From: Calvatia gigantea
Taxonomy: Eukaryota; Basidiomycota; Agaricomycetes; Agaricales; Lycoperdaceae
Assembly: GCA_025093985.1 (NCBI GenBank)
Contig: JACAAK010000008.1
Location: 1 to 64,000, forward strand
Reading direction: 5' to 3'
DNA: 64,000 bases
The notes beneath the pieces were generated by a model that did not search any database, was not told the origin of the DNA, and worked only from the letters and a program-made list of their open reading frames with translations. This document shows, piece by piece, positions 1 through 64,000 of the stretch. A program made the translations under genes and the position numbers. Each line of letters starts with the position of its first letter. The first letter of the stretch is position 1.

Positions 1-658
1 CCTCTCTCATCTAGCTCACCAACCACTACTTCAATCTTTTGGCTACTTTACTCAACAGGCTACTTATATTAGGGCTATACACTTGCCAAATTTCAGGGAA
101 ATCTGAATACCTTTTGGTTATCCTCCTTAACTGGCTTTCTTGGCCTTGAAGACTACTGGCAGTGTGGAGCAAGCAAATCAAGGTACCCAGTGGTACCCAG
201 CTTGGGTACTTTCTAAAATGATGTCCTCTACCTACTCACCAAGTTTGAAGCAATTCCATTACTATCAGGTGCAGCGCTAGCGCTGCACCCAACTAATGTA
301 GTTAGGAATTAAATAGAAGGTCGATGCTGGATTAGAATATAATGAATATATACTCGTTAAAATTCACTCAACGAGTACTATCCAACTCACTTCAGACCAT
401 AGTGATTGGCTCAATACTCATTGAATTATAGCATTATCATTAAAAATGCGGGTTTTTTACATAGCACTGCAACTACTGAGCGTATCGGCCCGTACTTTGG
501 TGCGTTGGAAACTGGATAAGAATCCGAAAAGTTCAAAAAAAAGACCAAGTCAATCGGTCCAGTTCTCGTGAGGTTATTTCATTATCATTCTAAAATTAGT
601 GATCTGGAGATATGCATGTGGATTCGTCCAAGACGAATTGATGTGTGCGCCAGTCAAA
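1..658. repeat. Direct repeat, left copy of the 7.1-kb macro-repeat unit
   Basis: These 658 bases recur at 7108-7765 with a constant offset of 7,107, and I see no differences on reading. The repeat probably begins before the window. It holds a perfect 22-bp palindrome and the first part of a satellite monomer. I see no gene in it. The arrangement suggests a 7.1-kb tandem unit rather than long terminal repeats, since no primer-binding site, polypurine tract or gag/pol lies between the copies. Confidence 0.9.
268..289. repeat. Perfect 22-bp GC-rich palindrome
   Basis: The arms GGTGCAGCGCT and AGCGCTGCACC meet without a spacer. The palindrome sits in AT-rich sequence just before the satellite begins, and an identical copy is at 7375-7396. 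It could extrude a cruciform or bind a dimeric protein; nothing in the sequence decides between these. Confidence 0.85.
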
Positions 659-2400
659 TATTCCCACAGTACTTAGCTAAGGTCTGATGCACACTGATTC
701 GTCTTGGATGAATGGTGGTGTGCCAGTTCAATATTCCCACTGTGAACTGGACTTGGTACATACATTTGTCCAAGAGGAATGAGTGCCCACCACTCCAATG
801 CACACACATCCGTCTTAGACGAATGGTGTGGACCACTCCAATATTCCCACGCTCAATCATTCACTGTCAGTAGTTGTACAGCTCATACAGACGGCCACTG
901 CTGCCCAATCATGATGTATTATACATCGTTGGAATCGCCTCAATGAGCTCTCTCTAACAGTACCATGACTGTAGAAATCCGCCTACTCCCTGCAATAATA
1001 TTCCAGCATTCCTCTAATAAAAACATGGCCTCACAGCATACCATATAATTCTTGGAGCAATACCCCCAGTATCTCATTAAAAGCTGCCTGTCAATATAAT
1101 ATTACTACAAAAGAGACTGAGCTATTATCTTCATCCACTGTATTGTTATAGAATTATTTGTGTATTTAAAGGCAAATACTGTGAATACAGTAGAAATACA
1201 GTACCTCATCGGAATATAACGCACTTAGGCTCGTTGGAATCCGCTCAGTGGGTACTATCCAATGGCATCAGACCACCATTATTGCTGTAGTGTCCGGTGA
1301 GTTATAACAATAACATTAGAAACATGTGTTTTTACAATAGCGCTGCAGTGAATGAACGTATCAGCCCGTATCTGTAATCAATAGAAAGCTGCTGCAAATC
1401 TGAACAAGTTAAAAAAAAGACGGAGTGGATCCGTTCATTTTTGGTGGGATTATTCCAGTATCATTCTATATTTAATGCTCTGAGAACTCATGCACACCAA
1501 TTCGTCCAAGACGAATTGATGTGTGCACCACACTAATTTTCCCACAGTCCAGTGGGGTCTAATGCACATCCATTCGTCCACGACGAATGGTCTGCACCAC
1601 TCCAATATTCCCACACTCAACAGTTGGTGTCAGTGCTGTTGGGGCAGTACTGGTAGCGCCTGCAATCCAATTGCTATGTATTGTACCTCGTTGGAATTGC
1701 CTCAATGAGCTCTTTCCAATGGTACCAATACCGTAGAAATCCGCCTACACTCTGCCATAATATTGCAACATTTCTCTAACAACAAGGTGGCTCCATAGCA
1801 CACCATATAATTATTGGAGCAACATCCACAGTATCTCATTAGAGGCCGCCTGTAAATGTAATTAATCTACAAAAGGGACCAAGTAATTATCTGCAGCCAT
1901 TGTGTTGCTGTAAAATTATTTGTCTCTTTACAGGTAAAGGCTATGAATGCAGTAGAAATACAATGTGTCCATGGAATTGAATGTATTTAGGCTGGTTGGA
2001 ATCCGCTCAATGAGTGCTATCCAATGTCATTTAGACTGAAGTGATCACTTTAGTATGCAGTGAGCTATAGCAATATCATTAGGAATGTGTGCTTTTAGGA
2101 TAGCGCCGCAATAAATGAACATATCAGCCCATATCTGGGGTTGCTAAAAAGCTGATGGAAATATGAACAGGTTAAAAAAAAGAGTGAGTGGATCTGCTCA
2201 TTTTTGGTGGAGTTATTCTATTATCATTCTATATTCCATGTTCTGAGGACTCATGCACACCACTTCATCTTGGACGAATTGGTGTGTGTACCACTCTAAT
2301 TTTCCCACAGTCTAGTGAGGTCTGATGCACATCCATTCGTCCAAGATGAATGAGGGTGCACCAGTCCAAAGGGCTGGCTATGTCCCAACTGCCTCAAATA
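300..2400. repeat. Satellite array, monomers of about 765-875 bp
   Basis: Landmarks recur in order: GTTGGAATCCGCTCAATGAG-type blocks near 350, 1230 and 1995, a second related half-block near 930 and 1690, and an ATTATCATTCTA block near 580, 1455 and 2220. The spacing is about 760-880 bases. Each monomer ends with one or more short palindromes of the form ATTCGTC-CAA-GACGAAT followed by GTGTGCACCA-like sequence and TTCCCAC. Sequence between monomers has diverged, so the array is old. The same satellite continues at 7407-7765 and 13175-14707. Short ORFs here are satellite sequence, not genes. Confidence 0.85.
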
Positions 2401-2989
2401 TACAGTTCTGGATTGTATCAGGAAGTCATCATGTTCAAGCTGCTAAAAAAGCAGAAAAGACTACTTGGAGAATGCATGTCTATCATCCTGGTAGGTTTTG
2501 TGACTTCAATTCCAAACAAATGAGAAACTTATAGTATAATTTCTTTGATTTAGCACTTCAATATGTTCACATTGCTGTGCTTAGTTCCTGGATACTTGTC
2601 CACAATATTCCAGAAGCCTATAGCCTCTATGCTACAGATGAGGATAGAATCAGTGCAGCAATTGCAACCACAAACTTATATTATTCCAAATGCCAAGACT
2701 ATGCAGGGAATAATGCTAGAATTGGAGGTGGATTGTCATCAGATCTCAATAATCTCCAGATTTTATCCTCTATTACTCCCCTTTGACCAATCCTCCAATA
2801 TCCCATGATTGTTGACCAACTGGCCACTTTATTCAATAACCGTCTTACACTCCACAATGCCATTGCTATCTTGGAATTAACAAATTTAGTATCAAAGCCC
2901 TTTATCCAATCTGTATGTTTCCAGTTTTTTTTTTTTCCAATGTCTAACATTACTTTGTATCTTAGCTTGTTTCTACACTCTTCCAAGAT

Positions 2990-5171
2990 ATGGCCAGTCA
3001 AGATACTGCCATTAAAAATCTATCTCCAGATATCCAAGATACTGTGGTTTACTTCCTAAACAATCCAATACCAGGTAGCCTAGCTGCAAAAGCCTGTACC
3101 AAAGCTACTCTCAAGGTCTTCCATTCTGGTGCAACAGAATTTACAACAGCAAATCATGAGAAATTCCATGAAGATGCAATTATTGGAATTAAGAGCCTTT
3201 ACAACTTACCAAAAAAGCTGCCTACAGATGAGAAATATGTAGGTGACTTTTTTGTTGATATATATAAATATTCAAGACATACTTATTGGCCAACTATATT
3301 ATAGATATGCTCATCCTTATCTATATGGTCCAAAAATTCATTCATATATCTCTTGATTAATGATATCAAAGGGATATACAAGCTTGTAAGTTATCTTTGT
3401 TTTCTCTTTTAGTTTATTTATTTTTTTGACTTATATTGTGTAGCTTGCATCAATGTTATGGAGGATTGACTCCTTTAGGAATTCAAGTGGAGCAGTATCC
3501 ATCAGCTATCCTTACAACCAAGAGGAAGACTTTGAGTATGCACTAGGCAAAGTCTATTCTGATTGTCATGATATTATCATGGATGAGGAGACCATTAGTC
3601 TCTGGCCTGAAAAGGTAATTAATCAAGTGTACAAACAGCTAAGTAAAAAAGCTAATGTACTTTTACTTGCTTTCTCCCTTTAGCTTTGGAATCGGATTAC
3701 TGAGTCATTCAGTGATATCAAGACAGGAACAGTGTATTTTGCAAGCTGTTATGGGAATAATGGAAAAGTCACTTTTCCAAAACAAGTGGACACTATTCCT
3801 GAAATCACCAAAGCCTACAACAATATCAATAAAGTATTGTACCATCATCCAGCATGGTATGAATTACTCCAATGGTTTGGCCTCAAGCCTGGAGCTTGTC
3901 TACCAAGTATTCTCAACAAGTCTCCAACATCAGTGGTTGTCTCTGGAATTTTTGCTGGTACTGAAGGCTATCCCTTTTCTTTCATGCATATGCCAGAAAG
4001 TCCCATAGTTCAACCAGGTATAATCTATTTTCAACCTGATTTTACTTTGACTAAAATTTTGATGGCATTCAACCAGAGCCTATAGTTGGTTCAGCTGATG
4101 GACTACCTGAAACTCCTCCACCACCCACTTATGAGATCAGTGCTATGGAACAGAACATCTCTGGACTAAAAGCTGCCTATAATAATGCTGAAGAGTCCTA
4201 TCAGGATATTCAGCTCAGCATTGATAACACCAAAGAATTCCAAGCATTCAAGGAGCAGTTAGTAAAGGATATGGAGAAACAGCTTGCTGAGGCCAAAAGT
4301 GCACAGATCAAGGCAAAGGAAGATGAAACCTTGAAGGCAGAGCAAGCATACAAAGAGACTATGAAAGCATTGGATGCCCAGAAAGCCAAAAATCCTATAC
4401 CAGAAACCCATCATAATACAACTCCTGGCCCTTCAACTCTATCTACCAATCTCTCTAGTTCAACTCCCTCTACTTCTACTTCTCTTCCAACCAACCTGTC
4501 TGGTGTCCATTGCTCTACAAGACTTAAGCCTTTTTCAACAAGCCTAGCAGATATGTATAATGAAAAGGCTGACCAAGGTATATATCTTATAATCTCAGAA
4601 CATAGTTTAATATAACTAACAGTTTTTATTTATAATAATAGACCAACAAATGTTGGATGCTCATTCTAGTACCAAAAAGAGCTTTTCAAAGAGGACAAAC
4701 ACTCCACTAGTCTTTTGGCCAGTTGAAGATGCTGAAGATCCAATCAAGAACCTAGAAACAGCACATAAAAAACTTGAGGATATGGACTCCAAGGAGTTTG
4801 GCGAGGAGTTTCTCAACTTGTACACTCTCAAGGAAACTTTTGGTCTTCTTGACACTGACAGATTAGTGGAAGCTTTTCACCAAGTGGCCAAATTGGACAG
4901 GCATACTATAAAAGCACTGGCCAATCCAGAAAATACAGACAAGATTAACAGAATGGTCAGGTTTATGCCTGACAAGGAAAGAGCATTTGGGCTTGGGTTT
5001 TCCAAAACCACTCAAGCCTCTGGGTCCACAAATAGGAAGAGAAAGGCTATTGAGAGAACAGGAAGTAGTCCTCAACAGAAGAAGACCAGAGAGAAGAGCA
5101 AAAGGAAGGTTATTGTCTCTGATAATGAAAATGATATCGATGATGGAACTGGGGAGGAGACACAGGAATGA
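2990..5171 (+). CDS. Multi-exon protein of unknown family, coiled coil and basic tail
   Basis: I do not recognise this protein. The first clear Met (MASQDTAIKN) is at 2990; open stretches at about 2390-2750 may be earlier exons. Further exons read at about 3440-3615, 3684-4016, 4080-4579 and 4640-5171. Their junctions are well formed: CCTGAAAAG before GTAATT, CCCTTTAG before the next exon, and CAAG before GTATAT joining in frame to ACCAACAAATG to give ADQDQQML. Residues coded at about 4145-4390 form a long charged coiled coil (repeated KAE/QAYKE). A Ser/Thr/Pro linker follows, then a Lys/Arg-rich stretch with nuclear-localisation character near 5035-5115 and an acidic end. It lies within the 7.1-kb macro-repeat and is AT-rich unlike genes to the right. 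It may be a cargo gene of a subtelomeric or mobile unit. The intron structure supports a real gene; its function is unknown. Confidence 0.55.
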
Positions 5172-7107
5172 CAGGTGGTGGGTCAAGGTACTGGGTGGTA
5201 TCCAGCTGGGAATCAGATGATGGTGAGATTCTCTAGTTAGATACATAATGGCTAGACTAGGTACCAAGTTTCTGGACTTTCAAGGATTGAGCTTGAAGTT
5301 TGTGATATTTCTCTTTGTAAATTGTCCATGTACTTGATATATCTTTCATATCTGTCTTTCTTGTTGACTGTTAATCTCTATATCTCTATAACCATTTTGT
5401 TACATTCTTATTCTTCCCATTCTCTCCCTTATGTAGCTGATGTTTCTGCCTCCAATTGAGTTGCTCTGTAACTATTACCATGAATACCATTAAAATAGAG
5501 AATGGGTAAATAAACTTCTAAATAAGGAAGGCCTTTTCATGTGGAATGTATAGTGGAAGTAAAGTAACAATAAGAACAGTTTCTAATAATTGGCTAAAGA
5601 TAAATGAATATTCTAAATAGATCATGGAGTTATTTGGAGATATAGACTTTCTCCAACTCTTAACAGGTGGAGCTCCTTTCTACTTATCTAGTATTATTGT
5701 TCTTTGTTCCAGACAATTCCTTATGTTTCAATAGTTATTTCTTTAGTTAGTTCTACCTTAGTTTCTATATATATTATAAGGAAAACTCCTGTTCTGGCCC
5801 TTTAGACCTTCCAGACCCTGAGTTGCTTGCCCACCACTTGTCTGCTTCAGCTCACAGTGGACTCTGATATACACTGGCAATTTTAGAGGACACTGGACTC
5901 TTGTACATAATATAGACAATGTATGCATAGACAATGGACACAGACTTGTTATGACCTGTATAAGTTGTTAACTCAGGTTGCAGCTTAAGCAAGATTGAGA
6001 AAGGGCAGGGTAAATACAAGTAGTTAAGCATATGGAATATAGTAGTATGTACTACACTTAAATAGACAAGGACTATCTGGCTGAGCAGATGGAGTTATAT
6101 ATGAAATATCTATATGACAGGGAATATTAATGTACAAGTTAGAATATGGAGAATGCTGGAACAGATATAATATAGAGTAGATAATAATGGCATGAGGTAG
6201 AATAGGGTAATGACCCAAGGAGATGTATATATGATGTTGGATGAAATTGTAACAAGACTCATATATATGTGGTCTATGCCTGTAGGAAATCTTTACCCTA
6301 TTCTCTAAGAATTTCTCTACAGTTCTCAGCTATTTAATCTGACTACAGCCACTCTATGAAATCTGCTGTATTACATCTCAGCCAACCTCAGACCTCTGCC
6401 AATTGCCCTTATATATATAAATATTTGTACCATATTCAATTTCCATACTAGATACCAAGTCTTATTGAAGAAAGTTATTTAAGGGTGATATACATGACAT
6501 TAGAGGGGTTAATGAGTGATGTACAATTAATGTAAACTACAATGTTAATCAGAATAGCACAGGATTGGTCAGAGCTGACTAAGATTTGTCAGCAATACCT
6601 AAGCATTTATAAGCCTTCCTCCCACTCTATGATGCTGAGCTGGCCAGTTGTGAGAACTAACTAAGCAGAAAACTTCCCACTGCCTATTCTTCCACTCTCT
6701 AATGCCTAAGGGCTAGCCCAATTATTATATAGTATTTGTCAGAACTGACTAGGCAAAAAACTTCCCACTGTCCATTCTTCCACTCTCTAATGCTTGAAGG
6801 CTGGCCAGATTATCAGTTTGGCCAAACATTGTTGATAACATAATTATGCATTAAAATAGATGTAATACTAAGAGAAAAATTAATAAACTTAAAGTGTAAC
6901 TTGAATAACTGCTTGGATTAAAGTAACTAGAAGGACTAAAGTACTGCCCATGCTGAAGGCATGGAATCTGGCCTAGTCATACAGAAGGGAGGGAGAAGGG
7001 CATGTGATTAGTAAGGTACAATTACTAATCTAGTGTGATGTCACAGATTTCAACAAGTTTCTGACTCTTTACCTCAGTTGCTGGTCTTTTGTTGATTTAT
7101 CTCTGTT
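5172..7107. other. AT-rich stretch with no supported gene
   Basis: No ORF above about 65 codons looks coding and no splice-linked exons were found. Near 5175-5270 there is a degenerate echo of 180-255 (a GGTA..GGTGGTA.CCAGC motif followed by ACCAAGTTT), so related sequence flanks the gene on both sides. Three imperfect repeats lie near its end. Confidence 0.5.
6580..6820. repeat. Three imperfect tandem copies of about 90 bp
   Basis: Each copy runs TTGTCAG..., a stretch with CTTCCCACT and TTCCACTCTCTAATGC, then GGCTGGCCAG. The second and third are clearly similar; the first is more diverged. No function is apparent. Confidence 0.55.
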
Positions 7108-7765
7108 CCTCTCTCATCTAGCTCACCAACCACTACTTCAATCTTTTGGCTACTTTACTCAACAGGCTACTTATATTAGGGCTATACACTTGCCAAATTT
7201 CAGGGAAATCTGAATACCTTTTGGTTATCCTCCTTAACTGGCTTTCTTGGCCTTGAAGACTACTGGCAGTGTGGAGCAAGCAAATCAAGGTACCCAGTGG
7301 TACCCAGCTTGGGTACTTTCTAAAATGATGTCCTCTACCTACTCACCAAGTTTGAAGCAATTCCATTACTATCAGGTGCAGCGCTAGCGCTGCACCCAAC
7401 TAATGTAGTTAGGAATTAAATAGAAGGTCGATGCTGGATTAGAATATAATGAATATATACTCGTTAAAATTCACTCAACGAGTACTATCCAACTCACTTC
7501 AGACCATAGTGATTGGCTCAATACTCATTGAATTATAGCATTATCATTAAAAATGCGGGTTTTTTACATAGCACTGCAACTACTGAGCGTATCGGCCCGT
7601 ACTTTGGTGCGTTGGAAACTGGATAAGAATCCGAAAAGTTCAAAAAAAAGACCAAGTCAATCGGTCCAGTTCTCGTGAGGTTATTTCATTATCATTCTAA
7701 AATTAGTGATCTGGAGATATGCATGTGGATTCGTCCAAGACGAATTGATGTGTGCGCCAGTCAAA
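7108..7765. repeat. Direct repeat, second copy of the macro-repeat start
   Basis: It matches 1-658, including the 22-bp palindrome (7375-7396) and satellite sequence from 7407. It is cut off at 7765, just after a palindrome and GTGTGCGCCAGTCAAA, where C-rich sequence and the retroelement begin. In the first copy that same sequence continues into TATTCCCAC. Confidence 0.9.
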
Positions 7766-7925
7766 CCTACTCATTCCCTGTCCATTCCCTGTCCACCCCC
7801 AGCCTGTCCCCACCTGTTCCCTACTCACCCTTGCCCACCTCTATTCATCCCAGCCCATCCCCTACCCACCCCTACTCATTCCCAGCCCATCCCCCTCCAA
7901 TATTTTTTGACCCCTATGACCCCTA
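7766..7925. repeat. C-rich minisatellite upstream of the retroelement
   Basis: Irregular repeats of CCCATTCC, CCTGTCC and CCCACC run for about 160 bases. The minus strand therefore has many runs of three to five G (TAGGGGTGGG, GATGGGCTGGG), compatible with G-quadruplex formation. It ends in a shared block, TTTTGACCCCTATGACCCCT, also found before the second element at about 15005. ORFs across it are compositional. Confidence 0.75.
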
Positions 7926-8134
7926 ATGTCCAACTCACCTAGATAACCTCCCCTAACAATGGGACTGTCCGAGCTGGACTGTTGCGTAAATAACCTGCCA
8001 CGGTATGTACCCCGCCTTCAGTTGTCAAGCTGATGACATCGTCAGGTACTTGGTACGTTCATTTTGTTGTTTTAAGAATGTTCGTATTTAAGTGCGCGGG
8101 CGCTTAATGGGCGCCCCGCATTTGGGCGCTACGC

Positions 8135-8193
8135 GGGCGCTTAAGTACAAGTTTTCCTTACTTTACATTTTCCTGACGATAACTTAAGCGCCC
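8135..8193 (+). other. GC-rich inverted repeat in the element leader
   Basis: GGGCGCTTAAG at 8135-8145 pairs perfectly with CTTAAGCGCCC at 8183-8193 across a 37-nt AT-rich loop. Further GGGCGCT and AGCGCTC blocks flank it (8101-8230) and could extend or compete with the stem. The second element keeps the same arms near 15285-15343. A structured RNA or packaging/priming role is a guess. Confidence 0.7.
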
Positions 8194-8336
8194 ATAAGCG
8201 CTGGGTTTTTGGGCGCTATTTTAGCGCTCGTTGACATTTGTCAACTGTTCCATGGATCGAGTTAATTATACTCATCCCCAAGTATAGCGCGATCCTACGC
8301 GTTCTATTGGTTTGGTAGGTACTGATGGATAATCAG

Positions 8337-8401
8337 AGCGCCTGATGAGTCTGTCATAAGACGAAACAGGTGGTTGGGGTAGCTCCCCAACCTGTTGCGC
8401 T
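8337..8401 (+). ncRNA. Hammerhead ribozyme (type I), apparently intact
   Basis: All core parts are present. CUGAUGA lies at 8342-8348. Stem II is GUCU (8349-8352) with AGAC (8359-8362) around a 6-nt loop. GAAA follows at 8363-8366. Stem III pairs ACAGGU (8366-8371) with ACCUGU (8390-8395) and continues into UGGGG/CCCCA after a bulge. The cleavage-site U is 8396, and stem I pairs GCGC 8338-8341 with GCGC 8397-8400. Predicted self-cleavage falls between 8396 and 8397. Hammerheads are known in Penelope-like elements, where they are thought to process the RNA. The core matches the consensus fully; activity is inferred. Confidence 0.92.
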
Positions 8402-8501
8402 GTCTCTCCATCGACAACTCAACGGTTTTTAGGATTTCCTCCTCCCCACTTCGCAAAACCGTCGCTCATCTCTCCGCCATCCCACTTCGACATCTACTAC
8501 G

Positions 8502-11500
8502 ATGCCCCCTCGTGCTACAGCGTCATCCTCCGGCAACTCGAATCGAGGCCGCGGCCGTGGTCGTGGTCGCGCCTCCGCTGGTTCTCGCCCCGTCGTCCCT
8601 CGCCCCTTCACCCTGCCCATCTCTCAACTCGCGAGAGGTGCGACGCGAGGCCTTCACGTTCGGGAACAAAGTCCTGCGGCTGCCCCTGCCATTGCAATAG
8701 CTCAAACGCTGGGCGCCTTGGAGACGGTCCTTGAGGGTCGGGCGAACACCCCTCAGAACCTGCAAAAGCTCCAGCAGGCACAAGCGATCGCGAGGCGCGC
8801 GCCTATAATGGGCTGCGAGAACCTCTTCGATCTGCTGGGATGTATTTTTCCGGGGGACTACAGGGGTGTCTTCAAGGAGCACCTCGAGGCTGCGATGCGC
8901 GCCCGAAAGTCTCTGGCTGCCGTTGAGCGCCAACTCAAGAGCCTGCAAAGCTCACGAGACGACGGAAAAATCCCACCTTCCCTTCAGACCAAACGAGCGC
9001 AGCCACAATTTGTGAAAACGTTCATGGTCGCGCACGCCGAGGAGGTTCGCACCTCCTTGAATGACCTTCATAAATCCTATGAGTTAGAGGCCCTTAACAA
9101 GGTCATCGAGCTCAAGGAGACTGAAGCGAATGAGCTACGCGCACTCACTCTGCTCATAGACCCCGAGGGTGGGGCTATGGAAGTAGATGACGAGGAACGC
9201 GGTGAAGGGTCTAGCACCGGGGCTGCAGCTGCGCCCGCTATGACCACCGCACACTTCACTGCGACCGGCGATCGCCTATACGCCGACCTCGTCGCTACTT
9301 TCGAACGTCTGCATAAAGAAGCTAAAGTCCTGGTGTGGGACCATAAGCATGCAGACGTACATGGGCGGCCTGTTTTGAAGGGGAGAACGGATGACCCAGC
9401 CGTGGTCGCTGCATTCCGTGACCTCCTTGACGACATCCCTGTGATCTGGAGTCGTGCGATCGGCATCGTAGAAGACGCACTTAACAAGGAAAGCAAGGTC
9501 AAAGCAGACAAACAACGGCTCCAGCGAGCAGCCATCGATGACGTCCAAGAGGCGTCCTCTTCCAAGTCCGTCGCGGAGATGGTCAAGGCGGAAGTAGCAA
9601 AGGCGCTCGAGAAAGGGAAAGGAAAGGGCAAGCAGGTACGTCGATCGTCCATCGACGTTTATGCTGATCTGTTAAGCTCTGATAATTTTTCTTCCCCTTT
9701 TCCACCAGAATCCCAAGCCAGGCAAGGGAGGAGGTCAACGCGCGAAGGACGGGGCCACTGGGGGGAGATCCTCCGGTGGTCAAGCCCAACGCGTGCGGGG
9801 GACCAAAGGTGGCAGACAGGTTCGGCAACGCAATCAGGGCAAGTCCAAGCCGAACAAGAAGGGGAAAGGCGGGAGGTCGTAATAGATGATAGCGGCATCC
9901 TAGGCATACGCGTGCATCGCGCGCCTTTCAGGTGGGACGTTTCGTCCACTTATCCCGGTTGGCTACTAACCGTTTCCCTTCGTCACGCGCAGCAATTTAT
10001 CTGGGCCCGAATTCCCTCTGTAGTTTTAGAGAGTATGCGTTATAGGTCTGGAATACATATGATTGATTGCGATGTACCGCGTGATTTAGCGATTCATTTG
10101 AGTGCGGGACTTAAGTACATGCTCCCCACTAAGTACTCTAAGCAATTGATCTTAGATGCTTGGGACGATTTCGTCGATCGTCTCCGCTGGTCAGTTCATT
10201 TCCGAATTATGGATGATCATGACAATAATGAATTACACGACGACTATGATCCAGACTATGCGACTCCGTCTAAAGCTTCACGTAAGCGGGCGAGTCCATT
10301 GGACCGAGCATTTGAGTTTGGCATCGAAGAAGGGACGCGGACGATTAATAAAGTAGTCTCGCAATTGCCCAACGATGACCAGATTGGCGGTCGCACACCT
10401 AGATCGCTTTTACCGCCGATCTCCAAACTCCATGACTATCTAGTAACTCACGAGCTCCTACTGATGGTCACTGACAAAAACTTAGGTTGCGCAGTTGCTC
10501 CGCGATCCTGGTTCATAGAAAGCGCGCTTAAGCTTCTTAACGCTATGGGTAGTCGGGATACTCCCGACTATACAAAACTTAAATTTGACCCGAAAACGTT
10601 CCATCCTGATCCTAATCATATGGACCATACTACTGGCGAGTATGGATCGGTCCATTGGTACATATGGTCGAAGCTTTCGCACATGGAGAGAATTGCAAAA
10701 TTCTGTGCTGAACATGACGTTCACCCGCAACTTCCGGACTTCTTTAGGAGTTTCTTTTTACCGGAGGTCATGGCTACAAATTACCGTCACAAGGAAGATA
10801 CTTGGGCGGAGTATGCTGACCGACTCCCAAACTTTTATGTGATCCCTAAAATCCATAAACAACCGGTAAAAGCAAGGCCGATTATCCCTTGCCACTCTGT
10901 TATACAAGGTCCAGCCGGGAAGTATGTCTCCAAGCATCTTAAACCATTAATTGCCGAGAGTCCATTCATAATTCATGGAACAAAGGATTTGGTACTTAAG
11001 CTTGCTAAATTGTCGTTACCCCAATTTAAATTAATAAATGGGTCGCTGCATCGCTTATACTTCGTCTCAGGTGACGTCGTAGCATTCTATCCTAATATCG
11101 ATAAGGATCGCTGTCTAGAGATTGTTAATGACAGATACCTTAAATGGTTATCGATGCAAGAGGATTTAAGCGTTGAGGAATCTACCAACAGAGCTTGGTT
11201 AATGAGGGAGTGCCTCAAAGCGGCCAACGACGATCTTATATTCCAGTTCGACGGGGATTATTATAGGCAGAATCACGGATTAGCGATGGGCGTTGCATGC
11301 TCACCAGATTTAGCTAATCTTTATGGAGTACACCATGAGGAAGCCTATCGTATGGGTTCAACCGCCCGCGTAGCGTATTATGGACGCTATATCGATGATT
11401 GTTTGGCCTTAGTGTACGCTAGGTCATACGGAGAGGCCCTTGGATGGGTAAGTCCTCTCAAATTCGAGAACTGTGAAATTGAATGGGATGCGGATGATAA

Positions 11501-12254
11501 TCACGTCAACTTCCTGGATTTGACCCTCTTTTTTGAGGACGGTGAGTTTCGTCACAAACCGTACAGGAAACCGCTTAACCATTTCGAACGTTTACCATGG
11601 ATTAGCTCTCACCCGGAATATGTCAAGCGCGGCACATTCACGAGTGAACTGAGTAGGCTAGCCACTCTTTCTTCGAAGTATGATTACTACGTAGAAGCAT
11701 GTAGAGAAATTGCGGATATCTATATTGCGAGAGGCTACCCTCCTAAGTTAATTGCTTCTTGGTTAAGGAGAAACTATAAGGAACGTTGGGATAATCGGCT
11801 TAGAGAGAGTCGACCTGAACCAGCGGACGTCCTTGTCCTTAAATCAGAATATAACTTGTCATGGGATTTATTTAACGTTCAAACGTTGGCAGACAGCCTG
11901 AAGTCTGGATGGATAGTTGCATTACGCACATTATCCTTCGGTAATACCCCGGAGAAATCAGAACTCTCCGCGGAAATACTCGCAACCAAGCCGGAACTTA
12001 CTGAAACTCGTCGGGGAGGGCGATTGCATTGGGGTGGTGAAGATCCGCTTTGGCGGGTTGACGCTCACTCTAGTGTAGTTGCTAAATCTCTGGTGGGCAG
12101 AGGTGAGTATCTACGCTTGGATAAACTTGGACTTCTTGATCGGCGGTTGATCGTCAGTAAGCGACGAACGAAACAACTTATAGATCTCGCTGCTTCTTGG
12201 CGGCGGGCTGTCTTAGAAAGACGTGATCTAGGTAGTTTTCCAGATCTCAACTAG
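8502..12254 (+). CDS. Penelope-like ORF: basic N-terminal region plus reverse transcriptase
   Basis: The reading frame is open for 1,250 codons from ATG 8502, with an Arg/Gly-rich start. The RT region begins with DKNLGCAVAPRSWF and the PKIHK...ARPII block typical of Penelope-like RTs. It continues with motif A (SGDVVAFYPNID, Asp at about 858), motif B (NHGLAMGVACSPDLANL, about 924-940) and motif C (YIDD, Asp 965 and 966). The later FLDLTLFFEDG and YRKPLNHFERL blocks are also typical of the family. About 200 residues follow the RT without a GIY-YIG endonuclease. The protein would copy the element RNA into DNA, priming perhaps from exposed chromosome ends. A likely intron donor at 9636 means the mature protein may lack residues translated from about 9636-9992. 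All catalytic Asp residues are present. Confidence 0.9.
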   Translation: MPPRATASSSGNSNRGRGRGRGRASAGSRPVVPRPFTLPISQLARGATRGLHVREQSPAAAPAIAIAQTLGALETVLEGRANTPQNLQKLQQAQAIARRAPIMGCENLFDLLGCIFPGDYRGVFKEHLEAAMRARKSLAAVERQLKSLQSSRDDGKIPPSLQTKRAQPQFVKTFMVAHAEEVRTSLNDLHKSYELEALNKVIELKETEANELRALTLLIDPEGGAMEVDDEERGEGSSTGAAAAPAMTTAHFTATGDRLYADLVATFERLHKEAKVLVWDHKHADVHGRPVLKGRTDDPAVVAAFRDLLDDIPVIWSRAIGIVEDALNKESKVKADKQRLQRAAIDDVQEASSSKSVAEMVKAEVAKALEKGKGKGKQVRRSSIDVYADLLSSDNFSSPFPPESQARQGRRSTREGRGHWGEILRWSSPTRAGDQRWQTGSATQSGQVQAEQEGERREVVIDDSGILGIRVHRAPFRWDVSSTYPGWLLTVSLRHAQQFIWARIPSVVLESMRYRSGIHMIDCDVPRDLAIHLSAGLKYMLPTKYSKQLILDAWDDFVDRLRWSVHFRIMDDHDNNELHDDYDPDYATPSKASRKRASPLDRAFEFGIEEGTRTINKVVSQLPNDDQIGGRTPRSLLPPISKLHDYLVTHELLLMVTDKNLGCAVAPRSWFIESALKLLNAMGSRDTPDYTKLKFDPKTFHPDPNHMDHTTGEYGSVHWYIWSKLSHMERIAKFCAEHDVHPQLPDFFRSFFLPEVMATNYRHKEDTWAEYADRLPNFYVIPKIHKQPVKARPIIPCHSVIQGPAGKYVSKHLKPLIAESPFIIHGTKDLVLKLAKLSLPQFKLINGSLHRLYFVSGDVVAFYPNIDKDRCLEIVNDRYLKWLSMQEDLSVEESTNRAWLMRECLKAANDDLIFQFDGDYYRQNHGLAMGVACSPDLANLYGVHHEEAYRMGSTARVAYYGRYIDDCLALVYARSYGEALGWVSPLKFENCEIEWDADDNHVNFLDLTLFFEDGEFRHKPYRKPLNHFERLPWISSHPEYVKRGTFTSELSRLATLSSKYDYYVEACREIADIYIARGYPPKLIASWLRRNYKERWDNRLRESRPEPADVLVLKSEYNLSWDLFNVQTLADSLKSGWIVALRTLSFGNTPEKSELSAEILATKPELTETRRGGRLHWGGEDPLWRVDAHSSVVAKSLVGRGEYLRLDKLGLLDRRLIVSKRRTKQLIDLAASWRRAVLERRDLGSFPDLN
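9636..9992 (+). other. Alternative intron in the element ORF (acceptors at 9708 and 9992)
   Basis: The donor GTACGT at 9636 lies on a codon boundary. Acceptor 1 (9708) follows a pyrimidine-rich CTTCCCCTTTTCCACCAG and removes 73 nt. The new frame reads a strongly basic Gly/Lys/Arg tail (NPKPGKGGGQRAK...) to a TAA at 9880-9882, a protein of about 435 residues. Acceptor 2 (9992) follows a consensus branch site TACTAAC and CGCGCAG. It removes 357 nt and stays in frame with the RT (KQ joined to QFIWARIP). Unspliced RNA also stays open. The splice-site quality is seen directly; use in vivo is inferred. Confidence 0.6.
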
Positions 12255-12941
12255 AGATCAACGTACTGACTTTCGTCAGACTACCTTGGATGGTTGGTTA
12301 GCTGAAGCTTGAGCTTCACTAGTACCTCTTGTCCGCGGGCGTTCTTTTAGACGCCTGGCGAAAACTTCTTCTGAATTCTCGGTCGAAACGAAATCCCAGT
12401 TACGATTCTGGGTGACTTCGGTCTAATCAAAAATCTCCCGACCCGACGGGGCCTTCTGGCTCCAACTCCTTTGATACCTGGCATGCCTTCGAGTATGCGA
12501 TGCGAGTAGTGATCCACTACGCAGTGTGCGTTACGTCAAGCATGTCAGGTTGGACTCATCTTAGGTAAAGTGCGCTTTCTATGGGCGCGTGAGCGGGATA
12601 GATACGTTGGGCAACCTATATTGACGTTCACACAACCAATATGAAGGGAGTCTAGACCTAATGCTTAACCTGGTGTGGCAGGTAATAGGCAGGATGAAGG
12701 AATGAAGCCAGTAGTCAGTGTCGTTTGAGAGTTCGTACTGTGGCTTGACGAACGTGTTCTTGAGTGAACGCTTTTACCAGTAGTTATACGCCGGGGAGGT
12801 GATGGCCCCGGTTGGGATAGCGAACGACCAACAACATCGCATTGGATCACCAACGTTTTCCTTGCAGGTGTGCCGATATGGAACACTTTGCGGTAAGTAC
12901 ATCCGTGTACGCAATCTTGGACTACTACTAATACGTAGGAA
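12255..12941 (+). other. 3' untranslated region of the element, with an intron-like segment
   Basis: No coding ORF is supported. GTAAGT at 12893 and a TACTACTAATACGTAG end at 12938 define a 46-nt intron-like segment, and TTTTCCTTGCAG ending at 12867 is a good upstream acceptor. Introns past the stop suggest that transcripts run on towards the telomere-like repeats and the next leader. Confidence 0.5.
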
Positions 12942-12967
12942 CCCCCTAACCCCTAACCTCCCCTAAC
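12942..12967. repeat. Telomere-like repeats, C-strand orientation
   Basis: CCCCCTAACCCCTAACC then TCCCCTAAC gives about three units related to the fungal telomere repeat CCCTAA. Shorter traces stand at the same point before the other two leader copies (CCTCCCCTAAC at 7948-7957, CCCCCTAAC at 15047-15055). The orientation would place a chromosome end to the left of the window. Confidence 0.75.
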
Positions 12968-13174
12968 AATGGTGAGTGGAACCGGCCTTGTCTCGTGATG
13001 CGCAGGCTGATAGATGGACTAAGGGACTGTCCGAGCTGGACTGTTGCGTAAATAACCTGCCACGGTATGTACCCCGCCCTCAGTTGTCAAGCTGATGACA
13101 TCGTTAGGTACTTGGTACGTTCATTTTATTATTTCAAGAATGTTCGTATTTAAGTGCGTGGGCGCTTAATGGGC
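12968..13174 (+). repeat. Partial second leader of the element (unspliced form)
   Basis: It matches 7958-8112 apart from a few substitutions, but carries the extra 52-nt GTGAGT...CTAAG segment at 12972-13023. It stops at GGGCGCTTAATGGGCG, before the hairpin and ribozyme, and runs straight into satellite sequence (ATTCCCACACTCAATC). Confidence 0.85.
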
Positions 13175-14707
13175 GAAACATTCCCACACTCAATCACTCA
13201 GTGTCGTAGTTGTAAGGCTCATACAGGTGGCCACTGCTTCCCAATCACAATGTATTATACCTCATTGGAATCGCCTCAATGAGCTCTTTCTAATGGTACC
13301 AAGACCGTAGAAATCCGCCTTCTCCCTGCAATAATATTCCAGCATTCCTCTAATAAAAACATGGCCTCACAGTATACCATATATAATCCTTGGTCCCCAG
13401 TATCTAACTAAAAGCCACCTGTTAATATCACATGTCTACAAAAGAGACTGAGCTATTATCTCTGTCCACTGTATTGTTATATAATTATGTGTCTATTTGG
13501 AGCAGAATACTGTGAATACAGTAGAAATACAGCACCTCATCAGAATATGATGTATTTAGGCTCGTTGGAATCCCCTCAATGAGTACTATCCAATGGAATT
13601 TAGACTGAAATGATTGCTTTGGTGTACAGTGAGTTATAGCAATATCATTAGAAATATGTGTTTTTAGAATGGTGCCCCAGTAAATGAGCGTATCAGCCCA
13701 TATCTGGGGTTTATAGAAAGCCGCTGCAAATCTGAACAAGTTAAAAAAAAGACTGAGTGGATCTGCTCACTTTTGGTGGAGTTATTCTATTATCATTCTA
13801 TATTCCATGTTCTGGAGACTCATGCACACAGATTCGTCCAAGACGAATTGATGTGTGCACCACTCTAATCTTCCCACAGTCCAGTGGGGTCTGATGCACA
13901 TCCATTCGTCCAAGACGAATGGTCTGCACTATCCCAATTTTTCCCACACTCAATCAGTCAATGTCAACAATTGCTGAGCCAGTACTGGTAGCCCCTGCAA
14001 TCCAATCACCATGTATTATACCTCGTTAGAACCGCCTCAAAAAGCTCTTTCCAACGGTATTAAGACCGTAGAAATCCGCCTACTCTCTGCCATAATACTT
14101 CAGCATTTCTCTAATAACAATGTGGCTCCACAGCACTCCAGGTAATTATTGAAGCACTATCCCCAGTATCTCATCAGGGGCTTCCTGTAAATGTCAGTAA
14201 TCTACAAAAGGGACCGAGTAATTATCTGCAGCCTTTGTATTGTTATAGAATTATCTGTCTATTTTGGGGTAAATACTATGAATACAGTAGAAATCCAGAG
14301 ACTCAATGAAATATAATGTATCTGGGCTTGTTGGAATCAGCTCAATGAGTACTATTCCACGGTATTTAGACCGAAATTATTGCTTTAGTATGCAGTGAGT
14401 TATACCAATAACACCATAAATGCGAGTTTTTAAAATAGCACTGCAATGAAAGACCATATTGGCCCATATCTGGGGTCGCTGAAAAGCCACTGTCAATCCG
14501 AACAAAATAAAAAAAAGTATGAGTAGATTCGCTGATTTTTGGTGGAGTTATTTCAGTATCATTCTATATTTAATACTCTGAGGACTCATGCACACTAATT
14601 TGTCTTGGACGAATTTGGGTGTGCACCACTCTGATTTTCCCACAGTTAGCTGAGGTATGATGCACATGCATTCATCTTGGACAAATGGTGTGCACAACTC
14701 CAATATC
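13175..14707. repeat. Satellite array, about two monomers
   Basis: Two monomers of about 765 bp show the same landmarks as 300-2400 (GTTGGAATC..CTCAATGAG at about 13562 and 14329). Palindromes are centred near 13840, 13913, 14603 and 14677. It ends at CTCCAATATCA, where a C-rich minisatellite and the second element begin. No genes. Confidence 0.85.
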
Positions 14708-15003
14708 ACCCCCAGTCCATTGCCTACCCATCCCCAGTCTATTCTCTACCCATTCCTCCTCATCCCTGTCCTCATCCCCTCCTTATTCTTACTCATCCCC
14801 TATGACCCTGCCCACCTCCAGCCTGTCCCCAGCTGTCCCCTCCCATTCCCCTGTCCATTCCCTGTCCATTTCCTGCCCATTCCCTGCCCACCCCCAGCCT
14901 GTCCCCAGCTGTCCCCAGCCCATTCCCAGCCCATTCCTGCCACCCATCCATCCTGCCATCCCTGCCCACCCCTACTCATCCCCTGCCTATCCCCTTCCAA
15001 TAA
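14706..15003. repeat. C-rich minisatellite before the second element
   Basis: Units such as CCCATTCC, CCTGTCC, CCCAGCCTGTCCCCAG and CTCATCCC repeat for about 300 bases. It is the counterpart of 7766-7925 but longer and differently arranged, as expected of an unstable minisatellite. ORFs across it on both strands are compositional. Confidence 0.75.
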
Positions 15004-15044
15004 TTTTTGACCCCTATGACCCCTAATGTCCAACTCACCTAGAT

Positions 15045-15598
15045 AACCCCCTAACAATGGTGAGTGGAACCGGCCTTGTCTCGTGATGCGCAGGCTGATA
15101 GATGGACTAAGGGACTGTCCGAGCTGGACTGTTGTGTAAATAACCTGCCACGGTATGTACCCCGCCTTCAGTTGTCAAGCTGATGACATCGTTAGGTACT
15201 TGATACGTTCATTTTATTATTTCAAGAATGTTCGCATTTAAGTGCGTGGGCGCTTAATGGGCGCCCCGCATTTGGGCGCTACGCGGGCGCTTAAGTACAA
15301 GTTTTCCTTACTTTACATTTTCCTGACGATAACTTAAGCGCCCATAAGCGCTGGGTTTTTGGGCGCTATTTTAGCGCTCGTTGACATTTGTCAACTGTTC
15401 CATGGATCGAGTTAATTATACTCATCCCCAAGTATAGCGTGATCGTACGCGTTTCATTGGTTTGGTAGGTACTGATGGATAATCAGAGCGCCTGATGAGT
15501 CTGTCATAAGACAAAACAGGTGGTTGGGGTAGCTCCCCAACCTGTTGCGCTGTCTCTCCATCGACAACTCAACGGTTTTTAGGATTTCCTCCTCCCCA
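15045..15598 (+). mobile_element. 5' fragment of a second Penelope-like element
   Basis: It begins with CCCCCTAACAATG and follows the leader of the first element as far as CTCCTCCCCAC, then breaks about 50 bases before the ORF start. It keeps the 52-nt intron (15060-15111), the hairpin and the hammerhead region. The sequence after the break belongs to a different locus. Confidence 0.85.
15487..15551 (+). ncRNA. Hammerhead ribozyme copy with G12 changed to A, probably inactive
   Basis: It aligns with 8337-8401 at an offset of 7,150. CUGAUGA, stem II, stem III and the cleavage site are kept. The conserved GAAA reads AAAA because base 15513 is A instead of G. G12 acts as the general base in hammerhead cleavage, so this copy should cleave very poorly. 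Confidence 0.88.
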
Positions 15599-15730
15599 CC
15601 CCCAATTGACGTGTTCGGGTCTCCTTTGTCTGGTGGGGTATCTGCCGTAGTAGGGGATAGAGTGAATGCGAAGAGGGCATTGATTGCACACGCAAATGTG
15701 GGAGGGATGCTAGAGAAAAGGTGTGTCTGA
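15599..15730 (+). pseudogene. Short coding-like tail of an unknown gene
   Basis: Directly after the broken element the frame reads PPIDVFGSPLSGG...VGDRVNAKRALIAHANVGGMLEKR before GTGTGT. This looks like the end of a protein exon whose upstream part is missing. From 15674 on the sequence is repeated at 22011, where it is joined to a different gene. The family is not recognised. Confidence 0.3.
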
Positions 15731-16156
15731 AAGGGGAACGAGTAATGCTGCATAGATCGTCCTACCTAGTCCGTGTCCGTTGATAATAGAAACGCAACAC
15801 GTAACACAATAACTCACTCTTGCGGGGCAGCCCAGTGCTTGAACCACGCAACGAGGCGGAGGATCAGGCCATGCACGGATGTTATATCTGCCATAACCCT
15901 TCAATTGTGACCTTAGACATGGCCTCCAATTTCTTGAGGATGTTTCTGGAACGGCTAGCAACGTTGTCGGCTGTCGTGGTGAGTGTCAAGGACGCATGAG
16001 ATGCAATGCACGTGATTTAGACTTATCAACGCCATTCGATCCAAATCATCAGTCTCGCCCAAAATTTTGCCTCACAATTGTATATAAATATGGACGTTGA
16101 AATGTCAGTTAGCTAATGAGTCGGAAGGAATATACTATCTCATTACAGTTATTACC

Positions 16157-16393
16157 ATGCCACCTAAGCGACCGGAATTATCGGGCATTCTCCCCAGGCC
16201 ACCCCCTTTTATGCGAATGCAAGCACGCATGCAACCTTCGATGCCCAGTGCTGGAAACTTGGATGAATGCCTAACACCTCGCACAATAATGCTAGGAACC
16301 GGAACTCTGAATCGTCGTGTCAGGAGGCGTAACCAACCCCACTCCCACTCCATACTTCACACCAGTAGGCAGCAGCCAGCCAGCCAGAGTTGA
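16157..16393 (+). CDS. Possible small basic protein, unsupported family
   Basis: A 78-codon frame (MPPKRPELSG...) lies about 75 bases downstream of a TATATAAATA box at 16081. It is Pro/Arg/Gln-rich and not recognised. A CATTACAG just before it could be an acceptor. It may be a chance ORF; it is repeated at 22494-22730 because the whole segment is duplicated. Confidence 0.2.
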   Translation: MPPKRPELSGILPRPPPFMRMQARMQPSMPSAGNLDECLTPRTIMLGTGTLNRRVRRRNQPHSHSILHTSRQQPASQS

Positions 16394-17590
16394 ACCAATT
16401 TTGGGGAGACGGCAGGTTTACGAGCATTGGATTTCGCAGTGTTCGCAGTGCCAGTGGCCAGAGCATTGGTAACATTAGTTGAGGAGTGGAGATGAGCGAT
16501 GAGTGGGTAGGAAGTTCTTGTGCACAGGCCGACAAACTGCGGTCCTATGGTTTGGATCACGCATTGCATTCGGGACACGCTGCAGAATACAAGCAGGAGC
16601 GCTCGGGGCGGGAGGGTGCGCTGTTCTCCAGGGTGGTGGTGACCATAGGAAGAGTTGAAGATTTCAGGAGCTCAAATTCGGCTCGCACACTGGCAAGCCA
16701 AGATATGACTTCGCGCCAATGAAAAACATTTGCTGTGCACCTTTGGGATTAACTAAAGGAGGACATTACGACGGCACATAAATCGCACCTAGAACTGAAG
16801 GCATATGCAACAATCGTCGTTTGATCACTGACCGAACTCATGCAGGAAACGCTAAAGCTAGAGCCCTCCGAGTTCTTCGCAACAGTGAAACTGGGATCCG
16901 AGAGCGAGAGTAAGTTTCTCAGCAAGGGGATGAAGACCCAACGCACCGCAGTTGAGGCTGGTTGGACCCAGCAGAGTCGTTAGAGACTGTCAATCAAGTT
17001 CTTTTTCAGATAACGTACAAAGAAAGGGGTGTTTTTATCAATATCCATTGACAGTGGCATCTTCCACTGTGGGACGTTACGAAAATTAAATAGAAGGCGA
17101 CCAGGCAAGACCCAAGATATGGTAACATATGAGAATCACTTCCTCAAACGGAGTTAAGGACCTCACTAGAGCTAACGTCTTTTTCGCCGACACTGGCGCT
17201 CGTCCGCGACGAGACCGGACTGTGCTCGGAAAAAATGCCAGAGGACGTTCTTTACGGACGTGTCAAAGTTAACGTACCACGTGATAGCAGCGCTGGGCGT
17301 AACGAAGTTGGATCCATGATCATGGATGCCAGGGAAGAGGGTGCGGGCCGGTACCCTTCACCAAGAGGAGGAAATGATGAAGCCCGATGACCCGATTTCA
17401 AGAAGTCCATTTCGTAGTCCACCTCAGCTTATCTCGTAGAATCTCACATGATAGTGTGTTTTAGCGACAAGGAAGCGACCTCACAAATGCTTGGGTTATT
17501 CAGCGGTGAAAGCAGAGGGCTTGGCTCGGATCATGCACAAATGTATATGAGGCCCACCTCCACGAAGGCGGTCGACTAGAACGGGTTGAC

Positions 17591-18676
17591 ATGGCTCGTC
17601 TCTTTCTTGCTCTACTCTCTGCTACCGTTGGTATTGCCAACGTCGGTGCTCATGGCTACCTAGCCTCTTTGACGACGAACGCCGCCACCTATCCCGGCTG
17701 GGCCCCTTTCACCGATCCGTGAGCGTATACGGCGAGGAAGATGTAGATATGGCGAGCTAATTATGCGCTAGATACCTCAACCCTGTTCCAGTCCGCGTTG
17801 AGAGAATAATACTCGACAATGGTCCCGTCACTGATGTTGCTTCCCGTGTAAGGATCGACTTTGTTGAATCACGTCGGTGTGCACCTGATCGGCTACTACA
17901 GGACCTCACCTGCAACAAGGGCGGCAATGTCCCAACGACAATGTTCGCTGACGTGACCGCCGGAACCAAGGTCAAGTGTGAGTTGAATCTTATATCACAC
18001 CTTATGGTGGGACGTAACAAGGCACGGAAAAGTCCAGTGGGATCAGTGGGGCAGCTCACACTCTGGACCAGTGATGACTTACATGGCCAAGTGCACGAAC
18101 GGCTGTTCCAACTTCAAGGGAGATACCGGAAGCCCCTGGTTTAAGATTGACCACTCTGGCTACGACCCCAAACTCTCTCCTCCCTGGGCATCAGTGAGTC
18201 CCAGAATACCAGTACGAAGATTGAGTGCTGGACAACCACATCGTTTTCAGGATCGCTTGGCTGCGCAAGGTGCTAGCTGGATGGTTACAATTCCAAAGAG
18301 CATCGCTAACGGCGAATATCTTTTGATAAGTGGAATTCCCACACAGTCGGGGTTGATTGGTTGATGGTGTGATCGGGTGTGCACAGGCATGAAATCTTGG
18401 GCTTGCACGTCGCCAGCACTGTTGGCGGTGCCCAATTCTACCCACATTGCGTGCAAGTGCGTGTTACTGGGGGCGGGTCTGCGACCCCGTCGGGCGTGGC
18501 GTTGCCGGGCGTGTACAAGCCTACAGAACCGTGAGCGCGAGCTGTCACTGGCCGGGTTTGCCTGGCTGATCTTTGTCCACGTATGCAGAGGCATTCTGAC
18601 GCAATTGTGGTGGTACAACCCCTCCAACACGTCTGCGACGTATACTATTCCTGGTGGACCTACCTGGCAAGGATAA
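17591..18676 (+). CDS. AA9 (former GH61) lytic polysaccharide monooxygenase
   Basis: This is a secreted copper enzyme of the family that oxidatively cleaves cellulose and related glucans. A 20-residue signal peptide (MARLFLALLSATVGIANVGA) is followed by HGYLASL, whose His becomes residue 1 of the copper histidine brace. Exons read at 17591-17718, 17772-17847, 17902-17977, 18033-18193 and from about 18251. They give VKFQWDQWGSSHSGPVMTYM (second brace His in SSHSGP), then QFYPHC with the axial Tyr, and YTIPGGPTW near the end. Introns are about 53-57 nt with good GT-AG sites. The junction before HEILGLH is odd: the phase needs a donor where the sequence reads TTTTGATAAGTGG rather than a clean GTAAGT. 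There is no CBM1 tail. The family call is firm; intactness is less sure. Confidence 0.88.
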
Positions 18677-19380
18677 AGAAATGAAGGTAGAAGGTACTGT
18701 AGTTTGATGATAAGCGGAATCAGTTTTCTATGGCTGCCCAGATATTGGCGTGGTGTCGGTAGAGATGTAACTATTGGACCTGTCCAAGCGCCATCGATGG
18801 CACTGAGAGAAAACATTGGGTTGATTATGCGTGACAAATTTTGAGACACCGTATCTATGTGACCTGAACGGGGGATACGACGGAGGTGGGACAAGGGGGT
18901 GAACACCTGGACGATAAAGTCGTAAGGTTGGAGTCACCCTGGCTCCAGCAAACACTTGAGAACTCTATCAAAAGTTAAGAAATACGAATAGATTGGGAAG
19001 AAAGGGCTCCGTGAAGCCGGGAGTGAGACTGGAGAGAGGATAAAATTGAATTGTTGGTGTTTGTTCTTTTTCTCGGATGATTACACAAGAACTCAACTTT
19101 CTCAGCGGCCACCACCACCGCCCTGCCTTACTCAACGGCTCTCTCGCTACACACTCCCCGGTTCTTCCCCCGATATCCCAAAGCTCCAGGTTTTATTACT
19201 CTTGCTTTCCATCGTCCCGGCCGGTGAGTTTTGACCAACCGCTCGCCTTTCGGCTTCACCCCGGCTTTGACCCGTCGTTGCGCTTCATCTCATTCTTCGC
19301 CTCATTAACCTTTTCACTATCCTTTCTTTCCAACCCCCTCGTCCCATCTGGAAGGAATCATTCGTGTTTGACGGTTCCAG

Positions 19381-22010
19381 ATGCCACGGCCAAACAAGGT
19401 GACGTCGTCCCGGTCTACGCCGCGCCCTTCCACACGCTCGCAGCAGCTATCACCACCAATAAACAAACCCAGCCTACTCGTTACCCTCAAGAACCCATCA
19501 ACAACCGCCTCCAGCAGTAAGGGAGAAGTCAGCGACAACGACAATGACAGTGTCTGCTCGTCATCAAAATCTTCCGATGTCGTCCTTGCACGATCCTCCG
19601 CGACAAAGGTTAAAGCGAAAGATGATACTGGTGTCGTCAAGGCACCATGGCGTCACCCAGACGAACTCGATTACTTCCGACCATACGACTGGTCCGAGGA
19701 CAAAATCATCTCTCAACTCCGCTCCGTGGTTTTCACTGTCCCTCCCCCTGTCTTCGGCAAACAGTCTTTCATCGAAATCACCCTCTACGAAGGCGGCGAC
19801 TTCGACAAACCCAAACCTGTCAAGGTTCCGCGGGGTTATCGCGTCCCTTTGATGTTTGTTGCCAAATTTCAATGGGCAAGCCTAAAACTCGTCCTCACCA
19901 GTGCTCAGCGCGAGAAAGAGTGGTCCGATTACAAGTTTGACATTCTCCACCTCTCTCGTCTCTGCCAACGCTTTTTTTCCAAGGCGCAGGCCGCTTGCGA
20001 TATCGCTGTAGTCGAAGCTCCCCCTGTGAAGACCAGAGCGCCCGGGTCTCAACTAGCACCGGGAGCAATGACCCGCAAATGGCGGTGTCCTACCTTTGAT
20101 CGTGCACTTGCTCGGTACAATAAAAACTGGCTTATCAGCAGGGAGGAGTTTCTGAGGGACTTCTATATCGAATTTGAAGATGAAGAGTATGCTAAGGATG
20201 TTCTGAAAATCGGTACGTCTCTCCCTCTACTCCCCTGCAATAAAACTTATTCAGCTCAACCCTCCATCGCTGCTCCCTCATCCCCCTCCCCCAATATTGT
20301 AATCATAAATTTTATTTCAGATTGGTCGCGCTGGGCTCTCAAGGGTCACAAGGGTTTCAAGCTCTCACAGGACGAGCTTCGATATGGTATCGATGGGCGC
20401 ATGATCACGCGCGGTTTGAAAAGGGTTGACAACGGGGATTGGGTCTGGTTGGATGATTATGTGATCAAACAGGAAGAAGTTGCCGTCGCAGTGGGACCAG
20501 TTACGCAGCAGGTCACAATTATGGACTCTTCAGCGGATAAGTCTAGTGCACAAACTAACGACGCACAAACCCAATCCGTCCCTGTCGTCCCTCTGCCATT
20601 ACAAAACGGACGTTCGAGTTTGCATTCCAATACACAAGTATCTCCCATACCAACACCTTTAGCCGCACCAATCATTGAACAACATGCAAACGAAGCAGTC
20701 ACCACTCCACAGCGTATGCCTGTGGTCGACACGTCCAACCAGGCAGTTTCGAATGTGCGCCTTGATACTTGTTTCGAGTGCCTTCATTCTAATGTCACCT
20801 TTTTAGCAGGAAATGGCAAGTGGTGTTACGAAGGAGCCTTTACCTGAGCGGAATATGGTGCGCCGATCGCCGACGAGATTAAGACTAAATGCTGAGCAGT
20901 TTTTTAGTCCCATTCCCCTCTCAGCAGTATATCAACATCCGTTTCACCGAGTACACCTCCACCCAGTGTTGCGGAACCTCGCCCTGATGGCGTTGAGCTG
21001 TCGGTCAGCCATCCGAGAACTCCCACACGGAGCCCCGGATCTGGTGGACTGCAGTCGAATACCACACCGAGTCCGAAACATTCGCCGCTGTCCTTGTCCG
21101 CCCCCTTGACCATCATCATCCCACCCTCCAAAACATCCCGCCAAACGTCCCCTAACCGCCAGGAATCAGCCGCGATCGGTTCCGCCGCCCCTTCCGAGGT
21201 TACACAACCGCCCAAGTCACCTTCTGCAGTTTCCAGTCCGGAGAGAAGACCATCCAGTCTTGGACCAGCGTCCGAGGCGGGAGTCTCCCAACCGACTCAG
21301 CCAGGTACCAGCGATCGTGGTCGAGATCTCACACACGAAAGGGATTCGGAGGGGTCAAAAGCAAGCCCAGAAGCAAGTCAAGCGACTGAAGGAAGGCACT
21401 CTCCTACTTCCATTGACTCAACCCCAACCCCGAGCCCGGTGATTATGCCACGGCACTTGGATGGGTCAAGTCGACCAACATCTGTTCCTGCGATTCCTAA
21501 CACAGCACGTAGTCCGCGCGCGACTGTTCCTCAAGTCTCACGCACCACCTCCGAATCGCCCTCTCTCTTCGATTCTGTATCCTGGCCACAAGCGGCACTC
21601 CAAGAGTAAGCTGAACTTCACATTATTATTCGGTACTCATGTTTCTTTCGATTCAGTGTCAAGCCACCAATCATGAATACCACATCGTCCCAACTAACTC
21701 CCTATTGGCTTCCCCCTTGTCCCCAACCACTAACAAACCAGGATATCCCAAGTACGCCTAACCCATCTGGGTCACACCTCTTTGACTGACATCATTACCT
21801 TAGCAGTCCGAACCAACGGACTGGACTCTCCTATTTTTATGAGCCCTCTCCTACCACCAGCGAACGTGTCACGTTCTTCGTCATTGGACGAGATCCCTGG
21901 GTTGGGGGAGCTTTCGTCTCGGCGTCCATTGACTCTTACATCTCCGTTCGTGGGTCCTTTAATGTCTCAAAAAGACACTGAGGCCTCGAGCTGGAACATG
22001 TCGGACCAAA
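19381..22010 (+). CDS. Ser/Pro-rich protein of unknown family, copy broken at its 3' end
   Basis: The ATG at 19381 opens an exon (MPRPNKVTSS...) with a folded-looking part (WRHPDELDYFRPYDWSEDKI, later WRCPTFDRALARYNKNW). An intron follows at about 20213-20319, then an exon with WALKGHKGFKLSQDELRYGIDG and a Ser/Pro/Thr-rich disordered stretch through 21609 and, after another intron, to about 22010 (PIFMSPLLPPANVS, SSLDEIPGLGEL). The frame is lost at 22011 where repeat A starts again. The missing C-terminal part is probably the coiled-coil segment at 26011-26792. I cannot name the family; the repeated W/DW motifs suggest a basidiomycete-specific regulatory or scaffold protein, but that is only an impression. 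Confidence 0.55.
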
Positions 22011-25000
22011 AGGGCATTGATTGCACACGCAAATGTGGGAGGGATGCTAGAGAAAAGGTGTGTCTGAAAGGGGAACGAGTAATGCTGCATAGATCGTCCT
22101 ACCTAGTCCGTGTCCGTTGATAATAGAAACGCAACACGTAACACAATAACTCACTCTTGCGGGGCAGCCCAGTGCTTGAACCACGCAACGAGGCGGAGGA
22201 TCAGGCCATGCACGGATGTTATATCTGCCATAACCCTTCAATTGTGACCTTAGACATGGCCTCCAATTTCTTGAGGATGTTTCTGGAACGGCTAGCAACG
22301 TTGTCGGCTGTCGTGGTGAGTGTCAAGGACGCATGAGATGCAATGCACGTGATTTAGACTTATCAACGCCATTCGATCCAAATCATCAGTCTCGCCCAAA
22401 ATTTTGCCTCACAATTGTATATAAATATGGACGTTGAAATGTCAGTTAGCTAATGAGTCGGAAGGAATATACTATCTCATTACAGTTATTACCATGCCAC
22501 CTAAGCGACCGGAATTATCGGGCATTCTCCCCAGGCCACCCCCTTTTATGCGAATGCAAGCACGCATGCAACCTTCGATGCCCAGTGCTGGAAACTTGGA
22601 TGAATGCCTAACACCTCGCACAATAATGCTAGGAACCGGAACTCTGAATCGTCGTGTCAGGAGGCGTAACCAACCCCACTCCCACTCCATACTTCACACC
22701 AGTAGGCAGCAGCCAGCCAGCCAGAGTTGAACCAATTTTGGGGAGACGGCAGGTTTACGAGCATTGGATTTCGCAGTGTTCGCAGTGCCAGTGGCCAGAG
22801 CATTGGTAACATTAGTTGAGGAGTGGAGATGAGCGATGAGTGGGTAGGAAGTTCTTGTGCACAGGCCGACAAACTGCGGTCCTATGGTTTGGATCACGCA
22901 TTGCATTCGGGACACGCTGCAGAATACAAGCAGGAGCGCTCGGGGCGGGAGGGTGCGCTGTTCTCCAGGGTGGTGGTGACCATAGGAAGAGTTGAAGATT
23001 TCAGGAGCTCAAATTCGGCTCGCACACTGGCAAGCCAAGATATGACTTCGCGCCAATGAAAAACATTTGCTGTGCACCTTTGGGATTAACTAAAGGAGGA
23101 CATTACGACGGCACATAAATCGCACCTAGAACTGAAGGCATATGCAACAATCGTCGTTTGATCACTGACCGAACTCATGCAGGAAACGCTAAAGCTAGAG
23201 CCCTCCGAGTTCTTCGCAACAGTGAAACTGGGATCCGAGAGCGAGAGTAAGTTTCTCAGCAAGGGGATGAAGACCCAACGCACCGCAGTTGAGGCTGGTT
23301 GGACCCAGCAGAGTCGTTAGAGACTGTCAATCAAGTTCTTTTTCAGATAACGTACAAAGAAAGGGGTGTTTTTATCAATATCCATTGACAGTGGCATCTT
23401 CCACTGTGGGACGTTACGAAAATTAAATAGAAGGCGACCAGGCAAGACCCAAGATATGGTAACATATGAGAATCACTTCCTCAAACGGAGTTAAGGACCT
23501 CACTAGAGCTAACGTCTTTTTCGCCGACACTGGCGCTCGTCCGCGACGAGACCGGACTGTGCTCGGAAAAAATGCCAGAGGACGTTCTTTACGGACGTGT
23601 CAAAGTTAACGTACCACGTGATAGCAGCGCTGGGCGTAACGAAGTTGGATCCATGATCATGGATGCCAGGGAAGAGGGTGCGGGCCGGTACCCTTCACCA
23701 AGAGGAGGAAATGATGAAGCCCGATGACCCGATTTCAAGAAGTCCATTTCGTAGTCCACCTCAGCTTATCTCGTAGAATCTCACATGATAGTGTGTTTTA
23801 GCGACAAGGAAGCGACCTCACAAATGCTTGGGTTATTCAGCGGTGAAAGCAGAGGGCTTGGCTCGGATCATGCACAAATGTATATGAGGCCCACCTCCAC
23901 GAAGGCGGTCGACTAGAACGGGTTGACATGGCTCGTCTCTTTCTTGCTCTACTCTCTGCTACCGTTGGTATTGCCAACGTCGGTGCTCATGGCTACCTAG
24001 CCTCTTTGACGACGAACGCCGCCACCTATCCCGGCTGGGCCCCTTTCACCGATCCGTGAGCGTATACGGCGAGGAAGATGTAGATATGGCGAGCTAATTA
24101 TGCGCTAGATACCTCAACCCTGTTCCAGTCCGCGTTGAGAGAATAATACTCGACAATGGTCCCGTCACTGATGTTGCTTCCCGTGTAAGGATCGACTTTG
24201 TTGAATCACGTCGGTGTGCACCTGATCGGCTACTACAGGACCTCACCTGCAACAAGGGCGGCAATGTCCCAACGACAATGTTCGCTGACGTGACCGCCGG
24301 AACCAAGGTCAAGTGTGAGTTGAATCTTATATCACACCTTATGGTGGGACGTAACAAGGCACGGAAAAGTCCAGTGGGATCAGTGGGGCAGCTCACACTC
24401 TGGACCAGTGATGACTTACATGGCCAAGTGCACGAACGGCTGTTCCAACTTCAAGGGAGATACCGGAAGCCCCTGGTTTAAGATTGACCACTCTGGCTAC
24501 GACCCCAAACTCTCTCCTCCCTGGGCATCAGTGAGTCCCAGAATACCAGTACGAAGATTGAGTGCTGGACAACCACATCGTTTTCAGGATCGCTTGGCTG
24601 CGCAAGGTGCTAGCTGGATGGTTACAATTCCAAAGAGCATCGCTAACGGCGAATATCTTTTGATAAGTGGAATTCCCACACAGTCGGGGTTGATTGGTTG
24701 ATGGTGTGATCGGGTGTGCACAGGCATGAAATCTTGGGCTTGCACGTCGCCAGCACTGTTGGCGGTGCCCAATTCTACCCACATTGCGTGCAAGTGCGTG
24801 TTACTGGGGGCGGGTCTGCGACCCCGTCGGGCGTGGCGTTGCCGGGCGTGTACAAGCCTACAGAACCGTGAGCGCGAGCTGTCACTGGCCGGGTTTGCCT
24901 GGCTGATCTTTGTCCACGTATGCAGAGGCATTCTGACGCAATTGTGGTGGTACAACCCCTCCAACACGTCTGCGACGTATACTATTCCTGGTGGACCTAC

Positions 25001-26010
25001 CTGGCAAGGATAAAGAAATGAAGGTAGAAGGTACTGTAGTTTGATGATAAGCGGAATCAGTTTTCTATGGCTGCCCAGATATTGGCGTGGTGTCGGTAGA
25101 GATGTAACTATTGGACCTGTCCAAGCGCCATCGATGGCACTGAGAGAAAACATTGGGTTGATTATGCGTGACAAATTTTGAGACACCGTATCTATGTGAC
25201 CTGAACGGGGGATACGACGGAGGTGGGACAAGGGGGTGAACACCTGGACGATAAAGTCGTAAGGTTGGAGTCACCCTGGCTCCAGCAAACACTTGAGAAC
25301 TCTATCAAAAGTTAAGAAATACGAATAGATTGGGAAGAAAGGGCTCCGTGAAGCCGGGAGTGAGACTGGAGAGAGGATAAAATTGAATTGTTGGTGTTTG
25401 TTCTTTTTCTCGGATGATTACACAAGAACTCAACTTTCTCAGCGGCCACCACCACCGCCCTGCCTTACTCAACGGCTCTCTCGCTACACACTCCCCGGTT
25501 CTTCCCCCGATATCCCAAAGCTCCAGGTTTTATTACTCTTGCTTTCCATCGTCCCGGCCGGTGAGTTTTGACCAACCGCTCGCCTTTCGGCTTCACCCCG
25601 GCTTTGACCCGTCGTTGCGCTTCATCTCATTCTTCGCCTCATTAACCTTTTCACTATCCTTTCTTTCCAACCCCCTCGTCCCATCTGGAAGGAATCATTC
25701 GTGTTTGACGGTTCCAGATGCCACGGCCAAACAAGGTGACGTCGTCCCGGTCTACGCCGCGCCCTTCCACACGCTCGCAGCAGCTATCACCACCAATAAA
25801 CAAACCCAGCCTACTCGTTACCCTCAAGAACCCATCAACAACCGCCTCCAGCAGTAAGGGAGAAGTCAGCGACAACGACAATGACAGTGTCTGCTCGTCA
25901 TCAAAATCTTCCGATGTCGTCCTTGCACGATCCTCCGCGACAAAGGTTAAAGCGAAAGATGATACTGGTGTCGTCAAGGCACCATGGCGTCACCCAGACG
26001 AACTCGATTA
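22011..26010. repeat. Direct repeat A, copy 2
   Basis: It matches 15674-19673. The left join cuts into the Ser/Pro-rich gene after MSDQK. The right join, inside codons for DELDY, skips about 2.3 kb of that gene and lands in its coiled-coil part out of frame. Confidence 0.9.
23928..25013 (+). CDS. AA9 lytic polysaccharide monooxygenase, second copy
   Basis: This appears identical to 17591-18676, including the odd splice junction, so the two cannot be told apart by sequence. The identical flanks of 1-2 kb on each side mean it is either a very recent duplicate or an assembly repeat. Confidence 0.8.
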
Positions 26011-26792
26011 TAACTGGCTTAAACGACCTGTTGGAGATCGCGGCAGAGCAAGAACTTATACCTTCAGAGACGCTCAGGGGGCGGAGCAAGGCAAAGGCAA
26101 CACCACTCAGGGAGGATTCTCCTTTATATGCCCCAACACCCACTTCATCCGTGGCACAAACACCCGTCCGAACCCAAACGCACACCGAGTCGGGCGAGTT
26201 CATGCGGTTAGATGAAGAACTACGTCTTATGAAAGCAGAGGTGGCTCAACTGAAGGAACAAAAGTCAAGGGAGACCCCAATGGAACAAGATCAGGTGAAC
26301 ATGATGCGATCAGAGTTGGAGGCATTAAGGGAACAAGTTCGCACTCTCAAAGAGACGAAGACACCTTTATCACAACGTTCTGAGGTACAAGGAATGAGAG
26401 ACGAGATTCTGTCCCTCAGAAACGAAATACGCTCATACCAAAGCGACTCAAGGCGGTCATCAATCATCCCTTCCATCCCGTCGACGCCGAGCGTAAGCGT
26501 TAGATTCAACAATCACGGTGCAGTTTGCTTGAACCATCCCTTGGCACATCTGCTCGCGGCCGAACCTGGTCTGACTCCTACGATATTAAAAACGGCGCCC
26601 ACCGCTACACAATCCCAAACGGAAAGCGAAATATCGCACTCAACGCAGGCTAGCGGATTGGGCGACGGTGCTGACTCAATTGGGCAGCACCAGGTCCCTC
26701 CTGCAAGCCCCCGCTCCCCGGGGATATTCGACGACATACCTCTTCCAGTAAAATCGAAGAGGAAAGCACGCATGATCTTTTCCAGGAGTTAA
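25718..26792 (+). pseudogene. Ser/Pro-rich gene with internal loss; coiled-coil C-terminus
   Basis: The 5' part (25718-26010) equals 19381-19673. After the join, the 25718 frame runs into an unrelated tail and stops at 26215. The genuine coding frame of the second part is shifted: ITGLNDLLEIAAEQELIPSE, then a coiled coil (LDEELRLMKAEVAQLKEQ, RSELEALREQVRTLKE, GMRDEILSLRNEIRSYQ), a Ser/Pro stretch, and an end in SKRKARMIFSRS at 26792. The N-terminal and C-terminal parts therefore probably belong to one gene whose middle lies at 19674-22010. As assembled the copy is broken. Confidence 0.6.
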
Positions 26793-27957
26793 AAGGATGG
26801 CGCGACTTTCATTACCTCTCTTTCCTATCTTATGAGTGCGACACCAGTGGTCAGTATACATAGCTCAGTATATTTATTCCCTTCATTTCAGTAATGTATC
26901 AACGCGTGACATACTTCTGAACCGTCGCCACCAGATGTCCGACGAACGAGCCAAGCACATGGCCTACCGAACCTCAGAGGCGACCCAACCCAAAGTTCTA
27001 TTCCAAGCAAGGCCGCGCCGGCTTAAATAAATGAAAGAGCCAATTCGAGAGTCAATTTGTGGGGTTTACCAGGTGATTGAAAAAGAACGCTGGGAGTCGG
27101 CTACCAAACAAATTGCCGTTGGGAGCTCAGTTTCAACTGGCAAACACAAACCCTCACGTTAGATGAATTCGCTCGGCTGTGCCCTCGACCTTCTGACAGG
27201 GTGTGTGTAATTATTATTCGGCCACCAATCGGTGACCATCATCGGTTTAAAAGAACAAAGCTGAGGGAAAATAATTTAGAAGGCAATCTCCTTCTGCAGT
27301 CACGAATTTCAGACCCTGGCTCAATCGCAGCCTATTGTCCTTGACTTTTTTGACCGACCCTGCCTGGACTGGCCTGGCCAAAACGCAATAAAATGTTATT
27401 TCATAGAACGTGCTAGGATCAGTGATGAAGCGCAACAAAACCATATATTGCGAATATGTCCTCAAAATTAAATGCCTCATTCCCTCCAACATCTCCTTTC
27501 GATTCGCCGTGCCCATGAGGACCCATAATCGGACCGTTTTACGAACGTTCACGTGCGCTACCTATTTGAACGATAACCCGAAAAAGCTTTGGGGTGGAAA
27601 CTCGATGGCCTATCTCGTTTGCGGGCTCAATGGTTTATGGGGTCCGCTTGTAGAACTACGCCAGCCTTGCAAATGGGCTGAAAGAACCCGAATTTCTGAT
27701 GCAGAGAAGGCCAGCATTCTCCTTTTAGCCGAAAGTATCCCAAGAACCGGATAACAGCCCAAGTTTCATGCAATATTGAGATATTCATGAGGCTTGCCAG
27801 AGCTTGAGTGACAGTTAAGACTACAAACATCCCATAGGGCCCAGCACTCGGCCATAGCGTTCCTAAGTGATCATGCGCAAGCACTAACTCGATAGCGGGC
27901 AATGGTAGGTTCCCCCAGTGTACGACACTGGTAGCTCTTTGGATTCCGGCAATACCC
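26078..27957. repeat. Direct repeat B, copy 1 (about 1.9 kb)
   Basis: It matches 32413-34292 at an offset of 6,335, with rare substitutions (for example one base in ATATGCCCCAAC). Just past the end the two copies stay recognisably related but with several small indels (TACGCCTT and GAACC blocks), a frayed edge. Besides the coiled-coil exon it holds mostly intergenic DNA (26793-27620). Confidence 0.85.
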
Positions 27958-27998
27958 AGCAAATAACTATCGGGGTTGAATACGCCTTCCCGAACCAT
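27627..27998 (-). CDS. Possible membrane-protein exon, unknown
   Basis: A 123-codon frame reads MVREGVFNPDSYLLGIAG... with a hydrophobic segment (GMFVVLTVTQALASLMN) that could span a membrane. It may be one exon of a larger gene; no partner exon was found nearby. A shortened version is in repeat B copy 2 (33962-34237). Low confidence. Confidence 0.25.
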   Translation of the reverse strand: MVREGVFNPDSYLLGIAGIQRATSVVHWGNLPLPAIELVLAHDHLGTLWPSAGPYGMFVVLTVTQALASLMNISILHETWAVIRFLGYFRLKGECWPSLHQKFGFFQPICKAGVVLQADPINH

Positions 27999-28020
27999 GG
28001 CAAGGAAACAGAGTGCTCAA

Positions 28021-31000
28021 ACCTGTGCCACTGTAGCACACCTTACCATCCCACAACCACCAACACGCACACGATACAACTCGTGGGAGCATATGTAGGG
28101 TGGCACAACACAGGTATAATTACCATGCATATGATTTCATAGCGGGCTCACAGCGGAGGTTGCCACGAACCAGTGTGGCATTATCATGATTCCTATACCA
28201 ATACTTTTCGGTGAACGAACAAGTTCACAGTCATTCTGCGAACGCATCGGCTGCCTAAAATTTAAGACTACTCCTGTGACAAACAAATTGATAGACATTT
28301 AACGGCAGTTTTCAGTTGATTAGGCCACCCGGAAAAAAATCGCTGATTGGTGCCAAAAGAAAGGCAGTAGCGGCACTCCCAAACCATTCCGCACAAACGG
28401 GACTCAATTCTTCTGTGTCCCTAAGATGAAATAAAGTAGATAATACACTATAAGTTTGAAGTCCGACGCGAATGAAACAATGTATCCACTAATGAACTCA
28501 GTGCTTCTGGTTGCGATTCATCGGTCCGTCCCCTCGAAGCATGGCAGACACAAACCCACGCAATTTCTGTAAATATTTTAGTAACGGTGCGATCCCAGCG
28601 CCCTCTTTCAGAGTCAGGGTGTCCCAAGTAGTCCCCCCTGGAAGATGTTTGTGTCAAATGTGCTGGTGTAGCCCCTTTAGACAAAGATCGTCTAGAAGAA
28701 TAAAAATAAAATGTGAGTTAAGAAGAGGCGCCGCCGCTCCGATATCAACGCAAGGTCGGCCAAGAAACAATCGGGGAATATCAGCGGTTTCCGGGTTTGG
28801 GTAACTTGGGGGTGACCCTTAAAGGACCTATTGCTGGAAGCGGTTTTGACGGTTTGACTGCCGAAGAAAGGAATCGTGGGAACATAAAACAAACAATGTC
28901 AAGCAAGATATACCTGCAACAGTGAATACTCCGATGCTTGTCCCAACTCCAGAGCCGACTCTGGAATCCATGGAGATCAATTGGGATAATATTAATATCG
29001 CTTGACATGCATTGGGAATGGTCATGTGGTGTGGTACTCTACCCATGTGTTTGTGAGGATGTGGTGTACACTGATGGAAGGTGTGGGGAATTCGCATGCA
29101 CACATAATGTCATGAATGGTTCCTCCGTTTCGTTCGCCCCGGCTAGGTGCGGTTCACTTCCCTGCGTTTATCTCTTTTTTTTTGGTCACTCCTTCACTTC
29201 ACGTTCCTCATGTCCCTCCCAGTCATTCCCAGCGCTTCCGTTAACAGCGCTGGCGCAACTTCTTCAACATCAGATCCTCGCACGGACGCCTCGTTGGCAG
29301 CAGATGGAGATGACGATGAGCTTCCCACACCAACCACCTCAGAGATCGCACCTGTCGACGGCACAATTCCGTCTTGGAAGCCCATCTACAACGTCCACTC
29401 GCCTCCGGATGTGAAGCGACCGTATAAGCCTGAGGAAGCTCTGGAGGATATACCGGGTGTAAGCTATGCGTTGGAAATCTTCTTGTCGTCTCACATGTTG
29501 GAGTCGGAAGAATATTGTCATAAGATGGACGAACCGAAGTACGTAGCTGTTGTGTATGAGCACTTCAAGCTCTAACTTTTCCTCCAGGGAACGTTTATAT
29601 TTCGCCACCGGCTACGGTCTCATACAATGCGTGAAAGCTCTCATGTCGTACGAAGACGATGTATGTATTCTCTTTTCCTATCTTCCTTCCTTAAACGGAC
29701 GGTCTACTCCAGGACCTTCTGGCGGGTATCAACCACACGAAACATGGCAACTATATCGCTAGCCAGCATCGCAAGAAGCAGGCTTTCCTTGGTTCTCGTC
29801 TGGCCGGATACGTTGTTTCTCATCTCAGCTCTGGTGTCAGTCATATCAGATCGATGACTCCCGTGGAGCGACATGCGGAGCTTGTCTACGCTGAGAGCCT
29901 TTTCGAGAAGGTGAGCATTCTCTTAACCCATGCTCTCCCGACCTCAGATCATCTGTCAAACGTCAGGCGTTACTTGGAATCGTTTACTCGGGTGATTGGC
30001 TCGCCTTCATCAAAGAAGCGTAAGAGATACATTTCTGCGCAGCGCATACCTACTCAACCCCATACAGACTAAACATGCGCACGACAATTGGAGTTTATCG
30101 ACAATTGGGCCAATTCCTTGATTCTGTTGACGCTGAGGCATCCGCGCGCGGTGAAGGACCCATCGACAAGACAATCGATCCCCACTTCCGTTCGGGTGTG
30201 TATCTGGGCGTTGGGATGAGCCACATCATCCTAAGCTTAATGCCTGGGAAGCTAATGACACTGGTTGAGTTGTTTGGATACCATGGAGACCGTAAGGCCG
30301 GTTTAGAAGCGCTCATGAAGGCTGGTGGGTGGACTGATGAAGAGGAAGAACCGGAGATATCTGCCAGTATGTGAACGGAATTTCCCTTGATATCAGTATT
30401 ACCAACACAATCTAGGGCAAGAGGGCGTCCGACGAACCATTTGCGACATGGCTCTACTCATATTCCACCTCATTCTGTCAAGCTTTACCTTTGATGGTGT
30501 TAATATCATTATTGCTGATAAAATTCTCAAATGGAACCTGAAGCGATACCCGAACGGTGCGTAGCCTTTGTTGCCCGTTTAGCTCATATTAACTTGACAC
30601 AGGTGTTTTCTTTTTGTTTGGCGCTGGACGCCTCGCCCTGTGTCAATCGCAGCCTGCCAAAGCCGTCTACTACTATACCAAGGCTATGGAATCACAAAAA
30701 CAATACCGGAATCTACACCACATATCCTTCTGGGAGATGGCTATCGCCAACCTAGCATTATGGGATATACCCACTAGCCTGAAATGCTGGACGACCCTAA
30801 GGGCTGAAGCCACCGTACGTAAAGCCCAATAAACTCGAGCCGGCTGCTGATGCTGTAAATACCTCAGTGGTCCAAAGCTATCTACACCTATGGAATGTCT
30901 GTCTGTCTGCTGGAAAATGGGGACGACACCCAGAAGAGAGAAGCGGCTAAGCTCTTGGAGAAAGTTCCCGAGTTACGGCAAAGGATTGCAGGGAAGTCGA

Positions 31001-31817
31001 TTCCTCTTGAGGTAAGCGACTATCGTTTTTTCCTCAAACGGACCTTTCGACGTTCTTCATTGTTTGTATAGAAATTTGTAGCCCGAAAAGCTCGCAAGTT
31101 CTCACAACAGGGGAACCGACTTGCTCTTCCTGCCCTTGAGCTCGCATATATCTTCCTCGGCATCGCACATGCTCCTCGAGACGTCATTATCAATAGAATG
31201 GTACCCGAGATTGAAAAGGTACTGACAAAGCTTGATGCGTGCAAATCGAACCCGAAGACCTACGAAGGAGGTCATGGGTACTGGGACGATTATTGTCTAG
31301 CTCAGTTCTTGAAGGGCGTCTGCTTGCGCTATGTTGCCTACCCTGTGTGTAACATCCCATTCCTTCCACTACTGTCTCACTAAGTATTTTGGTAAAGGAT
31401 CCGGATGCTGTCCTTGACCCAAATGAAGTTGTAACACTCGTGAAAACTCAAGCGGAGACAGGTTCCGAAGAAGCATTCCGACTGGTTCTTAAGAATGGTC
31501 CCAAAATTGAGCTTGATCACCATCTCGTATATCACACTCGTTAGTGCAAGCTGGTGTATCTCGTCTTGTCCTCAGCTGACTTCGGGGTTGGGACCGTAGA
31601 TTACGAACTGGGAAGATTGCTGGCATGTCAGGACAACCACGACGTCGCTCGAAACGAGTTCGAACTGGTCATATCAGGGAAGCACTTGGAGGTCGGGCCA
31701 TCCGGCAGAAAGGTGCGATACCCCCCACGTTTACTTCGACCATCGCTGACCTGCCCTTTGACAGGGTAAATATAGCATGGAAGTGCGTTATACCGTAATC
31801 ATACCCTGACGAAATTC
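28021..31817. repeat. Direct repeat C, copy 1 (about 3.8 kb)
   Basis: It matches 37242-41038 at an offset of 9,221-9,222, with a few single-base indels. It holds about 1.2 kb of non-coding DNA (28021-29209) and the Iml2/TTC39 gene without its last exon. Minus-strand frames at 28781-29103 have hydrophobic stretches but no support as a gene. Confidence 0.88.
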
Positions 31818-31895
31818 TGCTAATTGCCTTTCAAGAACGCCCTCCATATGAGATGCCATGCAGCTCTGGTCGCCCTTCATCAGAAACGCCTTTGA
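29210..31895 (+). CDS. Iml2/TTC39 family tetratricopeptide protein
   Basis: ATG 29210 starts MSLPVIPSAS. A low-complexity acidic stretch leads into KPEEALEDIPGVSYALEIFLSSHM. Later exons give ERLYFATGYGLIQCVKALMS, the family signature VGMSHIILSLMPGKLMTLVELFG followed by YHGDRKAGLEAL, then TPR-like exons (GAGRLALCQSQPAKAVYYYT, HISFWEMAIANLALWD, PALELAYIFLGIAHAPRD, GYWDDYCLAQFLKGVCLRY). The last exon ends VALHQKRL with TGA at 31893-31895. About ten short introns interrupt it. In yeast, Iml2 acts in clearing inclusion bodies with lipid-droplet links; human TTC39 is related. This is the only copy with the final exon attached. Family assignment is good; exact exon borders are approximate. Confidence 0.8.
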
Positions 31896-32412
31896 TTTCA
31901 CCCTACTCACCATAGATATCATGTGCTCTGTTACTCATTGACGGCTTGATCTATTTCCTCTACATAGTTGAATCTCTTTCGAATTTTACTTCATAATGAG
32001 GCAGAATTTCCTAACTACGGACACATCTACAGCTCTGTAACATTTCGCTTCCCCGGATAACCAAATCGGGTTCATCCTTACTTCAGACCGAGTCTTGTAT
32101 TTTTGCAGTTTGGGCGTTATTAATTGAAGTCCAGAGTGCTCTTGAGCTAGAGCGCAACGTCAGGTTGCCGCAATAACCCGTCGTATATACGTGGCTAAAC
32201 CCATGACACGCAGCTCAATAATAGCCAAATTAACTTCTCAACACCGCAGCTTCGTCTTGGTCAGAGCTTCTGGCATAATCCAGGATATAGCATGACGAAA
32301 CCGAACTTAAGGCAACCCCACCATACCAAGCACTCGGCTTTTCATCCCAGTTAGAGCACCCGGACTCTTGTCATACTATTTCCCTGGGCTGAGTTAACTC
32401 TCAGAGAGCGAT
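31754..32412. repeat. Direct repeat D, copy 1 (about 660 bp)
   Basis: It matches 43438-44096 at an offset of 11,684; the part from about 32023 also recurs at 34851-35240. It contains the last Iml2 exon and downstream non-coding DNA. At 32413 it joins repeat B copy 2; at 44097 the other copy continues into different sequence. Confidence 0.85.
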
Positions 32413-33127
32413 GGGGCGGAGCAAGGCAAAGGCAACACCACTCAGGGAGGATTCTCCTTTATATGCGCCAACACCCACTTCATCCGTGGCACAAACACCC
32501 GTCCGAACCCAAACGCACACCGAGTCGGGCGAGTTCATGCGGTTAGATGAAGAACTACGTCTTATGAAAGCAGAGGTGGCTCAACTGAAGGAACAAAAGT
32601 CAAGGGAGACCCCAATGGAACAAGATCAGGTGAACATGATGCGATCAGAGTTGGAGGCATTAAGGGAACAAGTTCGCACTCTCAAAGAGACGAAGACACC
32701 TTTATCACAACGTTCTGAGGTACAAGGAATGAGAGATGAGATTCTGTCCCTCAGAAACGAAATACGCTCATACCAAAGCGACTCAAGGCGGTCATCAATC
32801 ATCCCTTCCATCCCGTCGACGCCGAGCGTAAGCGTTAGATTCAACAATCACGGTGCAGTTTGCTTGAACCATCCCTTGGCACATCTGCTCGCGGCCGAAC
32901 CTGGTCTGACTCCTACGATATTAAAAACGGCGCCCACCGCTACACAATCCCAAACGGAAAGCGAAATATCGCACTCAACGCAGGCTAGCGGATTGGGCGA
33001 CGGTGCTGACTCAATTGGGCAGCACCAGGTCCCTCCTGCAAGCCCCCGCTCCCCGGGGATATTCGACGACATACCTCTTCCAGTAAAATCGAAGAGGAAA
33101 GCACGCATGATCTTTTCCAGGAGTTAA
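32413..33127 (+). pseudogene. Coiled-coil C-terminal fragment of the Ser/Pro-rich gene
   Basis: It repeats 26078-26792 and ends at the same SRS stop. A chance ATG at 32411 gives an open frame, but the upstream exons are absent because the join at 32413 links it to DNA downstream of the Iml2 gene. Confidence 0.65.
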
Positions 33128-34292
33128 AAGGATGGCGCGACTTTCATTACCTCTCTTTCCTATCTTATGAGTGCGACACCAGTGGTCAGTATACATAGCT
33201 CAGTATATTTATTCCCTTCATTTCAGTAATGTATCAACGCGTGACATACTTCTGAACCGTCGCCACCAGATGTCCGACGAACGAGCCAAGCACATGGCCT
33301 ACCGAACCTCAGAGGCGACCCAACCCAAAGTTCTATTCCAAGCAAGGCCGCGCCGGCTTAAATAAATGAAAGAGCCAATTCGAGAGTCAATTTGTGGGGT
33401 TTACCAGGTGATTGAAAAAGAACGCTGGGAGTCGGCTACCAAACAAATTGCCGTTGGGAGCTCAGTTTCAACTGGCAAACACAAACCCTCACGTTAGATG
33501 AATTCGCTCGGCTGTGCCCTCGACCTTCTGACAGGGTGTGTGTAATTATTATTCGGCCACCAATCGGTGACCATCATCGGTTTAAAAGAACAAAGCTGAG
33601 GGAAAATAATTTAGAAGGCAATCTCCTTCTGCAGTCACGAATTTCAGACCCTGGCTCAATCGCAGCCTATTGTCCTTGACTTTTTTGACCGACCCTGCCT
33701 GGACTGGCCTGGCCAAAACGCAATAAAATGTTATTTCATAGAACGTGCTAGGATCAGTGATGAAGCGCAACAAAACCATATATTGCGAATATGTCCTCAA
33801 AATTAAATGCCTCATTCCCTCCAACATCTCCTTTCGATTCGCCGTGCCCATGAGGACCCATAATCGGACCGTTTTACGAACGTTCACGTGCGCTACCTAT
33901 TTGAACGATAACCCGAAAAAGCTTTGGGGTGGAAACTCGATGGCCTATCTCGTTTGCGGGCTCAATGGTTTATGGGGTCCGCTTGTAGAACTACGCCAGC
34001 CTTGCAAATGGGCTGAAAGAACCCGAATTTCTGATGCAGAGAAGGCCAGCATTCTCCTTTTAGCCGAAAGTATCCCAAGAACCGGATAACAGCCCAAGTT
34101 TCATGCAATATTGAGATATTCATGAGGCTTGCCAGAGCTTGAGTGACAGTTAAGACTACAAACATCCCATAGGGCCCAGCACTCGGCCATAGCGTTCCTA
34201 AGTGATCATGCGCAAGCACTAACTCGATAGCGGGCAATGGTAGGTTCCCCCAGTGTACGACACTGGTAGCTCTTTGGATTCCGGCAATACCC
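32413..34292. repeat. Direct repeat B, copy 2
   Basis: It matches 26078-27957. After 34292 about 40 bases resemble the continuation of copy 1 with many small differences, then an Iml2 fragment begins. Confidence 0.85.
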
Positions 34293-34335
34293 GAATAACT
34301 ATCGGTTTTTTACGCCTTACGAACCTTCAGTTCAT

Positions 34336-34850
34336 GTTTGTATAGAAATTTGTAGCCCGAAAAGCTCGCAAGTTCTCACAACAGGGGAACCGACTTGCTC
34401 TTCCTGCCCTTGAGCTCGCATATATCTTCCTCGGCATCGCACATGCTCCTCGAGACGTCATTATCAATAGAATGGTACCCGAGATTGAAAAGGTACTGAC
34501 AAAGCTTGATGCGTGCAAATCGAACCCGAAGACCTACGAAGGAGGTCATGGGTACTGGGACGATTATTGTCTAGCTCAGTTCTTGAAGGGCGTCTGCTTG
34601 CGCTATGTTGCCTACCCTGTGTGTAACATCCCATTCCTTCACTATGTCACACTAAGTATTTTGGTAATGGATCCGGATGCTGTCCTTGACCCAAATGAAG
34701 TTGTAACACTCGTGAAAACTCAAGCGGGCGGTTCCGAAGAAGCTTCCGACTGGTTCTTAAGAATGGTCCCAAAATTGAGCTTGATCACCATCTCGTATAT
34801 CACACTCGTTAGTGCAAGCTGGTGTATCTCGTCTTGTCCTCAGCTGACTT
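34336..34850 (+). pseudogene. Iml2/TTC39 internal fragment (third partial copy)
   Basis: It corresponds to about 31063-31578 and reads ARKARKFSQQGNRLALPALE, then the GYWDDYCLAQF exon. Several single-base indels appear towards its right end (CTATGTCACACTAAG against CTACTGTCTCACTAAG, a shortened CAAGCGGGCGG). Both flanks join other repeats, so it cannot be a working gene. Confidence 0.7.
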
Positions 34851-37241
34851 CGGACACATCTACAGCTCTGTAACATTTCGCTTCCCCGGATAACCAAATC
34901 GGGTTCATCCTTACTTCAGACAGAGTCTTGTATTTTTGCAGTTTGGGCGTTATTAATTGAAGTCCAGAGTGCTCTTGAGCTAGAGCGCAACGTCAGGTTG
35001 CCGCAATAACCCGTCGTATATACGTGGCTAAACCCATGACACGCAGCTCAATAATAGCCAAATTAACTTCTCAACACCGCAGCTTCGTCTTGGTCAGAGC
35101 TTCTGGCATAATCCAGGATATAGCATGACGAAACCGAACTTAAGGCAACCCCACCATACCAAGCACTCGGCTTTTCATCCCAGTTAGAGCACCCGGACTC
35201 TTGTCATACTCTTTCCCTGGGCTGAGTTAACTCTCAGAGAGCGATTTGGCGCCCACTCAGATACTCTTTAAGTCCCCCCCCTTCAGGAAAATGTTCGCAC
35301 CTGCGTCCTGGAAGCTAAATCACAGACAGACTATTCGAGGCTCAGGGATATCCCTTGGTCTTGGTGGCTGGAGGGCCATGACCAGAACCAGGATTCATTT
35401 GAGCAGGGCGACGACGTTTAACACCCAATACTAACCACTTGCGGAAAGCCAAAGAGACCAGTGAGCGTTGAAGACTTTTGTTCTTAAGTGCGACCTCCGG
35501 GCGGCGCCACCTCTCGTCTCTCCTTCCGAGCTTCGGGTCGTGCGAACACATAAGTGTCCCCACCAGTTCGAAACGATGACCACAGGCTGAAACCCACCAC
35601 AAAACTTCTAGTTCAGTTACCTTGACGGGTGTGGCGCTGCGGCTGCGGCGAGGCGGGGTGAAGGGACAAGTTCGAAGTTGCGCTTTATGGCCAGAACTGC
35701 TTAGAAAGTGCGTGTGTGCTATCTTCAAAATGCGTGGTCAGGGAGGCCCCATTCATCACTCTTGACCCTTCCACAGAAACACCAGCATCCCCCGATTCAA
35801 TGGGGAAAATTTAGGGATTACTCTCCGCTATGATCGATTTTGCATCATGCTGGACCTGTGGGGGAATGTTACCGCGGACTCCACGAGGAGGTCCCGCCTC
35901 GCCAGTGCATGGCGTGTTTCCTTTCCTTGGTAGGACTCCCTGAGGGACGGAGTGTAGCGTTTAATGCACCTATCTATTCGACTCTCCCGGGCCGTTAGAT
36001 GTCGAGGGTCTATGGAGGGAAAGTTTGAGAACATATAGTAGAAGGACCAGCTTTTGCAGAATCCCCACTACGATTTCTGAAGCAATTTGAGAATCATCTG
36101 TCACCAATTTTTGTATTTACTAGGGAACATAAAAGGTAAGACAGACCACCGACTCGTCCTTACAATACAAACATGTGTTACTTAGGCCCTATTGTCATCA
36201 CTACTAACTCAACAACGTCAGTGATCTTTCATCATTTCCGCCAGCTTGCCTTCCCCACGCCTCACAGATAACATAGGCAAAGGATTTACAGAGCATCTCC
36301 ACTTTACGAGGATGTAGTTAATTGTACAATCCGCCAAGCTTAGTGGCCGTTATATGCAGAGTGCTAACTAAACGGCAAACTTTGATTGGTGTCGCAAACG
36401 TGCCCCAATCCTTGAGAGCACAAAACTGTAGCGAACTGCTCTAGTAAAGAAGTTCATTCGGGAGGGGGGGTTACACTTACGGTAGAGGCGCCATGGTAGC
36501 TGTCAAGCCTGCCAGAAGTGCTGTCGCTCCGACTGTTCCTAACTTTGAGTACATTGCGCCTGCAAATAATGGAAACACCATCGCAAACGTCGACCTCATG
36601 GCGCTATTTGCAGCCATGGCAGAAGCGGCGATGGGTCGATAAGCCGTGACGAGATAAGTGAACGTAGATGTGAATATAAAGTAGATCCCGGCTCCGAACG
36701 GAACCGATGCTAACACTGGAACAACCCAAGGCACCGTGGGGTAGGTGGTAAAGGCTAACCAAAATAAGCCTAATTTGGATTACTGGTCATAATCCTTCGG
36801 CCTTCAATCTTCAATGATGAATCTCACCAAGAGGTACGCATACGGCACCAATCTGGCCCATATAAAGCCGAGCCTCGGGAGGTAGCGTTCCCCTGTTTTT
36901 CCGTGATAATCTTTCGTGGAGCCTTATCACGGCGTCAGCACAACTCTAACTAGGACCACCTCAAGGAAGCACCTATTCCAGAGTGGTTGTGTCGATAGAC
37001 CAAAGAGCATTCCCGCCCCAATCCCAAGAAATCCAAGGCCAGTATCCTGAAGATTGAACCCGTGTCCTTGCTGGAAGATGACCGGATAGACTTGAAAAGC
37101 TAAATATAGAATTCCCAGGACGAGTGAACTCCTGGGTTCACTAAGACATGTTGTCCCGTCGGTCACCTGAGTCTTACCAGATATCTAGAAAAAGTGCCAT
37201 CCGGTCAAGCATTAAGAGCTCTAATACATAAGCATTATTTT
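34851..37241. repeat. Direct repeat E, copy 1 (about 2.4 kb)
   Basis: It matches 43702-46103 at an offset of 8,851 rising to 8,862, with small indels and a few substitutions. It has about 1.1 kb without a recognised gene (35250-36360) and the 3' half of the MFS transporter gene. Confidence 0.85.
36368..37241 (-). pseudogene. MFS transporter, 3' half only
   Basis: It equals 45230-46103 of the longer copy: LYLAFQVYPVIFQQGHGFNL and PFGAGIYFIFTSTFTYLVTA, then a final exon ending GARLRHQSKFAV with a stop at 36368-36370. The N-terminal half is cut off at 37241, where repeat C copy 2 begins. Confidence 0.75.
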
Positions 37242-40200
37242 ACCTGTGCCACTGTAGCACACCTTACCATCCCACAACCACCAACACGCACACGATACAA
37301 CTCGTGGGAGCATATGTAGGGTGGCCAACACAGGTATAATTACCATGCATATGATTTCATAGCGGGCTCACAGCGGAGGTTGCCACGAACCAGTGTGGCA
37401 TTATCATGATTCCTATACCAATACTTTTCGGTGAACGAACAAGTTCACAGTCATTCTGCGAACGCATCGGCTGCCTAAAATTTAAGACTACTCCTGTGAC
37501 AAACAAATTGATAGACATTTAACGGCAGTTTTCAGTTGATTAGGCCACCCGGAAAAAAATCGCTGATTGGTGCCAAAAGAAAGGCAGTAGCGGCACTCCC
37601 AAACCATTCCGCACAAACGGGACTCAATTCTTCTGTGTCCCTAAGATGAAATAAAGTAGATAATACACTATAAGTTTGAAGTCCGACGCGAATGAAACAA
37701 TGTATCCACTAATGAACTCAGTGCTTCTGGTTGCGATTCATCGGTCCGTCCCCTCGAAGCATGGCAGACACAAACCCACGCAATTTCTGTAAATATTTTT
37801 AGTAACGGTGCGATCCCAGCGCCCTCTTTCAGAGTCAGGGTGTCCCAAGTAGTCCCCCCTGGAAGATGTTTGTGTCAAATGTGCTGGTGTAGCCCCTTTA
37901 GACAAAGATCGTCTAGAAGAATAAAAATAAAATGTGAGTTAAGAAGAGGCGCCGCCGCTCCGATATCAACGCAAGGTCGGCCAAGAAACAATCGGGGAAT
38001 ATCAGCGGTTTCCGGGTTTGGGTAACTTGGGGGTGACCCTTAAAGGACCTATTGCTGGAAGCGGTTTTGACGGTTTGACTGCCGAAGAAAGGAATCGTGG
38101 GAACATAAAACAAACAATGTCAAGCAAGATATACCTGCAACAGTGAATACTCCGATGCTTGTCCCAACTCCAGAGCCGACTCTGGAATCCATGGAGATCA
38201 ATTGGGATAATATTAATATCGCTTGACATGCATTGGGAATGGTCATGTGGTGTGGTACTCTACCCATGTGTTTGTGAGGATGTGGTGTACACTGATGGAA
38301 GGTGTGGGGAATTCGCATGCACACATAATGTCATGAATGGTTCCTCCGTTTCGTTCGCCCCGGCTAGGTGCGGTTCACTTCCCTGCGTTTATCTCTTTTT
38401 TTTTGGTCACTCCTTCACTTCACGTTCCTCATGTCCCTCCCAGTCATTCCCAGCGCTTCCGTTAACAGCGCTGGCGCAACTTCTTCAACATCAGATCCTC
38501 GCACGGACGCCTCGTTGGCAGCAGATGGAGATGACGATGAGCTTCCCACACCAACCACCTCAGAGATCGCACCTGTCGACGGCACAATTCCGTCTTGGAA
38601 GCCCATCTACAACGTCCACTCGCCTCCGGATGTGAAGCGACCGTATAAGCCTGAGGAAGCTCTGGAGGATATACCGGGTGTAAGCTATGCGTTGGAAATC
38701 TTCTTGTCGTCTCACATGTTGGAGTCGGAAGAATATTGTCATAAGATGGACGAACCGAAGTACGTAGCTGTTGTGTATGAGCACTTCAAGCTCTAACTTT
38801 TCCTCCAGGGAACGTTTATATTTCGCCACCGGCTACGGTCTCATACAATGCGTGAAAGCTCTCATGTCGTACGAAGACGATGTATGTATTCTCTTTTCCT
38901 ATCTTCCTTCCTTAAACGGACGGTCTACTCCAGGACCTTCTGGCGGGTATCAACCACACGAAACATGGCAACTATATCGCTAGCCAGCATCGCAAGAAGC
39001 AGGCTTTCCTTGGTTCTCGTCTGGCCGGATACGTTGTTTCTCATCTCAGCTCTAGGGGTCAGTCATATCAGATCGATGACTCCCGTGGAGCGACATGCGG
39101 AGCTTGTCTACGCTGAGAGCCTTTTCGAGAAGGTGAGCATTCTCTTAACCCATGCTCTCCCGACCTCAGATCATCTGTCAAACGTCAGGCGTTACTTGGA
39201 ATCGTTTACTCGGGTGATTGGCTCGCCTTCATCAAAGAAGCGTAAGAGATACATTTCTGCGCAGCGCATACCTACTCAACCCCATACAGACTAAACATGC
39301 GCACGACAATTGGAGTTTATCGACAATTGGGCCAATTCCTTGATTCTGTTGACGCTGAGGCATCCGCGCGCGGTGAAGGACCCATCGACAAGACAATCGA
39401 TCCCCACTTCCGTTCGGGTGTGTATCTGGGCGTTGGGATGAGCCACATCATCCTAAGCTTAATGCCTGGGAAGCTAATGACACTGGTTGAGTTGTTTGGA
39501 TACCATGGAGACCGTAAGGCCGGTTTAGAAGCGCTCATGAAGGCTGGTGGGTGGACTGATGAAGAGGAAGAACCGGAGATATCTGCCAGTATGTGAACGG
39601 AATTTCCCTTGATATCAGTATTACCAACACAATCTAGGGCAAGAGGGCGTCCGACGAACCATTTGCGACATGGCTCTACTCATATTCCACCTCATTCTGT
39701 CAAGCTTTACCTTTGATGGTGTTAATATCATTATTGCTGATAAAATTCTCAAATGGAACCTGAAGCGATACCCGAACGGTGCGTAGCCTTTGTTGCCCGT
39801 TTAGCTCATATTAACTTGACACAGGTGTTTTCTTTTTGTTTGGCGCTGGACGCCTCGCCCTGTGTCAATCGCAGCCTGCCAAAGCCGTCTACTACTATAC
39901 CAAGGCTATGGAATCACAAAAACAATACCGGAATCTACACCACATATCCTTCTGGGAGATGGCTATCGCCAACCTAGCATTATGGGATATACCCACTAGC
40001 CTGAAATGCTGGACGACCCTAAGGGCTGAAGCCACCGTACGTAAAGCCCAATAAACTCGAGCCGGCTGCTGATGCTGTAAATACCTCAGTGGTCCAAAGC
40101 TATCTACACCTATGGAATGTCTGTCTGTCTGCTGGAAAATGGGGACGACACCCAGAAGAGAGAAGCGGCTAAGCTCTTGGAGAAAGTTCCCGAGTTACGG

Positions 40201-41038
40201 CAAAGGATTGCAGGGAAGTCGATTCCTCTTGAGGTAAGCGACTATCGTTTTTTCCTCAAACGGACCTTTCGACGTTCTTCATTGTTTGTATAGAAATTTG
40301 TAGCCCGAAAAGCTCGCAAGTTCTCACAACAGGGGAACCGACTTGCTCTTCCTGCCCTTGAGCTCGCATATATCTTCCTCGGCATCGCACATGCTCCTCG
40401 AGACGTCATTATCAATAGAATGGTACCCGAGATTGAAAAGGTACTGACAAAGCTTGATGCGTGCAAATCGAACCCGAAGACCTACGAAGGAGGTCATGGG
40501 TACTGGGACGATTATTGTCTAGCTCAGTTCTTGAAGGGCGTCTGCTTGCGCTATGTTGCCTACCCTGTGTGTAACATCCCATTCCTTCCACTACTGTCTC
40601 ACTAAGTATTTTGGTAAGGATCCGGATGCTGTCCTTGACCCAAATGAAGTTGTAACACTCGTGAAAACTCAAGCGGAGACAGGTTCCGAAGAAGCATTCC
40701 GACTGGTTCTTAAGAATGGTCCCAAAATTGAGCTTGATCACCATCTCGTATATCACACTCGTTAGTGCAAGCTGGTGTATCTCGTCTTGTCCTCAGCTGA
40801 CTTCGGGGTTGGGACCGTAGATTACGAACTGGGAAGATTGCTGGCATGTCAGGACAACCACGACGTCGCTCGAAACGAGTTCGAACTGGTCATATCAGGG
40901 AAGCACTTGGAGGTCGGGCCATCCGGCAGAAAGGTGCGATACCCCCCACGTTTACTTCGACCATCGCTGACCTGCCCTTTGACAGGGTAAATATAGCATG
41001 GAAGTGCGTTATACCGTAATCATACCCTGACGAAATTC
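37242..41038. repeat. Direct repeat C, copy 2
   Basis: It matches 28021-31817. It starts inside the MFS gene region and ends just before the last Iml2 exon, where repeat F begins. Confidence 0.88.
38431..41038 (+). pseudogene. Iml2/TTC39 gene, second copy lacking its last exon
   Basis: It matches 29210-31817 with one-base differences, for example CTCTAGGGGTCAG against CTCTGGTGTCAG at an exon edge. The exon coding for ALHMRCHAALVALHQKRL is missing because the sequence switches to repeat F at 41039. That exon turns up at about 43517-43580 instead. Confidence 0.75.
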
Positions 41039-41345
41039 AGGCTTCTGTTTCTCGGAGATTTGGAAAGAAACAAGGGGTAACTAGTGATTCGGTTTTGTAC
41101 ATTTCTCGCGTTATGTCACCGAGGATGGTGGACTTGGGATTCCACAAGCAATCCACAATATTCCATACTTCCCTCAGCCCCGCTTTGGCTGCCTCCATAC
41201 CTCCATTATACTTCCGGAAGGCGGCCGGTACGATGATTGAAACCTGCACGCTCGTCCCTACGGTAACCCGAAATTACCTCACTGTCCCTGGGTGCTTTGC
41301 CGGTGAGCCGCTGTCTAGAATGCCGATCACGGTGACCTCAGGGTG
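41037..41345 (-). CDS. Fragment of an unknown conserved-looking protein
   Basis: Minus-strand exons read EVTVIGILDSGSPAKHPGT, a 40-nt intron, then VSIIVPAAFRKYNGGMEAAK and ILGDITREMYKTESLV, cut at the join to repeat C. The longer form is at 48842-49214. The family is not recognised. Confidence 0.4.
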
Positions 41346-42295
41346 TGGTTAACTTCCCAAGTCAGCCCGAAGGCAACCAAATCACAATTGTCATTCCTCA
41401 GATGACTGTGAATTTATATGCAGACGGTTTGGCTTACGGAGTTTGTGCCTCGTTTCACTCGGTTCGGCAAGTAAAATGAGAATGACTCCGAAGGAAATTT
41501 CAGGACAAACCCGTGGCTCTCCATTCTGTCTCTGAAGACCGAAGCCCTGTTGTCGAAAGCATAGAATGATCCATGGCTTATGTCCCGAAAATTCCCTGGA
41601 GAATAGCGTGATCAAAGGGCAACCCTCAGTAACGGAGACGGTGTGGGTTGTGCCTCAATACCTCAAATTTTCTTGATGCTGTTCTTCTGTTTGCCATCGT
41701 CCTCCCACTCTTCTTCTATCTAGCCCGATGACACTTTCGAGGAGAGTAAGCCCCGGGATGTATGGAAGAGGGACCAAGTTTCATATTCCGTACATTAGGA
41801 ACCGAGTCTTTCTCACACAGATCTCAGTCTTTTCCATCTAGCACGTCCTTAACTACTCCTAGCTTAGGCGCCTCTCTACGTAAGAGAGTGTATGCAACTG
41901 TCGAAGCCTGAAGGCTCTCGTGAACCTTGACAGTCCACGTGCAGTTTAAATGGCCGGGGGACTCAACTTCCATACAGTGGAATAAATCTCGATCGTTTCA
42001 ACAGTTCATCACAGATCACCACACCAGATCTCGTCAAACAAGGCTCTATGATCCCCACCGAGTGTTATACCCTTCCAAATGTTTCTGTCTAGGATATATG
42101 CCGCAACCCCATGTAATAATTTATGGTAGATCCCCGAGACGGAAGCCCGGTGGAACAGTCCTCATCATTAAGATCAGACAATGGTGTGGCATCTTGATAG
42201 ACGTTGCAAGTTCCGACATTCATTAATAGGTACAAAGTCATAGCTTCCAGCATTGCATACTGATATCCGCTCGCCCAAATGGGAACTTCCCATTC

Positions 42296-42830
42296 CACGC
42301 CTCTATATCCTTCTTGCTCTCTATCACTGCTTGCTTCATCTTCTCGGCCGCATCCCGAACCGTGGAGATATCCCCAACTAAACCGGATGCGATTTCTTCT
42401 TTAGTACTCTGAAATGCCGTTCGCCTGAGTAACTGTCATGTCATGCTTATGGTAACTTACCTGGATGGCTTGACTGATATCATTATCGATAACCGCAAGT
42501 AACTCCGCTACATCTCCTCGTTCTCGCCATCGGATGCCAACAGTAGCACGTACGATTGCTGTTAGCAGGGGGAGGCTCAGGGAGCCTAAACCGACGCCAT
42601 AGAGTTTCCGTATTCGGGGGAGTAGCTCAATAAGGGAAGGAGTAGGTGCATGGAAAGAATCCTCCTTCTGCTGGAACAGAGGGGCAGACAGAAGTTCGGC
42701 GGTATTATCGGCTCTATGAAGTCGGTTTCGTGCACAGGCTTTGTATATCTGTGTAAGGGAACTGGGATTGGTAGCAAGTAGGTTTCGTGTGATAGCACGT
42801 AAACTGTCGTATACTGTCAGGTGTGGTGTC
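42296..42830 (-). CDS. Unknown helical protein, at least two exons
   Basis: A minus-strand exon reads VYDSLRAITRNLLATNPSSL, APTPSLIELLPRIRKLYGVG and AELLAVIDNDISQAIQ before GTAAGT. The next exon gives TKEEIASGLVGDISTVRDAA and EKMKQAVIESKKDIEAWNGK. A possible earlier exon (TITRRNLMLDTFIANASIE) lies at about 42850-42920. It looks like a soluble helical or coiled protein. I cannot name it. The second copy is at 50160-50694. Confidence 0.5.
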
Positions 42831-43309
42831 GTTTACAAATTTACGTGAATTCCTCACTCTTCAATACTGGCGTTTGCTATGAAAGTATCGAGCATGAGGT
42901 TCCTGCGGGTGATTGTCAGGTTAGCGGATCCAATGTTTGAGTTTGTTCTTACACATGTCCGAGGGAAGGGCCTGAAAATAGGGGCGTTTCGCGCGCAGGC
43001 ATGTCGGTTTGGATAGGTGCCCGTGGGATAGGGAGACGAGAGGTAAACTGAGATGAGGGAAAGTAAGGTAAAGTACCGTATTTTATACTCTCGCCCTCGA
43101 AGAACATGCATCAGGGTCATCATAGATCTGAATGTCATCGGTCTTCTAAATCGGTCATCAAGCATCTTGGAGATGACCCTGAATGCGATCCGAGCCGGTT
43201 CTCCTCAGTTGTTTGCCCAGACTGGCTTGGTCCACGTTCAACTGGATGCCAATTTGCCGGAGCGACTATAAAGTTCATGTCTACCTTCACATAACGGAAC
43301 TCAGTGCTC

Positions 43310-43437
43310 ATGTCTTCTATTCCTCCTCCTAGCGAATTCTCTCGGTTGGGACAAGTTCGAGTACCTCGTGTCTGGACAGGACTTTGGCAACTGTCTTCAT
43401 CAGCATGGGGCTCCGCCGACATCGATGACATCAAGAA
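43310..43437 (+). pseudogene. Aldo/keto reductase, first exon only
   Basis: ATG 43310 starts MSSIPPPSEFSRLGQVRVPR and ends at ADIDDIK, where repeat D copy 2 takes over. The full gene is at 51174-52751. Confidence 0.75.
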
Positions 43438-44096
43438 CCCTTTGACAGGGTAAATATAGCATGGAAGTGCGTTATACCGTAATCATACCCTGACGAAATT
43501 CTGCTAATTGCCTTTCAAGAACGCCCTCCATATGAGATGCCATGCAGCTCTGGTCGCCCTTCATCAGAAACGCCTTTGATTTCACCCTACTCACCATAGA
43601 TATCATGTGCTCTGTTACCCATTGACGGCTTGATCTATTTCCTCTACATAGTTGAATCTCTTTCGAATTTTACTTCATAATGAGGCAGAATTTCCTAACT
43701 ACGGACACATCTACAGCTCTGTAACATTTCGCTTCCCCGGATAACCAAATCGGGTTCATCCTTACTTCAGACAGAGTCTTGTATTTTTGCAGTTTGGGCG
43801 TTATTAATTGAAGTCCAGAGTGCTCTTGAGCTAGAGCGCAACGTCAGGTTGCCGCAATAACCCGTCGTATATACGTGGCTAAACCCATGACACGCAGCTC
43901 AATAATAGCCAAATTAACTTCTCAACACCGCAGCTTCGTCTTGGTCAGAGCTTCTGGCATAATCCAGGATATAGCATGACGAAACCGAACTTAAGGCAAC
44001 CCCACCATACCAAGCACTCGGCTTTTCATCCCAGTTAGAGCACCCGGACTCTTGTCATACTATTTCCCTGGGCTGAGTTAACTCTCAGAGAGCGAT
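43438..44096. repeat. Direct repeat D, copy 2
   Basis: It matches 31754-32412 and contains the detached last Iml2 exon. It runs smoothly into repeat E copy 2, which suggests that D followed by E is the original order. Confidence 0.85.
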
Positions 44097-46103
44097 TTGG
44101 CGCCCACTCAGATACTCTTTAAGTCCCCCCCCTTCAGGAAAATGTTCGCACCTGCGTCCTGGAAGCTAAATCACAGACAGACTATTCGAGGCTCAGGGAT
44201 ATCCCTTGGTCTTGGTGGCTGGAGGGCCATGACCAGAACCAGGATTCATTTGAGCAGGGCGACGACGTTTAACACCCAATACTAACCACTTGTGGAAAGC
44301 CAAAGAGACCAGTGAGCGTTGAAGACTTTTGTTCTTAAGTGCGACCTCCGGGCGGCGCCACCTCTCGTCTCTCCTTCCGAGCTTCGGGTCGTGCGAACAC
44401 ATAAGTGTCCCCACCAGTTCGAAACGATGACCACAGGCTGAAACCCACCACAAAACTTCTAGCTCAGTTACCTTGACGGATGTGGCGCTGCGGCTGCGGC
44501 GAGGCGGGGTGAAGGGACAAGTTCGAAGTTGCGCTTTATGGCCTGAGGACGGCCAGAATTGCTTAGAAAGTGCGTGTGTGCTATCTTCAAAATGCGTGGT
44601 CAGGGAGGCCCCATTCATCACTCTTGACCCTTCCACAGAAACACCAGCATCCCCCGATTCAATGGGGCAAATTTAGGGATTACTCTCCGCTATGATCGAT
44701 TTTGCATCATGCTAGACCTGTGGGGGAATGTTACCGCGGGCTCCACGAGGAGGTCCCGCCTCGCCAGTGCATGGCGTGTTTCCTTTCCTTGGTAGGACTC
44801 CCTGAGGGACGGAGTGTAGCGTTTAATGCACCTATCTATTCGACTCTCCCGGGCCGTTAGATGTCGAGGCTCTATGGAGGGAAAGTTTGAGAACATATAG
44901 TAGAAGGACCAGCTTTTGCAGAATCCCCACTACGATTTCTGAAGCAATCTGAGAATCATCTGTCACCAATTTTTGTATTTACTAGGGAACATAAAAGGCA
45001 AGACAGACCACCGACTCGTCCTTACAATACAAACATGTGTTACTTAGGCCCTATTGTCATCACTACTAACTCAACAACGTCAGTGATCTTTCATCATTTC
45101 CGCCAGCTTGCCTTCCCCACGCCTCACAGATAACATAGGCAAAGGATTTACAGAGCATCTCCACTTTACGAGGATGTAGTTAATTGTACAATCCGCCAAG
45201 CTTAGTGGCCGTTATATGCAGAGTGCTAACTAAACGGCAAACTTTGATTGGTGTCGCAAACGTGCCCCAATCCTTGAGAGCACAAAACTGTAGCGAACTG
45301 CTCTAGTAAAGAAGTTCATTCGGGAGGGGGGGTTACACTTACGGTAGAGGCGCCATGGTAGCTGTCAAGCCTGCCAGAAGTGCTGTCGCTCCGACTGTTC
45401 CTAACTTTGAGTACATTGCGCCTGCAAATAATGGAAACACCATCGCAAACGTCGACCTCATGGCGCTATTTGCAGCCATGGCAGAAGCGGCGATGGGTCG
45501 ATAAGCCGTGACGAGATAAGTGAACGTAGATGTGAATATAAAGTAGATCCCGGCTCCGAACGGAACCGATGCTAACACTGGAACAACCCAAGGCACCGTG
45601 GGGTAGGTGGTAAAGGCTAACCAAAATAAGCCTAATTTGGATTACTGGTCATAATCCTTCGGCCTTCAATCTTCAATGATGAATCTCACCAAGAGGTACG
45701 CATACGGCACCAATCTGGCCCATATAAAGCCGAGCCTCGGGAGGTAGCGTTCCCCTGTTTTTCCGTGATAATCTTTCGTGGAGCCTTATCACGGCGTCAG
45801 CACAACTCTAACTAGGACCACCTCAAGGAAGCACCTATTCCAGAGTGGTTGTGTCGATAGACCAAAGAGCATTCCCGCCCCAATCCCAAGAAATCCAAGG
45901 CCAGTATCCTGAAGATTGAACCCGTGTCCTTGCTGGAAGATGACCGGATAGACTTGAAAAGCTAAATATAGAATTCCCAGGACGAGTGAACTCCTGGGTT
46001 CACTAAGACATGTTGTCCCGTCGGTCACCTGAGTCTTACCAGATATCTAGAAAAAGTGCCATCCGGTCAAGCATTAAGAGCTCTAATACATAAGCATTAT
46101 TTT
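43702..46103. repeat. Direct repeat E, copy 2
   Basis: It matches 34851-37241 and overlaps repeat D. Unlike copy 1 it continues into the rest of the MFS gene, so this is probably the native arrangement. Confidence 0.85.
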
Positions 46104-47062
46104 TTATATGAAGAATCGCTACGCCGTGCTTACTGAAAGGAGTGTAACAACTGATAACGATTGTTCTGAAAACGCTGCCGTTCTTCGTGCCTTGAATATG
46201 TTGTTTTCCGTCGTTTGCCCCAAGAGTTTTTCGACGCCTAATAAGGGGATATCATGCATCGTTCTTCCACTGATACACGTATAACATACCGCTGGTAGGC
46301 TTTTGCTTTCAGCAAAACGGGGACATATGTTTCCGGGACCAGCTGGTCATGCTCAACAAGAGTTTAGCTTGATTCTACCAATCCACTTACAAGAAGAATT
46401 GCAAGAAGTTCGCCGAAGGACCAAATAAGAACCAGGTAATAGGTCCATCGCCAATTCAGATGCTCCATAGAGGAATAAATGGCCCCTGCGAACCTCTTTT
46501 CGTACAGAACTAACTCACCTGGTTTATGAAGCTATCAATATTTGTTATTGGCGATAATCTCTCAATTTATAAGTGCTCACCCGCTTAAAAGGGGACCTAA
46601 TACAGGACCTAAAAAGGGGCTAATTGTATACAGTGCCATGGGGCTTATAAAAGAGTATCAATGGACAACCTCGCTAGATTTTGAGATCAGTTATCGCTTA
46701 CCTTGATACCTTTTCATCGGAGAACAAATCACTGACGCTACCCCCTGCGACGCTCAAAAATGCCGACCCGCAGAAGCCCGTAATGAAACGAAAAATGAGA
46801 AAAGTAGCTACAGGATTACTTATCAGCCAAAGGGGAGTAATCGCACCAATCACACAACCCACCAATGTTTGGTGCAAAAGCGACAGGCCATGTCAAAGCG
46901 AAAAATAACCCGTAAGATATGCGATATATGGGATTACGTCCATAAATCTCTGATAGTGGACCAACAACCAGCGGACCCAGCCCCAAGCCTCCGACAAAAA
47001 GGCTAATAGAAAGCACAGAAACAATATGCCCTACACGGAACTCCATGGATACACCATCCTCA
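45230..47062 (-). CDS. MFS transporter, DHA1 drug/polyamine type, 5' end missing
   Basis: This proton antiporter of the TPO1-like major facilitator group would export drugs or polyamines across the plasma membrane. Read from 47062 it gives GHIVSVLSISLFVGGLGLGP, LVVGPLSEIYGRNP, FITGFCGSAFLSVAGGSVSD, PMALYTISPFLGPVLGPLLSG, NWRWTYYLVLIWSFGELL and PETYVPVLLKAKAYQR. The C-terminal exons follow: FQQGHGFNLQDTGLGFLGIG, TYLVTAYRPIAASAMAANSA and LSRIGARLRHQSKFAV, with the stop at 45230-45232. Motif A-like GPLSEIYGR and the GPVLGPLLSG block are typical of the family. The first N-terminal exon(s) are lost at the join near 47062. It is the best copy here; family confidence is high, completeness low. Confidence 0.82.
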
Positions 47063-47405
47063 GCATCTGGAAGGAGACGGCTATCGCAGCTGATTATTTC
47101 GTGGCCCTGGTCTTTCTCCCGCGTACAGGTCGCTACGATGGTCTGTGGAGATGTCGTCATGCAGTTGTTTGAGGGGATTACAAGGAGAACGAGAGTTGCC
47201 GAATGGGTAAAGCGAAAAAAGTGAGATAGGACTGAGCAACATCCTCAAGGATATGTAAGCGAATCTCTCACACACTGACCTCATTGATAATTGTGGCAAT
47301 TTGCCGAACTTCTGATTTGACACCACCCAAATCCCGGGCCACGTTTTAGGAATTTCTTGCCGCAACGCCGGCGGTTTCCACGTGGCTGATCTTGAGTGTT
47401 CCATC
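47063..47405. repeat. Direct repeat G, copy 1 (about 340 bp)
   Basis: It matches about 48557-48898 but with many single-base indels (GGACTGAGCAACATCC against GGATGAGCAACATC; GCGGTTTCC against GCGGTTCC). It carries part of the unknown minus-strand gene continued at 48842-49214. Confidence 0.75.
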
Positions 47406-47542
47406 AAGGCCGCGAACGCGGACGGGGTGGGGTTGTGGTTTGATACTGTCGGGAATTTTTGAGCACGACTAGTGACGGGAATGCTTTGAGACCTTTACTG
47501 CGGATTACAATACCCGATCAGAGTGAATTGGACCTTTTCCTT

Positions 47543-48541
47543 CATCGCCATCAATATACAGTGCCCGTAGAATCAGCGGATGCGAAACGGCGGTGAATAG
47601 TCCAGAATAAATCGGGACCACTTGATCATTCAACGAAGCAACGTATACCATTTTCGCCTGAAAACAGAAGAGGTACCATACAAGGACCGGCAAAGTAGTG
47701 AGCTTCGGTCTCAATAAAAAGTAAATCGGGTTCAACTCACCCCACTGTCCAAAACATACCGGAGGGCACTGACATACGACTTAGACACAGCACTTTCAGT
47801 ATTCTGCATGCTGTCAGCATAGGGTCTAATAATAAACAAATTGACAGACCTGAAACTCGAAGAGTTCACGGGCAGCACTAGACTCAAAGTACTGTATCAA
47901 TTACGAAGAGATTGAGATTGATCATCAGTATCCAATCACACAGCCTAGGTATCATAACAAAAGACAACGCACCTGGATATATGGCTGAACGAAGGTGCTA
48001 CTGCTCAAATAGCGCAGTGGACCAAGGTGGATTCCGCAAAGGGCGAGACAGCAAACCCGTTGGGGCTTGTCCGATTGGATGACTGTATTTCCAGTAATAT
48101 CTGGAGACAAACCAAGCTGACCACTTTTTGATGTACAGATGTGTCGATCGCGGATGAGGCGATCCAGCAAGTGCGTCGACACGACCGAGCCCTGTGAATG
48201 AGTAGCAACGAAGATTGCATCAGCCGCATGGATGTCATTCATCCACTCCTGATTCCCAGATAAATTGCTGTATAGTCTGTCCAGTATGAATCGTTGGGCC
48301 GACGGGGATAAAGAATCAGACGAATAGAGACGCACTTTTCTACGCGACGTTCGATGGTTCCCTCCCCTTCAAGCGGAATTCCGGTAATCTTTTCTAAAAA
48401 GACGCCATGTTCTTGTTGAAAGTTCTCCAGTGCCTGGATCATCATATTTACGAATTTTCCACTCGTCCCCGTCGGCTGTACAATGCATAAACCATACCTG
48501 GTCAGTGCCGGTCCCAGCACAAACCGGCTATTAAGAACTTG
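47543..48541 (-). pseudogene. Alpha/beta-hydrolase gene, internal fragment (duplicate)
   Basis: It matches 53649-54648 at an offset of about 6,106. Exons read PTGTSGKFVNMMIQALENFQ, IFVATHSQGSVVSTHLLDRL and KMVYVASLNDQVVPIYSGLF. It is flanked by unrelated repeats, so it is cut off from both ends of its gene. Confidence 0.75.
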
Positions 48542-48841
48542 TCGCTCGCTAGCTTCCAGAGCATCTGGAAGGAGACGGCTATCGCAGCTGATTATTTCGT
48601 GGCCCTGGTCTTTCTCCCGCGTACAGGTCGCTACGATGGTCTGTGGAGATGTCGTCATGCAGTTGTTTGAGGGGATTACAAGGAGAACGAGAGTTGCCGA
48701 ATGGGTAAAGCGAAAAAGTGAGATAGGATGAGCAACATCTCAAGGATATGTAAGCGAATCTCTCACACACTGACCTCATTGATAATTGTGGCAATTTGCC
48801 GAACTTCTGATTTGACACCACCCAAAATCCCGGGCCACGTT

Positions 48842-49214
48842 TTAGGAATTTTCTTGCCGCAACGCCGGCGGTTCCACGTGGCTGATCTTGAGTGTCATTT
48901 CCGCTTCTGTTTCTCGGAGATTTGGAAAGAAACAAGGGATAACTAGTGATTCGGTTTTGTACATTTCTCGCGTTATGTCACCGAGGATGGTGGACTTGGG
49001 ATTCCACAAGCAATCCACAATATTCCATACTTCCCTCAGCCCCGCTTTGGCTGCCTCCATACCTCCATTATACTTCCGGAAGGCGGCCGGTACGATGATT
49101 GAAACCTGCACGCTCGTCCCTACGGTAACCCGAAATTACCTCACTGTCCCTGGGTGCTTTGCCGGTGAGCCGCTGTCTAGAATGCCGATCACGGTGACCT
49201 CAGGGTGTGGTTAA
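48842..49214 (-). CDS. Unknown protein, longer fragment
   Basis: Reading minus from 49214: EVTVIGILDSGSPAKHPGT, intron, VSIIVPAAFRKYNGGMEAAK, WNIVDCLWNPKSTILGDIT, PCFFPNLRETEAEMTLKIS and HVEPPALRQENS. An NQKFGKLPQLSMR-like segment may follow after an intron near 48800. No family recognised. The middle of this gene crosses the join between repeats G and F, so this may be the native junction. Confidence 0.4.
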
Positions 49215-51301
49215 CTTCCCAAGTCAGCTCGAAGGCAACCAAATCACAAGTTGTCATTCCTCAGATGACTGTGAATTTATTTGCAGACGGTTTGGCTTAC
49301 GGAGTTTGTGCCTCGTTTCACTCGGTTCGGCAAGTAAAATGAGAATGACTCCGAAGGAAATTTCAGGACAAACCCGTGGCTCTCCATTCTGTCTCTGAAG
49401 ACCGAAGCCCTGTTGTCGAAAGCATAGAATGATCCATGGCTTATGTCCCGAAAATTCCCTGGAGAATAGCGTGATCAAAGGGCAACCCTCAGTAACGGAG
49501 ACGGTGTGGGTTGTGCCTCAATACCTCAAATTTTCTTGATGCTGTTCTTCTGTTTAGCCATCGTCCTCCCACTCTTCTTCTATCTAGCCCGATGACACTT
49601 TCGAGGAGAGTAAGCCCCGGGATGTATGGAAGAGGGACCAAGTTTCATATTCCGTACATTAGGAACCGAGTCTTTCTCACACAGATCTCAGTCTTTTCCA
49701 TCTAGCACGTCCTTAACTACTCCTAGCTTAGGCGCCTCTCTACGTAAGAGAGTGTATGCAACTGTCGAAGCCTGAAGGCTCTCGTGAACCTTGACAGTCC
49801 ACGTGCAGTTTAAATGGCCGGGGGACTCAACTTCCATACAGTGGAATAAATCTCGATCGTTTCAACAGTTCATCACAGATCACCACACCAGATCTCGTCA
49901 AACAAGGCTCTATGATCCCCACCGAGTGTTATACCCTTCCAAATGTTTCTGTCTAGGATATATGCCGCAACCCCATGTAATAATTTATGGTAGATCCCCG
50001 AGACGGAAGCCCGGTGGAACAGTCCTCATCATTAAGATCAGACAATGGTGTGGCATCTTGATAGACGTTGCAAGTTCCGACATTCATTAATAGGTACAAA
50101 GTCATAGCTTCCAGCATTGCATACTGATATCCGCTCGCCCAAATGGGAACTTCCCATTCCACGCCTCTATATCCTTCTTGCTCTCTATCACTGCTTGCTT
50201 CATCTTCTCGGCCGCATCCCGAACCGTGGAGATATCCCCAACTAAACCGGATGCGATTTCTTCTTTAGTACTCTGAAATGCCGTTCGCCTGAGTAACTGT
50301 CATGTCATGCTTATGGTAACTTACCTGGATGGCTTGACTGATATCATTATCGATAACCGCAAGTAACTCCGCTACATCTCCTCGTTCTCGCCATCGGATG
50401 CCAACAGTAGCACGTACGATTGCTGTTAGCAGGGGGAGGCTCAGGGAGCCTAAACCGACGCCATAGAGTTTCCGTATTCGGGGGAGTAGCTCAATAAGGG
50501 AAGGAGTAGGTGCATGGAAAGAATCCTCCTTCTGCTGGAACAGAGGGGCAGACAGAAGTTCGGCGGTATTATCGGCTCTATGAAGTCGGTTTCGTGCACA
50601 GGCTTTGTATATCTGTGTAAGGGAACTGGGATTGGTAGCAAGTAGGTTTCGTGTGATAGCACGTAAACTGTCGTATACTGTCAGGTGTGGTGTCGTTTAC
50701 AAATTTACGTGAATTCCTCACTCTTCAATACTGGCGTTTGCTATGAAAGTATCGAGCATGAGGTTCCTGCGGGTGATTGTCAGGTTAGCGGATCCAATGT
50801 TTGAGTTTGTTCTTACACATGTCCGAGGGAAGGGCCTGAAAATAGGGGCGTTTCGCGCGCAGGCATGTCGGTTTGGATAGGTGCCCGTGGGATAGGGAGA
50901 CGAGAGGTAAACTGAGATGAGGGAAAGTAAGGTAAAGTACCGTATTTTATACTCTCGCCCTCGAAGAACATGCATCAGGGTCATCATAGATCTGAATGTC
51001 ATCGGTCTTCTAAATCGGTCATCAAGCATCTTGGAGATGACCCTGAATGCGATCCGAGCCGGTTCTCCTCAGTTGTTTGCCCAGACTGGCTTGGTCCACG
51101 TTCAACTGGATGCCAATTTGCCGGAGCGACTATAAAGTTCATGTCTACCTTCACATAACGGAACTCAGTGCTCATGTCTTCTATTCCTCCTCCTAGCGAA
51201 TTCTCTCGGTTGGGACAAGTTCGAGTACCTCGTGTCTGGACAGGACTTTGGCAACTGTCTTCATCAGCATGGGGCTCCGCCGACATCGATGACATCAAGA
51301 A
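48904..51301. repeat. Direct repeat F, copy 2
   Basis: It matches 41040-43437 and continues on the right into the full aldo/keto reductase gene, so this copy is probably native. Confidence 0.88.
50160..50694 (-). CDS. Unknown helical protein, second copy
   Basis: Same as 42296-42830 and apparently identical in coding sequence. Because its repeat is joined to an intact neighbour on the right, this is the likelier native copy. Confidence 0.5.
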
Positions 51302-52751
51302 GGGCATGAGAATTTTAGTTGACAATGGATACTGTTACTTTGGTAGGAATTATCGCAAACTGTTCGCCGAACATCGTTACTTAACTTTATCGCAGATATG
51401 GTAGTGTTTGATTGTTTTCCGCTTCGTTTGTAGCACTCAACACTGTTCTGTTTCTTCATTCGAACCAAGGGTAAGTGTTCTCTTGAAGCATGGTAGACCC
51501 CGCTGAATTTTCCCCCGTGAAAACAGCTGATCACTATGGTTCAGCTGAAAATATAGTTGTACGTTAGCCCCCGCTGAGTGAGAGTTCGTTCGGTGCCTAA
51601 TTGGTATCAGGGCCAGTTTCGTCGCGAACTTCCGGACCCCACGACACTCTTTGTTGCAACCAAATGGTGTGTCTTCCACAAATGCGTCCCCACACGCGAA
51701 TTCGTGTTGGAAGCTGTGAAAGCTCGGTTGAGAGATCTACAAACTACTCGGGTCGATCTCCTTCAGGTATGGGAAGTGCACTATTCACACATACCACATG
51801 TTGATGTCCACTATATTGACAGTTCCATTGGCAAGACTACAATGACAAAGCCTACCTCGACGCACTTTTCCACCTTCGGAGTCTACAGAAGGAAGGATAT
51901 ATTGCGAATATCGGTCTTTGCAACTTTGACACGAAGCGAACAGACGAGATCTGTACTCTGTTGGGACCGGGTGTCATTGTAACCAATCAAGTCCAGGTGG
52001 GGGAGAGGAATTCAAGTTCCGCTACAGCCTTGACTGATTGTTGACAACAGTTTTCGATCATTGACTCACGTCCACTCCATGGAATGGGGGACGTGGGTAT
52101 GAAGCATGGCCTCAAGCTTCTCACCTATGGGACGCTGGTATGTCGTTTGTCCGTGCCGCTATCTTAACCTCGATCCCGATCATCCCTTCGCCGCTGCCTT
52201 GAATATCACTTTGTGTCCCTTATAGTGCGGGAACTTCTTGACGGACAAGTGGCTTGGGCAACCCCTTCCCGATCCATATGGCGAAGAGAACATACTTACA
52301 CCATCTCAACGCAAGGTAAGGCGCCCAAAGAACACTCCGACCGAAGACCGCCTGTCCTTCTCAACCCAGTTTTTCAGTATCTTGATGTGATCTTGATATC
52401 ATGGGGAACGTGGGACCTTTTTCAATCACTGTTGAGACTATTACGGGCGATTGGTGATCGACACGGAGGCCGAAGCATAGCCAATATCGCTACTCGCTGG
52501 GTCCTCGACCATCCTTTCGTGGGTGCCGTGCTCATCGGTCGGTACTCCTTTTCGATATTCGTTATTGACAGAAGATATCTGAATGTGAACTCGTAACAGG
52601 AACTCGACTCGGAATTACAGAACACTTTGCCGACAACGCAAAAGTTTTCAACTTCCGACTGACTTCGCAAGACCGGATGGAGATTGAGGAGATTCTTGCG
52701 CGCTCTAATAGCACGCAGATGATCACCACCTATCGGGGACTGTGGGGCTGA
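51174..52751 (+). CDS. Aldo/keto reductase
   Basis: This NAD(P)H-dependent oxidoreductase acts on carbonyl substrates that cannot be told from the sequence. ATG 51174 (MSSIPPPSEF) starts exon 1, which gives VWTGLWQLSSSAWGS and GMRILVDNGYCYF. A tiny exon of about 5 nt (ATATG at about 51396-51400) seems needed to make FDM. Next come ADHYGSAENIV (catalytic Tyr), PTTLFVATKWCVF (catalytic Lys), then FHWQDYNDKAYLDALFHLRS (His). ANIGLCNFDTKRTDEI, GLKLLTYGTL and SIANIATRWVLDHPFVGAVL follow, with an end at TTYRGLWG and TGA at 52749-52751. The tetrad Asp-Tyr-Lys-His appears complete. Spliced length would be about 360 residues. The tiny-exon junction is imperfect, possibly a one-base sequence error. Confidence 0.8.
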
Positions 52752-52997
52752 GTACCGAGCTTAATCTTCTATTCCTTGATCCAATTTTCCTGCGTCCCCC
52801 CTGCTGTCCTGAACGCTATCGCGATCCTCCACGTTTATGTGAATGGGCCAATTAATTCATAGCAATTAATACATGGCTATGCGTTGTGACATCACGCCGT
52901 ATCTGAAATGTGGTAACGGAGACGAAGTACTTTGAGTATGCATTGATCTACCTGGAAAGAGTGAACTGAAAATGAGGAGTTGCTATGCTGGATGAGT

Positions 52998-54680
52998 TTA
53001 TAGTTTATATGCGGAATTCTGAGAAGAAAATGTCGACGGCAGCCGTTGAATAGGCTGCAGTTTGCGTTTAAGGTCCCTCAATATAGTGGTCTTGGGGTAC
53101 CAATCTCGGAATGCATCGCGCAACCCAGCAATCTCCGTTGCAAAATAATGTACCACACGCTCATCCGCGATAGCGTCTCGCAATGCCCAAGGTATCTATA
53201 GAGTAATTAGATGATAAACATATTATAATCAAAATAGGCAGGTGGTACCTCGTAGTCGTTTTGTTCATGGTTAGCATTGAAGGACTCCAGAGTTGCTGTT
53301 GAATGATCCGCGAGACCGTCGTCCGTCAAGAAAAGATATTTGACAGCCAAGCTGATGGCAAAAGCGGGGCGGACGTCATCAATCAAATCAAAGGAGAAGA
53401 TGATCGAATTGATGACGTACGCATACGTCGAAATCTCCTCGTAAGCCGTCGAGTGTCCAACTCCGCTTAAGGAACCGGCGGTGGCTTCTGATAAATGTGC
53501 CAACAATCCACTATCGCTGATCCCCGCGTTCAAAATGCGAATCAGAAGGACTAGCAGATTTGACAGGAAATCTGAAGAACTTTCGACCTGTATGATTAAA
53601 TCTGCCACCAAGTTGTTCGGTCATCGAAAAAAAGAACTTACTGATACGCATCGCCATCAATATACAGTGCCCGTAGAATCAGCGGATGTGAAACGGCGGT
53701 GAATAGTCCAGAATAAATCGGGACCACTTGATCATTCAACGAAGCAACGTATACCATTTTCGCCTGAAAACAGAAGAGGTACCATACAAGGGACCGGCAA
53801 AGTAGTGAGCTTCGGTCTCAATAAAAAGTAAATCGGGTTCAACTCACCCCACTGTCCAAAACATACCGGAGGGCACTGACATACGACTTAGACACAGCAC
53901 TTTCAGTATTCTGCATGCTGTCAGCATAGGGTCTAATAATAAACAAATTGACAGACCTGAAACTCGAAGAGTTCACGGGCAGCACTAGACTCAAAGTACT
54001 GTATCAATTACGAAGAGATTGAGATTGATCATCAGTATCCAATCACACAGCCTAGGTATCATAACAAAAGACAACGCACCTGGATATATGGCTGAACGAA
54101 GGTGCTACTGCTCAAATAGCGCAGTGGACCAAGGTGGATTCCGCAAAGGGCGAGACAGCAAACCCGTTGGGGCTTGTCCGATTGGATGACTGTATTTCCA
54201 GTAATATCTGGAGACAAACCAAGCTGACCACTTTTTGATGTACAGATGTGTCGATCGCGGATGAGGCGATCCAGCAAGTGCGTCGACACGACCGAGCCCT
54301 GTGAATGAGTAGCAACGAAGATTGCATCAGCCGCATGGATGTCATTCATCCACTCCTGATTCCCAGATAAATTGCTGTATAGTCTGTCCAGTATGAATCG
54401 TTGGGCCGACGGGGATAAAGAATCAGACGAATAGAGACGCACTTTTCTACGCGACGTTCGATGGTTCCCTCCCCTTCAAGCGGAATTCCGGTAATCTTTT
54501 CTAAAAAGACGCCATGTTCTTGTTGAAAGTTCTCCAGTGCCTGGATCATCATATTTACGAATTTTCCACTCGTCCCCGTCGGCTGTACAATGCATAAACC
54601 ATACCTGGTCAGTGCCGGTCCCAGCACAAACCGGCTATTAAGAACTTGTCCGCTCACCTCACCCAAGACGGTTCGGACGA
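52998..54680 (-). CDS. Alpha/beta-hydrolase-fold protein, C-terminal half
   Basis: This is the 3' part of the large gene starting at 59993. Exons read VRTVLGE, then PTGTSGKFVNMMIQALENFQ, VFLEKITGIPLEGEGTIERR, ADAIFVATHSQGSVVSTHLL (Ser of HSQG as likely nucleophile), VCCLALCGIHLGPLRYLSSS and MVYVASLNDQVVPIYSGLFT (Asp of NDQ likely in the triad). LSGVGHSTAYEEISTYAYVI and GLRDAFRDWYPKTTILRDLK complete it, with the stop at 52998. The HSQG motif and the order of blocks fit a lipase-like or esterase-like fold. Substrate and membrane location are unknown. Introns are short and canonical. Between this part and the 5' half the assembly inserts about 1.8 kb of other sequence. Confidence 0.65.
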
Positions 54681-55800
54681 GCAGGAAGCCGATTTAATTA
54701 CAAGGCCCAAGGCAACGGACACGACATCAGAACTACTTACCAGGAACCAGCCGTGAACGCCAATGACAACTACGGCGCTTGCAGCCACGAAGGACGTCAT
54801 ACACATGCTTTCTGTCCACTAGGTCCGAGGCCACCATCTTGTGTCTGTCTTTATCCGCAGTTGCAAAAGCGCCCGGACTTGTTCCAAAACGTTTGACTTG
54901 CAGATGTACGAAGATGGGGTTATGGAGCACGATGGATTCGAGGTTGATGCGAATTCTGTCATTGGTTTTCTTCTCCAGGAGCTCCTTGTTGTGACTGTTT
55001 ATTACAGACCCAATATGCGCGAGATATACGCCTCCATATGATCCGTCTGCTATCACAAGCTGATTTCTGCAACAAAAATTCCACAACTGTCAACAAGTAA
55101 AACGGATCTGTGAGCCTGAGGTCCACTCACTTCGCCAAATTTGGATATAACTTGAAGAACTTCTGAAGAAAATCGTACGCATCCACAGCAGCGTCGTCAC
55201 TGTTGTTCACCCTCGTCCCATACGAATATCCCACACCAATCGGCTTCACTCCCAGGATAAGTTTAAGTCACCACGATAGCAACCTGGGTTCCTCACATGG
55301 TCCAACGCCAACAAATTAAACTTTTCAGTCCATCGATCTTTATTCGGCATTGTCGTTCCGTTCGGGCCAAGGAGACAAGGGGCTTCGTATAGTAACGCAT
55401 TCATCATTCCACTGGACCCTGGCCCCCTCCCATGCTCAATCCCTATACCACGTCAAGGACATACTCTTCTCCATTCGCCAGCCACGATCCTTACATGATG
55501 AGGTTCATCATAGGGGCCCTCTTCCGCATGAAATACCCTATGGTAGAGGACCAACATCGATCCCGCTGGGATCAGTGATGAAAGAGGACGCACGCACCAG
55601 AAAAAGCGGAACGCTTCGGGTTTGCCTCGGTATCACCCTTCAGACCAATCCATCCGGCAAATCGACGGTGCAGGGCCCATTAACTCCAATACACAAACTC
55701 ATCCGTCCCGATACTGAGTGATAAACCCAGGGTTAATAGCTATCCCTCATCCTGGCCGACGCTCGCGAGAAGGTTCAACACAAAAGAAAATACAATAGCG
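54655..55800 (-). pseudogene. Chimeric fragment: S10 carboxypeptidase 5' part joined to a hydrolase exon
   Basis: The sequence at 54906-55800 repeats 61124-62026 of the carboxypeptidase gene. At 54905/54906 it switches inside an exon to the hydrolase gene (KHVYDVLRGCKR..., a frayed copy of 56536-56712). The open frame 54733-55086 crosses the join and is a false fusion. Many single-base indels relative to the other copies break the frames. Confidence 0.75.
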
Positions 55801-56422
55801 CGCCTTGCATGACGGGAGATCCTACACCATCCCCTCGTTGTATGTGTAATTATAAGCTGAACGTGAAATGGCTCTGGGCTGGGGTTGGAAGGTTCCGTGT
55901 CGTCACCCGACTGATACATATCTACGAACCGCGTGGGTGCTCAACATGTCGAAATCGGGCCGTACGACCGTTTTCTTCCCGTTTTTCTTCCCGCGCGGGT
56001 GTGGTTGTCCTGGGAGTTGAGATATCAAGTTACGATCCTAGTAGGGTAATGCGCCCTTTGTTGTCCAACTGAGCAGAGACTGTAATGGCCACCAAAAAAC
56101 ATCGCGAATATCAGGGCTGTCGAGGATTGCGCTAGGACAGACTCCGCAAGGAGGGTGGGCAATGCTCAGAAGGCACCCATGTGCCCGCATCCCGGTGTCA
56201 TCGGGAAGTCACTCTCACACCCCTGATCATCCAGGTCCCTGCAGCTTCCCGCACCCAGCCGCACGCATCCCCAATGCCAGACCTTGCGTGGAAGTATGCC
56301 TATTTTAGCGAGCTTGTACTTGGGGAATTGGGTCACTCGGCGCACGTTTGCAAGTATCCATGGATAGGCCGCCCAACCCACTCGACATCGCTGACTTCTC
56401 CAAGAAGTCAGGATGCAGCCAA
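54906..56422. repeat. Direct repeat H, copy 1 (about 1.5 kb)
   Basis: It matches 61124-62630 but with many one-base indels, mostly in short homopolymers, especially in 55400-55700. The right half (55800-56420) is non-coding upstream DNA of the carboxypeptidase gene. Confidence 0.85.
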
Positions 56423-56445
56423 ACCGGCTATTAAGAACTTGTCCG

Positions 56446-59400
56446 CTCACCTCACCCAAGACGGTTCGGACGACAGCACCTTGAGCAGGAAGCCGGATTT
56501 AATTAAGGCCCAAGGCACGGGACACGACATCAGAACTACTTACCAGGAAACCAGCCGTGAACGCCAATGACAACTACGCGCTTGCAGCCACGAAGGACGT
56601 CATACACATGCTTCTGTCCACTAGGTCCGAGGCCACCATCTTTGTGTCTGTCTTTATCCGCAGTTGCAAAGCGCCCGGACTTGTTCCAAAACGTTTGACT
56701 TGCAGATGTGGACGGGGAGGAAAGATCGCCGATTCTAGAGTTCACAGGACAAGTTGCAGAACGTTCAACAGCCTCCCATGCTCGAGGCAACTCCTTCCCG
56801 AAATGTTGGAACCTTTCCTTACGCTCCTTCTCCACGGCACTGAGTTTCCCATCATTATGATCTCCGTCACCAGCTCCACCGCACAACTCGCCCTTGTTGC
56901 CCGTCCCTGGAGCTGTGCCATCCTTCGAAAATAGCACACCACTAAAGAACCCTACCGCTTGTTCGAGCAGCTTTCCGCCAGTGCTTTTGCTGCTGCCGCC
57001 ACCTCGTGCAGCTGGAGCCGAAGGTGGAATAACACTACGAGGCGGCATATGGAAGATATCTTCCCAGGTCGGGAGTACGATATTCGGGGGTGGGGGAGCT
57101 CTTTTTGATGAGGGTGCTGGCGAGGCGGTGCGTTTGCGATCGCGAGGACCTCCAGCTGGAGGTATGGTTACCGATGGATTAGAAAGGGCAGAAGAAACCC
57201 TGCCAGTTGGGGTCGAGGGCCTCGGAACAGGCGTCGTTGAACCAGAAGTGGGTTTTGATGAAGGAGCTGATATGCCTTTCTTGACATTCGCCGGGTTAGA
57301 TTGTACCGTTTCCTTCTTGATGTCTTCGGAGGTAGTGAGAGGAGGTGCTGACTGTGGTGGCTTCGTTACTCCATCTCGACTAGCCTCCGTGCCCCCCCTA
57401 CCCTTTAACACTCCCCTCACCGATTTTCCATTGGTATCACCATCCGAAGACTGATTCTGGTCTTGATCCTCGTTGTTCCTTTCCTCCGCACTCGTCGCAT
57501 CCTCATCAAAATCCACATCCATTACTTCGATACCATTCTCATCACGCTTCACTTCTCCTGTGTCCACGGAAAGAGTCGAACCGTATCCGATCGCCTTCAC
57601 GATAAGCCTCCTCGAACTGAAAAGCGATGCCCAACCAGACCGATGTGTAGTAATGCTCTGCTCGATTGGATTTATGGCCGACTCGGATGATCCTGTTAGC
57701 TCCGCATCTGCATCGGTGCCATTACCGGCATTCTCCCTGTCACCCTTTGACTGTCCCAAATTTCGACCTTGTGCAACAGCACCCACACCCACACCCACGT
57801 TCTGATTTTCACCGTCAGACGCCATACTAGTTCGTTTCCTCCCATCGGTATCGGCACCCGTATCATCAGGCAAACGACATTCTCCTCCATCGCAGTGTTA
57901 CCCTTACAGGGTCACCGCCACCCATATTTTCCATTCTACCTTCTTCATTGTTACCAGTGTCACTAGGACCCACGTTGACTTGGTTGGAGGCATGGAAGTT
58001 CCAGGACCAGGGACTAAACCAGCTCGCTATAGGAGGTGCGTTTGGCGATGATACAACCGCACCCAATTGCTCCGCCGATTCCAATTGTTGTTGTTGGGTT
58101 TCGTTAGAATTGCGCTCCTGGGTGTCTAGGGACCGCGGGAGTGTATCGCGCCCGGAGGTATTAGAGACATCGTAACCATTTGAGTTGATAGGACCGGCCG
58201 GCTTTACGACCTTCTCTTCCCTGGTCTCGTTCGCGTGGCCACTTGTACTCTGGGAAATTCCGGAGGCTTTACCCGGTGCCGAATCCTTTGTCGGTGAAAT
58301 ACGAGAGTCGATACTTTCTGGAGATTGGAGAGGTAGAGCGAACAATGGAGACCCCGGCTTTGTGGCCTGTGTTCCAGAGGGCGAGTCGGACTGCCGTAAA
58401 CCTGACTCTGAGGGAGGAATTGACATGGAAGCGGATTCGTATAGAGAAGTGGAAGTTACAGGGCCGGAAGGGGCGGAGGAGGACGACCAGCCAAGATATG
58501 ACCACCAAGAATCTGGTGGCTCTGTCTGAGGAGCTCGGACAGTTGATTGTTCGGCAGCGGTGGCGGCGGACATCTGCTGTAATGGAGGCTCAATGTCTTT
58601 GTCTTTGGACGTCTCCATTTCGGCTGCGAGTATGGAAGGCGGCTCTGATGGATGAATTATAGCATTTTGCAATGAATCCTGAGCGGCATTTTCTATCGTA
58701 ATAGGTTGGGGTAGAGACAAATCTGATAGAAAATAAGATTATTGAGATTGTAAGAAAAATGACGTTAGGAGAACCCACCAGCCTTGGCCTCGGCACTTTG
58801 CGCAACAGGGAGACCGCCAACTTTGCGGTCCTCCCCCTCAGTCTTCAAAACACTCTCCAAGGGCACCTTGGCCCGCCCGAGGAAAGGTATACTGAGAGCA
58901 AACCGACTTGATGATACACTAAGAGTGCCGAGTTTCGCTTCATTGCAAGTCGAAACAGAAACAGGAGGTGGTGGTGGTAATGTCGTAGATAGATCTACTA
59001 CAGGAACTTCTTCGTCTATGGAAGATGGGAGAGAATCCTGAGTTAAGGGCGGACTCATCGATCTCGGCTTTGGCGATGTGATTGATACTAACGGTAATGG
59101 GGATGAGCGCGACGCCGTAGGAGGGACGATATCAGCTTGTTGAGGGGAAGTCGGAAGGGTCGGAGTATGTGAAGAGGGTGTGCTAGAGTCCAATGCTGGC
59201 TGCTTCAGTGGTGCTGCTGAATGAGGCGAAACAGCAGGTGTCTGAGATGACTGCTCCGAGACCGCGCCCACTGTTGTAGGTAGAGGTGAGGGCGAATCAC
59301 CGCCCTCAGTGGCGTGGATGGCCCTTGGTGAGTCTAGGTCCTCGCTTGGCCGTGCATCCTGAAGGGACTGGACAACACTCATCTTAGAGGGACGTGGGCT

Positions 59401-59993
59401 CTCGTTTCCCCTAGGTCTCGTCAGTGACCTAAACCAGGACGCCTTGGATGAAGGAGGAGCTGATGTAGTAAGAGAGGGAAGAGAAGTGCTCGAACGATTC
59501 GTCGGAAAGGGTGCGACAACACCATTGGAGGTACCGGCTGCTGGTGCAGAAGACGGGCGCAACTCTGTACTAATGCCTGGCTTCTGCGCTGAGGCTACTA
59601 AATCATAAGCCATATGATTATAATTGAGAAGAAAGCCGCACCCGACACACCAGCTTCGCTTTCTGGAACTACCGGTTCCGGCTGCGCAATGGTTCCGTGT
59701 GATTCATCTACCTCCTGAACGGGTGATTGTGCTCTTTGCAAAGTCGAATTAGATGACCTATGCGCGACACGTTGTGAAGAAATAGATGCATTGTCGTTAG
59801 AATAAATGGAAGAAGTCTCTGGTTGAGTAGATACAATGACTTGAGAAGCCGGAGCAAGAGGAGCGCCCTGCTCTGGTGCAGCAAAGACAAGTGAAACTGA
59901 TGCAGGAGCTGAGTTCCTGGGAGAGTGAGGAGTGCGCCAGGGAAATTGACGAGAGTTGTGAGCAGAACGTGAGGAACGACGGCTGGAGGACAT
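56446..59993 (-). CDS. Alpha/beta-hydrolase-fold protein, long disordered N-terminal half
   Basis: ATG at 59993 starts MSSSRRSSRSAHNSRQFPWR. Four large exons follow (about 59993-59636, 59590-58780, 58720-57905, 57825-56545) and encode about 1,000 residues rich in Ser, Pro, Thr, Gly and Asp. Short Trp-containing motifs are spaced along it: ASWFRSLTRPRG, SWWSYLGWSSSS, ASWFSPWSWNF and GWASLFSSRRL. The last large exon ends VYDVLRGCKRVVVIGVHGWF, the first strand of an alpha/beta-hydrolase fold, and a small exon (56446-56476) adds AVVRTVLGE. The fold continues at 54680-52998. The full protein would be about 1,400 residues. I cannot name it; the hydrolase fold is supported, while the Trp motifs may be binding sites. 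The start lies 93 bases past the carboxypeptidase stop. Confidence 0.7.
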
Positions 59994-60086
59994 TTACAAC
60001 GTTGAACATCTATTCACCGCGAGCCACGCTAATCTGGCCACCTTGCAGTCTCCCACCAACATACGTCACATCACGTGATAACATCC

Positions 60087-62026
60087 TCAAAAGAACTTTA
60101 CATTTGTAATCCATTTTTCTACTATTTCCTTCACGAACGTGGGCTGATCTTGTCCGACCTTTTGACTACGTCAGTTAGACCCAAAGTTAGGGTAATTCTC
60201 ACACTTACTGTGTGCCCAGCGTCCTGCAGCAGAACATAGGTCAGTTGACCCGCCCCTCTGCTTCCCGCCTTTCTCACAGTTATGTTTCTCGAACGCCAGG
60301 GAACATCCTTTGCGTTGATAAACTCGCGTTGATAATGCGACTCCAACAACTTAATCTATCACATTTATGAGCATCATGACACCTACCGAATAGCGCCGAC
60401 AGGATATGTACTTACCGATGAAAGAACGCCTGGCCAAGCGCAATTTGCATCCTGTGCTCCAATAGTAACTGCTCCAGGTTAGCTCAGGGACTCGGGCTCA
60501 ACAGCCACGAACTTACACAAGATACGTATCCCATCGTTTAGAAGGGGTCCATAAAGCTTATGGTGCGGTTGAACGCTATATTCCGTCTGTCAATGGCATC
60601 GGAGGGAGCATGATCAAGTAAACAGACATATCACCCGCGGCAAAAAACTCTGTTGAAACTGGGCTTCCTAGCCCCGCAAAATTGATGCCATTGGGTGCCC
60701 TGAGGATACGTTTACCCTCAGGCCCGTTGAACAAATCGTTGGCCCATAGGTACTCAGGATAACACACGAATATGTCATCGCTATCACACTTCATTTCCCT
60801 TAAGCATATATTTACCCTCATGCTGAAGCAAGGTTCATTCTCACCTTCTTCCGTATATCCTCAATTAAAACACCATGTGAATCGCCCGCAGACAATTGGC
60901 CGAGGCAAATATTCTGCGCCGTAACACTATTTTCCACTGATGGAAGCTCAAACGCCAAGCCAACGGCTTCGACACATGGCCCGAGGAACCCCGATAACTC
61001 ACGGCACGTTGTGGCATTGTGAACCTGGTGCAAAAAGCACCGGTAATGGAGAAGCCATGAATAATGCGTTAATACGTCCTGCGCCGGTTATCAAAATCAC
61101 ATGCCAAGTTTAGGTGCCCCTATGAACGTACGAAGATGGGGTTATGGAGCACGATGGATTCGAGGTTGATGCGAATTCTGTCATTGGTTTTCTTCTCCAG
61201 GAGCTCCTTGTTGTGACTGTTTATTACAGACCCAATATGCGCGAGATATACGCCTCCATATGATCCGTCTGCTATCACAAGCTGATTTCTGCAACAAAAA
61301 TTCCACAACTGTCAACAAGTAAAACGGATCTGTGAGCCTGAGGTCCACTCACTTCGCCAAATTTGGATATAACTTGAAGAACTTCTGAAGAAAATCGTAC
61401 GCATCCACAGCAGCGTCGTCACTGTTGTTCACCCTCGTCCCATACGAATATCCCACACCAATCGGCTTCACTCCCAGGATAAGTTTAAGTCACCACGATA
61501 GCAACCTGGGTTCCTCACATGGTCCAACGCCAACAAATTAAACTTTTCAGTCCATCGATCTTTATTCGGCATTGTCGTTCCGTTCGGGCCAAGGAGACAA
61601 GGGGCTTCGTATAGTAACGCATTCATCATTCCACTGGACCCTGGCCCCCCTCCCATGCTCAATCTATACCACGTCAAGGACAACTCTTTCATTCGCCAGC
61701 CACGATCCTTACATGATAGGTGCATCATTAGGGCCCTCTTCCGCATGAAAATACCTATGGTAGAGGAACCAACATGCATCCCGCTGGGATCATGATGAAA
61801 GAGGACGAACGCACCAGAAAAACGAACGCTTCGGGTTTGCCTCGGTATCACCCTTCAGACCAATCCATCCGGCAATCGACGGTGCAGGCCCATTAACTCC
61901 AATACACAACTCATCCGTCCTCGATACTGAGTGATAAAACCCAGGGTTAATAGCTATCCCATCATCCTGGCCGACGCTCGCGAGAAGGTTCAACACAAAA
62001 GAAAATACAAATAGCGCGCCTTGCAT
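60087..62026 (-). CDS. S10 serine carboxypeptidase, secreted or vacuolar
   Basis: The enzyme would remove C-terminal residues from peptides at acid pH. ATG 62026 starts a signal peptide (MQGALFVFSFVLNLLASVG). Exons give SIAGWIGLKGDTEANPKRSF, EEGPNDAPIM, then GGGPGSSGMMNALLYEAPC (oxyanion hole), PIGVGYSYGTRVNNSDDAAV, VIADGSYGGVYLAHIG (nucleophile Ser), NATTCRELSGFLGPCVEAVG, GINFAGLGSPVSTEFFAAGD, NAKDVPWRSRNITV and YVLLQDAGHT (catalytic His). The end reads VGQDQPTFVKEIVEKWITNV with stop 60087-60089. The usual GESYGG is DGSYGG here, so the Glu before Ser that tunes acid-pH activity is absent. The triad otherwise appears complete. It is more than 1.9 kb with many short introns. Confidence 0.82.
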
Positions 62027-62630
62027 GACGGGAGATCCTACACCATCCCCTCGTTGTATGTGTAATTATAAGCTGAACGTGAATGGCTCTGGGCTGGGGT
62101 TGGAAGGTTCCGTGTCGTCACCCGACTGATACATATCTACGAACCGCGTGGGTGCTCAACATGTCGAAATCGGGCCGTACGACCGTTTTCTTCCCGTTTT
62201 TCTTCCCGCGCGGGTGTGGTTGTCCTGGGAGTTGAGATATCAAGTTACGATCCTAGTAGGGTAATGCGCCCTTTGTTGTCCAACTGAGCAGAGACTGTAA
62301 TGGCCACCAAAAAACATCGCGAATATCAGGGCTGTCGAGGATTGCGCTAGGACAGACTCCGCAAGGAGGGTGGGCAATGCTCAGAAGGCACCCATGTGCC
62401 CGCATCCCGGTGTCATCGGGAAGTCACTCTCACACCCCTGATCATCCAGGTCCCTGCAGCTTCCCGCACCCAGCCGCACGCATGCCCCAATGCCAGACCT
62501 TGCGTGGAAGTATGCCTATTTTAGCGAGCTTGTACTTGGGGAATTGGGTCACTCGGCGCACGTTTGCAAGTATCCATGGATAGGCCGCCCAACCCACTCG
62601 ACATCGCTGACTTCTCCAAGAAGTCAGGAT
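61124..62630. repeat. Direct repeat H, copy 2
   Basis: It matches 54906-56422. Here it continues on both sides into consistent sequence (the rest of the carboxypeptidase gene on the left), so this is the native copy. Confidence 0.85.
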
Positions 62631-62639
62631 GAAGCGCCG

Positions 62640-63433
62640 CTGAACTAGGGCCAGCAGTAGTCCGACTCACCATTCAAGTCGCGTAACCTAAGAATACCCA
62701 CCTTCGCGAGTTTTCGCGCCCCGACCTTATGTGGTAGGAGAGGTCCACGAGCGGCTTGGGATGTTGAGACGGAACAAAAAGTTGGGGGGGACTTGTGGGT
62801 TTACGAGGTTGACCGGCTCAGGGGCCTGCACAACTTCACCCCTTCCATCCTTGTTGTAGAGTGTAGGGCGGTGTTTGTTGAAGAAGGGATAGCGAGTAAT
62901 AAGATCTATTATGTGTATGATGGGGACCGGCGCAAGGTAGGGGTGAGAGAGGTGTCGGGTGGAATTGTGAATTGTTGGGATCCGAAACTTTTATATCTTT
63001 GAAGGTGGAACCGGAAGAGTGAAGACGGGGTTTTCACCACTTCGAGGACGCAAACGCTACATGGGTGGAAGTAATGGCAATGTACGGACATTCTCTTCCA
63101 TGTTTACTCCTCATTAATTGGTGGTGCGATTCAATGAATACATCCTACCGTTGAATACAGCTTACTTCTGTAAAACTTAAGAGAGGATTTCAGGCCCGTG
63201 TGCAACAGGCGGCATCTCAACAACCACGCGTAAGTTCGTGTGGGGGATTTCAAGCCATATTTGACTGGGACGTTCCCCAACCTAAGAATGGGAAGACAAA
63301 AAGTTTTTCTTTCCACGCACGACATGTGACGTGCTTAACTTTGTTCAGATAGTGCGTCCCCCCCCCCCCCCCCCCGACCCTGCTCGTTTCAACTCGTTTC
63401 CTCTGGGAGGAAAAGCTACTGCCCACCGAAGAA
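62640..63433. other. Intergenic region with an 18-base C tract
   Basis: No supported gene; short ORFs on both strands lack splice partners or family motifs. A run of 18 C lies at 63358-63375, just upstream of the ferric-reductase-like start. Divergent promoters for the flanking minus and plus genes probably lie here. Confidence 0.5.
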
Positions 63434-64000
63434 ATGTCAGCCGATACTGGAACGCCTCCTGTCATACCAGCCGAATTTCAGCAATACGAGTACGCTCTCC
63501 GTCCACACCTTTTAATCTAGTTAAAACTAGTAAAACACCTTTAGCTCGTATGCAGAAGCGCCAGGATGGCAGCTCAAGTTCTCGCTGGTTTGGGTTGCCG
63601 CCGTCGGCATAATCCATACTCTTCTGTATTCCCCACCTGATTCATGCCATTCGGGTGCGAAGAGCGCTCCACGACCTCTTTGGCGTGTATGAGAATGTCG
63701 ACAAATACGTAGCACTATGCAACTCCGATCCAGGTGGTGATCTAGTAAGACAGAAAGAGCCGATGCGAGAAGTTCCAAGGAGAGATTGGAGGAACGTGCG
63801 GAGGAGGCTGCTGAATGCTATTGGGGGCGTTGTGCTTTGGAACGTACCCATGTTGGAGCTTAATCTTGGTCAAAGTAAGCCATAGTCGCTTTAGTTCATT
63901 TGGTATTCTGACACCCTTCGCTTTTAGTTGTAGTAATAACTGGTTATCTTCTGACTGTGATTCTTTGTATGGTCCTCCACGCACCCCTCTCTGAAAACCC
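63434..64000 (+). CDS. Ferric-reductase-like transmembrane protein, 5' end (cut by window)
   Basis: ATG 63434 gives MSADTGTPPVIPAEFQQY. Intron 63490-63544 (GTACGC to CCTTTAG) joins to DSYAEAPGWQLKFSLVWVAA, a first membrane segment. PHLIHAIRVRRALHDLFGVY, then LNLGQ, an intron at about 63871-63927, and IVVITGYLLTVILCMVLHAP with SENP at the window end match the order seen in basidiomycete FRE/NOX-type metalloreductases, which reduce ferric iron at the plasma membrane. The heme-binding and FAD/NADPH domains would lie beyond the window. Between LLYSPP and PHLIHA the frame shifts by one base, probably a sequence error near 63630. Confidence 0.5.

What the first reader, a model, noticed from the sequence alone, without database searches (positions are those of the whole stretch)
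7959..13023. Retroelement copy with a precisely removed 52-nt intron
Three copies of the element leader can be compared. Two (12972-13023 and 15060-15111) carry a 52-nt segment starting GTGAGT and ending CTAAG between AATG and GGACTG. The long, apparently complete element has AATGGGACTG at that place, exactly the spliced product. This is direct evidence that the copy passed through a spliced RNA. Penelope-like elements are better known for keeping introns, so a spliced/unspliced pair side by side is informative about their replication.
Basis: partly seen in the sequence, partly recalled or inferred. Interest (0 to 1): 0.85.

Follow-up and report, generated by a model that had tools for sequence, protein, structure and literature searches.

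The report
Telomere retroelement copied from spliced RNA
A jumping element that lives at a mushroom's chromosome ends carries a tiny intron near its start, and several complete copies have lost exactly that intron, which suggests they were copied from spliced sense RNA.

Summary
The 52-nt GTGAGT...CTAAG segment lies at 12972-13023 and 15060-15111; the element at 7.96 kb has AATG|GGACTG instead. A genome census classified 45 leader copies: 32 keep the segment whole, 9 are truncated inside it, 3 lack it with the same exact borders, 1 is truncated beyond it. The three losses do not form a clade; grouping all three, or any pair, is rejected. In the best case (contig C56) the spliced 5' repeat and its own unspliced 3' repeat show 0 substitutions in 463 aligned sites. 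The losses occur only at free 5' leaders of elements with a complete open frame. The copy at the internal junction is never spliced (0 of 21), and an intron-like segment in the frame is kept in 9 of 9 aligned copies. The element is an endonuclease-lacking Penelope-like element with a telomerase-like reverse transcriptase, 5' end outward in 45 of 45 copies. Best reading: insertions were made from sense RNA spliced only at its 5' leader. That bears on a question left open in print, whether these elements copy antisense or unspliced sense RNA. No RNA data were available.

The parts
7947..7961 (+). end of leader exon (CCTCCCCTAACAATG) of the spliced element, telomere-like
7962..8449 (+). 5' pseudo-LTR (pLTR1), starting directly at exon 2: the 52-nt segment is absent
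8336..8402 (+). hammerhead-ribozyme-like motif in pLTR1
   Evidence: Rfam RF00008 21 bits, below its gathering score of 48.5
8502..9635 (+). ORF1, first part, ends in a Lys/Gly-rich stretch
9636..9708 (+). 73-nt intron-like segment (GTACGT...CCACCAG); retention keeps ORF1 in frame with the RT, removal would end ORF1 at 9880
   Evidence: present in 9 of 9 aligned copies
9709..9882 (+). ORF1 tail in the spliced frame (TAA at 9880-9882), overlapping the RT frame
10035..12254 (+). reverse transcriptase, telomerase-like fold, no GIY-YIG endonuclease found
12255..12892 (+). 3' untranslated region
12893..12938 (+). candidate intron A (GTAAGT...TACTAATACGTAG); present in all 21 junction copies
12939..12971 (+). 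junction J: fixed telomere-like tract GAACCCCCTAACCCCTAACCTCCCCTAACAATG
12972..13023 (+). 52-nt leader intron, unspliced, at J
13024..13175 (+). 3' pseudo-LTR (pLTR2), truncated
15060..15111 (+). 52-nt leader intron in a repeat-only copy
15112..15599 (+). repeat-only (pLTR) copy without reading frame

Best explanation
The 52-nt segment is a spliceosomal intron in the 5' leader of an endonuclease-lacking, telomere-attaching Penelope-like element. Sense transcripts are spliced at this leader intron. The element's reverse transcriptase, probably primed by the G-rich telomere end on the C-rich tract at the pLTR-ORF border, copies the RNA from its downstream repeat through the junction J and the reading frame to the spliced 5' leader, and so adds a new unit whose 5' repeat lacks the intron while its 3' repeat keeps it. 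Shown: exact, repeated absence at the same borders, found only at free 5' leaders of elements with complete reading frames. Inferred: that the remover is the spliceosome, where priming happens, and why J and the ORF segment stay unspliced (perhaps cis-preference of the reverse transcriptase for the RNA that encodes it, or decay of RNAs spliced after the stop codon).
For: Three sites with identical borders. The tree of 38 repeats needs 3 changes; holding all three spliced copies together is rejected (p-AU 1.1e-28), and each pair too (9.2e-5, 1.3e-3, 2.1e-3). C56: 0 substitutions in 463 aligned sites and one 7-nt gap between spliced 5' and unspliced 3' repeat; C77: 2 of 299 and one gap. GTGAGT start, AG end, CTGAT branch-like site whose A lies 13 nt before the end (consensus recalled). 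Position: spliced in 3 of 4 readable leaders of complete elements, 0 of 10 other free whole copies, 0 of 21 at J (Fisher 3/4 v 0/31, p 0.0006, grouping chosen after seeing the data; free v J 3/14 v 0/21, p 0.056). The 9 copies truncated inside the segment, all unspliced, and the one truncated beyond it are left out of these tests. The three spliced elements have open frames of 1273-1293 codons. The segment does not fold end to end, z +0.99. 45 of 45 copies point 5' outward, 41 of 45 within 25 kb of a contig end.
Against: No RNA reads. The acceptor ends AAG, weaker than CAG or TAG (recalled). Repeats at chromosome ends recombine, and the tree is weakly resolved (5 of 36 inner branches starred, 16 open), so independence is less sure than the p-values suggest; by plain distance the nearest copy to both C74 and C77 over 470 nt is C56:2302 (10 of 467, 7 of 469), not their tree neighbours. 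In this window's element the outer 60 nt of flank are shared with three other copies (57 of 60, 59 of 60, 56 of 57), two of which keep the whole intron. One complete element (C45:3024903) keeps the intron; only 9 nt precede its leader before the contig ends, so it may be a junction copy. Why the identical intron at J is never removed (0 of 21) is unexplained.
Confidence: 0.84

Rival explanations
1. DNA deletion through the short G-G microhomology at the two borders.
For: Two to three G residues at each border allow it; microhomology deletions of Penelope copies are reported in a rotifer (PMC3846280, Discussion read).
Against: The same exact deletion would be needed more than once, each time in a free 5' leader of a complete element and never at 21 junction copies with nearly the same sequence; 8 of 4125 possible leader deletions have GT-AG ends.
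Confidence: 0.06
2. One loss by splicing, then spread to other elements by gene conversion or end-to-end recombination.
For: Subtelomeric repeats are shared between ends; the repeat tree is weakly resolved.
Against: C77's spliced copy has the T/T variant (GGATTGTCTGAGC) at positions 4 and 9 after the junction, the other two do not, so a tract would have to end within 3 nt; C56's repeat matches its own 3' repeat without substitutions in 463 sites. It would still need one spliced RNA.
Confidence: 0.07
3. The reverse transcriptase skipped the segment on unspliced RNA.
For: Template jumps are proposed for these elements (PMC3846280, Discussion read).
Against: No predicted fold brings the borders together; identical borders in three copies; never at J.
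Confidence: 0.03

Closest known systems
Endonuclease-deficient Penelope-like elements (Athena of rotifers, Coprina of fungi; the name Coprina is recalled, the 2007 paper is not held)
   Same: Telomerase-like RT, no endonuclease found, chromosome-end location, telomeric repeats at the 5' end, head-to-tail arrays
   Different: Fixed telomere-like junction J, a leader intron, and three copies that have lost it exactly; whether other members show this could not be checked
Terminons of Adineta vaga (passages of PMC6431247)
   Same: Hammerhead motif followed by a C-rich telomere-like tract at the 3' attachment end
   Different: About 5 kb and one fused reading frame here; giant elements there
Poseidon of Anolis (PMC11167929, main text read)
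   Same: pLTR-ORF-pLTR units; insertions here end at the pLTR-ORF border, compatible with internal initiation of reverse transcription
   Different: Poseidon has a GIY-YIG endonuclease and AT-rich targets
Plant Ty1/Copia EVD (passages of PMC8892269)
   Same: Would work alike: unspliced RNA gives the ORF1-RT fusion, spliced RNA gives ORF1 alone
   Different: Unrelated element; here inferred from sequence only

Membership tests
Endonuclease-deficient Penelope-like elements | Reverse transcriptase related to telomerase | tested here: met
Endonuclease-deficient Penelope-like elements | No GIY-YIG endonuclease domain | tested here: met
   No such Pfam match at E 1 in ORF1, RT or the fused frame
Endonuclease-deficient Penelope-like elements | Located at chromosome ends, 5' end outward, telomeric repeats attached | tested here: met
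   45 of 45 point outward, 41 of 45 within 25 kb; the C7 and C26 end copies abut TTAGGGG-type repeats
Penelope-like elements | Pseudo-LTRs in tandem or partial tandem | tested here: met
Penelope-like elements | Hammerhead ribozyme motif in the pLTR | tested here: inconclusive
   Strict core plus stem III in 26 of 45 copies (one stem III pair C-G in 17, T-A in 7); 4 other copies have CAAAAC for CGAAAC; Rfam below gathering; cleavage untested
Penelope-like elements | RT groups with named Penelope/Coprina elements in a tree | not tested
   No named reference sequences were at hand
Spliceosomal intron | GT-AG borders and branch-like site, exact removal in copies | tested here: met
   branch consensus recalled
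Spliceosomal intron | Spliced RNA in cells | not testable with these tools
   No RNA reads available

The most novel reading that the evidence does not exclude
The genomic RNA of this telomeric element is partly spliced by design. Only the cap-proximal leader intron is removed, while the introns in the reading frame and at the junction are kept, so the same RNA encodes the ORF1-RT fusion and serves as template. Every new complete unit then carries a spliced 5' repeat and an unspliced 3' repeat, which marks the RNA's 5' end in the genome and shows that a sense transcript was copied. Repeat-only copies come from the unspliced junction, whose telomere-like tract acts as a seed for chromosome-end healing.
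Probability: 0.42. Interest if true: 0.75.

Novelty: new variant of a known kind. Interest (0 to 1): 0.62.

Why it matters
Penelope-like elements are unusual in keeping introns. A 2013 paper (PMC3846280, Discussion read) argued that antisense templates would explain this, could not exclude unspliced sense ones, and said further experiments were needed to decide. Exact, repeated loss of a sense-strand intron argues that sense RNA was copied in at least these insertions, and the position rule (5' leader yes, junction no) gives a concrete, testable picture of the template.

Full report
Observation. The window is the left end of contig C74 of a 46-Mb genome in 77 contigs, probably of a basidiomycete fungus: the 8 of 120 listed protein relatives that carry an organism name come from Agaricus (3), Leucoagaricus (2), Armillaria (2) and Lentinula (1).

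Census. Searches of the whole genome with the leader as DNA (41 matches; 40 of 50 candidates scored), with the unspliced start (32 sites, control 2), the spliced start (3 sites, control 0) and the exon-2 start (43 sites, control 0) were merged and 45 copies classified: 21 with the intron directly after the body's 3' end (junction J), 11 with the intron at other (free) positions, 9 free and truncated inside it, 3 free without it, 1 free and truncated in exon 2. One of the 11 (C45:3024903) has only 9 nt before its leader where the contig ends and may be a junction copy.

Independence. The three spliced copies are C56:2823, C74:7962 and C77:3409746 (position of exon 2). In a tree of the repeats downstream of the junction each sits beside a copy that keeps the intron: C56 with its own 3' repeat (support 99/94), C74 with the copy at 15112 (98/81), C77 with a C26 copy (92/91). 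Three changes are needed, and common descent of the three or of any pair is rejected. The tree is weakly resolved overall (5 of 36 inner branches starred, 16 open), and by plain distance over 470 nt the nearest copy to both C74 and C77 is C56:2302 (10 of 467, 7 of 469). C56 has 0 substitutions in 463 sites and one 7-nt gap to its own 3' repeat (next nearest 9 of 463); a 497-column alignment adds one mismatch at the very end of the repeat. C77 has 2 of 299 to its own truncated 3' repeat; C74 has 6 of 150. All these nearest copies keep the intron. Recombination among chromosome ends weakens any tree of such repeats, so I claim at least two and probably three separate losses.

Position rule. Annotating the fetched stretches with pieces of the window's element shows five elements with 5' repeat and complete frame: C74, C56 (two), C77, C45. 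Three have a spliced leader, one (C56:8375) starts in exon 2, one (C45) is the ambiguous unspliced case. All five have an open frame of 1273-1301 codons. The other 10 free unspliced copies lack a complete reading frame in the stretch held (nine repeat-only, one deletion derivative). So splicing is seen at 5' leaders of complete elements (3 of 4 readable), not at J (0 of 21) nor in the other free whole copies (0 of 10). Fisher p is 0.0006 for 3/4 against 0/31, and 0.056 for free (3/14) against J (0/21); the first grouping was made after seeing the data. The 9 copies truncated inside the segment are unspliced and were not counted.

The segment as an intron. GTGAGT start, CTGAT branch-like site whose A lies 13 nt before the end, 52 nt long. 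It is identical in 27 of 32 copies (0.0036 changes per site), and J with candidate intron A in 17 of 21 (0.0022), while the pLTR varies more, roughly 0.02 to 0.17 per site in 40-column blocks; alignment beyond the repeat inflates the last blocks. Its ends do not pair.

The element. ORF1 and the reverse transcriptase are one open frame. The RT has 1311 relatives at E 0.001 among 7993 scored candidates. Pfam at E 1 finds only two weak, sub-cutoff matches in ORF1 and none in the RT; no endonuclease. Four relatives that were scanned show RVT_1 below its cutoff, and NCBIfam gives sub-cutoff reverse-transcriptase matches. The predicted RT structure is closest to telomerase. All 45 copies have their 5' end toward the nearest contig end. 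In eight copies the letters before a free leader are the tail of a preceding repeat ending in a C-rich tract of the CCTCCTCC kind and then CCCTAA-type letters, as expected if a telomeric G-rich end primes on that tract (inference). The pLTR holds a hammerhead-like motif.

A second intron-like segment. At 9636-9708 GTACGT...CCACCAG interrupts the Lys/Gly-rich end of ORF1. If removed, ORF1 ends at TAA 9880-9882; if kept, the frame runs into the RT. Nine of nine aligned copies keep the segment and are open in the RT frame across 9600-9899. In 9709-9880 the 18 variable sites fall 2, 5, 11 by codon position in the spliced frame and 11, 2, 5 in the RT frame (binomial p 0.014 for third positions), so selection seems to follow the spliced ORF1 frame. 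The segment itself is no more variable than ORF1 upstream (12 of 73 against 190 of 1134 sites, the latter in 7 copies). Relatives P0001, P0002 and P0004 have at the same place an unconserved bridge beginning V-R or V-S that reads like a translated intron; P0009 does not. In a crude scan 15 of 76 long relatives had a V-R/V-S motif after a basic stretch, some of them elsewhere in the protein, so the wider spread is unproven. Plant Ty1/Copia EVD uses the same logic (passages read).

Mechanism and limits. Together, the template RNA of the three spliced insertions was spliced at its leader but not in the frame or at J. Likely reasons: the RNA that encodes the RT must keep the frame segment, and RNAs spliced after the stop codon may be destroyed; both are guesses. 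Repeat-only copies may be eroded elements healed at J's telomere-like tract or short cDNAs; the data do not decide. The window's own copy shares its outer flank with three other copies that start at different element positions, so ends are being re-joined, and this copy alone would not carry the argument.

What is known. Intron retention and the sense/antisense question are set out in PMC3846280 (passages and Discussion), which also says that fungi have only endonuclease-deficient members. Internal initiation is shown for Poseidon (PMC11167929, main text). Terminon ends are described in PMC6431247 (passages), minimal hammerheads in PMC7761336 (passages), Penelope elements at Agaricus chromosome ends in PMC7473861 (passages). 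The primary papers on intron-bearing and fungal telomeric elements are not held; the name Coprina is recalled.

Noticed in passing
window 9636-9708: Intron-like segment whose retention fuses ORF1 to the RT and whose removal would end ORF1; kept in 9 of 9 aligned copies, with variable sites downstream following the spliced frame.
   Followed up: partly
window 12893-12938: Second strong intron candidate (GTAAGT...TACTAATACGTAG) just upstream of the junction, with a TTTTCCTTGCAG acceptor-like stretch further upstream; no copy spliced there was found. Could mean transcription starts in the 3' region of an upstream element.
   Followed up: partly
window 8336-8402: Hammerhead-like motif with a full stem III in 26 of 45 copies, one pair of which is T-A in 7 and C-G in 17, unlike the minimal motifs described for Penelope elements (PMC7761336 passages).
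   Followed up: partly
window 7860-7951, 14960-15051; C34:19.8 kb; C67:9.0 kb: The same subtelomeric sequence ending TAGATAACC is joined to element leaders at different start points, as if it were itself added to chromosome ends.
   Followed up: partly
window 1-658 and 7108-7765: A 658-base subtelomeric stretch repeated with 100% identity.
   Followed up: no
window 18247-38635: Several long reading frames recur with identical translations (18247-18933 and 24584-25270; 28926-29414 and 38147-38635), so large recent duplications lie here.
   Followed up: no
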